A stretch of 64,000 nt of DNA, taken from contig NZ_MEHJ01000001.1 in assembly GCF_001746415.1 (NCBI RefSeq), positions 3,989,001 to 4,053,000 of the forward strand. The letters run 5' to 3'. This stretch comes from Streptomyces agglomeratus (lineage in GTDB: Bacteria > Actinomycetota > Actinomycetes > Streptomycetales > Streptomycetaceae). Position numbers and translations under genes: made by a program. The notes below the pieces were generated by a model. The model saw only the letters and a list, made by a program, of their open reading frames with translations, was not told the origin of the DNA and made no database searches. Shown one piece after another: positions 1 through 64,000 of this stretch (position 1 is the stretch's first letter; each line of letters opens with the position of its first letter).

Positions 1-639
1 CCACAGCGCGTGCACGGCCCACAGGCCCCAGAAGATCAGCAACCAGCCGCCGCCGAGCTCACCGGTGAACGTCAGGGCGGTCAGGCAGGCACCGAGCGCG
101 CCCCACAGGACGGCCCCCACCCGGTCGTCGCGCCCGGGCTCGCGCCGCGCGTCCAGCGACCACACCTGTCCGCACCGCGTCAGCACCAGGTAGATCGCCA
201 TCAGGTGGATGACGTTGTCCCCGCCGTCGCCCATGAAGATGCTGCGGTTCTGGAGCGACAGCACGCCGATCATGAACAGGACGGACATCGTGCGGGTCCG
301 CCAGCCCAGCATGAGCAGCGCCGCGGACACGACCGCGAGCCCGTAGACGATTTCGAACCAGACCTCGCTCGGCGACCACATCAGCGCCGTGAAGGCGTGA
401 TTGTTGGCTATCAGCCGCTGGGCCATGTCCCAGTTCCACGGCCCGCCCGGTCCGTACAGCTCATGGCGGTGCGGATATTCGCAGAGCAGGAAGAGCAGCC
501 AGGTCAGCGAGAACCCGATCCGGACGACGGCGCTCTGGTACGGCCCGAGGGCGGTGGAGGTGACGCGCTGGACGGCGCGCGCGAGCTTGCGGACGGGAGC
601 GGCCCGGGTCGCGGCAGGAGTACGGACGGACGAGCTCAC
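1..639 (-). CDS. HTTM-domain integral membrane protein, 3' end beyond window
   Basis: The minus strand reads open from a GTG at 639 to the window edge, giving 213 visible codons. Several hydrophobic helices are visible, for example near residues 38-54 (RIGFSLTWLLFLLCEY) and 95-112. The motif GDGGDNVIHLMAIYLV and the first-loop WNWDMAQRL region are typical of the HTTM family, which also contains vitamin K-dependent gamma-carboxylases. The start overlaps the stop of the upstream DUF5819 gene in a GTGA, so the two are surely cotranscribed and translationally coupled. The enzymatic activity, if any, is not known; membrane location is clear. Confidence 0.8.
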   Translation of the reverse strand, partial: MSSSVRTPAATRAAPVRKLARAVQRVTSTALGPYQSAVVRIGFSLTWLLFLLCEYPHRHELYGPGGPWNWDMAQRLIANNHAFTALMWSPSEVWFEIVYGLAVVSAALLMLGWRTRTMSVLFMIGVLSLQNRSIFMGDGGDNVIHLMAIYLVLTRCGQVWSLDARREPGRDDRVGAVLWGALGACLTALTFTGELGGGWLLIFWGLWAVHALW

Positions 640-1397
640 CGGGCCTCCTCCGATGCGCGCCGCGCGCCCTGCGGCAGATCCGCCCCGGTCACCGGCCACC
701 AGGGAAGCACCCGGTGGGCCGGCCGGGTGTTGGTCTTCTCGTCGCTCCACGGCGGCGCCTTCACCCACTTGGTCTCCGACCTCACCTGTATCCGCTCCAC
801 CTCACCGCCCAGGTCCTGCTGGGAAAGACGCAGCATGACGGTGCGGCGTACGTACCGCTCGGACAGGGCGCCGCGCATGCCGTTCGGCTTGTTCGCGTTG
901 TCGTGCGAGGCGGTGTAGAAGTCCCACGCGCGCCGCAGCGCGTTCTGGACGGTGTGACTCGGCAGCAGATTGCCGCGGATCGCTTCGCCGTCCTGATCGG
1001 AGAGGTCGATCCAGTCGGTGGTCTTCCACTGCCCGTCGGCCGTACGGACCTGCGCCCGCACCTGTACGGCGATGTTCTGCTGGAGCGGATTGGGAGCGAA
1101 GAGCTTCCAGTTCTGCTCGAACTCGGGGTAGATCCAGTCGTCGACGGCCTCACCGTGCTGCTTGCTGACGGTGTTGGACGGTGCGACGTGCAGAAACACC
1201 ATCCCGAGATGCACGCAGGCCACCACGCCGACGACGGCGAGCGCGAGGGCTGCCACTGCCTGGTACGGGAGGGACAGGGCGGCGATGCCGCCGCCCGGTA
1301 TGCCGGGGGCGCGGGAGGCTTCCGGGGCGTCTGTGGCGCCCGGGACGGAGCCCGCGTCCCGCCCGGCGGTCACACCCCTGTCGTCGTACGAATCCAT
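636..1397 (-). CDS. DUF5819 family membrane-anchored protein
   Basis: This 253-aa protein has one membrane segment at about residues 38-62 (AVAALALAVVGVVACVHLGM) after a short cytoplasmic tail, then a soluble domain outside. WIYPEFEQNWKLFAPNP is the recognisable DUF5819 signature. The ATG at 1397 is chosen because GGGGCGGG lies just upstream and the longer frame would run through the paaA promoter area. It precedes and overlaps the HTTM gene by four bases. I infer a two-protein membrane unit; the function is not known. It is divergent from the paa operon with about 150 bases between. Confidence 0.75.
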   Translation of the reverse strand: MDSYDDRGVTAGRDAGSVPGATDAPEASRAPGIPGGGIAALSLPYQAVAALALAVVGVVACVHLGMVFLHVAPSNTVSKQHGEAVDDWIYPEFEQNWKLFAPNPLQQNIAVQVRAQVRTADGQWKTTDWIDLSDQDGEAIRGNLLPSHTVQNALRRAWDFYTASHDNANKPNGMRGALSERYVRRTVMLRLSQQDLGGEVERIQVRSETKWVKAPPWSDEKTNTRPAHRVLPWWPVTGADLPQGARRASEEAR

Positions 1398-1426
1398 CCC
1401 GCCCCGATCACCGTAGGCCCCCACAG

Positions 1427-1435
1427 TTATCCACA
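1427..1435 (+). promoter_or_regulatory. Isolated perfect DnaA box in the paaA promoter region
   Basis: TTATCCACA matches the classical DnaA box exactly and ends four bases before a TTGACA hexamer at 1439-1444 that could serve as the -35 of the paa operon. Whether DnaA binds here is unknown. Confidence 0.45.
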
Positions 1436-1480
1436 GGGTTGACACCCTACGGGCCGCCGACTCACCATTGAAGTCATCGG

Positions 1481-1494
1481 ACCGAACGATCGGT
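1481..1494 (+). promoter_or_regulatory. PaaR-type TetR operator upstream of paaA
   Basis: ACCGAACGATCGGT is an imperfect palindrome that fits ACCGnnCGnnCGGT, the core of the operator reported for the TetR-family repressor PaaR of phenylacetate catabolism in Corynebacterium glutamicum. It lies 52 bases before the paaA start and just downstream of a TTGACA (1439-1444). I infer repression of paaABCDE relieved by phenylacetyl-CoA. No paaR gene is present in the window, so the regulator would act from elsewhere. Confidence 0.6.
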
Positions 1495-1545
1495 CGGTCG
1501 GGACGCCGGCGGGGAAGCAGTCGGCAGGGACGGCAGGGGGCTCGG

Positions 1546-2535
1546 ATGGCTACAGCAGCTGCGGACCGTACGACGGCTGGGGCACAGGCCGGACAGGCGG
1601 ACGGCGCGGCCGCGCACGAAGCGGCGTTCGACGCCGCCGTGGCGGCCGACGAGCGCATCGAGCCCCGGGACTGGATGCCCGACGCCTACCGGGCCTCGCT
1701 GGTCCGCCAGATGGCCCAGCACGCCCACTCCGAAATCATCGGCATGCAGCCGGAGGCCAACTGGATCACCCGCGCCCCCTCCCTGCGCCGCAAGGCCATC
1801 CTGATGGCCAAGGTGCAGGACGAGGCAGGGCACGGCCTCTACCTCTACAGCGCCGCCGAGACTCTCGGCACCGGCCGCGAAGAGCTGCTCGACAAGCTCC
1901 ACTCCGGCCGCCAGAAGTACTCGTCGATCTTCAACTACCCCACGCTGACGTGGGCCGACGTCGGCGCCATCGGCTGGCTCGTGGACGGCGCCGCGATCAC
2001 CAACCAGGTGCCGCTGTGCCGCTGCTCCTACGGGCCGTACGCCCGCGCGATGGTCCGCATCTGCAAGGAGGAGTCCTTCCACCAGCGGCAGGGGTACGAG
2101 CTGCTGCTCCACCTCAGCAAGGGGACGCCGGAGCAGCACGCGATGGCCCAGGACGCGGTGGACCGCTGGTGGTGGCCGTCACTGATGATGTTCGGCCCGC
2201 CGGACGACGAGTCGGCCCACTCGGCGCAGTCCATGGCGTGGAAGATCAAGCGCCACTCGAACGACGAGCTGCGCCAGCGCTTCGTCGACATCGCGGTCCC
2301 CCAGGCCGAGGCCCTCGGGCTCACCCTCCCCGATCCGGACCTGCGATGGAACGAGGAGCGCGGCCAGTACGACTTCGGCGCGATCGACTGGGACGAGTTC
2401 TGGAACGTACTGAAGGGCAACGGTCCCTGCAACGAGCAGCGGATCTCACAGCGGCGCACGGCGCACGAAGAAGGCGCCTGGGTCCGGGAAGCGGCGAGCG
2501 CGTACGCCGCGAAGCACGGGAAGGCAGCAGCATGA
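1546..2535 (+). CDS. paaA: 1,2-phenylacetyl-CoA epoxidase subunit PaaA
   Basis: PaaA is the catalytic diiron subunit of the multicomponent monooxygenase that epoxidises the ring of phenylacetyl-CoA, the key step of aerobic phenylacetate degradation. The 329-aa product carries the conserved [20 protein letters not shown] region with the EAGH iron ligands, and a second carboxylate/His set in [15 protein letters not shown]. The ATG at 1546 is preceded by AGGGGG at good spacing; a longer in-frame start at 1468 would cover the operator and adds an Arg-rich tail, so I reject it. First gene of a five-gene operon; its stop overlaps the paaB start as ATGA. Confidence 0.95.
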
Positions 2536-2819
2536 CGAACTCCGACTGGCCAATGTGGGAGGTGTTCGTGCGCTCGCGCCGCGGACTGTCCCACACCCAC
2601 GCCGGCAGCCTGCACGCGCCGGACGCGGAAATGGCCCTGCGCAACGCCCGCGACCTCTACACCCGCAGGTCCGAGGGTGTCTCGCTGTGGGTGGTGCCGT
2701 CCGCCGCGATCACCGCGTCCTCGCCCGACGAGAAGGACCCGTTCTTCGAACCGGCCGCCGACAAGCCCTACCGGCACCCGACGTTCTACGAGATCCCCGA
2801 GGGAGTGCGGCACCTGTGA
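2532..2819 (+). CDS. paaB: 1,2-phenylacetyl-CoA epoxidase subunit PaaB
   Basis: A 95-aa protein with the family start [23 protein letters not shown] and the conserved [17 protein letters not shown] core. PaaB is the small non-catalytic subunit that bridges PaaA-PaaC heterodimers in the epoxidase. It overlaps paaA by four bases and its TGA overlaps the GTG of paaC, so translation is coupled across all three. Confidence 0.93.
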
Positions 2820-3559
2820 ACCACGCACCTGAGGCCGCACCCGAGGCCGCCGCACTCGCGCCCGCGGCTCTCGCCCTGGGCGACGACGCACTGGTGCTGT
2901 CGCACCGGCTGGGGGAGTGGGCGGGACACGCGCCGGTGCTCGAAGAGGAAGTGGCCCTCGCGAACATCGCGCTGGACCTGCTCGGGCAGGCACGCGTCCT
3001 GCTCTCCCTCGTCGGCGACGAGGACGAGCTCGCTTACCTCCGCGAGGAGCGGGCCTTCCGCAACCTCCAGCTGGTCGAGCAGCCGAACGGCGACTTCGCC
3101 CACACCATCGCCCGCCAGCTCTACTTCTCCACCTACCAGAAGCTGCTGTACGGGCAGCTGGCGGCAGGGGACGGCCCCTTCGCGCCGCTGGCGGCGAAGG
3201 CCGTCAAGGAGGTCGCCTACCACCAGGACCACGCCGAGCACTGGACGCTGCGCCTCGGCGACGGCACCGAGGAGAGCCACGCGCGGATGCAGCGGGGCTG
3301 CGACGCCCTGTGGCGGTTCACCGGCGAGATGTTCCAGCCCGTCGAGGGCCTGGACGTCGACCGGCAGAAGCTGGAGGACGGCTGGCGGGAGTCGGTCGGC
3401 GCCGTGCTGGAGCGGGCGACGCTGACCGTCCCCGACGGGCCGCGCAGCGGCGCCTGGGCGGCGGGAGCGGGCCGGCAGGGCCTCCACACCGAGCCGTTCG
3501 GGCTGATGATCGCCGAGATGCAGCACCTGCACCGCAGCCACCCGGGGGCGACATGGTGA
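2816..3559 (+). CDS. paaC: 1,2-phenylacetyl-CoA epoxidase subunit PaaC
   Basis: A 247-aa ferritin-like helical protein that partners PaaA. Conserved stretches are LSHRLGEWAGHAPVLEEEVA, LDLLGQARVLL, and KEVAYHQDHAEHWTLRLGDG. PaaC keeps the fold but is the structural partner rather than the catalytic diiron subunit. The GTG at 2816 overlaps the paaB stop (GTGA), and the end of paaC overlaps paaD by seven bases. Confidence 0.94.
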   Translation: MNHAPEAAPEAAALAPAALALGDDALVLSHRLGEWAGHAPVLEEEVALANIALDLLGQARVLLSLVGDEDELAYLREERAFRNLQLVEQPNGDFAHTIARQLYFSTYQKLLYGQLAAGDGPFAPLAAKAVKEVAYHQDHAEHWTLRLGDGTEESHARMQRGCDALWRFTGEMFQPVEGLDVDRQKLEDGWRESVGAVLERATLTVPDGPRSGAWAAGAGRQGLHTEPFGLMIAEMQHLHRSHPGATW

Positions 3560-4050
3560 CCGAGACGCACCTGGAGGCCGAGCTGCGCCAGGTCGCGGGC
3601 TCGGTCCCCGACCCGGAGCTGCCGGTGCTCACCCTGGAGGAGCTCGGCGTCCTGCGCGCCGTCCACGTCTCCGGTCCCGGCCGGGTCGAGGTCGAGCTGA
3701 CCCCGACGTACACCGGCTGCCCGGCGATCGAGGCGATGTCCTCGGACATCGAGCGGGTGCTCCACGACCACGGCATACTGGACGTCACGGTCCGCACGGT
3801 CCTGTCCCCCGCCTGGTCGACCGACGACATCAGCGCGGAGGGCCGCCGCAAGCTCACGGAGTTCGGCATAGCACCGCCGCGCCCCCAGCCCGCCGACGGC
3901 GGACCCGTACCCCTCACGCTGTCGGTGCGCTGCCCGCACTGCGGCTCCACGGACACCGAGCTGCTCAGCCGGTTCTCCTCCACCGCGTGCAAGGCGCTGC
4001 GCCGCTGTGTCTCCTGCCGCGAACCGTTCGACCACTTCAAGGAGTTGTAG
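3553..4050 (+). CDS. paaD: Phenylacetate-CoA oxygenase subunit PaaD (MIP18/DUF59 family, zinc ribbon)
   Basis: The 165-aa product has an N-terminal DUF59/MIP18 domain (PDPELPVLTLEELGVLR, with TPTYTGCPAI) related to iron-sulfur/metal assembly factors, and a C-terminal zinc-ribbon with CPHC and CVSC pairs. PaaD is needed for a functional epoxidase and is thought to act in maturation. Starts ATG at 3553 inside the end of paaC and stops immediately before the paaE ATG. Confidence 0.92.
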   Translation: MVTETHLEAELRQVAGSVPDPELPVLTLEELGVLRAVHVSGPGRVEVELTPTYTGCPAIEAMSSDIERVLHDHGILDVTVRTVLSPAWSTDDISAEGRRKLTEFGIAPPRPQPADGGPVPLTLSVRCPHCGSTDTELLSRFSSTACKALRRCVSCREPFDHFKEL

Positions 4051-5136
4051 ATGCTGTCCTCAGACGCCGGACGGGCTGGGTTCCATCCGCTCCGGGTCCG
4101 CGAGGTCGAGCGGCTCACCGACGACTCCGTGGCCGTGACCCTCGCCGTGCCGCCCGAACTGCGCGAGACCTTCCGGCACACCCCCGGCCAGCACATAGCG
4201 CTGCGCCGGGTCGTGGCCGGCGAGGAGATCCGCCGTACGTACTCGATCTGCGCCCCGGCCACCGAAGCGCCGCGGGAGCCCGTGCTGCGGGTGGGCATCC
4301 GGCTGGTCGACGGCGGCGACTTCTCGACGTACGCCCTCAAGGAACTGGCCGTCGGCGACACCGTCGAGGCGATGGCGCCGGCGGGCCGCTTCGTTCTGGA
4401 GCCGCGCCCCGGCCGCTTCGCGGCCGTCGTGGGCGGCAGCGGCATCACGCCGGTGCTGTCGATGGCGTCCACGCTGCTCGCCCGGGAGCCGGACGCCACG
4501 TTCTGCCTGCTGCGCAGCGACCGCACGGCGGCTTCGACGATGTTCCTGGAGGAGGTGGCCGACCTCAAGGACCGCTACCCGGACCGCTTCCAGCTGGTCA
4601 CCGCGCTCTCGCGGGAGGAGCAGCAGGCGGGGCTGCCGTCGGGCCGCCTCGACGAGGAGCGGCTGACCCGGCTGCTGCCGGCGCTGCTGCCGGTGGCAGA
4701 TGTGGACGGCTGGTTCCTGTGCGGGCCCTTCGGACTCGTCCAGGGGGCGGAGCGCGCCCTGCGCGGGCTCGGGGTGGCCAGGAACCGTATCCACGAGGAG
4801 ATCTTCCACGTCGACGACGGCACCGGAACGGTCACCAGCAGTCCCGTGGCGGCCCCCGCGAGCAGCACACTCACCGCCACACTCGACGGCCGGTCGGGCA
4901 ACTGGCCCGTCCTGGACGGCGAATCGCTGCTGGAGACGGTGCTGCGCAGCCGCGCGGACGCGCCGTACGCCTGCAAGGGCGGCGTCTGTGGAACGTGCCG
5001 CGCCTTCCTGGTCTCCGGCGAGGTGCGGATGGACCGCAACTACGCGCTGGAGCCCGAGGAGACCGACGCCGGCTACGTCCTGGCGTGCCAGTCGCATCCG
5101 GCGACGCCCGAAGTGGAGCTGGACTTCGACCGCTGA
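4051..5136 (+). CDS. paaE: 1,2-phenylacetyl-CoA epoxidase reductase PaaE
   Basis: PaaE passes electrons from NADPH to the PaaA diiron centre. The 361-aa protein has an FAD-binding ferredoxin-reductase domain (RRTYSIC flavin motif near residue 57), an NAD(P) domain with GGSGITPVLSMAS, and a C-terminal plant-type ferredoxin domain with cluster ligands in CKGGVCGTCRA and a fourth Cys in YVLACQS. The start abuts the paaD stop. Last gene of the paaABCDE run; downstream genes of the pathway (paaF-K) are not in this window. Confidence 0.95.
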   Translation: MLSSDAGRAGFHPLRVREVERLTDDSVAVTLAVPPELRETFRHTPGQHIALRRVVAGEEIRRTYSICAPATEAPREPVLRVGIRLVDGGDFSTYALKELAVGDTVEAMAPAGRFVLEPRPGRFAAVVGGSGITPVLSMASTLLAREPDATFCLLRSDRTAASTMFLEEVADLKDRYPDRFQLVTALSREEQQAGLPSGRLDEERLTRLLPALLPVADVDGWFLCGPFGLVQGAERALRGLGVARNRIHEEIFHVDDGTGTVTSSPVAAPASSTLTATLDGRSGNWPVLDGESLLETVLRSRADAPYACKGGVCGTCRAFLVSGEVRMDRNYALEPEETDAGYVLACQSHPATPEVELDFDR

Positions 5137-5165
5137 GGCCATCCGGCCCGACTGTGTTCATTTTC

Positions 5166-5179
5166 AGGAACGTGTTCTA
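5166..5179 (+). promoter_or_regulatory. KstR-like operator upstream of an acyl-CoA dehydrogenase
   Basis: AGGAACGTGTTCTA fits the KstR consensus TnnAACnnGTTnnA at all positions but the first. It sits in a locally AT-richer promoter segment with TTGACG at 5182-5187 immediately after it, upstream of the acyl-CoA dehydrogenase. KstR is the TetR-type repressor of steroid and related lipid catabolism in actinobacteria. Control by KstR or a relative is inferred only from this match. Confidence 0.45.
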
Positions 5180-5241
5180 TCTTGACGCTCCGTCAGACGT
5201 CAGATGTGTACGCGGCATCCGGGGCACGGGAGGGCTGGGAC

Positions 5242-6375
5242 GTGGACTTCACCTTCACCGAGGAGCAGCAGGCGGCGGTCGAGGCGGCGAAGGCGGTCTT
5301 CTCGGGCGTCGCGCCCGACCGGGTACCGAGCCCCGCACTCACCCAGGGCGCGGTCGCCGAGGACTTCGACCGCCCGCTGTGGGCCAGGCTCGCCGGGTCC
5401 GACCTGCTGAGCCTGGTCCTCGCCGCCGAACACGGCGGCGCGGGCCTCGACCCCATCGCGCTCTGCCTCGTGCTCCGCGAGTCCGCGAAGGTACTCGCGC
5501 GCGTACCGCTGCTGGAGACCAGTGCGGTCGCTATGGCCGTACAGGCTTACGGAGCCGCCGAGTTGGCCGCCGAGGTCCTCCCTCGCGTCGGCCGCGGTGA
5601 GCTGGTGCTGACAGCCGCCGCCAACGGCCGTACCGGGCACGACCCGGCGGAGCTCGCCGTCACGGCGCGGCGCAACGGCGACGACTGGCTGCTCGACGGC
5701 GTCCAGACGGGCGTCCCCTGGGCTCAGTGCGCGGACCGTATCGCCGTGCCCGCGCACACGGGCGCGGGCCGCGCCGTGCTCGCCCTGGTCCCCCGCGACC
5801 AACCGGGCGTCACCCTGGCCGACCAGGTCTCCACCAGCGGTGAACGCTTCGCGGAGGTCCGCCTCGAAGCCGTACGGATCAGCGCCCACCGGATGATCGG
5901 CGCCGAAGGCGCCTGGGAGTGGCTGCGCGATCTCCTCACCACCGGAACCTGCGCCCTGGCGCTGGGGCTCGGCGAGCGCGTACTGGCCATGACGAGCGAA
6001 TACACGGGCAAGCGCGAACAGTTCGGCTTCCCCGTCGCCACCTTCCAGGCCGTGGCCGTCCAGGCGGCGGACCGCTACATCGATCTGCGCGCCATGGAAG
6101 CCACCCTCTGGCAGGCCGCCTGGCGGCTGGCCACCGGGGCGCCCGGCGCGCTGCCGGTCACGGGGGATGTCGCGGTGGCGAAAATCTGGGCCTCCGACGG
6201 CGTACGCCGGGTCGTCCAGACCGCGCAGCACCTGCACGGCGGCTTCGGCGCGGACACCGACTACCCCCTGCACCGCTACCACGCGTGGGCCAAACAGATC
6301 GAGCTCTCACTCGGCCCGGCCGCCGCCCACGAGGAAGCCCTCGGCGATCTACTGGCGGCCCACCCCCTCGGCTGA
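5242..6375 (+). CDS. Acyl-CoA dehydrogenase family protein
   Basis: A 377-aa flavoprotein of the acyl-CoA dehydrogenase fold: N-terminal helical domain from VDFTFTEEQQAAVE, a beta domain around residues 125-210, and a C-terminal helical domain with YTGKREQFGFPVATFQAV and the AQHLHGGFGADTDYPL segment conserved in the family. It would oxidise an acyl-CoA thioester and pass electrons to electron-transfer flavoprotein. The GTG at 5242 is preferred since GGGAGGG precedes it; a longer frame from 5182 would begin inside the promoter. It has its own promoter and operator-like site, so it need not be part of the paa operon. The substrate is unknown; the sequence style resembles steroid or side-chain FadE proteins. 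Confidence 0.88.
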   Translation: MDFTFTEEQQAAVEAAKAVFSGVAPDRVPSPALTQGAVAEDFDRPLWARLAGSDLLSLVLAAEHGGAGLDPIALCLVLRESAKVLARVPLLETSAVAMAVQAYGAAELAAEVLPRVGRGELVLTAAANGRTGHDPAELAVTARRNGDDWLLDGVQTGVPWAQCADRIAVPAHTGAGRAVLALVPRDQPGVTLADQVSTSGERFAEVRLEAVRISAHRMIGAEGAWEWLRDLLTTGTCALALGLGERVLAMTSEYTGKREQFGFPVATFQAVAVQAADRYIDLRAMEATLWQAAWRLATGAPGALPVTGDVAVAKIWASDGVRRVVQTAQHLHGGFGADTDYPLHRYHAWAKQIELSLGPAAAHEEALGDLLAAHPLG

Positions 6376-6445
6376 ACCGTGGACTCAGCTGAACACCGTC
6401 CGGACCGGCAGGTGCAACGGAGGCCGGAGAACCGGAGAGGACGGG

Positions 6446-6790
6446 TCAGAGAACGAAGGCCGGGATTCCGCTCTCGGTGACCATCGGGCGTCCGGCACCG
6501 TCCCAGGCGAGCATCCCGCCGTCGATGTTCACCGCGTCCACGCCCTGCTGCACCAGGTACTGCGTGACCTGCGCGGAACGGCCGCCGACCCGGCACATGA
6601 CGTGCACCCGCCGACCGTCCTCCGCCGCTTCGGTGAGCTCACCGAAGCGGCTCACGAAGTCGCTCATCGGGATGTGCAGCGCGCCCTCGACGTGACCGGC
6701 CGCCCATTCGTCGTTCTCCCTTACGTCCAGCACGAAGCCGTCCGACGGCACCTTCGCGGCGTCGACGGAAGGAAGCGGGGCGAAATTCAT
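6446..6790 (-). CDS. Rhodanese-like domain protein
   Basis: A single 114-aa rhodanese domain with the family landmarks LDVRENDEWAAGHVEGALHIP near the N terminus and the active-site loop CRVGGRSA, in which Cys is the sulfur carrier. It could move sulfane sulfur or act as a redox sensor; the substrate is not readable. ATG at 6790 is preceded by AGAGAAGG. Convergent with the acyl-CoA dehydrogenase. Its upstream region holds unusual ten-base tandem repeats. Confidence 0.9.
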   Translation of the reverse strand: MNFAPLPSVDAAKVPSDGFVLDVRENDEWAAGHVEGALHIPMSDFVSRFGELTEAAEDGRRVHVMCRVGGRSAQVTQYLVQQGVDAVNIDGGMLAWDGAGRPMVTESGIPAFVL

Positions 6791-6806
6791 GGGTCATGCC
6801 TTCTCT

Positions 6807-6836
6807 CGTACCTACACGTACCTACACGCACCTACA
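6807..6836. repeat. Three tandem 10-bp repeats upstream of the rhodanese gene
   Basis: CGTACCTACA occurs twice in tandem and a third time as CGCACCTACA, followed by TGTACGTAAA. Read on the gene's strand this is TGTAGGTRCG at exact ten-base intervals, one helical turn, just upstream of the ribosome binding site. Either an operator array or a slippage product. Confidence 0.6.
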
Positions 6837-6905
6837 TGTACGTAAACAGTGTGCCCGTCACAGCGGCCCGGCGGCCGGTGCCGCAGTGGTTGCCCGTCCG
6901 GCAAC

Positions 6906-7925
6906 CTACTGCACCAGTTTCGCCAGATCCGCCTCACGCTCGGCGACCTGCGCGAGCAGCTGCTCGGCGATCTCTTCCAGCAGCCGGTCAGGGTCCTCGG
7001 GGGCCATCCGCAGCATCGAACCGATGGCGCTGTCCTCCAGCTCCCGCGCGACCACCGCCAGCAGCTCCTTGCGCTGCGAAAGCCACTCCAGCCGGGCATA
7101 GAGCTCGTCCCGCTCGGGCTGCTGCCGCTCGGGCACCGGCCCGGCGGCCCACTCCTCGGCGAGCGCGCGCAACTGGTCCACGTCACCGCGCCCGTACGCC
7201 GCGTTGACCCGGGTGATGAACTCGTCCCTGCGCCCGCGCTCCGCATCGTCCTGCGCCAGGTCCGGGTGCGCCTTGCGGGCCAGCTCGCGGTAGAGCTTGC
7301 GGGCCTCCTCGGTCGGCCGGACCCGCCTCGGCGGCTGCACCCGCTGGTCGGTGAGCATCGCCGAAGCCTCGGGCGAAAGGCCGTCCGAGTCCATCCAGTC
7401 GTGGAACAGCTCCTCGACGCCCGGCATGGGCATGACGACCGCCCGTGCCTCGTCGGCGCGGCGGCGGTCTTCCGGATCGCCGGTACGGGCGGCCGTGGCC
7501 TCTGCGATCCGGGCGTCCAGCTCGTCGAGGCGTGCGTACATCGGGCCGAGCTTCTGGTGGTGGAGCCGGGAGAAGTTCTCCACCTCGACCCGGAAGGTCT
7601 CCACCGCGATCTCGAACTCGATCAGCGCCTGCTCGGCCGCACGCACGGCCCTCTCCAGCCGCGCCTCCGGCCGCTCCTGGTCCTGAGCCCGGCCCTGGTC
7701 CGGGCTCTGGCCGGATTCCAGGCCCTGGCTCTGCCCAGCGCCCTGGCCGGCACTCTGCCCAGCGCCCTGTTCAGCGCTCTGCCCAGCGCCCTGTTCAGCG
7801 CCCTGCCCGGCGGCCTCCTGATCACCACCGGCGGCCTGCTGGCCGGCGGCCCGGTGCCCGGCCGCGTGCGGGTCCTGCGCGTCGTCGTTCCGGGTCGTCG
7901 GCTCCCCGGGAGCTTCCTGAGTCAC
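6906..7925 (-). CDS. J-domain-like coiled-coil protein
   Basis: A 339-aa soluble protein. Residues about 25-85 are low complexity, rich in Ala, Gly and Gln, with repeats of the type EQGAGQSA. Then come a helical segment (ARLERAVRAAEQALIEFEIAVE) and a J-domain-like module (ARKLYRELARKAHPDLAQDD followed by FITRVNAAYGRGD), including the HPD tripeptide that J-domains use to stimulate DnaK ATPase. It ends in a further charged coiled coil. I infer a DnaK co-chaperone or scaffold role; no zinc-finger or substrate domain of classical DnaJ is present. Confidence 0.7.
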   Translation of the reverse strand: MTQEAPGEPTTRNDDAQDPHAAGHRAAGQQAAGGDQEAAGQGAEQGAGQSAEQGAGQSAGQGAGQSQGLESGQSPDQGRAQDQERPEARLERAVRAAEQALIEFEIAVETFRVEVENFSRLHHQKLGPMYARLDELDARIAEATAARTGDPEDRRRADEARAVVMPMPGVEELFHDWMDSDGLSPEASAMLTDQRVQPPRRVRPTEEARKLYRELARKAHPDLAQDDAERGRRDEFITRVNAAYGRGDVDQLRALAEEWAAGPVPERQQPERDELYARLEWLSQRKELLAVVARELEDSAIGSMLRMAPEDPDRLLEEIAEQLLAQVAEREADLAKLVQ

Positions 7926-8004
7926 CCGACCAGCGTACGGGCGCCCGGGGTGCCCGCGCTCCCAACCCCGCCACCCCCGCGCCGGACCACCGCCGACCGC
8001 CGCG

Positions 8005-9438
8005 TCACACCCCGTGCTCCGCCGCCGTTCGCCCGTCCTTCACCGCCGCCACCAGAACCGCGTGATCCGCTTCCGTACGGTCCGCGTACGCCACCGCGAA
8101 GCGCCCCACCGCCTCGTCGAACTCCTCGTTCTTCCCGCAGTACCCGGCGACGAGCCGCGGATCGACGCTGTGCGCGTGGGCCCGCGCCAGCAGCGCCCCG
8201 GTCATCCGCCCGTAGTCGTCGAGATGCCCGGGCTCCAGCGCCGCCGGATCCACGCTGCCCTTGCGGTTGCGGAACTGCCGCACCTGGAACGGCCGCCCGT
8301 CCACCTCGGCCCAGCCCAGCAGACTGTCACTCACCACCTGCATCCGCTTCTGCCCGAGCACCACCCGCCGCCCCTCGTGCCCGGCCGGCGGCGCGTCGAA
8401 GCCGGCGAGAGGCAGGTACGGCGTCAGCGCCGAGGCCCGCGCCTCCTTCACCTGGAGCACCAGCGGCTCGCCCCGGTGGTCGATCAGCAGCACCACGTAC
8501 GACCGCGTGCCGACGCTGCCCGTGCCGACCACCCTGAACGCCACGTCGTGGATCGCGTACCGCGCGAGCAGCGGCAGCCGGTCCTCGGGAAGCGTCTTCA
8601 GATACCCGCCCAGCGCCGAGGCGACCGCGGCCGCCTCCCCGTCCGGCACCCGCCGCAGCACCGGCGGTGCGTCCACGAACCGCCGGGTCCCCCCCGGCCC
8701 CTCGGTCGTCGCCCTGGCGGCGAACCGCGCGCTGGTGTTGTTACGGGCCTTCTCCGAGACGCGCTCCAGCGTGCCGAGCAGATCGCGCGCGTCGGCGTGC
8801 GAGACGAGTTCCTCGTCGGCGATCGCGTTCCACGCGTCCAGCACCGGCATCCGGGCGAGCAGCCGCATCGTGCGCCGGTACGCCCCGACCGCGTCGAAGG
8901 CCGCCTGCCGGCATATGTCCTCGTCGGCTCCCGTCTGGCGCCCCGCCAGCACGAGCGAAGTGGCGAGCCGTTTGACGTCCCACTCCCACGGGCCGACGAC
9001 GGTCTCGTCGAAGTCGTTCAGGTCGATGACCAGGCGGCCGCGCGCATCGCCGTACAGGCCGTAGTTCGCCGCGTGGGCGTCACCGCATATCTGCGCGGCG
9101 ACTCCGGTCACGGGCGTCCCCACCAGGTCGTGCGCCATCAGTCCGGCCGCACCCCGCAGGAACGCGAACGGGGACGCGGCCATCCGCCCCACCCGTATCG
9201 GGGCCAGTTCGGGCACCCGGCCGCGATTCGACTCCTCGACCGCCCGCACCGCGTCGGGCCGCTGCACGGCGAGCACGAGCGAGTCGTGCGACGCCCTGGG
9301 CACCCGTGAGCGCAGCGCCTTGCCCTCAGCCTTGGGCGACTGCGAGGGCTCCTCCTCCGACCCGCACCGGGCGAAGCCGGGCACCACCGGAATACGCTCC
9401 CCGCCGAACCCGGAAAACACCGTCTCGTTCTCGGCCAT
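8005..9438 (-). CDS. DUF2252 domain-containing protein
   Basis: The 477-aa product matches DUF2252 over nearly its full length: AASPFAFLRGAAGLMAHDL, then ICGDAHAANYGLYGD and VIDLNDFDETVVGPWEWDVK. The last two resemble the catalytic GDxHxxN and metal-binding IDxxD motifs of aminoglycoside phosphotransferase/HipA-type kinases, so a kinase-like fold is plausible, though no substrate is known. ATG at 9438 has GGGGAGG upstream. Separate promoter region of about 220 bases behind it. Confidence 0.82.
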   Translation of the reverse strand: MAENETVFSGFGGERIPVVPGFARCGSEEEPSQSPKAEGKALRSRVPRASHDSLVLAVQRPDAVRAVEESNRGRVPELAPIRVGRMAASPFAFLRGAAGLMAHDLVGTPVTGVAAQICGDAHAANYGLYGDARGRLVIDLNDFDETVVGPWEWDVKRLATSLVLAGRQTGADEDICRQAAFDAVGAYRRTMRLLARMPVLDAWNAIADEELVSHADARDLLGTLERVSEKARNNTSARFAARATTEGPGGTRRFVDAPPVLRRVPDGEAAAVASALGGYLKTLPEDRLPLLARYAIHDVAFRVVGTGSVGTRSYVVLLIDHRGEPLVLQVKEARASALTPYLPLAGFDAPPAGHEGRRVVLGQKRMQVVSDSLLGWAEVDGRPFQVRQFRNRKGSVDPAALEPGHLDDYGRMTGALLARAHAHSVDPRLVAGYCGKNEEFDEAVGRFAVAYADRTEADHAVLVAAVKDGRTAAEHGV

Positions 9439-9635
9439 CGTGCACCGCCTCCCCGTCCTCGCACAGCACCGGCCGGCAGACCGGCAGACCGGTCACCGAC
9501 GTCCCCCGCCGAACCGCCCAACCCGCCGAACCACCAGGCCGCCAGGCCACCGGGCCACGAAGGCACCCGACCGCCCGGCCCGCCAACATCAACTGCTCAC
9601 GACCGTACCGCCGGGCACCGACACCCGTCTCCCCC

Positions 9636-9644
9636 TGTGGACAA
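9636..9644 (-). promoter_or_regulatory. Isolated perfect DnaA box
   Basis: TGTGGACAA, the complement of TTGTCCACA, the preferred Streptomyces DnaA box. It lies between the DUF2252 start and the 3' end of the next minus-strand gene. It may be a chance match or one of the scattered DnaA-titrating boxes. Confidence 0.35.
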
Positions 9645-9656
9645 AGGAGACGGCGC

Positions 9657-11441
9657 CTACCGCAGCGTGACGACCGTCGCCGCCCCCACCGGCCCGTCCG
9701 TCCCAATCGTTCGTACGCCGGTCTCCCGCCCCGCGGTCAGCCGTTCCAGCCCCGCCGCGTCCGGCTGGAGCCGCCCTCGCTCGAAGACCACCAGGCTCAC
9801 CAGCGTCCCCTCGGGCACCCGGAGCTTCCGGTACTGGGCGTACGTCACGGCGTCGCAGCCGGAGTACCAGCCGAACTCCGGCTCGTACCCGGTCACCACC
9901 AGGCACGGCCGCCCCTGCGCCGCCGCCCCGATCTCCCGCGCCACCGGCACCATCGACCAGGCCAGCCGGGTCGGGCCCGGCATCGCACCGTGGGCCACGA
10001 CCTGCGTCGTCCCCAGCACCGTCAGTCCCGCCAGCGCCGCCACGGCGGCCAGCACGGGTGCCCCCCACGCCGCCCCCGCCAGTTCGGCCACCGCCTGCAC
10101 TCCGAGCACCGTGAGCAGGACCACCGCGAGATAGACGAACCGCGGCTCCCCGTCCGTCGCCACTCCGAGGACCACGAAGACCAGCACAGCGGCCGTACCG
10201 AGGAACACCCGCCGCCGGTCGTCCGCCCGCATCCCGCACGAAGCACCCGCCGCCGCCCCCCGCGAAGCACTCGCCCACCCCGCGTGCGAAGTCCCTGCTC
10301 GCGAAGCCCCCGCCTCAACCGAAGCCCCGGCCCGCGAAGCCCGCACGCGCCGCAGCGCCGCCCCGGCCGCCCACAGCCCCGCGACCATCACCACCGCGCC
10401 CAGGTCCCCGGCCAGCCGGTACGGAAAGACCGCCAGGTAGTAGACGAACCCGTCACCCACGTACGCGCGATTGGCCTGCGAAGTCGCCGACATCACCATC
10501 CCGAGCGGCGACCCCGTCTCCCGTACGGCGTGAACCAGATGCGGTACGAGCCCGATCACCAGCACAACGGCCGCGCCGGCCAGCCGCCGCCCCTGCGCCA
10601 TCCACGCGCGCGGCCCGTACGCGAAGACCGCCGCGAGCCCTACGGCCAGCAGGTTCCCCACCACGCCGTACCGCAGATAGAAGGCGGCCAGCACCACGAC
10701 CGGCACGCCCCACAGCGCCCGTGAACCCGGCTTCTCCTGCGCCCGCACCAGCAGGAAGACGACGACCAGCAGCAGCCCGGTCGCCCCGATGTCGTTCAGG
10801 TACTCCGGCACCCTGCGCAGGAACCCCAGCCCGCTCAGCAGCACCAGCACGACCACCACCGCACGCCGCCGCGAAGTCCAGGCCGCCGCCACGAGATACG
10901 TCACAGTCAGCGTTCCCAGCGTCAGCACGAGCGCCACCGCCCGCAGCGCGCCCGCCTGAGAGCCGTCACCGCCCATCCCCGAGCCGTCTGTACCCACCCC
11001 GGAGCCGTCACCGCCCAGCCACAGGGCCACGGCCCCCAGCGCCGGAAGCCCCACGGGCCGGTAGAGACCCCACCCCGCGTCCGGCGTCCCGCTCACCCAG
11101 GAGCGCGCCTTGTTCGCGTACACCGCCTCCTCGTGACCGAGGTACGGCTCGAAATCCTGAAGCACCGCCCACACCCCGGCGGCCGCCGCCAGCGCCCCCA
11201 CCAGGTACGCCCAGGAAGGAATCCGCCGCAGCACATCTTCAATCCGCCGCCATGGAAGGGGTATTCGCTCCCCCCACAGCGGCCTGGATATGAGCCAGGC
11301 CGGTGCGGCGACGAGCAGGTACGGCCACGGCTGCCACCCCGGCAGCCACCCCCCGTACCCCGCCACCAGCAACACCTGCTGAGCGCCGGCCAGCGCCGTG
11401 AACACCACGGCCACGACCCCGGCGATCCTCCGACGGGCCAC
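9657..11441 (-). CDS. Polytopic membrane protein, putative GT-C glycosyltransferase
   Basis: About 594 aa with ten or more hydrophobic helices and a soluble C-terminal part. The first extracytoplasmic loop has HEEAVYANKARSW, an acidic motif placed as in lipid-linked-sugar-using GT-C enzymes of the GT39/ArnT type, so transfer of a sugar at the outer membrane face is the best guess. The start is uncertain. An in-frame ATG at 11498 lies inside the tRNA-Leu terminator hairpin and cannot be used from most transcripts, so I place the start at the GTG 11441, preceded by GGGGTGGGGGA. GTG 11456 is the alternative. Confidence 0.6.
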   Translation of the reverse strand: MARRRIAGVVAVVFTALAGAQQVLLVAGYGGWLPGWQPWPYLLVAAPAWLISRPLWGERIPLPWRRIEDVLRRIPSWAYLVGALAAAAGVWAVLQDFEPYLGHEEAVYANKARSWVSGTPDAGWGLYRPVGLPALGAVALWLGGDGSGVGTDGSGMGGDGSQAGALRAVALVLTLGTLTVTYLVAAAWTSRRRAVVVVLVLLSGLGFLRRVPEYLNDIGATGLLLVVVFLLVRAQEKPGSRALWGVPVVVLAAFYLRYGVVGNLLAVGLAAVFAYGPRAWMAQGRRLAGAAVVLVIGLVPHLVHAVRETGSPLGMVMSATSQANRAYVGDGFVYYLAVFPYRLAGDLGAVVMVAGLWAAGAALRRVRASRAGASVEAGASRAGTSHAGWASASRGAAAGASCGMRADDRRRVFLGTAAVLVFVVLGVATDGEPRFVYLAVVLLTVLGVQAVAELAGAAWGAPVLAAVAALAGLTVLGTTQVVAHGAMPGPTRLAWSMVPVAREIGAAAQGRPCLVVTGYEPEFGWYSGCDAVTYAQYRKLRVPEGTLVSLVVFERGRLQPDAAGLERLTAGRETGVRTIGTDGPVGAATVVTLR

Positions 11442-11478
11442 TGCGAGATCCCCCACCCCGAAAACACCATGTGCAACG

Positions 11479-11518
11479 CAAAAAGAAACGGACCCCATCG
11501 TGGTCAACGATGGGGCCC
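11479..11518 (-). terminator. Rho-independent terminator of tRNA-Leu
   Basis: On the minus strand CCCCATCG and CGATGGGG form an 8-bp stem with a 7-nt loop, followed by TTTCTTTTTG, lying about 20 bases after the tRNA 3' end. A textbook intrinsic terminator, rare in this GC-rich genome. Confidence 0.85.
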
Positions 11519-11537
11519 GAATCAGGGTCCAACCAAG

Positions 11538-11620
11538 TGCGCGAGGGGGGATTTGAACCCCCACGTCCCTAAGGACACTGGCACCTGAAGCCAGCGCGTC
11601 TGCCGTTCCGCCACTCGCGC
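11538..11620 (-). tRNA. tRNA-Leu (anticodon CAG)
   Basis: The minus strand begins GCGCGAGTGGCGGAACGGCA and ends CTCGCGCA; acceptor arms of seven pairs close exactly. The anticodon loop reads CTTCAGGT with stem GCTGG/CCAGT, giving CAG and decoding CUG. A long variable arm (TGTCCTTAGGGACG) marks a class II tRNA. The T arm is GGGGGTTCAAATCCCCC. CCA is not encoded. 83 nt. Confidence 0.93.
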
Positions 11621-12087
11621 ATGAGTGGTGCCGTTCGAATCTCTCACTGGTTTGTGCGAGCGCCTGACGACATGCAGAAGATTAGCACGGTGGCCAGGGT
11701 GGATTCACACGCGTTGTTCGGGGGGACCCGAGGAGGGGAACGAGAGGGAGACAGGGAGGGGCACAGGGAGGGGAACAAGACAGGCGGCACCGCCGCGGGC
11801 ACAGCAGGACGACGGCGACGAAGGACGGCGACGAGGACGAGAACGGGCGGGAAAGCGCGAGAACGCGCACCGCACGACAAGAGGAACGCCCGAGGGAACG
11901 CCGCCGCCCGTCACCCACTCCTCCAGAGTGCTCGCCGGGTGCGGGACACTGTCATCAGGCCACCTCTACGATCCCTGTGAGAGGTGACACTCATCCGCTG
12001 TGCAGACAAGGGGAACCAGCCGATTTCCCGACGCGTGGATACGATCAGTAAGCAGTACCAGGACGGCAACGACGGAGGAGGTGCCCC
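11621..12087. other. Intergenic region with G-quadruplex motif and fha operon promoter
   Basis: No convincing gene. The left part serves tRNA-Leu on the minus strand, with a TAATCT -10-like hexamer at 11684-11679. The middle is purine-rich on the plus strand and includes GGGAGGGGCACAGGGAGGGG at 11754-11773, a canonical four-tract G-quadruplex. The right part should hold the fhaA promoter: TACGAT at 12040-12045 resembles a Streptomyces -10, without a clear -35. GGAGGAGG before 12088 is the fhaA ribosome binding site. Confidence 0.5.
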
Positions 12088-12963
12088 ATGGGAGTCATGA
12101 AGCGTTTCGAGCAGCGTCTCGAAGGTCTGGTCAACGGCACCTTCGCCAAGGTCTTCAAGTCCGAGGTCCAGCCTGTCGAGATCGCCGGCGCCCTCCAGCG
12201 CGAGTGCGACAACAACGCCACGATCTGGAACCGCGAGCGGACCGTCGTTCCCAACGACTTCATCGTCGAGCTCTCGACCCCGGACTACGAGCGCCTCAGC
12301 CCGTACTCCGGACAGCTCGGTGACGAGCTCTCCGGCCTGGTCCGCGACTACGCGAAGCAGCAGCGCTACACCTTCATGGGCCCCATCAAGGTCCACCTGG
12401 AGAAGGCCGAAGACCTCGACACCGGTCTTTACCGCGTACGCAGCCGCACGCTCGCGTCGAGCACGTCGCAGGCCGCCCCCGCGCAGAGCCCGGCCCCCGG
12501 CCGCCCCGCACCCGCCGCCCCTCGCGGCGGCGGCTACGGCTACCCGCCGTCGGCCGCTCCCGGAGCGCCTCCCATGCCCGCCGCCCCGCCGCCGGCGCAC
12601 GGCGCACGGCCCGGCGGGCCGGCAGCCGTGTCCGGCAGGCCGCCCGCCCCCGGCGCGGGCCCCGGCCCGATGCCGGGCGCGCAGACGCGGCGCTGGATCG
12701 AGATCAATGGCACACGCCATCAGATGTCCCGCCCGACGCTGGTGCTGGGCCGCAGCACCGAAGCCGACGTGCGGATCGACGACCCCGGCGTATCGCGCCG
12801 GCACTGTGAGATCCGGACCGGAACGCCCCCGACGATCCAGGATCTCGGGTCTACCAACGGCATCGTGGTAGACGGACAGCACACCACCCGCGCTACGCTC
12901 CGCGACGGCTCGCGGATCGTCGTGGGCAGCACGACCATCGTTTATCGGCAAGCCGAAGGGTGA
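12088..12963 (+). CDS. fhaA: FhaA, DUF3662 and FHA domain protein
   Basis: 291 aa: an N-terminal DUF3662 domain (residues about 1-118, MKRFEQRLEGLVNGTFAKVF), a Pro/Ala/Gly-rich linker, and a C-terminal FHA domain (about 200-290) with the phosphothreonine-binding landmarks GRSTEADV, SRRHCEI and GSTNGIV. FHA domains read threonine phosphorylation by PknB-type kinases. In mycobacteria FhaA binds the phosphorylated pseudokinase attached to MurJ; a matching pseudokinase lies at 58.4-60.1 kb here. First gene of the fhaA-fhaB-pstP-rodA-pbpA-pknB operon, with a strong ribosome binding site. Confidence 0.93.
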   Translation: MGVMKRFEQRLEGLVNGTFAKVFKSEVQPVEIAGALQRECDNNATIWNRERTVVPNDFIVELSTPDYERLSPYSGQLGDELSGLVRDYAKQQRYTFMGPIKVHLEKAEDLDTGLYRVRSRTLASSTSQAAPAQSPAPGRPAPAAPRGGGYGYPPSAAPGAPPMPAAPPPAHGARPGGPAAVSGRPPAPGAGPGPMPGAQTRRWIEINGTRHQMSRPTLVLGRSTEADVRIDDPGVSRRHCEIRTGTPPTIQDLGSTNGIVVDGQHTTRATLRDGSRIVVGSTTIVYRQAEG

Positions 12964-12973
12964 AGCGGGGGCA

Positions 12974-13483
12974 ATGTCAGAGCTGACCCTGACGGTCATG
13001 CGGCTAGGTTTCCTGGCTGTTCTGTGGCTGTTCGTGATTGTGGCCGTCCAGGTCATCCGCAGCGATCTGTTCGGTACGCGGGTCACGCAGCGCGGCTCAC
13101 GCCGCACCGCGTCCGCCGACGCCAGGCCGCCGCAGACCGGACGCCAGCAACAGGCTGCGGCGCCGCCGCAGCAGCGCCAGCGCCGCGGCGCCCCCACCAA
13201 GCTGGTGGTGTCCGAAGGCACGCTCACCGGCACGACGGTGGCCCTCCAGGGGCAGACCGTCACGCTGGGGCGGGCGCACGATTCGACGATCGTGCTGGAC
13301 GACGACTACGCGTCCAGCCGTCATGCCAGGATCTACCCGGACCGTGACGGCCAGTGGATCGTCGAGGATCTCGGGTCCACCAACGGCACGTATCTCGACC
13401 GGACCCGACTCACCACCCCGACCCCCATTCCGCTGGGCGCGCCGATCCGCATCGGCAAGACCGTCATCGAGCTGCGGAAGTAG
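12974..13483 (+). CDS. fhaB: FhaB, membrane-anchored FHA domain protein
   Basis: 169 aa with one transmembrane helix near the N terminus (residues about 6-27, VMRLGFLAVLWLFVIVAVQV), a Gln/Arg-rich linker and a C-terminal cytoplasmic FHA domain (about 75-169) with LGRAHDSTIVLDDDYASSRH and LGSTNGTYLD. The mycobacterial counterpart (FipA) links kinase signalling to division and wall synthesis. Ten bases after fhaA. Confidence 0.92.
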   Translation: MSELTLTVMRLGFLAVLWLFVIVAVQVIRSDLFGTRVTQRGSRRTASADARPPQTGRQQQAAAPPQQRQRRGAPTKLVVSEGTLTGTTVALQGQTVTLGRAHDSTIVLDDDYASSRHARIYPDRDGQWIVEDLGSTNGTYLDRTRLTTPTPIPLGAPIRIGKTVIELRK

Positions 13484-13575
13484 TGCCACGTCATGATTGA
13501 GCGCGAGCGGAGCGAGCGAGCCGCGGCGGTCCCCACAACGGATCTCCGCAGGCTCCCGACCGGAGGGTGGGCACC

Positions 13576-15162
13576 GTGCGGATGTACCCGGAGCCGACGG
13601 GCGAGGTGCGCATGAGTCTGTCACTGCGCTTCGCCGCCGGATCGCACAAAGGCATGATCCGGGAAGGCAACGAGGACTCCGGTTACGCCGGCCCACGCCT
13701 TCTCGCCATCGCCGACGGCATGGGGGGACAGGCCGCCGGCGAGGTGGCCAGCTCCGAGGTCATCTCGACCCTGGTCACCCTCGACGACGACGTACCCGGC
13801 TCGGACATCCTGACCTCGCTCGGCACCGCCGTGCAGCGGGCCAACGACCAGCTGCGCATGATGGTCGAGGAGGACCCGCAGCTGGAAGGCATGGGCACCA
13901 CGCTCACCGCCCTCCTGTGGACCGGGCAGCGCCTCGGTCTCGTGCACGTGGGCGACTCACGGGCGTACCTCCTGCGCGACGGCGTACTGACCCAGATCAC
14001 GCAGGACCACACCTGGGTGCAGCGCCTCGTCGACGAGGGCCGCATCACCGAGGAAGAGGCCACCACCCACCCGCAGCGCTCCCTGCTGATGCGCGCGCTG
14101 GGCAGTGGCGACCACGTGGAGCCCGACCTCTCCATCCGCGAGGTCCGGGCCGGCGACCGCTACCTGATCTGCTCCGACGGTCTGTCCGGCGTCGTCTCCC
14201 ACCAGACGATGGAGGAGACGCTCGCCAGCTACCACGGCCCCCAGGAGACCGTGCAGGAGCTCATCCAGCTCGCCCTGCGCGGCGGCGGACCCGACAACAT
14301 CACCTGCATCGTCGCGGACGTCCTGGACGTCGACGGCAACGACACCCTGGCCGGGCAGCTCAACGACACCCCGGTCGTGGTCGGCGCGGTCGCCGAGAAC
14401 CAGCTCCAGGCCAACGACGGCGGCGCCATGCAGACCCCCGCGGGCCGCGCGGCGGGCCTCGGCAGGCCCGTCCCCCCGCAGGCCGCACCGGGCGGCGCGT
14501 TCGGCCCGCCCGGCAGCGGTGACACCGGCGGCTACGGAGGCGCCCCCGACGGCGCCTTCGGCGCGTACAGCGACGAGGACTTCGTCAAGCCGCGCGCCGG
14601 CCGCAAGTGGTTCAAGAGAACGCTGTACCTGGCGCTCGCGGTCGCCGTCGTCGGCGGCGGCCTCTACGGCGGCTACCGCTGGACGCAGACGCAGTACTAC
14701 GTCGGCGCCAACGAGGAACACGTCGCGCTCTACCGGGGCATCAGCCAGGACCTCGCCTGGGTCTCCCTCTCGAAGGTCGAGAAGGACCACCCCGAGATCG
14801 AACTCAAGTACCTCCCGCCCTACCAGCGCAAGCAGGTAGAGGCGACCATCACCGAGGGCAGCCTCACCGACGCGCGCGAGAAGGTCACCGAGCTCGGCAC
14901 CCAGGCATCCGCGTGCAAGAAGGACGAGGAGCGCCGCAAGGCCGAGCGCGAGGCCCGCGAGAAGGCGGAGCGCGAAAAGGCGGAGCGCGAGAACCGCGAG
15001 AACGACGCACGTACGGGCGAGGGCGAAGCGGGCGGCACGACCGGCTCCGGCGCCACGACCCAGACCACCCAGAAGATTCCGACGGCTACAGCTACGCCCA
15101 CTCCTGGCCCCAGCCTCTCCGAGGAAGAGCAGAAGCTGGTCTCGCAGTGCGGTAAGCCGTAA
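13576..15162 (+). CDS. pstP: PP2C-family Ser/Thr phosphatase PstP
   Basis: Partner phosphatase of the PknB pathway. The catalytic domain (first 240 residues) shows the PP2C metal-binding motifs GNEDSG, ADGMGG, GDSRAYLL, CSDGLSG and GGGPDNITC. A Gly/Pro-rich juxtamembrane stretch leads to a single transmembrane helix (TLYLALAVAVVGGGLYGGY) and an extracellular part with a Lys/Glu/Arg-rich helix. The start is uncertain: GTG 13576 has GGAGG nine bases upstream; GTG 13567, ATG 13582 and ATG 13612 are in frame too, and the domain is intact from all. Confidence 0.92.
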   Translation: MRMYPEPTGEVRMSLSLRFAAGSHKGMIREGNEDSGYAGPRLLAIADGMGGQAAGEVASSEVISTLVTLDDDVPGSDILTSLGTAVQRANDQLRMMVEEDPQLEGMGTTLTALLWTGQRLGLVHVGDSRAYLLRDGVLTQITQDHTWVQRLVDEGRITEEEATTHPQRSLLMRALGSGDHVEPDLSIREVRAGDRYLICSDGLSGVVSHQTMEETLASYHGPQETVQELIQLALRGGGPDNITCIVADVLDVDGNDTLAGQLNDTPVVVGAVAENQLQANDGGAMQTPAGRAAGLGRPVPPQAAPGGAFGPPGSGDTGGYGGAPDGAFGAYSDEDFVKPRAGRKWFKRTLYLALAVAVVGGGLYGGYRWTQTQYYVGANEEHVALYRGISQDLAWVSLSKVEKDHPEIELKYLPPYQRKQVEATITEGSLTDAREKVTELGTQASACKKDEERRKAEREAREKAEREKAERENRENDARTGEGEAGGTTGSGATTQTTQKIPTATATPTPGPSLSEEEQKLVSQCGKP

Positions 15163-15183
15163 AGCCGTAGGGGGCCTTACCAA

Positions 15184-16581
15184 ATGAGCGTTGTGACCAA
15201 CACGACCACCATCGGCGCGATCGAAGCGCCGAGCCGGCGCAACACCGAGCTGGCCATGCTCGCGTTCGCCGTCATCATCCCGGTCTTCGCGTACGCCAAT
15301 GTCGGCCTCGCCAAGGACGGCAGCCTGCCCGCGGGCATGCTCGGCTACGGCCTCGGACTCAGCCTGCTCGCGGGCGTCGCGCACCTGATGGTGCGCAAGT
15401 TCGCGCCGTACGCCGACCCGTTGATGCTGCCCCTGGCCACCCTGCTCAACGGGCTCGGACTGGTGCTGATCTGGCGGCTCGACCTGGAGCCGTCCATCAC
15501 CACCGCCGCCGTGGGCGGCGCGATGGCACCCAAGCAGATGATCTGGTCGGCGCTCGGCGTCGCCCTCTTCCTGGGCGTCCTGCTGTTCCTGAAGGACCAC
15601 CGCGTACTCCAGCGCTACACGTACATCTCGATGGTCGTGGCCCTCGTGCTGCTGATCCTGCCGATGTTCTTCCCGGCCAAGTTCGGCGCACGAATCTGGA
15701 TCACCATCCCCGGTGTCGGATCGCTCCAGCCCGCCGAGTTCGCGAAGATCATCATCGCGGTCTTCTTCGCCGGCTACCTGATGGTGAAGCGCGACGCGCT
15801 CGCCCTGGCCAGCCGTCGCTTCATGGGCATGTACCTGCCCCGCGGCCGCGACCTCGGACCGATCCTCGCCATCTGGGCGATCAGCCTGATGATCCTGATC
15901 TTCGAGACCGACCTGGGCACCTCGCTGCTCTTCTTCGGCCTCTTCGTGATCATGCTGTACGTCGCCACCGAGCGCACCAGCTGGGTCGTCTTCGGCCTCA
16001 CCCTCAGCGCCGCCGGCGCCGTCGGCGTCGCCTCCTTCGCCGGCCACGTGCAGTCCCGCGTCGAGAACTGGCTCAACCCCCTCGCCCTCCAGAACGGCGG
16101 CGTCACCGAGACCGCCCAGGCCGTCTACGCCTTCGGCTCCGGCGGCCTCTTCGGCTCCGGGCTCGGCCAGGGCTACTCGCGCCTCATCGGCGGCATCGCC
16201 CCCAAGAGCGACTACATCCTCGCCACCGTCGGTGAGGAAATGGGCCTCACCGGCCTCATGGCGATCATCCTCGTGTACGGCCTCCTCATCGAGCGCGGCG
16301 TACGCACCGCACTCGCCGCCCGCGACCCCTTCGGCAAGCTCCTGGCGATCGGCCTCTCCGGCGCCTTCGCCCTCCAGGTCTTCGTGGTCGCCGGCGGCGT
16401 CACCGGCGTCATCCCGCTGACCGGCATGACCATGCCGTTCCTCGCGCAGGGCGGCTCCTCCGTCATCGCCAACTGGGCGCTCATCGCCATCCTGCTGCGC
16501 ATCAGCGACACCGCGCGCAGGCCCGCGCCCGCGCCCGCACCTACGTCCGACGCCGAGATGACCCAGGTGGTCCGCCCGTGA
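15184..16581 (+). CDS. rodA: FtsW/RodA/SpoVE-family SEDS glycosyltransferase
   Basis: 465 aa, about ten transmembrane helices. SEDS proteins polymerise lipid II into glycan strands and work with a class B PBP. Family motifs are visible: ETDLGTSLLFFG and the C-terminal GGSSVIANWALIAILLRISD. Placement directly before pbpA, with a four-base overlap, says this SEDS-PBP pair works together; by position it corresponds to mycobacterial rodA rather than the dcw-cluster ftsW. Confidence 0.92.
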   Translation: MSVVTNTTTIGAIEAPSRRNTELAMLAFAVIIPVFAYANVGLAKDGSLPAGMLGYGLGLSLLAGVAHLMVRKFAPYADPLMLPLATLLNGLGLVLIWRLDLEPSITTAAVGGAMAPKQMIWSALGVALFLGVLLFLKDHRVLQRYTYISMVVALVLLILPMFFPAKFGARIWITIPGVGSLQPAEFAKIIIAVFFAGYLMVKRDALALASRRFMGMYLPRGRDLGPILAIWAISLMILIFETDLGTSLLFFGLFVIMLYVATERTSWVVFGLTLSAAGAVGVASFAGHVQSRVENWLNPLALQNGGVTETAQAVYAFGSGGLFGSGLGQGYSRLIGGIAPKSDYILATVGEEMGLTGLMAIILVYGLLIERGVRTALAARDPFGKLLAIGLSGAFALQVFVVAGGVTGVIPLTGMTMPFLAQGGSSVIANWALIAILLRISDTARRPAPAPAPTSDAEMTQVVRP

Positions 16582-18038
16582 ACAAGCCCCTGCGCCGGGT
16601 CGCGATCTTCTGCGGCCTGCTCATCCTCGCCCTGCTCGTACGCGTCAACTGGGTGCAGTACGTCAAGGCCGACGAGCTCTCCAAGGACCCGAACAACCGC
16701 CGCGTCCTGATCGACCGCTACGCCCACAAGCGCGGCGACATCATCGTGGACGGCAAGGCGATCACCGGGTCCAAGGAGTCGAAGAGCGGCGACTTCAAGT
16801 TCCAGCGGACCTACAAGGACGGCCCGATGTGGGCGCCCGTCACCGGCTTCACGTCACAGCGGATGGGCTCCAACCAGATCGAGTCCATCGAGGACGACAT
16901 CCTCACCGGCACCGACGACCGCCTGTTCTTCGACCGTACGCTCTCGATGTTCACCGGCGACAAGAAGCAGGGCGGCCACGTCGTCACCACCCTCAACGGC
17001 GCCGCCCAGCGAGCCGCCTACAAGGGCCTGGGCAGCCGCAAGGGCGCCGTCGCGGCGATCGACCCGAAGACGGGCGCGATCCTCGCCCTCGCCAGCACCC
17101 CCTCGTACGACCCCTCACGCGTCGCCGGCAACACCGACGAGGACGTGAAGAACTGGCAGCAGTACGAGAAGGACCCGGACAAGCCGACGACGAACCGCGC
17201 GCTGCGCGAGACGTACCCGCCCGGCTCCACCTTCAAGGTCGTCACGGCGGCCGCCGCGCTGGAGCACGGCCTGTACGACGACGTCGACGCGAAGACCGAC
17301 TCGCCGCTGCCGTGGAAGCTTCCGCTGTCCACCAAGAACCTGGTGAACGACGGCAACCACCCCTGCAAGAACGCCAGCCTCCGGGTCGCGCTCCAGTGGT
17401 CCTGCAACACGGTCTTCGGCAAGATCGGCGCCGACCTCGACAACGAGAAGATGCTGGAGACCGCCGAGAAGTTCGGCTTCAACGAGCAGCAGTTCGTGCC
17501 CGTCCGCTCCAACGCGAGCGTCTTCTCCAAGGACATGGACAAGGCCCAGACGGCCCTCTCCTCCATCGGCCAGTTCAACACCGCCGCCACCCCGCTCCAG
17601 ATGGCCATGGTGACCGCCGCCATCGCCAACGACGGCAAGCTGATGAAGCCGTACATGATCGACCGGCTCACCGATCCGAACCTGGACGTCCTGGAGAAGA
17701 CGAGCCCCGAGGAGATGAGCACCCCGCTCTCCCCGGAGAACGCCCAGAAGCTCCAGGAAATGATGGAGACGGTCGTCAACGAGGGCACCGGCACCCGGTC
17801 CAAGATCCCCGACGTCACCGTCGGCGGCAAGACGGGCACCGCCCAGCACGGCGTCGACAACAGCGAGAAGCCCTACGCCTGGTTCATCTCGTACGCCAAG
17901 ACCGACGAAGGCTCCCCGGTCGCGGTCGCCGTCGTCGTCGAGGACGACAACGCCAACCGCGAGGACATCTCCGGCGGCGGTCTCGCGGCCCCCATCGCGA
18001 AGGACGTGATGCAGGCGGTCCTCGACAGGCAGAAGTGA
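16578..18038 (+). CDS. pbpA: Class B penicillin-binding protein PbpA
   Basis: 486-aa transpeptidase. One membrane anchor (residues about 7-23, VAIFCGLLILALLVRVNWV), a dimerisation/pedestal region, then the penicillin-binding domain with STFK (nucleophile Ser near 217), SCN (near 274) and KTGTA (near 417). It cross-links peptidoglycan made by the preceding SEDS protein. The GTG start overlaps the rodA stop as GTGA. Confidence 0.94.
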   Translation: MNKPLRRVAIFCGLLILALLVRVNWVQYVKADELSKDPNNRRVLIDRYAHKRGDIIVDGKAITGSKESKSGDFKFQRTYKDGPMWAPVTGFTSQRMGSNQIESIEDDILTGTDDRLFFDRTLSMFTGDKKQGGHVVTTLNGAAQRAAYKGLGSRKGAVAAIDPKTGAILALASTPSYDPSRVAGNTDEDVKNWQQYEKDPDKPTTNRALRETYPPGSTFKVVTAAAALEHGLYDDVDAKTDSPLPWKLPLSTKNLVNDGNHPCKNASLRVALQWSCNTVFGKIGADLDNEKMLETAEKFGFNEQQFVPVRSNASVFSKDMDKAQTALSSIGQFNTAATPLQMAMVTAAIANDGKLMKPYMIDRLTDPNLDVLEKTSPEEMSTPLSPENAQKLQEMMETVVNEGTGTRSKIPDVTVGGKTGTAQHGVDNSEKPYAWFISYAKTDEGSPVAVAVVVEDDNANREDISGGGLAAPIAKDVMQAVLDRQK

Positions 18039-18206
18039 CGCCGGTCACCTGACGGGCGCGTACGCCCACGTCGCGGTACCCGACGGGTACCGCTCGGCGG
18101 TCACGGGCGGACCAGATACGGGCCGCCCGGTACCGTATGCGCGGACAGCACACCGCCGGACCACACACAGGTGCGGTCGGGACAGACGGAGAGGGCTGGA
18201 TTAGCT

Positions 18207-20246
18207 ATGGAAGAGCCGCGTCGCCTCGGCGGCCGGTACGAGCTGGGCTCGGTGCTCGGCCGTGGTGGCATGGCCGAGGTCTACATCGCGCACGACACCC
18301 GGCTCGGCCGCACCGTCGCCGTGAAGACGCTGCGGGTGGATCTCGCCCGCGACCCGTCCTTCCAGGCCCGGTTCCGCCGCGAGGCCCAGTCGGCGGCCTC
18401 GCTGAACCATCCGGCGATCGTCGCGGTCTACGACACCGGTGAGGACTACGTCGACAACGTCTCCATCCCGTACATCGTGATGGAGTACGTCGACGGGTCG
18501 ACCCTGCGTGAGCTCCTGCACTCCGGCCGCAAGCTGCTGCCCGAGCGCACCCTGGAGATGACCGTGGGCATCCTCCAGGCCCTCGAGTACTCGCACCGCG
18601 CCCAGATCGTCCACCGCGACATCAAGCCGGCGAACGTCATGCTGACGCGCACCGGCCAGGTCAAGGTCATGGACTTCGGCATCGCCCGCGCCATGGGCGA
18701 CTCCGGCATGACCATGACCCAGACCGCCGCCGTCATCGGCACCGCCCAGTACCTCTCCCCGGAGCAGGCCAAGGGCGAGCAGGTCGACGCGCGGTCCGAC
18801 CTCTACTCCACCGGCTGCCTGCTGTACGAGCTGCTGACCGTACGGCCGCCGTTCATCGGGGACTCCCCGGTCGCGGTCGCCTACCAGCACGTACGGGAAG
18901 AGCCGCAGCCGCCGTCGAACTTCGACCCCGAGATCACGCCCGAGATGGACGCCATCGTCCTGAAGGCGCTGGTCAAGGACCCCGACTACCGCTACCAGTC
19001 CGCCGACGAGATGCGCGCCGACATCGAGGCGTGCCTCGACGGCCAGCCCGTCGCGGCCACCTCCGCCCTCGGCTCGGTCGGTTACGGCGGCTACGGCGGC
19101 CACGGCGACGACCAGCCCACCACGGCGCTGCGCTCGGCCGACACCGGCGGCGCCCCCACCTCGATGCTCCCGCCGGTCAATCCGGACGACGGCGGCTACG
19201 GCTACGACGACCGCCCGGACCGCCGCAGGCAGCAGAACAAGAAGAGCAACACCTCGACGATCCTGCTCGTCCTCGCGGGCATCCTGGTCCTCGTCGGCGC
19301 CATCCTGATCGGCAAGTCGCTCTTCCCCGGTGAGGAGAGCCCCGGCGACGTGACGGTGCCGACGCTGATCGGCGAGAAACTCGACCGGGCCAGAGACCTC
19401 GCCACGGAGGGCGACCTGACGGTCAAGGTCGGCGAGCGCAAGGAGTGCGAGAACCAGCCCAAGGGCAACGTCTGCGAGCAGAACCCGTCGAGCGGCGAGA
19501 AGGTCGAGCAGGGCTCGACCGTCACGGTCGTCGTCTCCACGGGCGCGCCGAAGATCGAGGTCCCCGACGTCATGGACCAGACCAAGGACCGGGCCACGGA
19601 GAACCTCGAGGCGAAGGGCTTCTCCGTCGAGACCGAGTCGGTCGAGTCCGAGAAGACGGCCGGCACGGTCATCGACCAGGACCCGGAGGGCGGCACGAAG
19701 GCGGAGAAGGGCGAGACGATCACCATCTCCATCGCCAAGTCCACCAAGGCCGACGTTCCGCCCGTGGTCGGCCAGCCCTTCGACGCGGCCAGCAAGCAGC
19801 TCTCGGACCTCGGCTTCCAGGTCGCCCGCAACGACGAAGAGTCCACCGAGGCACCGGGCACGGTCATCAAGCAGGACCCCGTCGGCAACAGCCAGACGGA
19901 CAAGGGCGGCACCGTCACCCTGACGGTCGCGAAGGCACCGGCCCAGCCGGAGCAGGTCGCGGTGCCGCCCGTGACCGGCCAGAAGCTCAAGGACGCCCGC
20001 AAGGCGATCGAGGACGCCGGACTGACGGTCGGCACGGTCACCGGCCCGCAGGACGACGATGCCATCGTCATCCTCCCGCAGCCCGCGGCCGGCCAGCAGG
20101 TCCCCAAGGGCACGGCGGTCAACCTCACCACCGCGGCCGGCGGCGGCGGCGGTGACGGCGGCGGCGACAACGGGGGCAACAACGGCGGCAACGACGCCGG
20201 CGGCCTCTTCGGCGGCGCGTTCGGCCGGGGCGGCGAGAGCGACTAG
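18207..20246 (+). CDS. pknB: Ser/Thr protein kinase PknB with PASTA repeats
   Basis: 679 aa. Kinase domain about residues 12-270: GRGGMAEVY glycine loop, VAVKTL lysine, HRDIKPANV catalytic loop, DFGIARAMG, and a threonine-rich activation loop (MTMTQTAAVIGTAQYLSPEQ). Then a linker, one transmembrane helix (ILLVLAGILVLVGAILIGKS) and four extracellular PASTA domains ending in a Gly/Asn-rich tail. PASTA domains sense muropeptides or lipid II. ATG 18207 is preferred; a GTG at 18171 adds 12 poorly conserved residues. Unlike mycobacteria, no pknA lies next to it. Confidence 0.95.
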   Translation: MEEPRRLGGRYELGSVLGRGGMAEVYIAHDTRLGRTVAVKTLRVDLARDPSFQARFRREAQSAASLNHPAIVAVYDTGEDYVDNVSIPYIVMEYVDGSTLRELLHSGRKLLPERTLEMTVGILQALEYSHRAQIVHRDIKPANVMLTRTGQVKVMDFGIARAMGDSGMTMTQTAAVIGTAQYLSPEQAKGEQVDARSDLYSTGCLLYELLTVRPPFIGDSPVAVAYQHVREEPQPPSNFDPEITPEMDAIVLKALVKDPDYRYQSADEMRADIEACLDGQPVAATSALGSVGYGGYGGHGDDQPTTALRSADTGGAPTSMLPPVNPDDGGYGYDDRPDRRRQQNKKSNTSTILLVLAGILVLVGAILIGKSLFPGEESPGDVTVPTLIGEKLDRARDLATEGDLTVKVGERKECENQPKGNVCEQNPSSGEKVEQGSTVTVVVSTGAPKIEVPDVMDQTKDRATENLEAKGFSVETESVESEKTAGTVIDQDPEGGTKAEKGETITISIAKSTKADVPPVVGQPFDAASKQLSDLGFQVARNDEESTEAPGTVIKQDPVGNSQTDKGGTVTLTVAKAPAQPEQVAVPPVTGQKLKDARKAIEDAGLTVGTVTGPQDDDAIVILPQPAAGQQVPKGTAVNLTTAAGGGGGDGGGDNGGNNGGNDAGGLFGGAFGRGGESD

Positions 20247-20262
20247 CCTCCGGCAGACATGG

Positions 20263-20300
20263 GAAGGGCCGTGGACTTCGACAGAAGTCCACGGCCCTTC
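20263..20300. terminator. Strong hairpin terminator after pknB
   Basis: A perfect 17-bp stem (20263-20279 with 20284-20300) around the loop GACA. It lies 17 bases after the pknB stop and ends the six-gene operon. Confidence 0.85.
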
Positions 20301-20320
20301 GCGCGTTCCCCCTCGACGCC

Positions 20321-20366
20321 GCGCGTCCAGCCGCACGAGACGGCGCGCGTCCAGCCGCACGAGACG
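20321..20366. repeat. 22-bp direct repeat, two copies
   Basis: The 22-base unit starting GCGCGTCCAGCCGCACGAGA occurs at 20321-20342 and 20345-20366, followed by partial degenerate copies. It lies in the untranslated gap between the two convergent transcription units. No function seen; likely local duplication. Confidence 0.6.
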
Positions 20367-20425
20367 CCGCACGAGAGGACGCCCGAGAGGCGCACAAGAA
20401 GCCGCACGGGACGGCGAACGGGAAA

Positions 20426-20464
20426 GGGCCCGGAGCCGCACATCGAAGGTGCGGCCCCGGGCCC
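20426..20464. terminator. Hairpin terminator between convergent pknB and sortase genes
   Basis: GGGCCCGG-a-GCCGCAC pairs with GTGCGGC-c-CCGGGCCC around a 7-nt loop. It lies 20 bases beyond the stop of the minus-strand sortase and would end that operon. Confidence 0.75.
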
Positions 20465-20483
20465 CTCTCGTGCGCGACGACCG

Positions 20484-21227
20484 CTAGCGCAGCTCCGCCG
20501 GCGGCGTACGGTGCCTGTCCACCTTCTCCGTACGCTCCAGCTCGCCCCACACGACGTACCGGTGCTTCGACGTGTAGACCGGCGTGCACGTCGTCAGCGT
20601 GATGTAGCGGCCCGGCTTCTTCTTGCCCGACTCCTTCGGGACCGGCTTCAGTACGTCCACGTTGTACTTCGAGGTCTCGGGAAGCTTCGCGTACACCTTG
20701 TAGACGTACCAGGTGTCCTTCGTCTCGAAGACGATCGCGTCGCCGTCCTTGAGCTTGTCGATGTTGTGGAACTTCGCGCCGTGCCCGTCCCGGTGCGCCG
20801 CCAGCGAGAAGTTGCCCTGCTTGTCGGCCGGCAGCGCCGACTTCACCGGGTCCGTGTAGTAACCGGCGACACCGCGGTTCAGGCCCTTCGCGTCGGTACC
20901 CTTGCGGACCAGCACCTCGCCGTTCTTCATCGCCGGTACGTGCAGGAACCCGATGCCGTCCTTGGTGTCGAGGGCCCCGGGGCCGCCCGCCCACCGGTCG
21001 CGCACCTCGTTGCCCTGCCGGTCGGCGTCGCGGTCGGCCAGCACGTTCGTCCACCACAGCGAGTAGACGACGAAGAGCCCGAGGATCAGGCCCGCCGTGA
21101 TCAGCAGCTCGCCGAAGAGGCTGACCGCGCCCGCGACGCGCCCACGCTTCCTCCGCCCCGTCCCGGGTGCCGACGCGGGCACGGGCGTGCCGGTCTGCTC
21201 GTCCTGCTCGGTCGTCCTGGCTGCCAC
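20484..21227 (-). CDS. Class E sortase
   Basis: 247 aa: basic N-terminal tail, one transmembrane helix (about residues 37-59), then a sortase barrel outside. Catalytic residues are visible as His in AAHRDGHG, Cys in LTTCTP (about 214) and Arg in KHRYVVWG (about 223). Class E enzymes of high-GC actinobacteria cleave LAXTG-type sorting signals and attach proteins such as chaplins to peptidoglycan. By position next to pknB it matches S. coelicolor srtE2, from memory. GTG start. Confidence 0.88.
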   Translation of the reverse strand: MAARTTEQDEQTGTPVPASAPGTGRRKRGRVAGAVSLFGELLITAGLILGLFVVYSLWWTNVLADRDADRQGNEVRDRWAGGPGALDTKDGIGFLHVPAMKNGEVLVRKGTDAKGLNRGVAGYYTDPVKSALPADKQGNFSLAAHRDGHGAKFHNIDKLKDGDAIVFETKDTWYVYKVYAKLPETSKYNVDVLKPVPKESGKKKPGRYITLTTCTPVYTSKHRYVVWGELERTEKVDRHRTPPAELR

Positions 21228-21275
21228 CGCACCCGTCCCCGTCCCTCAAGTCCCATACGTCCGCCCGGCCCGTTC

Positions 21276-22712
21276 TCAGCCGACGAGTGCGTCGGGCTGC
21301 CCCTTGGCGCGCGGCCGTTCGTCGACCATCTTGCCCCACACGATCATTCGGTACGTACTCGTGAATTCCGGCGTGCAGGTCGTCAGCGTGATGTACCTGC
21401 CGGGCCTGGTGAACCCCGACCCCGGCGGCACCGGTCCGATCACGCTCACGTTCGAAGGAGAAGTCTGCGGCAGGATGCTCGTCATCTCGTACGTGTAGTA
21501 CGTGTCCTGCGTCTCCACCACGATCGGATCGCCCGGTTCCAGCTGGTTGATGTAGCGGAACGGCTCGCCGTGCGTGTTCCGGTGACCCGCCACCGCGAAG
21601 TTCCCCCGCTTGTCCGACGGCATCGCCGTCTTGAGCCGGCCCTCCGCGTAGTGCCCCACCATGCCGTTGTCGAGGACCCGCTTCTTGTCGATGCCCTCGG
21701 CGATCGGGACGACGACGTCGAGCTTGGGGATGTGCATGATCGCGAAGCCCTGGCCGGGCTCGAACGCCCCGGGCTTGCGCCCGTTCGCCCAGCCCTCCTG
21801 GATCTTGTCCGTCTCCTGGCCCGCGAACAGACCGGCCCGGACGTTCGTCCACCACAGCTGGTACGTGACGAACAACAGCATCAGCACGCCCAGCGAGATG
21901 AACAGCTCGCCGAAGAAGCGGCTCGCGACGACGGCCGGACCGTCCTTCGCGGCGCGGGCGGCGCGCCGGGCCTCGACGCGGGAGCGCGGCGGCTCGGCAC
22001 TGTCCGCTGCCGCCTTCTCTCCCGCCTTCGCCCCGGAGACGGCCTTGCCCCGGCCCCCTTTGCCCTTGGCGGCCCTGCGCCGCTCCGCGCGGCCACCGGT
22101 GACGGGCGCCGGCTCGGCTATTCGCCGGGTGTCCTCCGTCCGCAGTGCCACGGTCTCGTCGTCGAACGCGGGCGCGGGGGCGGGGGTGGGTTCCGGGGCG
22201 TTGGCCGGTTCGGGTGCCGGTTCGGGTGCCGCTGTCGGCCCGGGGGCCGGTACGGGCCCCTGGGGGCCGTACCAGTCCTGGGCGGCGCCCGGGACGCCGT
22301 ACGCCTCCTGCGGCCGCTGGAGGGGCCTCTGGGGCTCTTGCGCGGCCTGCTGTACGGACGGGTGTACGGATTGATGCACGGACTGATGTACGGCGGGCTG
22401 CTGCCGCACCGGCTGTCCGTACGCCTCGTGCGGCTGCTGGGGCTGGTGGGGCTGCTGGGGCTGGTCGTACGCGGGCTTCCGCGTCTGCGCCTGCGGCACC
22501 GTCGCCGACCGGAACCACGGCGAGGTCTCATCGGGCTCCGGGTCCGGCGCGGGCGGCGGCGCCGACGGCCGCCCCTCCTGCCCCGGCAGCGGATCGTTCA
22601 GCGGATCCGCGAGCCGGTCCACCGCCGCCTCGAACGCGCCTGCCGCCCCGTACGCACCCTGCCCGTACGAGGCTTCCCGGCCGGCGTCGTGTTCGGGGCG
22701 GAGCTCCGTCAC
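21276..22712 (-). CDS. Class E sortase with long N-terminal cytoplasmic region
   Basis: 478 aa. About 220 residues of Pro/Gln/Ala-rich, Arg-rich cytoplasmic sequence precede the single transmembrane helix (FFGELFISLGVLMLLFVTYQ) and the extracellular sortase domain. Catalytic His in AGHRNTHG, Cys in LTTCTP (about 446), Arg in TYRMIVWG (about 455). The GTG start at 22712 overlaps the pabA stop (GTGA). The cytoplasmic region is far longer than in the other two sortases and might be a regulatory or kinase-substrate segment (inference). It likely corresponds to S. coelicolor srtE1. Confidence 0.86.
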   Translation of the reverse strand: MTELRPEHDAGREASYGQGAYGAAGAFEAAVDRLADPLNDPLPGQEGRPSAPPPAPDPEPDETSPWFRSATVPQAQTRKPAYDQPQQPHQPQQPHEAYGQPVRQQPAVHQSVHQSVHPSVQQAAQEPQRPLQRPQEAYGVPGAAQDWYGPQGPVPAPGPTAAPEPAPEPANAPEPTPAPAPAFDDETVALRTEDTRRIAEPAPVTGGRAERRRAAKGKGGRGKAVSGAKAGEKAAADSAEPPRSRVEARRAARAAKDGPAVVASRFFGELFISLGVLMLLFVTYQLWWTNVRAGLFAGQETDKIQEGWANGRKPGAFEPGQGFAIMHIPKLDVVVPIAEGIDKKRVLDNGMVGHYAEGRLKTAMPSDKRGNFAVAGHRNTHGEPFRYINQLEPGDPIVVETQDTYYTYEMTSILPQTSPSNVSVIGPVPPGSGFTRPGRYITLTTCTPEFTSTYRMIVWGKMVDERPRAKGQPDALVG

Positions 22713-23347
22713 GCGGCGGCCTTGCCCACCACCGGCGCGAGCCCGGCCGCCCGCTCCACCGCGCCCGGATAGCCGCACCGGGCAAGCCAGTTGGCCAGCA
22801 TCAGGTGGCCGTGTTCCGTCAGTACCGACTCCGGATGGAACTGCACACCCTCGACCGCCAGATCCCGGTGGCGCAGGCCCATGATGATCCCGTCGGCCGT
22901 CCGCGCGGTGACCTCCAGCTCGGCGGGCAGCGCCTCCGGTTCGGCGGCCAGCGAGTGATAGCGCGTCGCCGTGAAGGGCGAGGGCAGCCCGGCGAAGACG
23001 CCGACGCCCGTGTGCGTCACGGGGGAGGTCTTGCCGTGCAGCAGCTCGGGGGCCCGGTCCACCACACCGCCGTACGCCACGGCCATCGACTGCATGCCCA
23101 GGCAGACGCCGAAGACCGGCACACCCGTCGTGGCGCAGTGCCGCACCATGTCCACGCAGACGCCCGCCTGTTCGGGAGCGCCGGGGCCCGGCGAGAGCAG
23201 CACGCCGTCGAAGCCGTCCTGGGCGTGACTCAGCTCCACCTCGTCGTTGCGCAGCACCTCGCACTCGGCGCCGAGCTGGTAGAGGTACTGGACCAGGTTG
23301 AAGACGAAGCTGTCGTAGTTGTCGACCACCAGGATCCGCGCGCTCAC
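22709..23347 (-). CDS. Glutamine amidotransferase, anthranilate/aminodeoxychorismate synthase component II
   Basis: 212-aa class I glutamine amidotransferase with VDNYDSFVFNLVQYL at the start, the oxyanion motif SPGPGAP, nucleophile Cys82 in GVCLGMQ, and the His/Glu pair in QFHPES. It hydrolyses glutamine to ammonia for a partner chorismate-using synthase, giving anthranilate (tryptophan) or aminodeoxychorismate (folate). The partner is not in the window, so pabA and trpG cannot be told apart. Embedded in the sortase operon with GTGA overlaps on both sides, which ties its expression to surface-protein anchoring genes. Confidence 0.9.
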   Translation of the reverse strand: MSARILVVDNYDSFVFNLVQYLYQLGAECEVLRNDEVELSHAQDGFDGVLLSPGPGAPEQAGVCVDMVRHCATTGVPVFGVCLGMQSMAVAYGGVVDRAPELLHGKTSPVTHTGVGVFAGLPSPFTATRYHSLAAEPEALPAELEVTARTADGIIMGLRHRDLAVEGVQFHPESVLTEHGHLMLANWLARCGYPGAVERAAGLAPVVGKAAA

Positions 23348-23514
23348 TGGCCCGACCCTCCGTCCACCGTCACGTCATTGAACGGAAGCAGCGGCTCCGC
23401 CCACGGGAAGACGTACTGGAACAGTGCGTAGACGACCGCCAGGACCAGTACGAGCGCGAGGAACGCCCGCACCCATGTGTTGCCCGGCAGATGCCGCCAG
23501 ATCCAGCCGTACAT
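23344..23514 (-). CDS. Small membrane protein, 56 aa
   Basis: Short gene from ATG 23514: MYGWIWRHLPGNTWVRAF, then one hydrophobic helix (about residues 18-38, LALVLVLAVVYALFQYVFPW) and a polar tail. AAGGGACAGC precedes the start, and the stop overlaps the pabA GTG as GTGA. The coupling on both sides makes it a real gene. Function unknown; a small partner of the sortases is possible by context only. Confidence 0.78.
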   Translation of the reverse strand: MYGWIWRHLPGNTWVRAFLALVLVLAVVYALFQYVFPWAEPLLPFNDVTVDGGSGQ

Positions 23515-23572
23515 GCTGTCCCTTCCGTTCGGTCGGAACCCAGAGTAAAGGGCGACGGGGAAGGCGCGTGGG

Positions 23573-24298
23573 TCAGCCGCTCAATGCGCGCGGCCTGCCG
23601 TCCGCGACGGGCTGCGTGGCGTCGAGGTGCGCCCAGACGATCAGCCGGTGGCTGCTGCCCCACTCCGGCTCGCACGTCGTCAGCGTCAGATAGCGCCCGG
23701 GACCGTCGAAGCCGGCCTTCCGCGGAACGTCGTCGATCACACCGATGTCCCCGGGAACGGTCCGGTACGGCTTGTTCACGATCCGGTACGTGAACCAGGT
23801 CGCCCCGTCCGTCAGCACCACCGCGTCACCCGGCCGCAGCCGGGGGAAATCCTTGAAGGGGTCTCCGTATGTACGGCGGTGTCCTGCGACGGAGAAGTTC
23901 CCCGTCTCGCCGAGCCGCGCGGTCCCCGCGTAGTGGCCGAGCCCCTTCTGGAGCGTCTTCGTCCCCGTGCCCTCCAGGACCGGCCAGTCCCAGTCCCTGC
24001 CCAGGCGCGGCACGTACATCACGGCGAAGGGCCTGCCCGGCTCGTACGCCCCGGGGGCCCGCGGTGCGGTCTCGGCCTCCGGCCCCGGCGCGGGGGCGGC
24101 GAGAGGGCTGCGCGCCCAGGTGTCCTGGAGCCGGTCGATCTGTCCGTCGCTCGCTTCGGCGGCCTTGACCCCCGTCCAGAACATCACGTACGCGACGAAG
24201 AGCACGATCAAGGTGCCTACGGTCAGGCACAGTTCACTGAAGGTCCTGACGACCAGCCGCACCGGCCCTCCGCGCACCGGCCGTCCGCGCACCGCCAT
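23573..24298 (-). CDS. Class E sortase, third copy
   Basis: 241 aa with one transmembrane helix (about residues 17-42) and a sortase domain: His in AGHRRTYG, Cys in LTTCEP (about 209), Arg in SHRLIVWA (about 218). All three catalytic residues are present, so it should be active. Its TTCEP differs from the TTCTP of the two others. ATG 24298 is preceded by GGGGGAG. Same strand and direction as the other two sortases. Confidence 0.86.
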   Translation of the reverse strand: MAVRGRPVRGGPVRLVVRTFSELCLTVGTLIVLFVAYVMFWTGVKAAEASDGQIDRLQDTWARSPLAAPAPGPEAETAPRAPGAYEPGRPFAVMYVPRLGRDWDWPVLEGTGTKTLQKGLGHYAGTARLGETGNFSVAGHRRTYGDPFKDFPRLRPGDAVVLTDGATWFTYRIVNKPYRTVPGDIGVIDDVPRKAGFDGPGRYLTLTTCEPEWGSSHRLIVWAHLDATQPVADGRPRALSG

Positions 24299-24310
24299 CG
24301 GCTCCCCCGC

Positions 24311-25078
24311 TCACTCGACGGGCCTCGCGTAGTGGAGATCCACTGTGCCCGAGTAGCCGGGAAGAGTCACCGCCTCGTGCTCGTCGACTTTCCAGCCGAG
24401 GCCGTACGCCTTCACGTACAGCTGGTAGTTCTGGAGCGCCGTGGACGCCGTCAGCGCACTCTGGAGCCGGTCCCGGTCGCCGACCGCCGTGACCTTGTAC
24501 GGCGGCGAGTAGACCCGCCCCTGGAGGATCAGCGTGTTCCCGACGCAGCGCACCGCGCTGGTGGAGATCAGCCGCTGGTCCATGACCCTGATGCCCTTCG
24601 CGCCGCCCTGCCACAGGGCGTTGACGACCGCCTGGAGGTCCTGCTGGTGGATGACCAGGTCGTTGGGCTGCGGATCGGGGTAGCCGGGGTTCGCCGTGGC
24701 GTTCGGCGGGGCGTCGTCGAGCGTGACGGTGAGACCCGGACCGGACAGCTTCTGGGTGCCGGCGGACGCCTCCAGCGCCTTGAGCCTGGCGTCCTCGGCC
24801 CGCGTACTGCTGTCGCCGCGCTCCGCGAGCGCGTCCACGTCGTCGCGTACGGCCGCCGTCGACTCGCCCAGCTCCTTGTTCTTGTGGCTGCGCTGGTCGA
24901 TCAGGTCGGAGAGCTTCAGCAGCGAGGCGTCGGTCCGGATATTGGTGCCCTTGGCCGTGTTGAAGCTGGTCACGAAGATCAGCCCGGCGAGCGCGAAGAC
25001 CCCGGCCGTCAGCAGCCTGACCGGCCGCAGCGCGGGGCGCCGGGCGGGTTCGGTGGGAGAGTCGGCAGAATTGCTCAA
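24311..25078 (-). CDS. DUF881 family membrane-anchored protein
   Basis: 255 aa: one transmembrane helix (about residues 20-40, LLTAGVFALAGLIFVTSFNT), a coiled coil (about 50-100), and a DUF881 domain with GPGLTVTLDDAPP, VIHQQDLQAVVNALWQGGAKG and INQR-like MDQRLISTSAVRCVGNTL. The start is TTG at 25078, with AAGGAG and AAGGG upstream. Divergent from crgA, as in mycobacteria, where this pair sits next to the pabA/trpG and pknB genes. Likely a cell-division or envelope function, unproven. Confidence 0.85.
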   Translation of the reverse strand: MSNSADSPTEPARRPALRPVRLLTAGVFALAGLIFVTSFNTAKGTNIRTDASLLKLSDLIDQRSHKNKELGESTAAVRDDVDALAERGDSSTRAEDARLKALEASAGTQKLSGPGLTVTLDDAPPNATANPGYPDPQPNDLVIHQQDLQAVVNALWQGGAKGIRVMDQRLISTSAVRCVGNTLILQGRVYSPPYKVTAVGDRDRLQSALTASTALQNYQLYVKAYGLGWKVDEHEAVTLPGYSGTVDLHYARPVE

Positions 25079-25219
25079 CGTACCCTTATCTCCTTCGACG
25101 CCGCGGAAGCACTACGCTAACGGACGCCCGGGGGAGGCAGTGCTCCCCGTTGTGCCCGCACCGGGCACCAGCCACAGTTCCCTGCGCGGTAACGCAGCGC
25201 ATCGACAGGAGAGTCCCTC

Positions 25220-25480
25220 GTGCCGAAGTCACGTATCCGCAAGAAGTCAGACTTCACGCCGCCGCCGGCGCCGTCGAAGCAGGCGACCGCCATCAGGCTG
25301 ACGAACCGGAGCTGGGTGGCTCCGGTGATGCTGGCGCTCTTCCTGATCGGGCTCGCCTGGATCGTCGTCTTCTACGTCACCGAGGGCGACCTGCCGATCC
25401 AGAGCTTCGACAACTGGAACATCGTGGTCGGGTTCGGCTTCATCGCCGCCGGCTTCGGTGTCTCCACGCAGTGGAAGTAA
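25220..25480 (+). CDS. crgA: Cell division protein CrgA
   Basis: 86-aa membrane protein with the family start [15 protein letters not shown] and two helices (about residues 31-53 and 63-81). CrgA coordinates growth and septation: it interferes with FtsZ ring formation in Streptomyces aerial hyphae and recruits divisome proteins in mycobacteria. GTG start with AGGAGAG upstream. Followed by the DnaA-box cluster. Confidence 0.95.
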
Positions 25481-25507
25481 GCGCCCCGCGCAAGCTCTGA
25501 CCAGAGG

Positions 25508-25727
25508 TTATCCACAGCGTTGTCCACACGGTGGGGAAAGGTCAGACGATCTGTGGATAACTCACAGCGTGTTGACGCCGGTGTGACTGCCGAGGCCCTG
25601 CCGGGCAGTTAAAAGTTACGGCCTGCCCCTTGTCCTGCCTGGGAAAAAGCCAGTTCAGCGACGAGGGGCACAGCTGTTCCCGCACTTTCCACCTGAATGC
25701 ACAATGCACACCGGGCTCTGTGGACAA
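25508..25727. promoter_or_regulatory. DnaA-box cluster downstream of crgA
   Basis: Four perfect boxes in 220 bases: TTATCCACA (25508-25516), TTGTCCACA (25520-25528), TGTGGATAA (25552-25560) and TGTGGACAA (25719-25727). The gap has no gene and is locally AT-richer. In S. coelicolor three non-origin DnaA-box clusters near oriC (H69, H24, D78) have been described and D78 titrates DnaA; from gene order this one may correspond to H69. It is about 20 kb from oriC. Confidence 0.75.
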
Positions 25728-25754
25728 CGTGCGCGCAATCGACGCCACCAGGGC

Positions 25755-26600
25755 TCATGTGAGCATCAGAGTCCGCGCCACGACGATCCCGGCGGTCGCC
25801 AGCAGGATCAGCCCACAGGCGCCGTACTGCACCAGCGCCCGGCGCTCACGCGGCGCGTGCACGAGGGCGATCGCCACCAGGGTCCCGGCGACGAGCCCGC
25901 CGACGTGCGCCTCCCAGGCGATGCCGGACCAGGTGAACGTGAAGAGCAGGTTCAGCGCGAGAAGCACCAGAACCGGCTTCATGTCGTAGTTCATGCGGCG
26001 CATCAGGACGACGGTGGCGCCCAGCAGCCCGAAGATCGCACCGGAAGCGCCGAGCGAGGGCTGGTTCGGCGCGGCCACGAGATAGGTGAGCGCGCTGCCC
26101 CCGAGGCCGGACAGCAGGTAGAGCGCGAGGAACCGGGCCCGGCCCAGCGCCGCCTCCAGGGGGCCGCCGAGCCACCACAGGCCCAGCATGTTGAATCCGA
26201 TGTGCCAGAACTCCTGGTGCAGGAACACCGCCGTGATCAAGCGGTACCACTCACCGTCCGCGACGCCGACGACCTGGAGCGACGAACGGCTGAACGCGAG
26301 ACCGACGAGATCGAGCTGGTCGACCAGCGCCTCGCGCGACAGCACCGCGACGAACAGCGCCACATTGATCGCCAGAAGGATCTTCGTCACCAGCCGCGGG
26401 TCGGCGGCTACCGAGCCGCCGGCGATCGTGCGGGGCCGGCTCGCGGCCGGGGGGTGGCCCGTACCGGAACCTTCGCGGACGCAGTCCGGGCACTGGAAGC
26501 CGACCGACGCGCTGATCATGCACTCCGGGCAGACCGGACGCTCGCAGCGCGTGCAGCGGATGCCCGTCTCGCGGCCCGGATGCCGGTAGCAGTGGTCCAT
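25755..26600 (-). CDS. Rhomboid-family intramembrane serine protease with zinc-finger N terminus
   Basis: 281 aa. Residues about 1-45 form a B-box-like zinc motif (CYRHPGRETGIRCTRCERPV, then CPECM and CPDC). Six to seven transmembrane helices follow. The catalytic Ser is in GASGAIFG and the catalytic His in AWEAHVGGLVAG; HIGFNMLGLWWLG is the other family landmark. It cleaves substrates within the membrane; substrates unknown. Minus strand, convergent with crgA across the DnaA-box cluster. Confidence 0.92.
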   Translation of the reverse strand: MDHCYRHPGRETGIRCTRCERPVCPECMISASVGFQCPDCVREGSGTGHPPAASRPRTIAGGSVAADPRLVTKILLAINVALFVAVLSREALVDQLDLVGLAFSRSSLQVVGVADGEWYRLITAVFLHQEFWHIGFNMLGLWWLGGPLEAALGRARFLALYLLSGLGGSALTYLVAAPNQPSLGASGAIFGLLGATVVLMRRMNYDMKPVLVLLALNLLFTFTWSGIAWEAHVGGLVAGTLVAIALVHAPRERRALVQYGACGLILLATAGIVVARTLMLT

Positions 26601-26715
26601 CGGTCCGTCCCTAGGTCCCCAGGTGTGGCTCTTGGCGGTCCGGCTCCGTGCACCGCCCCGCGTATCCAGTACGGACGGGCGGTGCCGTTTGGTTCCCGGC
26701 CGCGCCCGGCGTCTG

Positions 26716-27243
26716 TCAGCGGCTCTCGACGACGACCGACTCGATGACGACGTCGCTGAGCGGACGCGCGGTGCGCGGATTGGTCTTCGTGGCGGCGATG
26801 GAGTCCACGTTCTTCCAGCTCGCCGGGTCCGTGACCTCGCCGAAGATGGTGTGCTTGCCGGTCAGCCACATGGTCGGCGACACGGTGATGAAGAACTGCG
26901 AGCCGTTCGTGCCCGGACCCGCGTTGGCCATCGCCAGCAGGTAGGGCCTGTCGAAGGCGAGCTCGGGGTGGATCTCGTCCCTGAACTTGTAGCCGGGACC
27001 GCCGGTGCCGTTGCCCAGCGGGTCGCCGCCCTGGATCATGAAGTCCTGGATCACGCGGTGGAAGACAGTGCCGTCGTACAGCCGGTCCGTGGTCTTCTTC
27101 CCCGTCTCGGGGTTCGTCCACTCCCGCTCACCCTGTGCGAGCTCCACGAAGTTCTTGACCGTCTTCGGCGCGTGGTCCGGCAGGAGCCGGATCCGGATGT
27201 CGCCCTGGCTGGTCTTCAGGGTGGCGTAAAGCTGCTCTGCCAC
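26716..27243 (-). CDS. Peptidyl-prolyl cis-trans isomerase, cyclophilin type
   Basis: 175-aa single-domain cyclophilin without signal peptide, so cytosolic. Landmarks are FHRVIQDFMIQGGDP (catalytic Arg), GTNGSQFFIT and GKHTIFGEV. GTG 27243 is chosen because GGAAGG lies eight bases before; the frame is open further upstream but without support. Corresponds to the ppiA position of mycobacteria. Confidence 0.93.
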   Translation of the reverse strand: MAEQLYATLKTSQGDIRIRLLPDHAPKTVKNFVELAQGEREWTNPETGKKTTDRLYDGTVFHRVIQDFMIQGGDPLGNGTGGPGYKFRDEIHPELAFDRPYLLAMANAGPGTNGSQFFITVSPTMWLTGKHTIFGEVTDPASWKNVDSIAATKTNPRTARPLSDVVIESVVVESR

Positions 27244-27518
27244 GTTCTGCCTTCCATAAGTACTCACTGACGTGTCCAGATCCTCGCACGGACGGTTTAC
27301 GACGAGTAGCCGCCGAACCGCCACGCGCGACGGCGAACCGTGGCATTGTCGTGCGCGAGTCCCCTTGCACCGCATTGTCCTGAGAGACCTGAGATTGCCC
27401 GAGTCGCCACCCATGACCCGGATGCGCGTCCGCACGTGCCGTGATGGCCTCCGGAAGGCATGATTTCGAAATGGGTGGATAGGCGATATACCGAACCGCC
27501 ACCAAGGAGGAGGATCCA

Positions 27519-28226
27519 GTGACCCGCATCGACAGCGTGCGCGCCGCATCCGAATCGGCCAAGGAGAGCGTGCTGCACGCCGCGGAAGTGGTGGCGCCCT
27601 ACGCCGGTACGGCCAAGGAACAGGCCACGCAATATGCGCACGACGCCCGCGTACGGCTCGCGCCGAAGGTGTCCAAGGCCGCTCACCAGGCCCGTGTCCA
27701 GTACGGAGCACATGTGGCGCCGCGCATAGAGCAGGCCCGTACGCACGTACCCCCGAAGGTCGACGTGGCCGCCCACCGGGCCGCGGTACGGACCCGCACC
27801 GCGGCCCGGCAGGCCGCCGACTTCACCGTCCCGCGCGTGGAGCAGGCGATGGCGGCCGCGCAGCCCGTACGTGAGCAGGCCGCCGTGCGCAGTGCGGCCG
27901 CCGTGGCCGCACTGCGCGGCCAGATCACGGCGAAGGACATCCGCAAGCTGGTCAAGAGGCACGAGCGGCGGGCCCGGGCCGGCCGGGTCGCCAAGAGCTT
28001 CGCGATCGTCGGCGTACTGGCGGGCAGCGCCTTCGCGGCGTGGAAGTGGTGGGACAAGCAGGCCAACCCGGACTGGCTGGTCGAGCCCCCCGCCGCCACC
28101 GAGGTCTCCGACCGGGCGCCGCTGACCTCGGTCGACGGCAGCGGTCAGGTGCTCGACCCGGAGGTGCAGGCGAAGCAGGCCGAGGCAGAGGCCGAGGCCG
28201 CGGAGCGTGACAAGAACAACCCCTGA
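27519..28226 (+). CDS. DUF5324 family protein
   Basis: 235 aa, Ala/Arg/Val-rich amphipathic helices (residues about 1-140) reminiscent of apolipoprotein or LEA-like repeats, then one hydrophobic helix (about 163-178, AKSFAIVGVLAGSAFAAWKWW) and an acidic tail. GTG start with AAGGAGGAGG upstream. Streptomyces-conserved, function unknown; membrane-associated coiled coil is all that can be said. Confidence 0.82.
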   Translation: MTRIDSVRAASESAKESVLHAAEVVAPYAGTAKEQATQYAHDARVRLAPKVSKAAHQARVQYGAHVAPRIEQARTHVPPKVDVAAHRAAVRTRTAARQAADFTVPRVEQAMAAAQPVREQAAVRSAAAVAALRGQITAKDIRKLVKRHERRARAGRVAKSFAIVGVLAGSAFAAWKWWDKQANPDWLVEPPAATEVSDRAPLTSVDGSGQVLDPEVQAKQAEAEAEAAERDKNNP

Positions 28227-28249
28227 CATCACGTCAGGGCCTGCTTGAA

Positions 28250-28291
28250 GCACGGGTGCCGGGAGACCTGCGGGTCTCCCGGCACCCGTGC
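28250..28291. terminator. Terminator after the DUF5324 gene
   Basis: A perfect 19-bp inverted repeat (28250-28268 and 28273-28291) with loop TGCG, 24 bases after the stop. Confidence 0.85.
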
Positions 28292-28365
28292 GTTGTGCTG
28301 TGCGGGCTGTGCGCTGCTTGCCGCGTGCCGCCGCCGGCTTGCCGCGGACGGCCTCCCCCTGTTCT

Positions 28366-28433
28366 CTTTCGTAGCGGCCGGGCGCGACGAAAGTGCGCGG
28401 CGGGCGCCACGGCCCGCTGCCTAGAGTTCGGCC
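28366..28433 (+). promoter_or_regulatory. Promoter region of the histidine kinase operon, probably leaderless
   Basis: TAGAGT at 28422-28427 resembles a -10 and lies seven bases before the GTG at 28434, which lacks a Shine-Dalgarno sequence; the mRNA may start at the GTG. CTTTCGT (28366-28372) and ACGAAAG (28387-28393) form an inverted repeat just upstream, a possible operator. Inference only. Confidence 0.35.
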
Positions 28434-30185
28434 GTGGACGTGTCTTCGAAGATCAGAGCCTCGCGACGGTGGCTGGCCGGCCCCGACCCCTGGCCGGGGC
28501 GCCGCATCGCGGGCGAGAGCGTCCTCGCCGTCGTGCTCGCGCTGCTGGCGGCCGGGATGCAGGAGCTGCTGGGCAGCACCGGACTCGCGCAGGCCGGTAC
28601 CGCCCTCGCCGTCGCCGTACTGTCGCTGCTGCGCCGCCGGCTGCCCGCGAGCGTACTGGTCGTCTCGGGCGGGGCGGCGGGCGTACTGGGCGGGTTCGCG
28701 CCGCTGCTGATGGTCTCGGGGTGGTCCGCGGGACGCCGGATCCCGGGCGCCGGGCGCGCGCTGGGGGCTTTCACCGCGTCGTACGTCCTGACCATCGGCA
28801 TCGGGGTCGCCCTGGAGTGGCCGCGGTTCTCCCCGCTGTCACTGATCATGTTCAGCACCCTCTACTTCCTCGCGACGACGGTCGTGCCCGGCCTGGCCAG
28901 CCGCTACTGGACCCAGCGCCGCACCCTGCTGCACGCCCTCCAGGACCACAACGCCCAACTGCTGCGCGAGCGCGCCATGGTGGCCGGGCAGGCGCGGCTG
29001 CGTGAGCGGCAGCGGATCGCGCAGGACATGCACGACAGCCTCGGCCACCAGCTGGCGCTGATCTCCGTACACACCGGAGCGCTGGAGGTCGACCCCGCGC
29101 TGACGGACCGCCAGCGCGAAGGGGTCGGCGTGCTGCGGAACGCCTCCGTGGCCGCGATGCACGAACTGCGCGAGGTCGTCGGCATCCTGCGCGACGGCGT
29201 GGAGCGGGAGGAACCATCGCCCGCCCCGGGCCCCCCGCCCGGCGAGGACCCGTACCCGGCGGCCCGGGGCGCGGCGGGCATCGAGGGCCTGGTGGCGGCG
29301 GCGCGGGCGGCCGGCAACAGCGTCGACCTGCGGCGTTCGGGCGACCGGCGGCCACTGGCCGCCGCCGCCGACCACGCGGCGTACCGGATCGTCCAGGAAG
29401 CGCTGACCAACGCGTACAAGCACGCGCCGGGCGCCGCGATCACCGTCGAGCTGCGGTACGAACCGGACTCGCTCGTCGTCGAGATCGCGAACGGCCCCGC
29501 CCCGGCGGACCCGGAAGACGTCGTCAGCGGCGGGCAGGGTCTGACGGGGCTGCGCGAACGGGCCCGGCTGGTCGGTGGCATGGTCCACGCGGGACGCACC
29601 GAGAGCGGGGGATTCCGCGTGGCCGGGGTCCTGCCGTACGGCACCGACGGCCTCCCCCCGGCCAAGGTCGCGGCGGCGGGCGCGGCACACGCGCCTTTGG
29701 TCGATGCGCGGGACGACTTCCGGCAGCAGTCGCCGTCGGTCCCTCTGGGCAACGCTGGTCCCGTCATGGACTGGACCGCTGTGCAGAGGGAGCTGAACAT
29801 GAGCGGCGGACGCGGAAGCAGGGCCGGCGGGATCGCACTGGGCTGCGGGATCGCGGCAGGAGCACTGGTACTGCTGATGGTGGTGGGCGGGTTCGCTCTG
29901 TTCTTCCTCGTCGGCTCGGTGGACAAGGGCATGATCGAGCCGGCCCAGTACGAAGCGGTGAAGGTCGGCACGTCGGAGGAGAAGGTCCGCGACAAGCTGC
30001 CGAGCGGGGACTCCTTCATGACGTCGGGCCTTCAGGACAGCGGGCCCGCGAAACCGGAGGGATCCGAGTGCCTGGTCCTCGCGTCCTCGGAGTACGGCGA
30101 CAGCCTGACGTCGGAGCCGGTGTTCCGCTTCTGCTTCCGGGACGGCAAGCTGATCGAGAAGAAGTCGTACGACGTCGAACAGTAG
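28434..30185 (+). CDS. Sensor histidine kinase with extra C-terminal membrane-anchored domain
   Basis: 583 aa. Five or so N-terminal transmembrane helices, then a HisKA_3 dimerisation domain with the phosphorylated His200 in QDMHDSLGHQ, and a HATPase with YRIVQEALTNAYKHAP (N box) and GQGLTGLRERARLVGG (G box). Kinase homology ends near residue 410. Beyond it come a linker, another transmembrane helix (about 465-490) and an outside domain with YEAVKVGTSEEKVRDKLP and two Cys, resembling SmpA/BLIP-like folds. GTG start, probably leaderless. Pairs with the response regulator 25 bases downstream. Confidence 0.85.
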   Translation: MDVSSKIRASRRWLAGPDPWPGRRIAGESVLAVVLALLAAGMQELLGSTGLAQAGTALAVAVLSLLRRRLPASVLVVSGGAAGVLGGFAPLLMVSGWSAGRRIPGAGRALGAFTASYVLTIGIGVALEWPRFSPLSLIMFSTLYFLATTVVPGLASRYWTQRRTLLHALQDHNAQLLRERAMVAGQARLRERQRIAQDMHDSLGHQLALISVHTGALEVDPALTDRQREGVGVLRNASVAAMHELREVVGILRDGVEREEPSPAPGPPPGEDPYPAARGAAGIEGLVAAARAAGNSVDLRRSGDRRPLAAAADHAAYRIVQEALTNAYKHAPGAAITVELRYEPDSLVVEIANGPAPADPEDVVSGGQGLTGLRERARLVGGMVHAGRTESGGFRVAGVLPYGTDGLPPAKVAAAGAAHAPLVDARDDFRQQSPSVPLGNAGPVMDWTAVQRELNMSGGRGSRAGGIALGCGIAAGALVLLMVVGGFALFFLVGSVDKGMIEPAQYEAVKVGTSEEKVRDKLPSGDSFMTSGLQDSGPAKPEGSECLVLASSEYGDSLTSEPVFRFCFRDGKLIEKKSYDVEQ

Positions 30186-30210
30186 ATGAGCGGCAGCTGT
30201 GGGAGAGAGC

Positions 30211-30870
30211 GTGACGGTTCCGCACATCAGGGTTGTGATCGCGGACGACGAGCCGCTGATCCGGGCGGGGATCCGGATGATCCTCACCTCGGACCGGGGC
30301 ATCGAGGTCGTGGCGGAGGCGGCCAACGGCCGCGAGGCCGTCGACCTGGCACGCGTGCACGCACCGGACGTGGTGCTCCTCGACCTTCAGATGCCGGTCA
30401 TGGACGGGCTCACCGCGCTCGCCGAACTGGGCCGGGCGGTACCCGCGGCGCGCGTCATCGTCCTGACGACGTTCGGCGAGCGGGAGAACGTACTGCGGGC
30501 CCTGGAGAGCGGCGGCGCCGGCTTCCTGCTGAAGGACTCGGCACCGGCCGAGCTGATCCGTGCGGTACGGGCCGCCGCGGCCGGGGACGCCTACCTGTCA
30601 CCGGGGGCGACCCGGCACGTCGTGGAGCAGCTCGCCTCCGGACGGGCCCCCGCCCGCGCCGAGGAGGCACGGCGGCTGGTCGCGGCGCTGAGCGGGCGGG
30701 AACGGGACGTGCTCGCCCTGCTCGGCGAGGGCCTGTCCAACGCCGACGCCGGCAAGCGGCTGCACATGAGCGAGGCCACCGTGAAGACGTACGTCAGCCG
30801 GATCCTTGCGAAACTGGGCTGCGAGAACCGCGTACAGGCAGCACTTCTGGCCCGGGACGCCGCCCTGTAA
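30211..30870 (+). CDS. NarL/FixJ-family response regulator
   Basis: 219 aa. Receiver domain (about 1-120) with the acidic pair DD in IADDEPL, phosphoacceptor Asp58 in VVLLDLQMPVMDG, Thr in LTTF and Lys in LLKDS. C-terminal LuxR-type helix-turn-helix (about 150-212) with LSGREDVLALLGEGLSN-like ERDVLALLGEGLSNADAGK and SEATVKTYVSRIL. GTG 30211 is preceded by GGGAGAG. Cognate to the histidine kinase directly upstream; target genes are not evident. Confidence 0.92.
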   Translation: MTVPHIRVVIADDEPLIRAGIRMILTSDRGIEVVAEAANGREAVDLARVHAPDVVLLDLQMPVMDGLTALAELGRAVPAARVIVLTTFGERENVLRALESGGAGFLLKDSAPAELIRAVRAAAAGDAYLSPGATRHVVEQLASGRAPARAEEARRLVAALSGRERDVLALLGEGLSNADAGKRLHMSEATVKTYVSRILAKLGCENRVQAALLARDAAL

Positions 30871-30890
30871 ACGACGCCCCGCGAACGAGA

Positions 30891-30930
30891 AATGCCCCTC
30901 TGACCTGGCAAAACAGGCCAGAGGGGCATT
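30891..30930. terminator. Bidirectional terminator between response regulator and tRNA-Ala
   Basis: AATGCCCCTCTG-a-CCTG pairs with CAGG-c-CAGAGGGGCATT around GCAAAA. It lies 20 bases after the regulator stop on the plus strand and 8 bases after the tRNA-Ala 3' end on the minus strand, so it can serve both. Confidence 0.85.
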
Positions 30931-30938
30931 CTGTGCAG

Positions 30939-31011
30939 TGGAGCCTAGGAGATTCGAACTCCTGACATCTGCCTTGCAAAGGCAGCGCTCTACCAACTGA
31001 GCTAAGGCCCC
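30939..31011 (-). tRNA. tRNA-Ala (anticodon TGC)
   Basis: Minus strand GGGGCCTTAGCTCAGTTGGT at the start and AGGCTCCA at the end give a closed acceptor arm. The anticodon loop is CTTTGCAAG with stem CTGCC/GGCAG, so anticodon TGC. T loop GTTCGAATC is canonical. 73 nt, CCA not encoded. Confidence 0.95.
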
Positions 31012-31173
31012 GGGAACGGGTGGAGGCGACCGGTCGCAACCGCGCCGTGGCCACCGCCGCAGAACAGAGTACCGGGTGTACCCCCAGATCCTGCAAAAGG
31101 ATTGGGACTCCCGGTCCGCGACCACGCTCCGTAAGATGCTCGGCGAGGTTCGCAGCAGCGAAGGGGAGACGCA

Positions 31174-31722
31174 ATGGACGCAGCGCAGCAAGAGTCGACG
31201 GCCAGAGCCAGAGAGCTACAGCGCAGTTGGTACGGGGAGCCGCTGGGGGCGCTCTTCCGTCGGCTCATCGACGACCTGGGCCTGAATCAGGCCAGGCTCG
31301 CGGCGGTGCTCGGCCTGTCCGCGCCCATGCTGTCCCAGCTGATGAGCGGCCAGCGAGCCAAGATCGGCAACCCGGCCGTGGTGCAGCGCGTCCAGGCTCT
31401 GCAAGACCTGGCCGGGCAGGTCGCCGACGGCAGCGTCAGCGCCGCCGAGGCCACCGACCGGATGGAAGAGATCAAGAAATCCCAGGGCGGCTCCGTGCTC
31501 AGCAACACCAGCCAGACCACGGCAAGTTCGGGCGCGCCGACCGTGCGGCGCGTGGTGCGCGAGATCCAGTCGCTGCTGCGCTCCGTGGCGGCGGCCGGCG
31601 ACATCATAGACGCGGCGGACACCCTCGCCCCGACGCACCCGGAACTGGCAGAGTTCCTCCGGGTGTACGGCGCCGGGCGAACCGCGGACGCGGTCGCCCA
31701 CTACGAGGCGCACCAAAGCTGA
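31174..31722 (+). CDS. Helix-turn-helix DNA-binding protein
   Basis: 182 aa. A lambda-repressor-like HTH at about residues 33-60 (LGLNQARLAAVLGLSAPMLS, then QLMSGQRAKIGNP). The rest is helical, with a second conserved part ending in HPELAEFLRVYGAGR. ATG 31174 with GGGGAGA upstream. It lies 30 bases before a Ser/Thr kinase gene, suggesting a kinase-regulator pair, though its operator and target genes are unknown. Confidence 0.85.
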   Translation: MDAAQQESTARARELQRSWYGEPLGALFRRLIDDLGLNQARLAAVLGLSAPMLSQLMSGQRAKIGNPAVVQRVQALQDLAGQVADGSVSAAEATDRMEEIKKSQGGSVLSNTSQTTASSGAPTVRRVVREIQSLLRSVAAAGDIIDAADTLAPTHPELAEFLRVYGAGRTADAVAHYEAHQS

Positions 31723-31752
31723 ACGGGCGGACCGGGGAGCGGGCACAGCGCA

Positions 31753-33174
31753 ATGGGTGAGATCTTCGCTGGTCGGTACGAGCTGATCGACCCCATCGGG
31801 CGCGGTGGGGTGGGCGCGGTCTGGCGGTCCTGGGACCACCGGCGCCGCCGGTACGTGGCGGCCAAGGTGCTCCAGCAGAGCGACGCCCACACGTTGCTGC
31901 GCTTCGTGCGCGAGCAGGCCCTGCGGATCGACCACCCCCATGTCCTCGCTCCGGCCAGCTGGGCCGCGGACGACGACAAGGTGCTGTTCACCATGGATCT
32001 GGTGAGCGGCGGTTCGCTGGCGCACCTGATCGGCGACTACGGTCCGCTGCCGCCCCGGTTCGTCTGCACCCTTCTCGACCAGCTCCTCTCCGGTCTCACG
32101 GCCGTCCACGCCGAAGGTGTCGTGCACCGCGACATCAAACCGGCCAACATCCTCCTGGAAGCCACCGGCACCGGGCGTCCGCACCTGCGGCTCTCCGACT
32201 TCGGCATCTCGATGCGCAAAGGCGAGCCCCGTCTCACCGAGACCAACTACGTGGTGGGAACGCCGGGTTACTTCGCGCCCGAGCAGCTGATGGGCGCCGA
32301 GCCGGACTTCGCGGCCGACCTGTTCGCGGTCGGCCTGGTCGCCCTCTACCTGGTGCAGGGTCAGAAGCCCGATTCCCGGGCGCTGGTGGAACACTTCGCG
32401 ACGCACGGCACACCGAGTGCCCCTCAGGGCATCCCCGAGCCGCTGTGGCAGGTCATCGCCGGGATGCTCCAGCCCGACCCCCAGGCCAGGTTCCGTACGG
32501 CGACGGGCGCCCGCAAGGCACTGACCGCGGCCGTCGAGATGCTGCCCGAAGCGGGCCCCGGCGAGGAGCCGGTGGAGGTCTTCGACCAGATCGGCCCGCT
32601 CCCGCCCGGCTTCGGACCCGAAGGACCCGCCGGACCCGCGCCGCGCGGCCCCCGGAGCCACAAACCGGACCACCACGGACTGGATCACCACGGACCGGAC
32701 CACCACGGACCGGATCAGCACAGCCAAAGCTCCGAGCCGGGCCCCGCAGCCGGCGGCGGCCACACCGAGGGCCACACCGACGGCCGGCAGCCTCACGCCG
32801 TACCGCAGCCGTCGCGCATGTCGGAGACGGGCAGCTTCCACCTGGCGCCGCCACCGCAGCAGTCTCCACACCATCCGCCCCGGCAGCCCGAGCAGCCCCC
32901 GCCGCCGCACCCGGCGCAGCCCTACACGCCCCCCACCGCCGCACCGGCACCGGCCCCCGCTCCCTTTCCCGCACATCTGCCCTCCCCCATACCGCCGGGC
33001 CACGAAACCCCTCCCAGGTTCCGCAGGCCGCGGCGCAGTACGAACAAGCCCTCACTCGTCCATACACCGCTCAGCGGCCGGAGGTTCCCACTCCACAGGC
33101 CCCGACCGTCCCGCGAGGCGCACACACCCCCGTACAAGCCCCCCGCAAGCGGCCGGGACCGCCCCCGAAGGTGA
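31753..33174 (+). CDS. Ser/Thr protein kinase, C terminus apparently frameshifted
   Basis: Kinase domain in residues about 5-265: GRGGVGAVW loop, AAKVL lysine, HRDIKPANILL, SDFGISMRKG and GTPGYFAPEQL. A His/Pro-rich linker with DHHGPDHHGPD repeats follows. As written the frame ends in an Arg/Pro-rich 60-residue tail at 33174. From about 33005 the -1 frame instead encodes a sensible linker and a membrane helix ending at 33242, which is how this family normally ends. A missing C in the run at 33008-33011 would explain it. The kinase domain is intact; the anchored form would be about 496 aa. It follows the HTH gene. Confidence 0.8.
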   Translation: MGEIFAGRYELIDPIGRGGVGAVWRSWDHRRRRYVAAKVLQQSDAHTLLRFVREQALRIDHPHVLAPASWAADDDKVLFTMDLVSGGSLAHLIGDYGPLPPRFVCTLLDQLLSGLTAVHAEGVVHRDIKPANILLEATGTGRPHLRLSDFGISMRKGEPRLTETNYVVGTPGYFAPEQLMGAEPDFAADLFAVGLVALYLVQGQKPDSRALVEHFATHGTPSAPQGIPEPLWQVIAGMLQPDPQARFRTATGARKALTAAVEMLPEAGPGEEPVEVFDQIGPLPPGFGPEGPAGPAPRGPRSHKPDHHGLDHHGPDHHGPDQHSQSSEPGPAAGGGHTEGHTDGRQPHAVPQPSRMSETGSFHLAPPPQQSPHHPPRQPEQPPPPHPAQPYTPPTAAPAPAPAPFPAHLPSPIPPGHETPPRFRRPRRSTNKPSLVHTPLSGRRFPLHRPRPSREAHTPPYKPPASGRDRPRR

Positions 33175-33242
33175 CGGTCCCGGTGCTGCTGCTGGCGCTG
33201 GCCTGCTTCGCGGTGGGCATCTGGGCCCTGACCCAGAGCTGA
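33005..33242 (+). other. Out-of-frame C-terminal tail of the kinase, with membrane anchor
   Basis: In the frame one base behind the kinase the sequence reads NPSQVPQAAAQYEQAL, then KRPGPPPKVTVPVLLLALAC and FAVGIWALTQS before TGA at 33240-33242. The last part is a clear transmembrane helix of tail-anchored type. Codon third positions are GC-rich in this frame. See the kinase entry. Confidence 0.7.
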
Positions 33243-33282
33243 GCCGAAGCCGCGCCGGAAGGCCCCCGGAAGCCCGGCCGCC

Positions 33283-34659
33283 CTACCAGGCGGCCGGAGG
33301 CCCGTACTGTGCAGGCGCCCCACTGTCATGCCCGGGACCGGCACCCCCGGGAGCTCCCGGACCGGCGGCTTCCCCGGCCCCGGCCCCCGCCGCCGCACGC
33401 CGCCTGGCGACCAGCGTCCACACCGCGAGCCCGAGCACCAGCACGGTGCCCGCCCCGATCCCGGCCGCCGCGACGAGCCGCATCGTGTCGCTCCTGGCCG
33501 CCGTGGGCGTACTCAGCCCGTCCTCCGCCGCGCTCAGGTCCTGGCCGGTGACCTGGAAGTCACCCGCGGCACCTTTGTAGGCGGGCGCGCCCTTCTTGTC
33601 GTTCTCGACGTTCAGCCGCAGTGAGAGCCCGAGTGCCTTCGGCCCGAACTCCTTCGCCACCTCGGGGCTCAGACTGACCCTCAGGTAGTACCAGCCCGCG
33701 AACCGCATCCCGTTGACGTCCTCGGACGAGTCGAATCGGTTCTCGTACGCCACGGGCGGCAGCGGATCGAACGCCGACGACTTCTGCTTGCCGTCGTACG
33801 ACACGTCGGTCGCGCTGTCGACGAGCCCCCGCGCCGGGTTGTACAGGGCCATGGTCAGCGCGTTGGAGACATAGCCGTCACCCGCCGTGCTGCCCAGATC
33901 GGCGCTGGCGAACAGCTGCTGCCCCCAGTCGACCGGGACTTTGTAGAACAGCGTCTCGCCCGGCTTGATCCGGTCCCGCCACTCGCCGTCCTTCAGCCCG
34001 GTCGCACTGTAGAAACTCGTCCCGCCCCTGCGGTCCCGAGCCTCACCGGCAGGCGGCGCGGGCGAGCTGCTGGGCCAGTCCTCGGGCGCCTCGGTCGCCC
34101 CGCCGGCGCCGACGCCCGGCTCCGTCTGATGCCGGATCTCCAGCTCCCACGGCTCGCTCGACGAGGAGGCGGCACTGGTCCGCTCGATCAGGGCGTAGTA
34201 CGTGTTGGCGTCCTGGCAGGAGCTGCGGTCCTTTTCGACCGTCCGGTGCGCGTAGGCGCCGATCGGCCGCGCGAACTCCGCCGAGCCGAACCGCGCGGTG
34301 TTGTAGCTGCACGAAGAGCCGTCGCGGTCCTGCAACGTCACCTTGAGCTCGTCGGCGTACCCCACCTTCGTCCCCGGCTTGGGCACCGCCATCGCCGAAA
34401 CATAGGCGTTGGACGTCGCGTCGAGCTCCAGGCGGTAGAACAGCTTGCCGCCCGGTTTGATCGAGTCCCGGTACGTCCCGCCCGGCTCCAGCCGCCGCGC
34501 GTCGGTGTTGGTGGCCGTCCCCCCGGCCGGCTTCGCCGACGGTTCATAGGCGTACGGGGCGGGCTCACCCGCCGCCCGCGCCTGCGTCGGCACCGCCACC
34601 ACCGTGCAGAGCGCCGCCACCACGGCCGGCGCCACCCTGCCCCTGCTGCGCTGCCTCAT
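33283..34659 (-). CDS. Secreted, C-terminally membrane-anchored protein with duplicated beta-type module
   Basis: 458 aa from ATG 34659. Signal peptide (MRQRSRGRVAPAVVAALCTV to ARAAG, cleavage near residue 30), an extracellular region with two related segments (IKPGGKLFYRLELD about 70 and IKPGETLFYKVPVD about 245), a transmembrane helix (about 400-422) followed by Arg-rich stop-transfer and a Gly/Ala/Pro tail. The repeats resemble PPC-like beta sandwiches. Function unknown. It converges on the kinase gene with only 40 bases between them. Confidence 0.72.
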   Translation of the reverse strand: MRQRSRGRVAPAVVAALCTVVAVPTQARAAGEPAPYAYEPSAKPAGGTATNTDARRLEPGGTYRDSIKPGGKLFYRLELDATSNAYVSAMAVPKPGTKVGYADELKVTLQDRDGSSCSYNTARFGSAEFARPIGAYAHRTVEKDRSSCQDANTYYALIERTSAASSSSEPWELEIRHQTEPGVGAGGATEAPEDWPSSSPAPPAGEARDRRGGTSFYSATGLKDGEWRDRIKPGETLFYKVPVDWGQQLFASADLGSTAGDGYVSNALTMALYNPARGLVDSATDVSYDGKQKSSAFDPLPPVAYENRFDSSEDVNGMRFAGWYYLRVSLSPEVAKEFGPKALGLSLRLNVENDKKGAPAYKGAAGDFQVTGQDLSAAEDGLSTPTAARSDTMRLVAAAGIGAGTVLVLGLAVWTLVARRRAAAGAGAGEAAGPGAPGGAGPGHDSGAPAQYGPPAAW

Positions 34660-35055
34660 CGCGCGCCCACCCCTCGTCGTCTCCTCGGCCGCCCCGCACC
34701 GCGCCGCATCCCCACGCCGCATCCCCACGCCGCGTCGCTACGAGCAGAGACCTCGCGGCCGGGGACTACACGCCGCCCGCCGCCGACGGCCGCAGTGCCG
34801 GTCCATCCTGCCCCGCCGGCCCCGCGACTGTCTGCGCGGACCGCCCCCTCATCCTTGCCACACTCTCCCGCCCTTTGCCCAAGCAAGCTAGTAATTTGCT
34901 CGGGTGAATTCAAGGAGGGTCGCCGTCATGGATCGGCAAAGACCGACCACGGCCCGTCCAGAGTCCCCGAAACGCACACGCCGGACAGCACAAGCCGGAC
35001 AGCACAAAGCCCCGGACGCTGAGCGACCGGGGCCAGGCTTTCGGACTACTGGGTC
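34660..35055. other. Intergenic region with AT-rich regulatory-looking island
   Basis: No convincing gene. AAGCAAGCTAGTAATTTGCT at 34881-34900 is strikingly AT-rich, with AGCAA/TTGCT arms, and is followed by AAGGAGGG (34913-34920) and an ATG at 34928. The frame from that ATG runs 96 codons but is Arg/Pro/Thr-rich and crosses antisense into the DLW-39 gene, so I do not call it. GCCCCGG (35009-35015) and CCGGGGC (35027-35033) form a terminator hairpin for the DLW-39 gene on the minus strand. Confidence 0.45.
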
Positions 35056-35190
35056 TCACACACCCGAACCTGCGGGCACGGAGTCAGTCGCCTCCGTCCA
35101 CAGATCCTGCTCGGCGCGATCCGCCTGGATCTGGCGGTACACGAGGAGCCCGCCGATGGCGGCCAGTGCGACCAGGAGAAGCTTCTTCAC
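35056..35190 (-). CDS. DLW-39 family small protein
   Basis: 44 aa from GTG 35190: KKLLLVALAAIGGLLVYRQI, then QADRAEQDLWTEATD. One membrane helix and the conserved EQDLW motif for which the family is named. Actinobacterial, unknown function, usually near the gyrA-tRNA-Ile locus as here. GAGG lies nine bases upstream of the start. Confidence 0.85.
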   Translation of the reverse strand: MKKLLLVALAAIGGLLVYRQIQADRAEQDLWTEATDSVPAGSGV

Positions 35191-35410
35191 CGCGCGACCT
35201 CGTCTTTCCTTGACGTAGGAGACTTCTGGCGCCCGACTATACACACCGACCGATACCGATCGGTGACCTAGCCACCCGCCCAACTCACGCGCGCCACCCA
35301 GCAAAGGCCCGGCAGATCATTTCGGTCCGCGGAGCCCTCGACCTGGCGTCCACGGCCGCCCCCGACCGGCGGGAGGTTGCCGTTGGAGGGTTGCCGTCGG
35401 AGGTGACCCT

Positions 35411-35424
35411 GTTTCACGTGAAAC
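35411..35424. other. parS site 1
   Basis: GTTTCACGTGAAAC, exact match to the Streptomyces ParB binding palindrome. Intergenic, about 10 kb from oriC on the gyrase side. Confidence 0.95.
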
Positions 35425-35499
35425 AAGCCAGCGCGCGATTCCGTGTGCGGGTAAGAGCCTGCGTGGGCCTGGGCCCCCACGGGCGGCGCGACAAATGTA

Positions 35500-35533
35500 G
35501 AAGGCCGGCAGATCCTGAGATCTACCGGCCTTC
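35500..35533 (-). terminator. Terminator of tRNA-Ile
   Basis: A 15-bp stem with one mismatch (35500-35514 and 35519-35533), loop CTGA, followed on the minus strand by TACATTTGT. It lies about 20 bases past the tRNA 3' end. Confidence 0.8.
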
Positions 35534-35551
35534 CGACCTTGCGGTCCGCGG

Positions 35552-35625
35552 TGGGGCTAACAGGATTTGAACCTGTGGCCTCATCCTTATCAGGGATGCG
35601 CTCTAACCAACTGAGCTATAGCCCC
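35552..35625 (-). tRNA. tRNA-Ile (anticodon GAT)
   Basis: Minus strand starts GGGGCTATAGCTCAGTTGGT and ends TAGCCCCA. Anticodon loop CTGATAA, stem CATCC/GGATG, so GAT. T loop GTTCAAATC. 74 nt, CCA not encoded. Downstream of the gyrA-DUF3566 genes as in many actinobacteria. Confidence 0.95.
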
Positions 35626-35686
35626 GCGCTGCCCCTGAAGATTAGCGCACCTCGGGGGCAGTACCAAAATCGGTTCCGCCGGCTTC

Positions 35687-36397
35687 CTACTCGTCCTCGG
35701 CGAGCGTCAGCTCGACGCCGCCGACGAAGCCCGCCGACAGGTTGTAGATGAACGCGCCGAGCGTCGCGAGCGCCGTGGCGAGCACCACGTCGATCATCGC
35801 GATGACCGAAGTGAAGATCAGTACCCGCGGCAGCGAGAGGAAGGACTGGAGGTCGAAGCCGTTGCTCTCGTTGGAGCCCGTCGCCTCGCTGATCGTCCCG
35901 CCCACCGTGGAGAAGACGCCCATCGCGTCCATCACCATCCACAGCACCGCCGCCGCCACCACCGTGCAGATGCCCAGCGCGATGGAGAGCAGGAAGCTGA
36001 CCTTCATCACCGACCACGGGTCGGCCTTGGCCACCCGCAGCCTCGCCTTGCGCGTACGCGGCGTCGTACGCGCCCCCGTACGCGGCAGACGCACCGCGGC
36101 GGCACCCGGCTGCTGCCCGGCCCGCTGCGCCCCACCAGGCGCCACTGCGGCACCGTGCGCACCATCGCCCTGCGGCGAGGGATACGCCTGCGGCGGGTGA
36201 TACGGCTGAGCCTGGCGGCCCTCGCCCTGCGGCTCACGCTCACCCGGCAGCGGTCCGCTCCCGTACCCGTCGTACCCCTGAGCCTGAGGCCCTCGCGTAT
36301 CGGTCACAGTCCCCCCCTGGGAGTCCGCGGCAGAGCCACGGGCACCGGGTGCTCCAGATTCAGAAGCGGCCGCTCCGGCGCCCGTGGCTCCACTCAC
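35687..36397 (-). CDS. DUF3566 domain membrane protein
   Basis: 236 aa. The first 110 residues are Gly/Gln/Pro-rich and cytoplasmic. The DUF3566 part follows: RKARLRVAKADPWSVMKVSF, two transmembrane helices (about 133-158 and 190-215) and a FNLSAGFVGGVELTLAEDE-like end. Found just after gyrA in actinobacteria including mycobacteria. GTG 36397 lies three bases after the gyrA stop, so it is the distal gene of the gyrase operon. Function unknown. Confidence 0.88.
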   Translation of the reverse strand: MSGATGAGAAASESGAPGARGSAADSQGGTVTDTRGPQAQGYDGYGSGPLPGEREPQGEGRQAQPYHPPQAYPSPQGDGAHGAAVAPGGAQRAGQQPGAAAVRLPRTGARTTPRTRKARLRVAKADPWSVMKVSFLLSIALGICTVVAAAVLWMVMDAMGVFSTVGGTISEATGSNESNGFDLQSFLSLPRVLIFTSVIAMIDVVLATALATLGAFIYNLSAGFVGGVELTLAEDE

Positions 36398-36400
36398 GCT

Positions 36401-39049
36401 TTACTCCTCGTGCTCACCGGCCGAAGGCGCTGCGCCCTCGGCGGATTCGGCAACCTCGACGGCTTCGGTCGCCTCGACCGCATCGCCTTCGACCTCGTCG
36501 ATGTCGGCCCCCTCGGGGCCTTCCACCTCTTCGGCCTCGCGACCGGCCTCGGCATTACGAGCGATACCGACGACGGCATCGCGCTTGCCCAGGTTGATCA
36601 GTTGGACGCCCATGGTGTCACGGCCCGTCTCCCTGACTTCGTTGACTCGCGTACGAATCACACCACCGCCGAGCGTGATGGCGAGGATCTCGTCCGTCTC
36701 CTCCACCACCAGCGCGCCGACCAGCGATCCCCGGTCCTCCACGATCTTGGCGGCCTTGATACCCAGACCACCGCGACCCTGGACCCGGTACTCGTCGACA
36801 GGGGTCCGCTTCGCGTACCCGCCATCGGTGGCGGTGAACACGAACGTACCGGCCCGGACGACATTCATCGAGAGCAGCTCGTCACCTTCGCGGAAACTCA
36901 TGCCCTTCACACCCGAAGTCGCACGGCCCATCGGCCGCAGCGCGTCGTCGGTCGCCGTGAAGCGGATCGACTGCGCCTTCTTGCTGACCAGCAGCAGATC
37001 GTCCTCGGCCGACACCAGCTCCGCGCCGATCAGCTCGTCGTCGCTGCCGTCCGCGGTCTCCCGCAGATTGATCGCGATGACGCCGCCCGAACGGGGCGAG
37101 TCGTAGTCCTTCAGGGACGTCTTCTTCACCAGGCCGCCCTTGGTGGCCAGGATCAGGTAAGGCGCCGCCTCGTAGTCACGGATCGCGAGGATCTGCGCGA
37201 TCTGCTCGTCCGGCTGGAAGGCGAGCAGGTTCGCGACGTGCTGCCCGCGCGCGTCCCGGCCGGCGTCCGGAAGCTCGTACGCCTTCGCCCGGTACACCCG
37301 GCCCTTGTTCGTGAAGAACAGCAGCCAGTGGTGCGTCGTCGACACGAAGAAGTGGTCGACGATGTCGTCTTCCTTCAGCTTCGTACCGCGCACGCCCTTG
37401 CCGCCGCGCTTCTGCGACCGGTAGTCGTCCGTCTTCGTACGCTTCACATAGCCGCCACGCGTGATGGTGACGACGATGTCCTCCTCGGCGATCAGGTCCT
37501 CGATGGACATGTCACCGTCGAAGGGCACCAGCTTGGAACGGCGGTCGTCACCGAACTTGTCGACGATCGCGGCCAGTTCCTCGCTGATGATCTGCCGCTG
37601 ACGCTCCGGCGAGGCGAGGATCGCGTTGTACTCGTTGATCTTCGCCTGGAGCTCGTCGTGCTCCGCGACGATCTTCTGACGCTCCAGCGCCGCCAGCCGG
37701 CGGAGCTGCATCTCCAGGATCGCGTTCGCCTGGATCTCGTCGATCTCCAGCAGGCCCATCAGGCCCTCACGCGCCACGTCGACCGTCTGGCTTCGGCGGA
37801 TCAGCGCGATGACCTCGTCGATCGCGTCCAGCGCCTTGAGCAGACCGCGCAGGATGTGCGCCCGCTCCTCCGCCTTGCGCAGACGGAAGCGCGTACGCCG
37901 GACGATGACCTCGATCTGGTGCGTCACCCAGTGCCGGATGAACGCGTCCAGCGACAGCGTCCGCGGCACACCGTCCACCAGCGCCAGCATGTTGGCGCCG
38001 AAGTTCGTCTGGAGATCGGTGTGCTTGTACAGGTTGTTCAGCACGACCTTCGCGACCGCGTCCCGCTTCAGCACGATGACCAGGCGCTGACCGGTACGCG
38101 AAGACGTCTCGTCACGGACGTCCGCGATGCCGCCGACCTTGCCGTCCTTCACCAGGTCGGCGATCTTCTGCGCCAGGTTGTCCGGGTTGGTCTGGTACGG
38201 AAGCTCCGTCACCACCAGGCACTGGCGGTTCTGGATCTCCTCGACCGCCACCACCGCGCGCATCGTGATCGAGCCGCGGCCCGTCCGGTACGCCTCCTCG
38301 ATGCCCTTGCGGCCCACCACCAGCGCGCCGGTCGGGAAGTCGGGGCCCTTGATGCGCTCCATCAGCGCGTCCAGGAGCTCCTCGTGACCCGCGTCCGGGT
38401 TCTCAAGGAACCACTGCGCGCCCGCCGCCACCTCCCGCAGGTTGTGCGGCGGGATGTTCGTGGCCATACCGACCGCGATACCCGCCGAACCGTTGATCAG
38501 CAGGTTCGGGAAGCGCGCCGGCAGAACCGTCGGCTCCTGGTTGCGGCCGTCGTAGTTGTCCTGGAAGTCGACGGTCTCCTCGTCGATGTCCCGGACCATC
38601 TCCATGGCCAGCGGCATCATCTTGCACTCGGTGTACCGCATCGCCGCGGCCGGGTCGTTGCCCGGAGAACCGAAGTTGCCGTTGGAGTCCACCAGCGGCA
38701 TGCGCATCGACCAGTGCTGCGCCAGGCGCACCAGGGCGTCGTAGATCGAGGAGTCGCCGTGCGGGTGGTACGTACCCATGACGTCACCGACGACACGGGC
38801 GCACTTGTAGAAGCCCTTCTCGGGCCGGTAACCGCCGTCGTACATCGCGTACAGCACACGGCGGTGGACGGGCTTGAGACCGTCCCGCACGTCGGGCAGC
38901 GCACGCGACACGATGACGGACATCGCGTAGTCGAGGTACGAACGCTGCATCTCCGTCTCGAGCCCCACGGGCTCGACACGCATGCCCACGCCCTCGACGG
39001 GCGGCACCTCTTCGGGCGTCACGGGGACAGGGGTGTTCTCGTCGGCCAT
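36401..39049 (-). CDS. gyrA: DNA gyrase subunit A
   Basis: 882 aa. GyrA cuts and rejoins DNA in the ATP-driven negative supercoiling reaction. Catalytic Tyr139 in AAMRYTE, the quinolone-determining region [15 protein letters not shown], and the GyrA-box in the C-terminal wrapping domain (QKRGGKG). An acidic Glu/Ala-rich tail ends the protein. It follows gyrB by about 50 bases and lies on the leading strand of the leftward fork. Confidence 0.98.
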
Positions 39050-39098
39050 TGCTGGTCAAAGTCCTTTCGAGCTGCGGCTGGTGGCTTGCACGGCCGAC

Positions 39099-41461
<2,363 letters not shown>

Positions 41462-42046
41462 TCATCCGTACGTATCCCCGGGGCCCGTACTCCCCGGAGC
41501 CCGCAGCGCGCCGAAACGGCGCGGCGGACCACCCGGCCCCCAGATCTTGATCATCCGCACCGTGTCCCGGCCCAGATCGGCGTTCAGCCGCGTCAGCAGC
41601 TCCCGCTGCATCAGCCGCAGCTGCGTCGCCCACGCCGTCGAATCGCACTGCACCGTGAGAACCCGCTCGTCCTCGTCGTAACGCTGCGGCACACAGTGCT
41701 TCGCCAGATCCCCGCCCACGATCTCCGGCCACCGGCCCATCACACCGCCGACCGCCATCGGCATCTCCCAGCCGCGCTCCGTCTTCAACCGGTCCAGCGC
41801 GGCCCCCAGCGCCAGCGGGTCACGACCGTCCGCCCCCGAACCCGACCGCAGCCCTCCACCACGCCTGGCCTGCTTCTTCTGCTGCGCCGCCGCACCCCGC
41901 GCCCGCGCCTGCTCCTTCGCCGCACGCAACGCCACCCGCGCCAGATCCACACCCGACGACTCCGGCGCCCTCGACGGCTCGGGCACCCTCGGCTGCTCCT
42001 GCGGCAGCTCCCCGCTCAATCCACCCGGACCACTGAGCCCGCTCAT
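41462..42046 (-). CDS. dciA: DUF721 protein, DciA-like replicative helicase factor
   Basis: 194 aa. A disordered, basic N-terminal half ([16 protein letters not shown]) precedes the DUF721 domain (about 80-180): [49 protein letters not shown]. In bacteria without DnaC/DnaI, DciA interacts with DnaB and is needed for helicase loading, and the recF-gyrB location is the known one in actinobacteria. ATG overlaps the recF stop as ATGA. Confidence 0.88.
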
Positions 42047-43173
42047 ACCCGCGCCACCTCGCCGCCGGACACCATGTACCGCGCCCCCGCCAGCACGCCC
42101 GGCACATCGTCATCCACCGCGGCCGTCACCAGCACCTGCTCACCCGGCGCCACCAACTCCGCCAACCGCTCCCGCCGGCGCGCGTCCAGCTCGGCGAAGA
42201 CGTCATCGAGCACGAGCACCGGCTCATTGCCCTCGCCGCGCAGCAGATCGTACGAAGCAAGCCGCAGCGACAACGCGTACGACCACGACTCGCCATGGCT
42301 GGCATAGCCCTTCGCCGGCAGCTGCCCCAGCTTCAGCACAAGATCGTCCCGGTGCGGACCGACCAGCGTCACACCCCGCTCGATCTCCTGCTTCCGCGCC
42401 TGTGCCAACGCCGCCAACAGCAGCTCGTACAACTCCTCACGCGTCTGATCAGCGGTTACGCCGCCGCCAACCGAACTCCGGTACTCCAGCAGCACCGGGC
42501 CCCCGCCCGGCGCCAGCTGCTCGTACGCCTTGTCCGTCATCGGCTGCAAGGTCGCGATCAGGTCCAGCCGCTGCGCCAGCAGCTCCGCACCCACCTGCGC
42601 CAGATGCTGGTCCCACACGTCCAGCGTCGACATGTCCATCGACCGGCCACCGTGCCGACGCGCCATCGCCGCCGACTTCAACAGCGTGTTCCGCTGCTTC
42701 AGCACCCGCTCGTAGTCCGACCGCACCCCCGCCATCCGCGGCGACCGCGCCGTAATCAGCTCGTCGAGGAACCGGCGCCGCTCACCCGGATCGCCCTTCA
42801 CCAGCGCCAGGTCCTCCGGCGCGAACAGCACCGTCCGTACGATCCCCAGCACATCACGTGGCTTGACCTGCGACGACCGGTTGATACGCGCCCGGTTCGC
42901 CCGGCCCGGATTCAGCTCCAGCTCCACCAGTTGCTGCCGCTCGCCCTGCGTCACCGCGGCCCGGATCACCGCCCGCTCCGCGCCCATCCGCACCAGCGGA
43001 GCGTCCGAGGCGACACGGTGGCTGCCGAGGGTCGCCAGGTAGCCGACCGCCTCGACGAGATTCGTCTTGCCCTGCCCGTTCGCCCCCACGAACACGGAAA
43101 CGCCCGGATCGAGAGGGACCTCGACCCGGGCGTACGAGCGGAAGTCGGCCAGCGACAGATGCGTGACGTGCAT
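42043..43173 (-). CDS. recF: DNA replication/repair protein RecF
   Basis: 376-aa SMC-like ATPase acting in gap repair and RecA loading. Walker A GANGQGKT (about 30-37), signature region [17 protein letters not shown], and Walker [17 protein letters not shown] 43173 begins [14 protein letters not shown], the standard N terminus; the upstream in-frame extension is not conserved. Follows gnd by about 35 bases. Confidence 0.96.
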
Positions 43174-43207
43174 GGCGTGCGCCGACCTTCTCCCAGCTCT
43201 GAACTGC

Positions 43208-44086
43208 TTACTTCTTCGACTCGACCGCGTGACCACCGAACTGGTTGCGCAGCGCGGCGATCATCTTCATCTGCGGGGAGTCGTCCTGACGCGACGCGAA
43301 ACGCGCGAACAGCGACGCCGTGATCGCGGGCAGCGGCACCGCGTTGTCGATCGCCGCCTCGACCGTCCAGCGGCCCTCACCCGAGTCGGCGGCGTACCCG
43401 CGCAGACTCTCCAGGTGCTCGTCGTCGTCCAGCGCGTTGACCGCCAGGTCCAGCAGCCAGGAACGGATGACCGTGCCCTCCTGCCAGGACCGGAAGACCT
43501 CACGCACGTCCGTGACGGAGTCGACCTTCTCCAGCAGCTCCCAGCCCTCGGCGTACGCCTGCATCATGGCGTACTCGATGCCGTTGTGAACCATCTTCGC
43601 GAAGTGCCCGGCACCGACCTTGCCCGCGTGCACCGAACCGAAGTCACCCGCCGGCTTCAGCGCGTCGAAGACCGGCTGGACCTTCGCCACGTTCTCGGCG
43701 TCGCCCCCGTACATCAGCGCGTAGCCGTTCTCCAGACCCCACACACCACCGGAGACGCCGCAGTCGACGAAGCCGATGCCCTTGAGGCCCAGCTCCACCG
43801 CGTGCTTCTCGTCGTCCGTCCAGCGGGAATTCCCGCCGTCCACGACCACGTCGCCCGGCTCCAGCAGCTCGGCCAGCTCGTCGATCGTGGACTGGGTCGC
43901 GGCACCGGCCGGAACCATCACCCACACCACCCGCGGGCCCTTGAGCTTGGCCACGAGCTCCTCGAGGCTGTGGACATCGGCGACGTCCGGGTTGCGGTCG
44001 TAACCGATGACGGTGTGGCCTGCGCGGCGAATGCGCTCGCGCATGTTGCCGCCCATTTTGCCGAGGCCGACGAGACCGAGCTCCAT
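43208..44086 (-). CDS. gnd: 6-phosphogluconate dehydrogenase, short form
   Basis: 292 aa, the short decarboxylating type, much shorter than the ~470-aa E. coli enzyme. Rossmann motif [12 protein letters not shown], substrate region [22 protein letters not shown], and [18 protein letters not shown] with the catalytic Lys/Asn. It makes ribulose 5-phosphate and reduced NAD(P). Its place between dnaN and recF is typical of actinobacteria. AAGGAATC precedes the ATG. Confidence 0.96.
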
Positions 44087-44174
44087 CAGAGATTCCTTAA
44101 GCGTTGTGGCGATTCGTACCCGCGACCGAGCCTACGCCCGGCCGCGGAGGTCCACCCGGGGGCCGCCGAGGCCG

Positions 44175-45305
44175 TCAGCCCGAGAGCCGCACCGGCATGA
44201 TCAGGTACTTGTACGCCTCGTCCGCCTCGGCATCCACCGCGGGCCTGCCGCTGAGCAGCGCCGGCTTCGTGGACGTCGTGAAGGACAGCTGGGCGACCGG
44301 GGAGTCGATCGCGCTCAGGCCGTCCAACAGGAAGGTCGGGTTGAAGGCGATCGAGATGTCGTCGCCCTCCAGGTTCGCGTCGACCCGCTCCACAGCCTGT
44401 GCGTCGTCGCTCGAACCCGCTTCGAGGATCAGTACGCCCTGCTCGAAGCTGAGGCGCACCGGAGTGTTCCGCTCGGCGACCAGCGCCACACGCTTGACGG
44501 CCTCGACGAACGGCGCGGTCTCGATGACGGCGATCGAGTTGAACTCGGTCGGGAAGAGCGTCCGGTACTTCGGCAGGTCGCCTTCCAGCAGCCGCGTGGT
44601 CGTACGCCGGCCGGCACCCTCGAAACCGATCAGCCCCTCACCGGCGCCCGAGCTGGACAGCGCGATGGTGACCGTGTCACCGCTGGTCAGCGACTTGGCG
44701 GTGTCCAGCAGAGTCTTGGCGGGCACCAGCGCGACGGCCGAGGCCTCGGGGTCCTCGGGCTTCCACATGAACTCGCGGACCGCGAAGCGGTAGCGGTCGG
44801 TGGAGGCCAGCGTCACTCGCTCGCCCTCGATCTCGATGCGGACACCGGTCAGCACGGGCAGCGTGTCGTCACGGCCGGCGGCGATGGCCACCTGGGCGGC
44901 GGCGGAGGCGAAGACCTCACCGGGGACGGTGCCCGTCGCGGTCGGCATCTGCGGCAGCGCCGGGTACTCCTCCACAGGAAGGGTGTGGAGTGTGAACCGG
45001 GAGGAGCCGCAGACCACGGTCGCCCGTACACCGTCTGTGGAGATCTCCACCGGCCGGTTCGGCAGGGCGCGGCAGATGTCGGCGAGGAGCCGGCCGGAGA
45101 CGAGAACGGTGCCGTCCTCCTCCACGTCCGCCTCGACCGAGACGCGGGCCGAGACCTCGTAGTCGAAGCCGGAGAGGCTCAGCGCGCCCTCCTCGGCCTT
45201 CAGAAGAAGGCCCGCGAGAACGGGGACCGGCGGACGGGCCGGAAGGCTGCGAGCCGTCCAGGCCACCGCCTCCGCGAGTACATCGCGCTCAACCCGGATC
45301 TTCAC
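44175..45305 (-). CDS. dnaN: DNA polymerase III sliding clamp
   Basis: 376-aa beta clamp of three repeated domains; KIRVERDVLAEAVAWTARSL start, GSSRFTLHTLPVEEYPALP, LTGVRIEIEGERVTLASTDRYR, and the C-terminal YLIMPVRL. Encircles DNA to tether polymerase. GTG 45305 with AGGAGGCGG upstream. Directly downstream of oriC. Confidence 0.98.
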   Translation of the reverse strand: MKIRVERDVLAEAVAWTARSLPARPPVPVLAGLLLKAEEGALSLSGFDYEVSARVSVEADVEEDGTVLVSGRLLADICRALPNRPVEISTDGVRATVVCGSSRFTLHTLPVEEYPALPQMPTATGTVPGEVFASAAAQVAIAAGRDDTLPVLTGVRIEIEGERVTLASTDRYRFAVREFMWKPEDPEASAVALVPAKTLLDTAKSLTSGDTVTIALSSSGAGEGLIGFEGAGRRTTTRLLEGDLPKYRTLFPTEFNSIAVIETAPFVEAVKRVALVAERNTPVRLSFEQGVLILEAGSSDDAQAVERVDANLEGDDISIAFNPTFLLDGLSAIDSPVAQLSFTTSTKPALLSGRPAVDAEADEAYKYLIMPVRLSG

Positions 45306-45399
45306 CGGAACCGCCTCCTGCTTGTTGCTGGCTCGCCCTGCTGGCCGTCGTGGTCTGGGGTCGTCTGGCTGTGTTGCCGGGGACCAGTCTGACGCACGG

Positions 45400-45416
45400 C
45401 ACCGACAGTCGGTGCG
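45400..45416. promoter_or_regulatory. 17-bp palindrome upstream of dnaN
   Basis: GCACCGACAGTCGGTGC, two perfect 8-base arms around one A, about 95 bases before the dnaN start. Could be an operator or a mRNA hairpin. No protein is known to me for this motif. Confidence 0.4.
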
Positions 45417-45513
45417 GCTCGGGGTCAAGTCGTGGCGAGAGGCGTCGCCGGCTCCGGGGCCGAGTTGTGCACAGGGCCCTCTTCCAAGCGATTTCCGGGC
45501 TAACTCTTAGTGG

Positions 45514-45547
45514 GAGTAGTAGTAGGGCCTGTGGAAACGGTGGATAA
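45514..45547 (+). other. Putative DnaA-trio unwinding element of oriC
   Basis: GAGTAGTAGTAG (45514-45525) is followed by a GC-rich GGCC and two abutting boxes, TGTGGAAAC (45530-45538) and GGTGGATAA (45539-45547). This layout, box pair, GC patch, then TAG triplets, is that of the bacterial basal unwinding system described in Bacillus subtilis, where DnaA moves from boxes onto the trio strand. The adjoining TAACTCTTAG (45501-45510) is AT-richer. Confidence 0.65.
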
Positions 45548-46097
45548 CCCCGTTTGCGCAGGTCAGCCCCACTTTTTTGTCCACCGCGCCTGTGGGCGGA
45601 GCCGGTGGACAACTCGGTGTTTCTGTGGACGCGCGAAAGTTACACACACGGGGTGCACAGGCAGGGGTGACTTCTCCCCAGCGCTGTCCCCAGCTTTACC
45701 CATGTTCCCCACAGCCCAACCAGCCTCCTTGGTGTGACCGCTTTCACTCGGGCCGGTGAGGGCGCGTGTTTCGTTGCCGAACAGTGGACAGAGGTGTGGA
45801 TTAGCTGTGCACAAGACGGCCCAGCCTGTGGGCCGCCGGTGGACAACCAAGATCCGCCCCTGTGGACAAAATTTCCGTCCACAGCCTGTGGATGAAGGTT
45901 GACCACAAATCCACAACCACCTGACCTGGGGTGATGAAGTCTCAGGAACCGCACCTGTGGACCCAGTCTGGACAACTTCGCGGTCCCCAGGGTGTGGACG
46001 GAACATCCTGCCCTGTTCTGTGGAGAACAGGGCCCCGCGGGCACGTATTCGAACACCGCGAAGACACCTCGAGGACACCGCGCAGGCGCGGAACGGC

Positions 46098-46134
46098 GAA
46101 GGGCGCCCGGGAAGTACGTCCCTGGGCGCCCTTC
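46098..46134. terminator. Terminator of dnaA
   Basis: GAAGGGCGCCC (46098-46108) pairs with GGGCGCCCTTC (46124-46134), with an inner GGGA/TCCC. It lies 44 bases past the dnaA stop and separates dnaA transcription from oriC. Confidence 0.8.
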
Positions 46135-46177
46135 GGAGCGTGATGTGGAGCCTGCCTGAAGCCGCTCCCGTGCCGTG

Positions 46178-47917
46178 TCAGCCGTTCTTGATGCGGTTCG
46201 TGAGCTCGGTGACCTGGTTGTAGATGGAGCGGCGCTCCGCCATCAGGGCACGGATCTTGCGGTCGGCGTGCATCACGGTCGTATGGTCGCGGCCGCCGAA
46301 CTGAGCGCCGATCTTCGGCAGCGAGAGGTCCGTGAGCTCGCGGCACAGGTACATCGCGATCTGCCGGGCCGTCACGAGCACGCGACTGCGGGACGACCCG
46401 CAGAGGTCCTCCACCGTCAGCCCGAAGTAGTCCGCCGTCGCCGCCATGATGGCGCTCGCCGTGATCTCGGGAGACGCGTCCTCACCGCCGGGGATCAGGT
46501 CCTTGAGCACGATCTCGGTGAGGCCCAGATCGACCGGCTGCCGGTTGAGCGACGCGAACGCCGTCACCCGGATCAGCGCGCCCTCCAGCTCGCGGATGTT
46601 GCGCGAGATGCGGGACGCGATGAACTCCAGTACCTCCGGAGGGGCGTTGAGCTGCTCCTGGACCGCCTTCTTGCGGAGGATCGCGATACGCGTCTCCAGC
46701 TCCGGCGGCTGCACGTCGGTGGTCAGACCCCACTCGAACCGGTTGCGCAGCCGGTCCTCCAGGGTCACCAGCTGCTTGGGCGGGCGGTCCGAGGACAGCA
46801 CGATCTGCTTGTTGGCGTTGTGGAGCGTATTGAAGGTGTGGAAGAACTCCTCCTGCGTCGACTCCTTGCTCGCCAGGAACTGGATGTCGTCGACGAGCAG
46901 GATGTCCACATCGCGGTAGCGCTTGCGGAACGCGTCGCCCTTGCCGTCGCGGATGGAGTTGATGAACTCGTTCGTGAACTCCTCGGAGCTCACATAGCGC
47001 ACGCGCGTGCCGGGGTAGAGGCTCCGCGCGTAGTGCCCGATCGCGTGCAGCAGGTGCGTCTTGCCGAGCCCCGACTCCCCGTAGATGAAGAGCGGGTTGT
47101 ACGCCTTCGCCGGCGCCTCGGCGACCGCTACGGCGGCCGCGTGCGCGAAGCGGTTGGACGAGCCGATCACGAAGGTGTCGAAGAGGTACTTCGGGTTCAG
47201 GCGCGCGTGCGGCTCGCCGGGGCCCGGGGCCGGGGCCTGCGCGGCCAGGGGGCCGGGGGCGCCACCGCCGCCGGACTGCATGGAGGAGCCGGGGCCGCCG
47301 CGGTGCGGGGCCTGCTGGTCCTGGTGGTCGCGGCGCTCGGGCCGCTCGTGACGCGGCGGCTGGTCGTAGTGGGGCTGCTCGTACTGCTGGTGTTCGGGTG
47401 CCTGCTGCCGGTAGTCGTGCTGCTGCGGGCGGGTGGCGTACGGGTCGCGCTCCTGGAATCCGCCGAGGCGGGGCTGCTGCCAGCCGTGGTTCTCCTGCTG
47501 GCGGGACCAGGAGCCCTGGTCGTGGCGGGGCTGGCGGTAGTCCGGGTACGCCGGCCTGGCGGTCGGAAGGTCGTCGGCCTGCGGGCGGTGCCCGTACGTG
47601 TCGTACGACTCGTGCTGGGGCTGCTGCTGCGGGGCCGGCTCGGCAGCCGAGTCGTCGACGGTGATCGCGATCCGGATCGGCCGGCCGCACTCGCGGCTCA
47701 GCGTTTCGCTGATGAGCGGCGCGAGGCGGCCTTCGAGCACCCTCTTGCCCCACTCGTTGGGGACGGCGAGCAGCGCCGTGTCGGCGACCAGGGCGAGCGG
47801 CTGGCAGCGCTCGATCCACTGTTTGTCCTTGGGCTCGATGCCCTGCTGGCCCTCTCCGAGGAGGTGCTCCAGCACGCGTGGCCACACTGCGGCAAGATCG
47901 GCAGGTACGTCAGCCAC
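46178..47917 (-). CDS. dnaA: Chromosomal replication initiator DnaA
   Basis: 579 aa, longer than the E. coli protein (467) because domain II (about residues 95-240) is an extended Gln/His/Pro-rich linker, as usual in Streptomyces. Domain III has Walker [10 protein letters not shown], Walker [11 protein letters not shown] and sensor motifs; domain IV has the DnaA signature [11 protein letters not shown]. Binds DnaA boxes in oriC and melts the origin. GTG 47917. Likely autoregulated by the box at its promoter. Confidence 0.98.
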
Positions 47918-48285
47918 AGGGCACGCGCTCTCTCACAGGTCCCACGAAGGTGTGGTTCTTGGGACGGGATGGGAAGGACAGGCAAGGACACAACGGATAA
48001 GAATCCAAGTTCATGCACGGTAGTCGCGGGTCCTTGCGTGCATCAAGTTGTTGTCCACAGCCTGTGCACAGTGGACCCTGGTGCCCGGTCGGTTTGACCG
48101 GATGGCGTAGCCGCGCGTACCGTGACCAGGTCGAGTTGTCGATGGCTGCTGCCGCCTGCCTCCGATGGGCAAAGATCACGGTCTGTGATCGTGAAGCGGT
48201 GCACACGGGCGTTGCGAGCTTCCTCGTGGGCGCACGGTGACAGCCAGGCGATGCCCCGCCACCACACCACTTCTGGAGCCCCCGA
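47918..48285. other. dnaA-rpmH divergent intergenic region
   Basis: Holds the divergent promoters. For dnaA (minus strand) TTGATG (48046-48041), an 18-base spacer and TACCGT (48022-48017) make a plausible promoter. A perfect DnaA box TTGTCCACA lies at 48051-48059 and TGTGCACAG at 48063-48071. On the rpmH side GATCACGGTCTGTGATC (48174-48190) is an inverted repeat of unknown role. Confidence 0.6.
48017..48059 (-). promoter_or_regulatory. dnaA promoter with adjacent DnaA box
   Basis: -35 TTGATG (48046-48041), -10 TACCGT (48022-48017), spacer 18. The perfect box 48051-48059 ends five bases from the -35, a position where bound DnaA would repress its own promoter. Autoregulation of dnaA by such boxes is known in Streptomyces lividans. 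Confidence 0.6.
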
Positions 48286-48423
48286 GTGAGCAAGCGCACC
48301 TTCCAGCCGAACAACCGTCGTCGCGCCAAGACCCACGGTTTCCGTCTCCGCATGCGGACGCGTGCCGGTCGCGCCATCCTGGCGACTCGCCGTGCCAAGG
48401 GCCGCACGCGCCTTTCCGCCTGA
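48286..48423 (+). CDS. rpmH: 50S ribosomal protein L34
   Basis: 45 aa, GTG start: [20 protein letters not shown], then [20 protein letters not shown]. Full-length match to L34, a small basic rRNA-binding protein. GGAG lies nine bases before the start. First gene of the rpmH-rnpA-yidD-yidC-jag run leaving oriC to the right. Confidence 0.98.
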
Positions 48424-48441
48424 TCACCTACAGGTCATGAC

Positions 48442-48816
48442 GTGCTGCCTACCGAGAATCGGCTGAGGCGGCGCGAGGACTTCGCGACCGCGGTACGCCG
48501 AGGACGCCGGGCCGGACGCCCGCTCCTCGTCGTACACCTGCGAAGTAGCGGTGCAACGGACCCGCACGCGCCTGGGGAGAGCGTTCCCCAGCCGCGTGCG
48601 GGTTTCGTCGTCAGCAAAGCCGTTGGCAACGCTGTCGTACGGAACGTGGTGAAGCGCAGGCTTCGCCACCTGGTCCGGGACCGTCTGTCGGAGCTGCCCC
48701 CCGGTAGCCTGGTTGTCGTACGGGCATTGCCCGGATCAGGCGATGCCGACCATGCACAGCTGGCCCGAGACCTGGATGCCGCACTTGAGCGGCTGCTGGG
48801 AGGGGGCGCGCGATGA
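48442..48816 (+). CDS. rnpA: Ribonuclease P protein component
   Basis: 124 aa with the family start [20 protein letters not shown] and the RNR-type motif [20 protein letters not shown] that binds the catalytic RNA and tRNA leader. Processes tRNA 5' ends. GTG at 48442. Overlaps yidD by four bases. Confidence 0.97.
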
Positions 48817-49154
48817 AGTACCCGCTGCTGGCTCTGATCAAGCTGTACCAGTGGACGATCAGTCCGTTGCTCGGGCCTGTCTGCCGGTACTACCCGTCGT
48901 GCTCCCACTACGGGTTCACCGCCATCGACCGGCACGGTGCGGTCAAGGGCACGGCCCTGACCGCCTGGCGCATTCTGCGGTGCAATCCGTGGTCGCCGGG
49001 CGGTGTGGACCATGTCCCGCTGCGCAAGCGTCCGCGTTGGCACGAAGCGCTGCGCCATGCGTGGAGCGGCGACCGCGGCAGCAAGGGCGGGCAGCACTCC
49101 GCCGCTGAGATCAACCCGGCCGCAGAGACCTCGCCCAATGCTCAAGGAGCCTGA
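48813..49154 (+). CDS. yidD: Membrane protein insertion efficiency factor YidD
   Basis: 113 aa. Amphipathic N terminus, then the family core [20 protein letters not shown] with the conserved Cys pair, [17 protein letters not shown]. It assists YidC-mediated insertion. ATGA overlap with rnpA; three bases before yidC. Confidence 0.96.
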
Positions 49155-49157
49155 TTA

Positions 49158-50393
49158 GTGGACACGATTGCCAGTCTGTTCAGCTTTATCACCACCCCAG
49201 TTTCCTGGGTCATCGTCCAGTTCCACACGATGTACGGGGCCCTCTTCGGACCGGACACGGGCTGGGCCTGGGGTCTGTCCATCGTGTCCCTCGTGGTGCT
49301 GATCCGGATCTGCCTGATCCCGCTGTTCGTCAAGCAGATCAAGTCGACGCGTGGCATGCAGGCGCTCCAGCCTGAGATGAAGAAGATCCAGGAGCGCTAC
49401 AAGAACGACAAGCAGCGTCAGTCCGAAGAGATGATGAAGCTGTACAAGGAGACGGGTACCAACCCGCTGTCCTCGTGCCTTCCCATCCTGGCGCAGTCGC
49501 CGTTCTTCTTCGCCCTGTACCACGTGCTTTCCAACATCGCCTCGGGCAAGACCGTGGGCGTGATCAACGACGAGCTGCTGGCGAGTGCGCGTGAGGCGCA
49601 CATCTTCGGTGCTCCGCTGGCCGCGAAGTTCACGGACAGCGCGGCGAAGATGGAGAGTCTCAACGCCTCGCTGTTCGATGTCCGCGTCGTCACCGCGCTC
49701 ATGATCATCCTGATGTCGGCGTCGCAGTTCTACACGCAGCGCCAGCTGATGACGAAGAACGTCGACCTGACGGTCAAGACGCCGTTCATGCAGCAGCAGA
49801 AGATGCTGATGTACATCTTCCCGGTCATGTTCGCCGTCATGGGCATCAACTTCCCCGTCGGTGTCCTCGTCTACTGGCTGACCACCAACGTGTGGACCAT
49901 GGGTCAGCAGATGTACGTGATCCACGGCAACCCGACTCCGGGAAGCAAGGCTCAGGCCCAGCTGCTGGAGCGGATGCAGAAGTCGATCGTCAAGCACGGC
50001 AAGGTCCGCCGTCGGAGCGAGCGCAACGTGATCAAGCAGATCGCCGCCAAGGGCCGTGAGCGCAACGAGGCGGAGCGCAAGTTCGTCAAGGGTCTTGGCA
50101 TGGCGCGGCTGACGGTGCAGCTCGACGGCACGGTGGCGAAGGGCGAGCCCGAGGTCGAGGCCGAGGACGGTACGACGCCGGATTCCGGCCCGAAGCGGCA
50201 GCAGCCCAAGCGTCTGACCAAGGCGCAGCGTCAGGCTGCCGCTGCCGAGTCCGCGGCGAAGCCCTCGCTCCAGAAGGAAGAGCAGGACGACAAGCCCAAG
50301 ACGGCCGGCAAGCCTTCTTCCGGTTCCGCACGTCAAGCCAAGTCCGGGCAGCGCAAGGGCCAGCAGCGGCCCAAGCACCCGTCCAAGAAGTAA
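49158..50393 (+). CDS. yidC: Membrane protein insertase YidC
   Basis: 411 aa of the Oxa1/YidC family. Five hydrophobic segments; core motifs [40 protein letters not shown] and the [12 protein letters not shown] region. A long Lys/Arg/Gln-rich cytoplasmic C terminus (about 280-411) suits ribosome contact. No large periplasmic domain, as usual outside Proteobacteria. GTG start. Confidence 0.96.
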
Positions 50394-50408
50394 TAAGGAG
50401 TCCATCCC

Positions 50409-50921
50409 GTGACGGAAGGCACCACCTCCGTGGCCGCTGAGGGTAGCGACACCCTGACCCGCCTCGAGCAGGAAGGGGAGATCGCGGCCGACTACCTTGA
50501 GGGTCTGCTCGACATCACCGACCTCGACGGCGACATCGACATGGACGTCGAGGCCGACCGGGCCGCCGTGTCGATCATCAGTGACACGGGCAGCCGTGAT
50601 CTCCAGAAGCTCGTGGGCCGTGACGGCGAGGTGCTGGAGGCGCTTCAGGAGCTGACGCGTCTCGCTGTGCACCGTGAGACCGGGGACCGCAGCCGGCTGA
50701 TGCTGGACATCGCGGGTTTCCGGGCCAAGCGGCGTGAGGAGCTCGCCGAGATCGGCGCGAAGGCCGCGGACGAGGTGAAGGGTTCCGGTGCGCCGGTGAA
50801 GCTGGACCCGATGACGCCGTTCGAGCGCAAGGTCGTGCACGACGCGATCGCGGCCGCTGGTCTGCGCAGCGAGTCCGAGGGCGAAGAGCCGGAGCGCTTC
50901 GTCGTCGTACTCCCGGCCTGA
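50409..50921 (+). CDS. jag: Jag/KhpB RNA-binding protein (KH and R3H domains)
   Basis: 170 aa. KH domain around GRDGEVLEALQELTRLAVHRE (first 20: GRDGEVLEALQELTRLAVHR) and a C-terminal R3H domain with MTPFERKVVHDAIAA and RFVVVLPA. Binds RNA; affects cell size and division in other bacteria. Fifteen bases after yidC; GTG start with AAGGAG upstream. Confidence 0.94.
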   Translation: MTEGTTSVAAEGSDTLTRLEQEGEIAADYLEGLLDITDLDGDIDMDVEADRAAVSIISDTGSRDLQKLVGRDGEVLEALQELTRLAVHRETGDRSRLMLDIAGFRAKRREELAEIGAKAADEVKGSGAPVKLDPMTPFERKVVHDAIAAAGLRSESEGEEPERFVVVLPA

Positions 50922-50938
50922 TCGGCCTTGTTTGTCTG

Positions 50939-50968
50939 TCGGCCCCGTCTGTTCGCAGGCGGGGCCGA
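50939..50968. terminator. Terminator after jag
   Basis: TCGGCCCCG-t-CTG pairs with CAG-g-CGGGGCCGA around TTCG, followed by TCTTTGTC. It ends the rpmH-jag unit and lies 60 bases before rsmG. Confidence 0.8.
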
Positions 50969-51028
50969 TCTTTGTCAGCCTGTTAGTCAGCCATCAGTTC
51001 GGTAGCGCGGTACGGAAGGACGGTCCCC

Positions 51029-51745
51029 GTGACGGAGGAAGCAGAGCTTCCCCAGGCGCCTGAAGAGGCACGTGCGGTATTCGGTGAGTTCTTTCCAGCG
51101 GCCGTCCGGTACGCGGAGCTTCTCGCGGACGCCGGCGTCAAGCGGGGCCTGATCGGCCCTCGCGAGGTGCCGCGGCTGTGGGAGCGGCACTTGCTGAACT
51201 GTGCGGTGCTCTCCGAGGTGGTGCCGGAGGGTCTCACGGTCTGCGACGTGGGTTCGGGTGCCGGGCTTCCGGGAATTCCGCTCGCCCTGGTGCGCCCGGA
51301 TCTGAAGATCACGCTGCTGGAGCCGCTGCTGCGGCGTACGAACTTCCTTCAGGAGGTCGTCGAGCTGCTGGGTCTGGATCACGTGACGGTGGTGCGCGGC
51401 CGGGCGGAGGAGGTCCTCGGGAAGCTGCCTCCGGTCCATGTGGTGACGGCGCGGGCTGTGGCACCGCTGGACCGGCTGGCGGGCTGGGGAGTTCCCCTGC
51501 TGCGTCCGTACGGGGAGATGCTGGCCCTCAAGGGCGACACCGCCGAGGAGGAGCTGAAGAGCACCCGTTCCGCGCTGAGCAAGCTCGGTGTGGTGAAGAC
51601 CGAGGTGCTTCAGGTGGGCGAGGGTGTGGTCAATCCGCTGTCCACGGTGGTGCGTGTGGAGGTCGGGGAGAGTCCTGGCGGGGTGCGGTTCGCGGCCAAG
51701 CGGGCCAAGGCGGCGCGGCCGTCACGTACGCGTCGGCGCCGTTGA
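51029..51745 (+). CDS. rsmG: 16S rRNA (guanine-527-N7)-methyltransferase RsmG
   Basis: 238 aa. SAM-binding motif VCDVGSGAGLPGIPLAL and ARAVAPLDRLAGWGVPLLRP are diagnostic. Methylates G527 of 16S rRNA; loss gives low-level streptomycin resistance and antibiotic overproduction in Streptomyces. Arg/Lys-rich tail. GTG start. Confidence 0.96.
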   Translation: MTEEAELPQAPEEARAVFGEFFPAAVRYAELLADAGVKRGLIGPREVPRLWERHLLNCAVLSEVVPEGLTVCDVGSGAGLPGIPLALVRPDLKITLLEPLLRRTNFLQEVVELLGLDHVTVVRGRAEEVLGKLPPVHVVTARAVAPLDRLAGWGVPLLRPYGEMLALKGDTAEEELKSTRSALSKLGVVKTEVLQVGEGVVNPLSTVVRVEVGESPGGVRFAAKRAKAARPSRTRRRR

Positions 51746-51838
51746 TCTGCCCTTTTTATCAGCGATGCTCCATACAAGCTGCCATACGTACGCACTGCGG
51801 AGTGTCGTGAAGATGTAGGTGCACTGCCGGTGCATCGT

Positions 51839-51852
51839 GTTTCACGTGAAAC
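51839..51852. other. parS site 2
   Basis: GTTTCACGTGAAAC in the leader of parA, 147 bases before the chosen parA start. ParB bound here could also affect parAB transcription. Confidence 0.95.
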
Positions 51853-51935
51853 GTCGCTCTCTGCTGCATGGAATCATCAGCCGCGGTCGTGCGGCTGCCA
51901 CACCGCGCGACCGCAAGGCCGTAAGAGGGACGGAG

Positions 51936-51962
51936 TTGTCCACAGAGGTGGATTCGTCCACA
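51936..51962. promoter_or_regulatory. DnaA boxes in the parA leader
   Basis: TTGTCCACA (51936-51944, perfect) and TCGTCCACA (51954-51962, one mismatch), same orientation, 18 bases apart, upstream of parA. Whether DnaA binds is untested. Confidence 0.5.
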
Positions 51963-51998
51963 GAAGAACGGGCCTCGCTGGTTCATGACCCCGAAAGC

Positions 51999-53075
51999 AT
52001 GGCAGGCTCTGTGCATTGCGAGCCTGAAGTCGAGGAGAGTGAATCCTTGCGGTCCGACGCCAACATCGCGGGACCGATGACCGACCCGGTCCCCGGTCCC
52101 CGATCCGAATCGGTGGGGGAGGATGTTTCACGTGAAACACCGCCCCCTATGGACGACACCCCCATTGGTCGTGCTGCCCAGCTGGCGGTAGAAGCTCTTG
52201 GCCGTGCAGGCGAGGGCCTGCCCCGTCCTGAGCAGACACGCGTCATGGTGGTGGCCAACCAGAAGGGCGGCGTCGGGAAGACCACGTCTACGGTCAACCT
52301 CGCCGCTTCGCTCGCGCTGCACGGCGCGCGCGTCCTGGTGGTGGACCTCGACCCGCAGGGCAACGCTTCCACGGCGCTGGGCATCGACCATCACGCCGAA
52401 GTTCCCTCGATCTATGACGTCCTCGTGGACAGCAGGCCGCTCTCCGAAGTGGTCCAGCCGGTCCCGGACGTCGAAGGTCTCTTCTGCGCCCCGGCCACCA
52501 TCGATCTCGCCGGTGCGGAGATCGAGCTGGTGTCGCTGGTGGCGCGGGAGAGTCGCTTGCAGCGGGCTATCCAGGCGTACGAGCAGCCGCTGGACTACAT
52601 CCTCATCGACTGCCCGCCTTCCCTGGGCCTGCTGACCGTCAATGCGATGGTCGCCGGTGCCGAGGTGCTGATCCCCATCCAGTGCGAGTACTACGCGCTG
52701 GAGGGACTGGGGCAGCTCCTGCGGAACGTCGACCTGGTGCGGGGGCACCTCAACCCGGACCTGCATGTGTCGACGATCCTGCTGACCATGTACGACGGCA
52801 GGACCCGGCTCGCCTCTCAGGTGGCCGACGAAGTGCGTACCCACTTCGGCAAGGAGGTGCTCCGGACGAGCATCCCGAGGTCCGTGCGTATCTCGGAAGC
52901 GCCGAGCTACGGGCAGACCGTGCTCACCTATGACCCGGGATCCAGCGGAGCGCTTTCCTACCTGGAAGCGGCCCGTGAGATCGCGTTGCGGGGCGTCGGG
53001 GTGCACTACGACCCGCAGCATGCCCACTCGGGCAGCCAGAACAGCCAGCAGAGCATGTCGGAGGGGATCCAGTGA
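51999..53075 (+). CDS. parA: Chromosome partitioning ATPase ParA
   Basis: 358 aa from the ATG at 51999. Deviant Walker A NQKGGVGKTTSTVNLA (about 86-101), DLDPQGNAST, and LIDCPPSLGLLTVNAM are diagnostic. ParA acts with ParB to position and segregate origin regions, notably in sporulating hyphae. The start is not certain: the frame is open upstream, and starts at 52077 or before 51999 are possible; 51999 gives the usual length. The in-frame parS at 52125-52138 encodes VSRET within the N-terminal extension. GTG of parB overlaps the stop. Confidence 0.94.
   Translation: MAGSVHCEPEVEESESLRSDANIAGPMTDPVPGPRSESVGEDVSRETPPPMDDTPIGRAAQLAVEALGRAGEGLPRPEQTRVMVVANQKGGVGKTTSTVNLAASLALHGARVLVVDLDPQGNASTALGIDHHAEVPSIYDVLVDSRPLSEVVQPVPDVEGLFCAPATIDLAGAEIELVSLVARESRLQRAIQAYEQPLDYILIDCPPSLGLLTVNAMVAGAEVLIPIQCEYYALEGLGQLLRNVDLVRGHLNPDLHVSTILLTMYDGRTRLASQVADEVRTHFGKEVLRTSIPRSVRISEAPSYGQTVLTYDPGSSGALSYLEAAREIALRGVGVHYDPQHAHSGSQNSQQSMSEGIQ
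52125..52138. other. parS site 3 (inside parA)
   Basis: GTTTCACGTGAAAC within parA, read in frame as VSRET. Exact match to the ParB site. Confidence 0.95.
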
Positions 53076-54175
53076 GTGAGCGACGTAGAGGGTTGGGGCG
53101 TGGGCTCGGTGCGCTGATCCCTGCCGCTTCGCAGGAGAAGCCGAGTCCGCCCGTGGGGGCGGCCTCGACGTCCCCCGGTTCGGTGCCGGTGATGACGGCG
53201 GAGCGCGGGGTGGCGGCCGCGAAGGTCACGTCGCTCCCCGCCGGCGGCGTTTCACGTGAAACCGAAGTTCCCGGGCAGGGGGCGCAGCCGGAGGCCGCTG
53301 GGCCCAGTGAGGTCGCGGGTGTTCATTTCGCGGAGCTTCCGCTGGATTCCATCAAGCCGAACTCGCGCCAACCGCGTGAGGTGTTCGACGAGGACGCGCT
53401 CGCGGAGCTGGTCACCTCCATCAAGGAGGTCGGACTCCTCCAGCCCGTCGTCGTACGGCAGCTGGGCCCTGAGCGGTACGAGCTCATCATGGGCGAGCGC
53501 CGGTGGCGTGCGTGCAGGGAAGCGGGTCTCGATCGGATCCCGGCGATTGTCCGAGCCACAGAGGACGAGAAGCTTCTCCTCGACGCGCTGCTGGAGAACC
53601 TGCACCGGGCGCAGCTGAACCCGCTGGAAGAGGCTGCCGCGTACGACCAGCTGCTCAAGGACTTCAACTGCACGCACGACCAGCTGGCGGACCGGATCGG
53701 GCGCTCGCGTCCGCAGGTGTCCAACACACTGCGCCTGCTGCGGCTCTCGCCGTCGGTGCAGCGCAGGGTCGCGGCGGGCGTGCTGTCCGCCGGGCATGCG
53801 CGGGCGTTGCTCGGGGTGGACGACTCCGAGGAGCAGGACCGTCTGGCGCACCGCATCGTGGCCGAGGGGCTGTCGGTACGTGCGGTCGAGGAGATCGTGA
53901 CTCTGATGGGCTCGGGCCCGCAGAGCAGTCCGAAGGCGAAGGGACCGCGCGCGGGTACCCGGCTGTCACCCGCGCTGTCCAGCCTCGCTTCGCGTCTCTC
54001 GGACAGGTTCGAGACGCGGGTGAAGGTCGACCTGGGGCAGAAGAAGGGGAAGATCGTCGTCGAATTCGCGTCGATGGAGGACCTGGAGCGGATTCTTGGG
54101 ACACTCGCCCCCGGCGAGGGGCGGGTTCTAGAGAAGGGGCTCACCGAAGAGGACCCGGAGGGCAGCGAGAGCTGA
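53072..54175 (+). CDS. parB: Chromosome partitioning protein ParB
   Basis: 367 aa. N-terminal ParA-interacting peptide RRGLGRGLGALIPA, a linker, the ParB/Spo0J CTPase domain with NSRQPREVFDEDALAEL and GERRWRAC, a central HTH (DQLADRIGRSRPQVSNTLRL) that reads parS, and the C-terminal dimerisation domain. GTG start overlapping parA. An in-frame parS at 53249-53262 encodes VSRET in the poorly conserved linker. Confidence 0.96.
   Translation: MSERRRGLGRGLGALIPAASQEKPSPPVGAASTSPGSVPVMTAERGVAAAKVTSLPAGGVSRETEVPGQGAQPEAAGPSEVAGVHFAELPLDSIKPNSRQPREVFDEDALAELVTSIKEVGLLQPVVVRQLGPERYELIMGERRWRACREAGLDRIPAIVRATEDEKLLLDALLENLHRAQLNPLEEAAAYDQLLKDFNCTHDQLADRIGRSRPQVSNTLRLLRLSPSVQRRVAAGVLSAGHARALLGVDDSEEQDRLAHRIVAEGLSVRAVEEIVTLMGSGPQSSPKAKGPRAGTRLSPALSSLASRLSDRFETRVKVDLGQKKGKIVVEFASMEDLERILGTLAPGEGRVLEKGLTEEDPEGSES
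53249..53262. other. parS site 4 (inside parB)
   Basis: GTTTCACGTGAAAC within the linker of parB, in frame as VSRET. Exact match. Confidence 0.95.
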
Positions 54176-54483
54176 TCGCCGGCCGAGAGCTGTTGCAGGG
54201 CGGGCTGTGTCCGGAGCAATCTGGAACACTTCCCGCCCTTTGCTCTCTCTCGGTATCCGTTCGATCTCGGGGTGGATACGATGCGTTCTGGTATGGCGCA
54301 TCCACCTTGGTTCACTTTGAGAAGGAGGGCGGGGGCCATGCGATCGGTGAGTCGCAGCCAACTGGTGACCGCGGGTCTGAGTGTCGGAGCGGTCGGCGGG
54401 TTCGTCGGCAGTCTGCTTCGGGAACGGGGCGCGCTGGCGGCCGCCCGTGACGCGGCAGGGGAAGGAAGCGAGGAACATCCTTC
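54176..54483. other. parB-GNAT gap with a possible small gene
   Basis: Mostly non-coding. A candidate promoter area (GTGGATACGATGCG near 54270) precedes AAGGAGGGCGGGGGCC and an ATG at 54338. The frame from there (MRSVSRSQLVTAGLSVGAVG, then GFVGSLLRERGALAAA) has a short hydrophobic helix and ends at 54595 inside the GNAT gene. It may be a small membrane peptide or an upstream reading frame; I give it low weight. Confidence 0.3.
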
Positions 54484-55101
54484 ATGGGACGTCGGCTCGT
54501 ACCGCTCACGCTGGACAATCTTCCGGACCTCCCCAAGCGCTGCCGCTCCTGCGTCTTCTGGGAACTTGATCCGGTCAGTGGAGAAGCAGCGGTAAAGGCA
54601 GGCACTCCGGAGCTGGAGAAGGAAGCCTGGATCTCGGCGGTCCTGCTGGAGTGGGGTTCGTGCGGGCGGGTGGTCTACGTGGACGAGGTCCCCGCGGGCT
54701 TCGTGCTGTACGCACCGCCGGCCTACGTACCGAGGTCGACGGCCTTCCCGACCAGCCCGGTGTCGCCGGACGCGGTGCAGTTGATGACGGCCTGGATCAT
54801 GCCCAGCTATCAGGGGCAGGGGCTGGGGCGCGTCATGGTGCAGACCGTAGCCAAGGACTTGCTGCGGCGGGGATTCAAGGCCATCGAGGCGTTCGGCGAT
54901 GCCCGCTGGACGGAGCCCGCTTGTCTGTTGCCTGCGGACCACCTGCTGTCGGTCGGCTTCAAGACGGTACGCCCGCATCCGCTGCACCCCCGGCTGAGGC
55001 TGGAGCTCAGGACGACGCTTTCCTGGAAGGAAGACGTCGAGCTGGCACTGGACAGACTGCTGGGGGCGGTGCAGAAGGAGCCGGTGCTCCGTCCGCTGTA
55101 G
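54484..55101 (+). CDS. GNAT family N-acetyltransferase
   Basis: 205 aa. After a conserved N terminus (LTLDNLPDLPKRCRSCVFWE, with a Cys pair) comes a GNAT fold: VDEVPAGFVLYAPPAYVPR and the acetyl-CoA loop YQGQGLGRVMVQ. Conserved next to parB in actinobacteria. The acetyl acceptor is unknown. Convergent with trxA; its 3' end runs into a terminator fused to parS. Confidence 0.9.
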   Translation: MGRRLVPLTLDNLPDLPKRCRSCVFWELDPVSGEAAVKAGTPELEKEAWISAVLLEWGSCGRVVYVDEVPAGFVLYAPPAYVPRSTAFPTSPVSPDAVQLMTAWIMPSYQGQGLGRVMVQTVAKDLLRRGFKAIEAFGDARWTEPACLLPADHLLSVGFKTVRPHPLHPRLRLELRTTLSWKEDVELALDRLLGAVQKEPVLRPL

Positions 55102-55108
55102 GGCTGAA

Positions 55109-55155
55109 AAACGTGTGTGGGCTCATCCCCGACAGGGATGAGCCCACACACGTTT
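55109..55155. terminator. Terminator between GNAT and trxA, abutting parS
   Basis: A perfect 21-bp inverted repeat (55109-55129 and 55135-55155) with loop CGACA, eight bases after the GNAT stop. Its right arm runs into the parS at 55152-55165, sharing GTTT. Serves both convergent units. Confidence 0.88.
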
Positions 55156-55165
55156 CACGTGAAAC
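55152..55165. other. parS site 5 (at the terminator)
   Basis: GTTTCACGTGAAAC, exact, overlapping the terminator stem by four bases. Confidence 0.95.
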
Positions 55166-55183
55166 AGGAACCAGAGGCCGGTG

Positions 55184-55528
55184 TCAGGCCTTGGTGACCT
55201 CTTCGCCGATGAAGTCGCCGAGGTCGCGCAGAAGTGCGGCCTTCGGCTTGGCGCCGACGATGGTCTTGGCGACCTCGCCGTTCAGGTAGACGTTCAGCGT
55301 CGGGATGGACATGACGCCGTACTTGGCTGCGGTGGCCGGGTTCTCGTCGATGTTGAGCTTGACGATCTCGATCTCGTCGTGCTCGGCCGCGATCGCTTCG
55401 AGAGACGGGGCGATCTGGCGGCACGGTCCGCACCAGGCGGCCCAGAAGTCCACCAGTACGGGCTTGTCGCTCTTGAGGACGTCCTGCTCAAAGGATGCGT
55501 CGGTCACGTTCTTCAAGGTGCCGGCCAC
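55184..55528 (-). CDS. trxA: Thioredoxin
   Basis: 114 aa with the active site WCGPC at residues 32-36 in [11 protein letters not shown] and [13 protein letters not shown]. Reduces protein disulfides, recycled by the TrxB encoded 50 bases upstream. GTG 55528 with AAGGAGG. Cotranscribed with trxB from a SigR-type promoter. Confidence 0.97.
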
Positions 55529-55578
55529 GGCAGCCTCCTTAACTTCGGGTGGGGTGTGGGGTGGGGAAGAGGGTGAGA

Positions 55579-56553
55579 TCAGGCGGCGGTGGTCTTCTCC
55601 GGCTCGGCCACCTTGTCGGTGTCCGCCAGAGCGGCCAGGAATCGCTCGGCGTCGAGTGCGGCCGAGCAGCCGGTGCCGGCGGCCGTGATGGCCTGCCGGT
55701 AGGTGTGGTCCACCACGTCGCCGGCGGCGAAGACACCGGTGAGGTTCGTGCGCGTTGACGGTGCGTCGACCTTCACGTAACCCTCTTCGTCCAGCTCCAG
55801 CTGGCCCTTGAACAGTTCGGTGCGCGGGTCGTGGCCCACGGCGATGAACAGTCCGGTGACGGGCAGCGGGGTGATCTCGCCGCTCTTGGTGTCCCGCAGC
55901 GTCACGCCCGAGAGCTTCTGGTCGCCCTGGAGCTCGGCGATCGAGCTGTCCCAGGCGAACTTGATCTTCGGGTCGGCGAAGGCGCGGTCCTGCATCGCCT
56001 TGGAGGCGCGCAGGGTGTCACGGCGGTGGACGATGGTGACGGACTTGGCGAAGCGGGAGAGGAAGGTCGCCTCTTCCATCGCCGTGTCGCCGCCGCCGAC
56101 CACGGCGATGTCCTGGTCCTTGAAGAAGAACCCGTCGCAGGTGGCGCACCAGGAGACGCCGCGTCCGGAGAGCGCGTCCTCCTTGGGCAGACCGAGCTTG
56201 CGGTGCTGGGAGCCCGTCGAGACGATGACCGCCTTGGCGCGGTGAACCGTACCGGCGGTGTCGGTGACGGTCTTGATGTCGCCGGTGAGGTCGACGGACA
56301 CGATGTCGTCCGGAACGAGCTCGGCGCCGAAGCGCTCGGCCTGGGCGCGCATGTTGTCCATCAGGTCGGGGCCCATGATGCCGTCGCGGAACCCGGGGAA
56401 GTTCTCCACGTCGGTGGTGTTCATCAGAGCACCGCCTGCGGTCACCGCACCCTCGAACACCAGCGGCTTCAACGACGCACGCGCGGTGTACAGCGCGGCG
56501 GTGTAGCCGGCGGGCCCGGAGCCGATGATGATCACGTTTCGGACGTCGCTCAC
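55579..56553 (-). CDS. trxB: Thioredoxin-disulfide reductase
   Basis: 324-aa flavoenzyme: FAD motif [12 protein letters not shown], redox pair C136/C139 in [14 protein letters not shown] motif [12 protein letters not shown], and the C-terminal [20 protein letters not shown]. Transfers electrons from NADPH to thioredoxin. GTG 56553 with GAGGAAAT upstream. The SigR-type promoter lies 70-95 bases upstream. Confidence 0.97.
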
Positions 56554-56621
56554 GGGTAATTTCCTCGTCTCTGCGGACTGCCTGCTGCCTACGGGGCCTG
56601 TCTGGGACTCTCACCCCACCC

Positions 56622-56647
56622 AACGGATCCTAAGGGGCATGCATTCC
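56622..56647 (-). promoter_or_regulatory. SigR-type promoter of trxBA
   Basis: On the minus strand GGAAT (56647-56643), exactly 18 bases, then GTT (56624-56622). This equals the SigR consensus GGAAT-N18-GTT, and trxBA is a classical target of SigR, the thiol-stress sigma factor, in S. coelicolor. Expected start of transcription about 56615. Confidence 0.82.
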
Positions 56648-56677
56648 CGAGGTGTCCGGCCCCATTCGGGCCCGATG

Positions 56678-57571
56678 TCAACGGCGAGGGTAGGTCTGTG
56701 TCAGCAGAATCTCACCCTTGACGGGCGGAGCGGCTCCCTCACACGCGGCGTCGACGACGTATGCCTGCACCCGGGTGGCGTCGGTGGTGTGCGGAAGGAC
56801 GAGGAGGAAGGCCCTCCTGCCGTCGTACGTGCCTTCCTCCGCGGCGAGCGGGACCGTGTTGCGGCCAGTGCCCTCGTGGACGCACTGCGGCACCGGCACG
56901 TCTGTCTTGCGCAGGGGCGTGTGGGACTCGATACCCATGGAAGGGGCGTTCTCGGTCGTCTCCTCCTGGGAGAGCGGCTGCTGGGCGATCAGGTCCTGGA
57001 CGCGGTTCTCGAGGGCGCTCGCGGAGAACGTGGGACCTGACCTCATCTTCGCGGTGGCGCTCCTGTCAGCGGTGGCGTCCTTGCCGTCCGGTGACTCGAC
57101 CGACTGGAGCAGGAACACGCCCATGCCGAGGGCGGCCGTACCGAACAGGGCGCCGAGGACGGCACCGCGCCGACGGCGCCTGGTCCTGCTGTCCCGGCCG
57201 GGCCCGGTGGTCGCGCGGGGGCGGCCGGCGGGGCGGTCTGCTGCCGGTACGGGGTCGGCGAGGTGAGACGGGTGCGCTGTTTCACGTGAAACAGGCGGGG
57301 TCTCCTCGTGGGCCGTGGAGTCCAGGAGCGCTTCGGCGGCCAGCGCGGCGTCGATGCGGCCCGCGACATCGCCCGGCATCCGGGGCGGCCCGGGCAGGGT
57401 CCCGAGCAGTCCGCGAATCTCGTCCAGGGATGCCTGTACGTCGCGGCACAGAGCGCATTCTTCGAGGTGTCGGCGTACGTCCGCCGTGCGGGAAGGGGTG
57501 AGGAGCCCCTCGGCGAGGTCGGAGATCTCCGAGACATCCGGGTGCTGAGTCGTGCCGGCCCTCGATGTCAT
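56678..57571 (-). CDS. Anti-sigma factor with zinc-finger-like motif and one membrane helix
   Basis: 297 aa. N-terminal ZAS-type segment (SDLAEGLLTPSRTADVRRHL then EECALC; H-x3-C-x2-C), Pro/Arg-rich linker, one transmembrane helix (about 150-168, GAVLGALFGTAALGMGVFLL) and an extracellular domain. Overlaps the sigM stop by four bases, so it is the cognate anti-sigma factor by context; mycobacterial rsmA sits at the same place. An in-frame parS (57279-57292) encodes VSRET. Confidence 0.85.
   Translation of the reverse strand: MTSRAGTTQHPDVSEISDLAEGLLTPSRTADVRRHLEECALCRDVQASLDEIRGLLGTLPGPPRMPGDVAGRIDAALAAEALLDSTAHEETPPVSRETAHPSHLADPVPAADRPAGRPRATTGPGRDSRTRRRRRGAVLGALFGTAALGMGVFLLQSVESPDGKDATADRSATAKMRSGPTFSASALENRVQDLIAQQPLSQEETTENAPSMGIESHTPLRKTDVPVPQCVHEGTGRNTVPLAAEEGTYDGRRAFLLVLPHTTDATRVQAYVVDAACEGAAPPVKGEILLTQTYPRR
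57279..57292. other. parS site 6 (inside the anti-sigma gene)
   Basis: GTTTCACGTGAAAC, exact, in frame as VSRET on the minus strand of the anti-sigma gene. Confidence 0.95.
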
Positions 57572-58320
57572 GCGCGCTCACCTCCGCCCTTCACCGCAGC
57601 AGGATCGCTCGGTCCCGCATCCGTTGGTCCCGCGACCGCTTGTTCCGCGGTCCCGGGTTTCTTTGGGCTCTTGGGCCCCGATGCCGGTGGGACGGATGCC
57701 CCGGGCGTCCGGTTCCTTCCCCCGCCGGAGTCCTCGCTACCCCCGGTGGGGGTGCGCAGATGGGTGAGGAGTGGCAGCAGCCGGGCGCGGCCGCGCGCAC
57801 AGCGGCTTTTCACCGTTCCGGTCGGCACATCGAGGACGCGGGCGGCTTCCGCCACTGGATAGCCCTGCATGTCCACCAGGACGAGCGCGGCCCGCTGTTC
57901 GGGGGGAAGGGTCGCCAGGGCCGCGATGAGCTCTCTGTGGAGGTCCTGGCGCTCCGCGGGCGCTTCGGCGGACTCGTGGGGCTCCAGGAGCTGGTCCAGG
58001 CGGTCCGCGTCGTCGACCGGGGCGGTCTTGCGCGACGCCGCCTTGCGGGCCCGGTCGAGGCAGGCATTGACGGTGATGCGGTGCAGCCAGGTGGTGACGG
58101 CGGACTGCCCGCGGAAGGTGTGGGCGGCGCGGTAGGCGGACACCAGGGCGTCCTGTACGGCGTCGGCCGCCTCCTCGCGGTCGCCGAGCGTGCGCAGGGC
58201 CACGGCCCACAGCCGGTCGCGGTGGCGCCGTACGAGCTCACCGAACGCGTCGGGGTCGCCTTTGACATGAGCGGCCAGGAGGTCCTGGTCGCTTGTGGCG
58301 CGGTGCGCGGCGTCGTCCAA
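57568..58320 (-). CDS. sigM: ECF RNA polymerase sigma factor SigM
   Basis: 250 aa. Region 2 (about 10-85: FGELVRRHRDRLWAVALRTL, DREEAADAVQDALVSAYRAA) and region 4 (about 130-185: LPPEQRAALVLVDMQGYPVA, TGTVKSRCARGRARL). A Pro/Gly-rich C-terminal tail of about 65 residues is extra. The start codon is TTG at 58320, with GGGGAGGGGG upstream, which may lower translation. Coupled to its anti-sigma gene. Confidence 0.92.
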   Translation of the reverse strand: MDDAAHRATSDQDLLAAHVKGDPDAFGELVRRHRDRLWAVALRTLGDREEAADAVQDALVSAYRAAHTFRGQSAVTTWLHRITVNACLDRARKAASRKTAPVDDADRLDQLLEPHESAEAPAERQDLHRELIAALATLPPEQRAALVLVDMQGYPVAEAARVLDVPTGTVKSRCARGRARLLPLLTHLRTPTGGSEDSGGGRNRTPGASVPPASGPKSPKKPGTAEQAVAGPTDAGPSDPAAVKGGGERA

Positions 58321-58349
58321 CGGTGAGCCCCCTCCCCCTGGTGTGCCGG

Positions 58350-60065
58350 TCAGCCCGAGACCCTGATCTCCGAGATTCCGCCACGGAAACTGCCGGCCGA
58401 TCCGTCGGTCGGAAGTTCCGTGATGTGGATCAGGATGTACCGGGTACGGACCGGCTTGTCGAGCGTGGCTTCCAGCTTGCCTTCCGTCGGCTCCAGTTTC
58501 GTCATCTCCTGAGAGAAATCGGAGACGGCGGTCGGCTGTGCGGCGTCTTCGGGCGCGGCGAGGACTTCGGCGGTCTGGCCGCTGCGGTACATGTCGATGT
58601 CGATGCCGGAGACGTCCTTGACGCTGCCGAGGTCGACGATGATCCCGCTGCCTTCCCTGCGGTGCGGGAGATTGCCGAAGTTGGCGAACCCCTTGTACGA
58701 CGGGGTGATCCAGGCGGTGCCGGTCTGGCCGTCGATGGCGTTCGGAACGTCCTCAGGCTCTATCCCGGAGCCGCCCGGGGCGAACACCGTCGCGTCGGCG
58801 ATGCGGATCGGCTTTGGGTCCCGCTTCTTCGGCGCCTCGTCGTCGTTCGGCTGCGAGGTCTTCGGGTCGCCGGAGTCCTGGCCGCGGTCCAGGAGCGTGT
58901 CCGCGAGCTGCCAGCTGCCGAGGCCGAGGGCGGCGATGAGCAGCGCGGCCACGCTCCACTTGAGGGCTTTGCCGGTGCGGCCCTGGAGGGGCCGCGGAGG
59001 TACGGCCGCGACCGCCTGGGCCGTGGGCAGACCGGCGTGCGGGCCGGGCCTGCCGTAGGTGCCCTGCTGGTACGTGGTGCGCTGGTACTCCGGCAGCGCC
59101 GTGAAGGTGGGCTCCGGCGGGCGGATGCGGGGCAGCGCGGCGACGGCCTTGGCCAGCTCGTCGGGGGTCGTGCAGGGCGGTTCCTGGCGTGAGGCGGTGG
59201 CGCCGTCGTTGACCAGGGCACGCATGGCGAGCTCGGAGAGGCCCCGGTGGATGCCGGCGCGGACCTGGTCGGGGGGGATCAGACCGACGCCCTTGGGCAG
59301 CCCGGAGAGGCCGTAGGCGTCTCTCTCGTACGGCCAGCGCTGGGTCAGGGCGGCGTACAGGAGTGCACCGATCGCCTCGGTGTCGGTGCGCTGCGGACGG
59401 TCGGAAGCGATGCCGCGCAGGGCGGCGTTCACGGCGAGACCTCTGATCCGGTACTGGCCCGAGGAGGTCCGCAGGATGGCGCCGGGGGTGAGCCTGAGGT
59501 GCGCGAGGCCCTCGCGGTGGGCCGCGGCCATGGCCTGGGAGACCTGGCTGACGAGCTGGTACGCCTCGTGCGCGTCCAGCGGCCCGGCGGCGAGCATCGC
59601 CGTCAGTTCGGTGGCGTCGGGCAGCCACTCGTGGACGACGTAGACGAGGTCGTTCTCCTCCACCGCGTCGAGGACCTGGACGAACCGGGGGTCGCCGAGC
59701 AGCGCCGAGGAGCGGGCCGCGGCGAGCACGGACCTGGCCCGCGGGTGGTCCGCGGGCAGCAGGTGCACGCCCACGGCGCGGCGCAGTTTCTCGTCGACCG
59801 CCCGCCAACTGCTGAAACCGTCCAGACGGGTGACGCATTCTTCGAGCCGGTAGCGTCTGGCGAGCTTGTGTCCACTGTGCAGCTCAGGTGTCGCGCTGGG
59901 GGGTTCGGCGCCTTGGCGCTCGCCGTCCGCGTCGCTCTTGCTGTCGTCCGCTGGCTCCTGGGCTTTCTCCACCCCGTCGGCCGTGGCCTTGTCCGCCTTG
60001 GCGGCCAGCGGTTCGTCACCGCTGTTGTCTGCCACGTCGACGGCAGCCGTGCTACGTTCCGCCAC
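58350..60065 (-). CDS. Pseudokinase with membrane helix and discoidin-like extracellular domain
   Basis: About 571 aa. Kinase-like domain (about 60-310): YRLEECVTRLDGFSSWRAVD has no glycine loop, the catalytic loop is AHLRLTPGAIL in place of HRDxKPxN, and no DFG is seen, so phosphotransfer is unlikely. A transmembrane helix (about 365-385) leads to a discoidin-like domain (DVPNAIDGQTGTAWITPSYK, VDLGSVKDVSGIDIDMYRSG). GTG 60065 is chosen for AGGA at ideal spacing; ATG 60110 and GTG 60125 are alternatives. Directly follows murJ; in mycobacteria both are one polypeptide, and FhaA binds the pseudokinase part. Confidence 0.82.
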   Translation of the reverse strand: MAERSTAAVDVADNSGDEPLAAKADKATADGVEKAQEPADDSKSDADGERQGAEPPSATPELHSGHKLARRYRLEECVTRLDGFSSWRAVDEKLRRAVGVHLLPADHPRARSVLAAARSSALLGDPRFVQVLDAVEENDLVYVVHEWLPDATELTAMLAAGPLDAHEAYQLVSQVSQAMAAAHREGLAHLRLTPGAILRTSSGQYRIRGLAVNAALRGIASDRPQRTDTEAIGALLYAALTQRWPYERDAYGLSGLPKGVGLIPPDQVRAGIHRGLSELAMRALVNDGATASRQEPPCTTPDELAKAVAALPRIRPPEPTFTALPEYQRTTYQQGTYGRPGPHAGLPTAQAVAAVPPRPLQGRTGKALKWSVAALLIAALGLGSWQLADTLLDRGQDSGDPKTSQPNDDEAPKKRDPKPIRIADATVFAPGGSGIEPEDVPNAIDGQTGTAWITPSYKGFANFGNLPHRREGSGIIVDLGSVKDVSGIDIDMYRSGQTAEVLAAPEDAAQPTAVSDFSQEMTKLEPTEGKLEATLDKPVRTRYILIHITELPTDGSAGSFRGGISEIRVSG

Positions 60066-60186
60066 CGTCGTTCCTGCCTCCCCATCCGTTGCGCGCTGTT
60101 GAACAGCCATGCCAATTGTGCCCACAGTCCGGCGCTATGCACGACACGCGGCGGCCGGTGATGGTTGTGCGGAGCCGCACGGCCGC

Positions 60187-62388
60187 TCAGCGCCCGAGGC
60201 GTCCGCGCACCATGCCGACCATGGCGTTGAGCTCCACGATCCGCATTCTCTTCGCGGCGAGGAAGAAGACTCCCAGCAGTACGATGCCTCCGCCGACCAG
60301 GGCCGCCAGCGATCCGAGGGCGCCACTGCCCAGGATCCGCATGAGGTAGTAGGCCGCGCCGCCGCCGAGGATCGCCGCCGGTACGGACGCACCGGAGAGC
60401 CTGGCGTACGTACGCAGGACGTGCTTGCCGTCCAGGTCGCCGCCCAGCCGCTTGGCCAGGCGCCGCCAGGCCACACCGACGCCGATGGCGTAGGCCAGGC
60501 CGTAGGAGCCCGCCATACCGACCACCGCCCACTGGGACGGCAGGACGACGTAACAGAGCGCGGAGGCCGCCGCGTTGACCGCTGCGACGATGACGGTGTT
60601 GTAGAAGGGGGTCCGGGTGTCCTCGTACGCGTAGAACCCGCGCAGGACGACGTACTGCACGGAGTACGGGATGAGTCCGAGGCCGAACGCCATCAGGATG
60701 AAGCCCATGGACTGGGCCGCCTGGTGCCCGGTGGACGCGAACAGCAGGGTGCACATGGGGACGCCGAGCGCCAGGAACGCGAACGCGACCGGAACGATCG
60801 CGACGGCCGAGTTGCGCAGCCCCTGCGAGATGTCGTCGCGGACGGCGCCCGGGTCGTTGTCGTGCGCGGCGCGCGAGATGCGGGGCAGCAGGGCGGCCAT
60901 GACCGAGACCGTGATGATGGCCTGCGGCATGCCCCAGATCAGCTGGGCGTTCGAGTAGGCCAGGATGCCGGCGCCATCCTTGTCGGACGCCGCACCTGCC
61001 GCCGTGGCGAGCTGGGTGACGACGACGACACCCGCCTGGTTGGCGAGAACGAACAGGACGGTCCACTTGGCGAGCTTGACCGTCTTGCCCAGGCCGTGGC
61101 CCTTCCAGTCGAAGCGGGGACGGAAGCGGAATCCGGTCTCGCGCAGGTACGGGATCATCGCCAGCGCCTGGACGGTGAGGCCGAGCAGCGTGCCGATGCC
61201 CAGGAGCCGGATGCCCTCGTCCGGGATGGTCTGCACACCCATCCGGGTCTCGGCGGAGGTGCCGTACACCCAGATGAACAGTCCGAAGGTGACGATCATG
61301 ACGATGTTGTTGAGGACGGGAGTCCACATCATCGCGCCGAACCTGCCGCGGGCGTTGAGGATCTGGCCCATGACGACGTGCACGCCCATGAAGAAGATCG
61401 TGGGCAGGCAGTAACGGGCGAACGTGACGGCGACGCTGTTGGCCGCCGGGTCGTCGGCGATGGTGGGCGACATCGCGTGCACCAGGTACGGCGCCGCGAA
61501 CACCGCGACGGCCACGATCACACCGAGGGCCACCATGACGAGGGTGAGCAGGCGGTTGGCGAAGGCTTCGCCGCCGTCCTCGTCGTTCTTCATCGCGCGC
61601 ACCAGCTGGGGCACGAAGACCGAGTTCAGCCCGCCGCCGACGGTGAGGATGTAGATCATCGTCGGCAGGGTGTACGCCACGGTGTAGGCATCACCGAGCA
61701 GCGCCGCACCCAGCGCCGCGGTGATCACCAGGCTGCGTACGAAACCGGTGAGGCGGGAGACCAGCGTGCCCGCGGCCATCAGCGCGCTCGACTTCAGCAC
61801 ACTGGCCGCGCGGCCTGCGGGCTTCTTGGGCGGGGCGGGGGCCGGAGCCGGCTCGGGGGCGGCCACGGGAGCGGGCTGCCCGGGCGCCTGCTGGTCGCGG
61901 TAGAGGTGGGCGAACGCGTCCGCCTGCTCGGGGATCTCCTCGCCGGCCCGGGAGACCAGAGCGTCGACACCGACGAACTCGGTGGTGGCGGCGTTGTCCC
62001 CGTACGGCAGCCGGCGCGAGGGACCGTCCGGCTCCGGCGGCGGGGTCTGCGCCCATACGTGCGGGTCCGGCGCGTACTGCGGCGCGGCCGGCTGCTGGTA
62101 CAGCGGCTGCGGCTCCTGGTAGGTGCCGGGAGGCGGCGGGGGGTGCGAGGCGCGGTCGTAGAGCGCCTCCGTCACCGGGTCCTGCGCGGAGGGGTCCTGG
62201 GAGCGGTACGGATCGTGGCTGTAGGCGTCCTGGACGTACGGGTCCGGGGCGGCATAGGGCTCCTGGGCGGACTCGGGATGCTGCGGCGACGGCACATGGC
62301 CTGCTGCCGAGGGCTCCGAGGGCACGCCCTGGAAAGGCGCGGTGCCACTCGCGCCCTGTCCACGGTCACCGTCGTACGGCGCGTTCAC
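60187..62388 (-). CDS. murJ: Lipid II flippase MurJ (MviN)
   Basis: 733 aa from GTG 62388 (AGGGGAG upstream). The first 190 residues are a cytoplasmic Pro/Gln/Tyr/Asp-rich extension; fourteen or so transmembrane helices follow, beginning SSALMAAGTLVSRLTGFVRS, with LPTMIYILTVGGGLNSVFVP and GQILNARGRFGAMMW typical of MurJ. Flips lipid II across the membrane for peptidoglycan synthesis. Probably controlled by the adjacent pseudokinase and FhaA. Confidence 0.93.
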   Translation of the reverse strand: MNAPYDGDRGQGASGTAPFQGVPSEPSAAGHVPSPQHPESAQEPYAAPDPYVQDAYSHDPYRSQDPSAQDPVTEALYDRASHPPPPPGTYQEPQPLYQQPAAPQYAPDPHVWAQTPPPEPDGPSRRLPYGDNAATTEFVGVDALVSRAGEEIPEQADAFAHLYRDQQAPGQPAPVAAPEPAPAPAPPKKPAGRAASVLKSSALMAAGTLVSRLTGFVRSLVITAALGAALLGDAYTVAYTLPTMIYILTVGGGLNSVFVPQLVRAMKNDEDGGEAFANRLLTLVMVALGVIVAVAVFAAPYLVHAMSPTIADDPAANSVAVTFARYCLPTIFFMGVHVVMGQILNARGRFGAMMWTPVLNNIVMIVTFGLFIWVYGTSAETRMGVQTIPDEGIRLLGIGTLLGLTVQALAMIPYLRETGFRFRPRFDWKGHGLGKTVKLAKWTVLFVLANQAGVVVVTQLATAAGAASDKDGAGILAYSNAQLIWGMPQAIITVSVMAALLPRISRAAHDNDPGAVRDDISQGLRNSAVAIVPVAFAFLALGVPMCTLLFASTGHQAAQSMGFILMAFGLGLIPYSVQYVVLRGFYAYEDTRTPFYNTVIVAAVNAAASALCYVVLPSQWAVVGMAGSYGLAYAIGVGVAWRRLAKRLGGDLDGKHVLRTYARLSGASVPAAILGGGAAYYLMRILGSGALGSLAALVGGGIVLLGVFFLAAKRMRIVELNAMVGMVRGRLGR

Positions 62389-62527
62389 TGGTGCTCCCCT
62401 CGAGCTTCCTGTTCCGGCGAGCTGTGCCCCGCTGCGTGTACGGCCGGGGATCCGGGGACTGTCCCCCGGTTGGACGCTGCATCGCAACCCCACCTCATCG
62501 TCCCCGGCCGACCGGCCACGGCGTAGC

Positions 62528-64000
62528 TCAACGGTCCACTTTCTCACCCGCGCCGGACGGGTTGCCGCTTTCGGGACCGGTGTCCGGTGTCGGGTCACTC
62601 GGCTGCTCGGCGTCGTCACCCTCGCCACCGCACTCGCCGTCGCCCCTGTCGGCGGCCTCACGGGCCGCCGCGCGCTTGCGCTGGGTGTACATCCTGACGC
62701 CCGCGAGGACCAGCAGCAGCACACCGCCGGCGATCACGAGCATCACGGTCGGGGTGAATTCGTTCACGTCGACCGTGAACTCCATCTGACGGCCGTACGG
62801 CGTGCCGTCCTCGGTGTAGAGCTGCGCGGTCACCGGTACCGGGCCGTTGGCGTTGGCGGTGGCCGTGAACTTCACCGACTGGCTGTGACCCCCCGTGACC
62901 TTCACCGGGCGCTCGGCGATGCTCTGGTCCCCGTCCAGCTTGAGACGGGTCGGCTTGGTGGATGTGAGCCGCAGCACGAGGTTCTCGACGCCCTGCACCA
63001 GCTGGTTCTGGACCGTCACCGGCACGGTCGCGCTGCGCCCCGAGAGGGTCGCGTCGGACTTCTGGATGAGCTGGACCTCGTCGGTGAGGCTCTCGAGGTA
63101 GCTCTGCACGCCGTCGCGGTACTTCTGGGCCGGGCGCTCGCTGCCCCGCCAGGACGTCGACATCGCCCGGTTGACCGCGTTGCCGAAGGGGGTCACCACC
63201 CGGTCGGGTGCGGTGAGGATCACCTTGAAGTTGTCGAGGGTGTCCTGCGTGGCCTTGATGTCCTGGAACGCCTTGGCCGGAAGCTCCCGCTTGCTGAGTG
63301 AGCGGGGGTACGAGCCCGCGCCCGGCACGTCGGTCGTGGCACGGGCGTCGGGCCTGGCCTTCGAGGCGGCCACCAGGTCCAGCGGCTGCGACCAGCGCTG
63401 GGCGTCGAGGCTGTGCAGGGCGCTCGCCATCGACTGCGCCTGGCCGGCGGACGGCAGGCGCTGCGGGGCGACCACGACGCTGCGCTGCTTCTCCTCGTCC
63501 TGGAGAGTCACCGCCAAGGTCTGCGCGAGGAACCTCTGTATGGCCAGGGTGGAGTCCCCGGCGCTCGACATGTCGCCCTCGAAGGCCGTGGAGAGCCTGG
63601 CGTCGGCGACCACGGCGGTGGTGCCGCCGCCGATCGGCCGGGCGGCGGTGGGCGTGTACGACAGACCGCCCGTCTCGGGGAGGCTGTCGCTGCGGGCGAT
63701 CACGTTGTGGGCGCCGGCCGATGTGGCGACGTCGACGACCGACGGGTCGACGGCGCCGTTCACCGGCCAGGCGAAGTCGGTGGTCGGCTCTGTCTGGAGG
63801 ATCGACTTCACCGCGGTCGCCGCGACATCGGTCGCGCGCCGCAGGTGACTGAGGGAGCCGGGGACGTGCTTGCCGCGGTGTGCCAGCGAGGCGAGGTCGG
63901 GGTCGGCGAACGGCAGCGCGACGACCTTGCGGCCGTCGACGGCCTTCTGGAGATCGCTCAGCCACTGGTTGGCCACGGTCTGGTACTTGCCCGCGACGGT
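62528..64000 (-). CDS. DUF6049 family secreted/membrane-anchored protein, 5' end beyond window
   Basis: At least 490 aa; the frame is open to the right window edge, so the N terminus is missing. Most is extracellular, including RPVKVTGGHSQSVKFTATAN and other beta-sandwich-like parts, followed by a transmembrane helix (FTPTVMLVIAGGVLLLVLAG) and a short charged, acidic cytoplasmic tail. It precedes murJ in the same direction. Conserved at this place in mycobacteria too; function unknown. Confidence 0.82.
   Translation of the reverse strand, partial: TVAGKYQTVANQWLSDLQKAVDGRKVVALPFADPDLASLAHRGKHVPGSLSHLRRATDVAATAVKSILQTEPTTDFAWPVNGAVDPSVVDVATSAGAHNVIARSDSLPETGGLSYTPTAARPIGGGTTAVVADARLSTAFEGDMSSAGDSTLAIQRFLAQTLAVTLQDEEKQRSVVVAPQRLPSAGQAQSMASALHSLDAQRWSQPLDLVAASKARPDARATTDVPGAGSYPRSLSKRELPAKAFQDIKATQDTLDNFKVILTAPDRVVTPFGNAVNRAMSTSWRGSERPAQKYRDGVQSYLESLTDEVQLIQKSDATLSGRSATVPVTVQNQLVQGVENLVLRLTSTKPTRLKLDGDQSIAERPVKVTGGHSQSVKFTATANANGPVPVTAQLYTEDGTPYGRQMEFTVDVNEFTPTVMLVIAGGVLLLVLAGVRMYTQRKRAAAREAADRGDGECGGEGDDAEQPSDPTPDTGPESGNPSGAGEKVDR

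Follow-up and report, generated by a model that had tools for sequence, protein, structure and literature searches.

A probable DnaA-trio basal unwinding system at the dnaN end of the Streptomyces replication origin and its apparent variant form in the class Actinomycetes

The box-spacer-trio module at positions 45514-45547 of the stretch of Streptomyces agglomeratus DNA analyzed here (64,000 nucleotides, termed the window) is probably the basal unwinding system (BUS) of the Streptomyces origin, in which DnaA would open the duplex on the DnaA-trios toward dnaN. As anatomy, this reading is well supported by the layout of the module, its conservation, its low duplex stability by nearest-neighbour energy, and the trio-reading residues that are kept in DnaA. 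The corresponding module of the class Actinomycetes appears, from sequence comparison, to be a variant of the BUS, with 3'-G(A/C)T-5' trios and often a facing DnaA box approximately 42-58 nt past trio 3.

The BUS was reportedly described for Bacillus subtilis by Richardson in 2016. The accounts of this system used for comparison are Richardson 2019 (PMC6669920), Pelliciari 2021 (PMC8287927) and Pelliciari 2023 (PMC10721633). A BUS has been predicted in 1755 of 2070 oriCs (PMC8287927), probably including those of Streptomyces, and a DnaA-trio is annotated in another actinobacterial oriC, that of Kocuria rhizophila, where it likewise lies between dnaA and dnaN; the relevant part of that account (PMC12500396) is a single-genome annotation without comparison or rule. 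The remark in the initial annotation that attention in Streptomyces oriC has mostly been on the boxes is therefore partly out of date. A BUS at Streptomyces oriC by itself is a known type of element, because of these predictions and this annotation, and it is the middle-C alphabet of the trios and the facing box that make the actinomycete form a variant.

Results

Organization of the module

The features of the origin region are summarized in Table 1. The positions and minus-strand orientation of dnaA and of the dnaN start place the box-trio site at the dnaN end of oriC, with 220 bp from the first trio base to dnaN. Between dnaN and the gene at 42043-43236 lies, on the minus strand (43208-44086), what we take to be a 6-phosphogluconate-dehydrogenase-like gene.

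Table 1. Coordinates of the origin features in the window
Feature	Position	Strand	Remarks
dnaA	46178..47917	-	
oriC (dnaA-dnaN intergenic region)	45306..46177	-	
Distal DnaA box TTATCCACC, module anchor	45539..45547	-	conservation of 0.99-1.00 at the first two bases and at the T-C-C core (90 Streptomyces oriCs)
Proximal DnaA box GTTTCCACA, abuts distal box	45530..45538	-	TCCACA in 90/90 Streptomyces oriCs
GC spacer GGCC, proximal box to first trio	45526..45529	-	length 4 in 90/90 Streptomyces oriCs
Three DnaA-trios 3'-GAT-GAT-GAT-5' (5'-TAGTAGTAG)	45517..45525	+	strand that DnaA would hold
In-register continuation, triplets 4-6	45508..45516	+	3'-GAG-5' fits; 3'-GGT-5' (middle G) misfits; 3'-GAT-5' fits
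Weakest 30-bp duplex of oriC	45501..45530		nearest-neighbour energy
Inverted DnaA box TTGTGCACA, faces trios, 43 nt beyond trio 3	45465..45473	+	third most conserved 12-bp window
dnaN	44175..45305	-	start at 45305

The + strand of 45514-45547 reads GAGTAGTAGTAGGGCCTGTGGAAACGGTGGATAA, and the strand running from dnaA to dnaN consists of TTATCCACC, GTTTCCACA, GGCC, CTACTACTA and CTC in direct succession. The letters, order and coordinates given in the initial annotation are right: two abutting DnaA boxes are followed by GGCC and three 3'-GAT-5' trios, in the same order as in the Bacillus BUS, as it had claimed. The boxes TTATCCACC and GTTTCCACA contain one and two mismatches to the nearer DnaA-box consensus, respectively. 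When it is followed from 3' to 5', starting at the boxes, the + strand runs GAT GAT GAT GAG GGT GAT, and TAACTCTTAG is located at 45501-45510.

The first step of the published BUS rule was applied to oriC in an implementation of our own, with a box of at most two mismatches, a spacer of 0-16 nt and at least three middle-A triplets. The 45514-45547 site is the only passing site that carries any 3'-GAT-5' trio; one further place passes, with zero 3'-GAT-5' trios. At the 45514-45547 site the boxes are co-oriented, the better of them has no more than two mismatches, and three 3'-GAT-5' trios are followed by 3'-GAG-5'. The spacer to the trios is within range, being 13 nt from the better box and 4 nt from the proximal box; the commonest published BUS spacer is 13 nt, and up to 16 nt from the first located box is allowed. 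CTACTACTA occurs once in the 64-kb window, versus 0.01 occurrences expected from shuffled sequences. The whole genome contains 7 copies of CTACTACTACT and 11 of the reversed control. A rarity of the bare TAG repeat in itself is therefore ruled out, and it is only in association with the boxes that the repeat stands out.

Conservation in Streptomyces

The 872-bp oriC is matched in 121 of 121 Streptomyces genomes, its own included. Ninety of these oriCs, including that of the window, were compared base by base, and the remaining 31 genomes, except one (G043), were covered by the pattern alone. A single copy of the pattern consisting of both boxes, the 4-nt spacer and the three trios is present in each of 390 out of 392 Streptomyces genomes, again with the window's own included; the reversed control pattern is present in none of the 392. 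Each of the two misses has one pattern-breaking box base with the trios intact, so that, by pattern plus inspection of these two, the trios are kept in 392 of 392 genomes. CTACTACTA is kept, with its distance to the boxes unchanged, in 90/90 oriCs read and in 79/80 named Streptomyces loci, a set that overlaps the unnamed one; the exception is L320 (Streptomyces sp. PR69), in which the third triplet is CCA. The initial annotation had proposed that conservation of the triplets and of their distance to the boxes be followed across Streptomyces and that lack of conservation would speak against its reading. Both are conserved at the frequencies given above, and the reading withstands this comparison.

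The middle base of triplet 4 is A or C in 78 of the 90 oriCs and 59 of the 80 named loci, and that of triplet 5 in only 8 and 3 of them, respectively. A middle G is the rule in triplet 5 of Streptomyces, so that the good array amounts to three or four trios. In the alignment of the 90 oriCs over 760 bp, 45527-45516 is the most conserved stretch of 12 bp. A conserved AGAG-TAGC stretch follows the TAG block in Streptomyces. Three other 12-bp blocks (45788-45777, 45744-45733 and 45432-45421), one of them with a TTGAC core, almost match the trios in conservation among these 90 oriCs.

Duplex stability of oriC

The GC content over 45501-45525 is 40%. When nearest-neighbour energies are used, the weakest 20-, 30- and 50-bp windows of this oriC all include the trios. 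When an 800-bp stretch of each of the 90 Streptomyces oriCs is scanned, the stability minimum falls on the trio site in 70 oriCs for windows of 20 bp and in 71 for windows of 30 bp. For windows of 50 bp, the minimum falls within the same strict range of start positions in 12 of the 90 oriCs, and in 78 it begins no more than 50 bp from trio 1. A long AT-rich stretch is ruled out as a hallmark of the site, because the GC content of the 43-nt span is 58%, versus 64% for oriC.

A simplified supercoiling model, which allows a single open run and uses AT/GC energies only, ranks the sites differently. In this model, 45860-45936 on the dnaA side ranks above the trios at each of the four densities used, and so do sites beyond dnaA, 47965-48055 at three densities and 47982-48023 at the fourth. 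The nearest-neighbour and supercoiling estimates of the weakest site disagree, and both are estimates, not measurements. The supercoiling ranking favours an alternative explanation, in which the half of oriC on the dnaA side melts first, at 45860-45936 or nearby, and the trios at the dnaN end are secondary and serve, for example, in later single-strand holding or helicase loading. The Plachetka study of 2019 concerns the same Streptomyces origin region and the same question; its abstract reportedly locates a pair of unwinding elements in the direction of the 5' end of oriC, both of which opened in vitro. By its title, this study (Plachetka et al. 2019) deals with two putative unwinding elements in Streptomyces oriC, and it may place melting at the oriC end opposite the trios. 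The initial annotation had also listed melting at another site as a result that would count against its reading, and the Plachetka study may supply such a result.

The position of AdpA boxes bears on which end is meant, because these boxes are stated to lie in the 5' part of oriC in S. coelicolor and S. griseus (PMC8653842, PMC3411110). Only six perfect AdpA boxes are found in the 90 oriCs, five of them on the dnaA side, and the scan was therefore repeated allowing one mismatch. By raw counts over 170 oriCs, 301 of 450 such sites are located at 321-640 bp from the trios toward dnaA, and a second group of 81 sites is located at 81-160 bp. The 5' end thus looks like the dnaA side, opposite the trios, and the AdpA boxes agree in this respect with a start of melting there. 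Three observations are against it: the trios are ranked first by nearest-neighbour energy, both here at all three window sizes and in most Streptomyces at 20 bp; no trio-bearing BUS is found near 45860-45936; and this region sits inside the box cluster, a place in which, according to a 2015 review (PMC4285127), unwinding elements are never found. A start of melting on the dnaA side is therefore considered rather unlikely. Opening at the trio site and opening at the 5' end may be compatible, if superhelical opening and capture by DnaA differ in place. A literature search for a DUE2 in Streptomyces found none.

Trio code in other Actinomycetes

Outside Streptomyces, loci were anchored by an abutting DnaA-box pair upstream of dnaN alone, and the sequence that follows was not used. 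This box-only anchor replaces a general BUS scanner with hand-set weights, which was dropped for counting because its weights had a built-in bias toward a middle G on the box strand. In the discovery set, 73 of 98 non-Streptomyces Actinomycetota have the abutting pair; three loci with short flanks (L101, L110 and L111) are excluded from the 98. For three others with short flanks (L373, L397 and L400) the dnaN start was assumed, and none of them is anchored. After the anchored pairs come a 4-nt spacer and then five 3-nt repeats of C[T/G]A, which correspond to 3'-G(A/C)T-5' trios. The C[T/G]A rule was fixed in writing before hold-out set 1, which consists of 60 fresh genomes, was analyzed. The trio counts leave out the unanchored loci (25/98, 10/60 and 11/30 in the discovery set and hold-out sets 1 and 2; 23/138 for the class) and retain some anchors, above all in other classes, that resemble chance matches.

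Outside Streptomyces, the class Actinomycetes is represented by 138 loci, of which 115 are anchored. Of the 575 triplets at these anchored sites, 487 have A or C in the middle; for the class members of the discovery set alone, the count is 235 of 290. Among the class members of hold-out set 1, 38 of 40 loci are anchored and 171 of 190 middle bases are A or C, the middles other than A being 77 C, 16 G and 3 T. C[TG]A is found at 95 of these 190 triplets in register, versus 2 and 1 out of register. This set is narrow, with 40 loci from 8 families and 18 of them from one family, and the count is 90 of 105 when its largest family is removed. In hold-out set 2 (30 class genomes from 18 families, 7 of them previously unseen), 19 loci are anchored and 81 of 95 middle bases are A or C. 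Both hold-out sets overlap the discovery set in families and in some genera; in the previously unseen families of hold-out set 2, five of nine loci are anchored, with a middle A or C at 24 of 25 triplets and a facing box at three of the five loci. Behind 280 other DnaA boxes, which serve as background, the frequency of a middle A or C is 0.448 and C[TG]A is found at 33 of 1400 triplets; the 96 anchored sites compared with this background give 0.846 and 222 of 480. When one genome per family is counted, 152 of 185 middle bases in 37 families are A or C. Of 43 families, 37 show a box pair with a trio-like register. These results suggest that the two-letter middle position is a property of the class.

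The rule does not extend to the whole phylum. In the hold-out loci of the other classes, 12 of 20 are anchored and 28 of 60 middle bases are A or C, which is the background level and goes with poor anchoring; for all other-class loci the values are 27/50 and 83/135. A trio rule for the phylum is therefore rejected.

Middle C is widespread within the class. With each family counted once, the 160 middle bases of 32 families are distributed as A 58.7, C 69.1, G 27.1 and T 5.1, and a strict middle-C trio occurs at least once in 25 of these families. At this site and in this register, three middle-A trios in a row are present at 28 of 115 Actinomycete loci, versus 83 of 115 if C is allowed. The number of middle-C trios is not correlated with the local GC content (rho 0.11, p 0.30). 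B. subtilis DnaA opens middle-C trios approximately as well as middle-A trios, and those with G or T less well, through contact of the base amine with N187 (PMC10721633). The natural A/C middles fit this amine rule, as judged from the sequences. The genome scan of PMC8287927 demanded a middle A in every trio. A search of the literature on DnaA-trio and cytosine, subscription papers excepted, found no report of natural middle-C trios.

The TAG block might instead be kept for dnaN transcription or for a DNA-binding protein other than DnaA. Its position 176-773 bp (median 221) before dnaN in the 80 named loci and the conserved AGAG-TAGC stretch behind it speak for such a function. This alternative is nevertheless improbable, because the trios are locked to the boxes and not to dnaN, with a box pair and trio-like register in most families, and because neither a sigma-70-like promoter in 45250-45700, in a search that covers Streptomyces sigma factors loosely, nor an Rfam match in 45200-46300 is detected. 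That the resemblance to a BUS results from chance plus shared ancestry is very improbable: related genomes are not independent and CTACTACTACT is no commoner than its reversal genome-wide, but CTACTACTA is invariant while neighbouring columns vary, off-register columns are not equally conserved, and the rule survives both the one-per-family counts and the five anchored loci from previously unseen families.

Facing DnaA box

An inverted, DnaA-box-like TGTG begins precisely at +43 from trio 3 in all 171 Streptomyces loci compared (two overlapping sets), and the strict form TGTG[CG]ACAA is found in 83/91 and 78/80 loci of these sets. In other members of the class, inverted boxes cluster at +42 to +44 and at +50 to +58, two positions separated by approximately one helical turn; forward boxes show no such clustering. 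An inverted box is present at these offsets in 77 of 115 non-Streptomyces loci, versus 2 of 115 for forward boxes and 2 of 115 for control offsets. In the discovery set, hold-out set 1 and hold-out set 2, the inverted box is found in 36/58, 32/38 and 9/19 loci, with 0, 1 and 1 forward boxes and 1, 1 and 0 boxes at control offsets, respectively. The pattern was seen first in Streptomyces, and the offsets were then read off the discovery set and hold-out set 1 jointly. Hold-out set 2 is therefore the only set that is fresh for the facing box, and its count of 9/19 lies just below the threshold of half that was set beforehand. When one locus per family is counted, the facing box is present in approximately 21 of 37 families, versus 0.5 for the forward box. 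In the other classes it is present in 4 of 27 loci. Opening at the trios, if real, would be an exception to the rule of PMC4285127, because the facing box puts the site between DnaA boxes.

DnaA residues

The DnaA of the window aligns over 236-577 with its B. subtilis counterpart in 8btg, a cryo-EM entry of the BUS. Ten residues of the B. subtilis protein are named in PMC10721633 and PMC8287927 for trio contact, fork contact or oligomer formation. Nine of them (E183, N187, I190, I193, R202, K222, E223, E228 and R264) are identical, and the tenth, N196, is replaced by G. Of two further positions, 184 is changed and 197 is kept. E183, N187, I190 and R264 are kept in the DnaA of 27 of 27 other Actinomycetes. 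The equivalent of R202, which contacts the first trio base in B. subtilis, is kept as R in 10 of these 27 proteins (L262-L288) and replaced by Q in 14 and by K in 3; N187 is fixed in them.

Discussion

Comparison with known origins

The Streptomyces module resembles the B. subtilis BUS, which is formed by DnaA-boxes 6 and 7 and the trios, in its two co-oriented boxes, in the 3'-GAT-5' trios on the expected strand, and in its location between dnaA and dnaN. The 4-nt GC spacer is GGCC in both organisms (PMC8235120), and the DnaA contact residues are shared. The two systems differ in that B. subtilis has six trios, whereas Streptomyces has three strict trios and a poor fifth one, without a long AT-rich stretch. 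They also differ in that a facing DnaA box is located 43 nt beyond the trios in Streptomyces and in that a middle C is common in other Actinomycetes. In B. subtilis, DnaD acts opposite the trios, and a protein of the DnaD/DnaB type is needed there; the corresponding family PF07261 is absent from the genome of the window and 20 relatives, and is found in B. subtilis and L. lactis among 14 controls.

The oriC2 of Clostridioides difficile (PMC7561715) has the CTACTACTA repeat beside its boxes as well, downstream of dnaA. P1 nuclease has been used to place DnaA-dependent unwinding there. C. difficile differs from Streptomyces in its longer trio run, its AT-rich genome and its bipartite origin. In the oriC2 of Helicobacter pylori (PMC8235120), a trio module likewise lies next to a GC motif, between this motif and an AT-rich stretch, and mutations in the trios prevent opening. 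The consensus of this module is given in complementary form with a fixed middle T, and the relevant part of the account describes no middle-C trios.

Proposed mechanism

By analogy with B. subtilis, DnaA would dock on the tandem boxes at 45530-45547, and ATP-DnaA would extend past GGCC onto the + strand and take the trios from 45525 to 45517 successively. Capture of the first two bases of each trio would then open the helix toward dnaN. The facing box may bound the resulting bubble or hold a second set of DnaA molecules for the other strand.

A bracketed form of the BUS can be proposed tentatively for the Actinomycetes. In this form, DnaA from the tandem boxes would read 3'-G(A/C)T-5' trios through the amine of the middle base, and the facing box, at approximately +43 or +53 and thus in helical phase, would close the bubble and direct DnaA or a second helicase to the opposite strand, a role that is played by DnaD in Bacillus. 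If this is true, replication would start in both directions from one small module, with its unwinding site between DnaA boxes. The facing box is a concrete candidate for the handling of the other strand in bacteria that lack a DnaD/DnaB-type protein, as judged from the 21 genomes searched. The natural middle C would give evolutionary support to the amine reading, which was found in Bacillus by base substitution. The module also provides an exact and testable place of origin opening for antibiotic producers that form a large group and whose origins are GC-rich. Between the trios and the facing box, 45480-45500 contains a near-palindrome around TTCGAA, which is largely conserved in Streptomyces and imperfect in the window.
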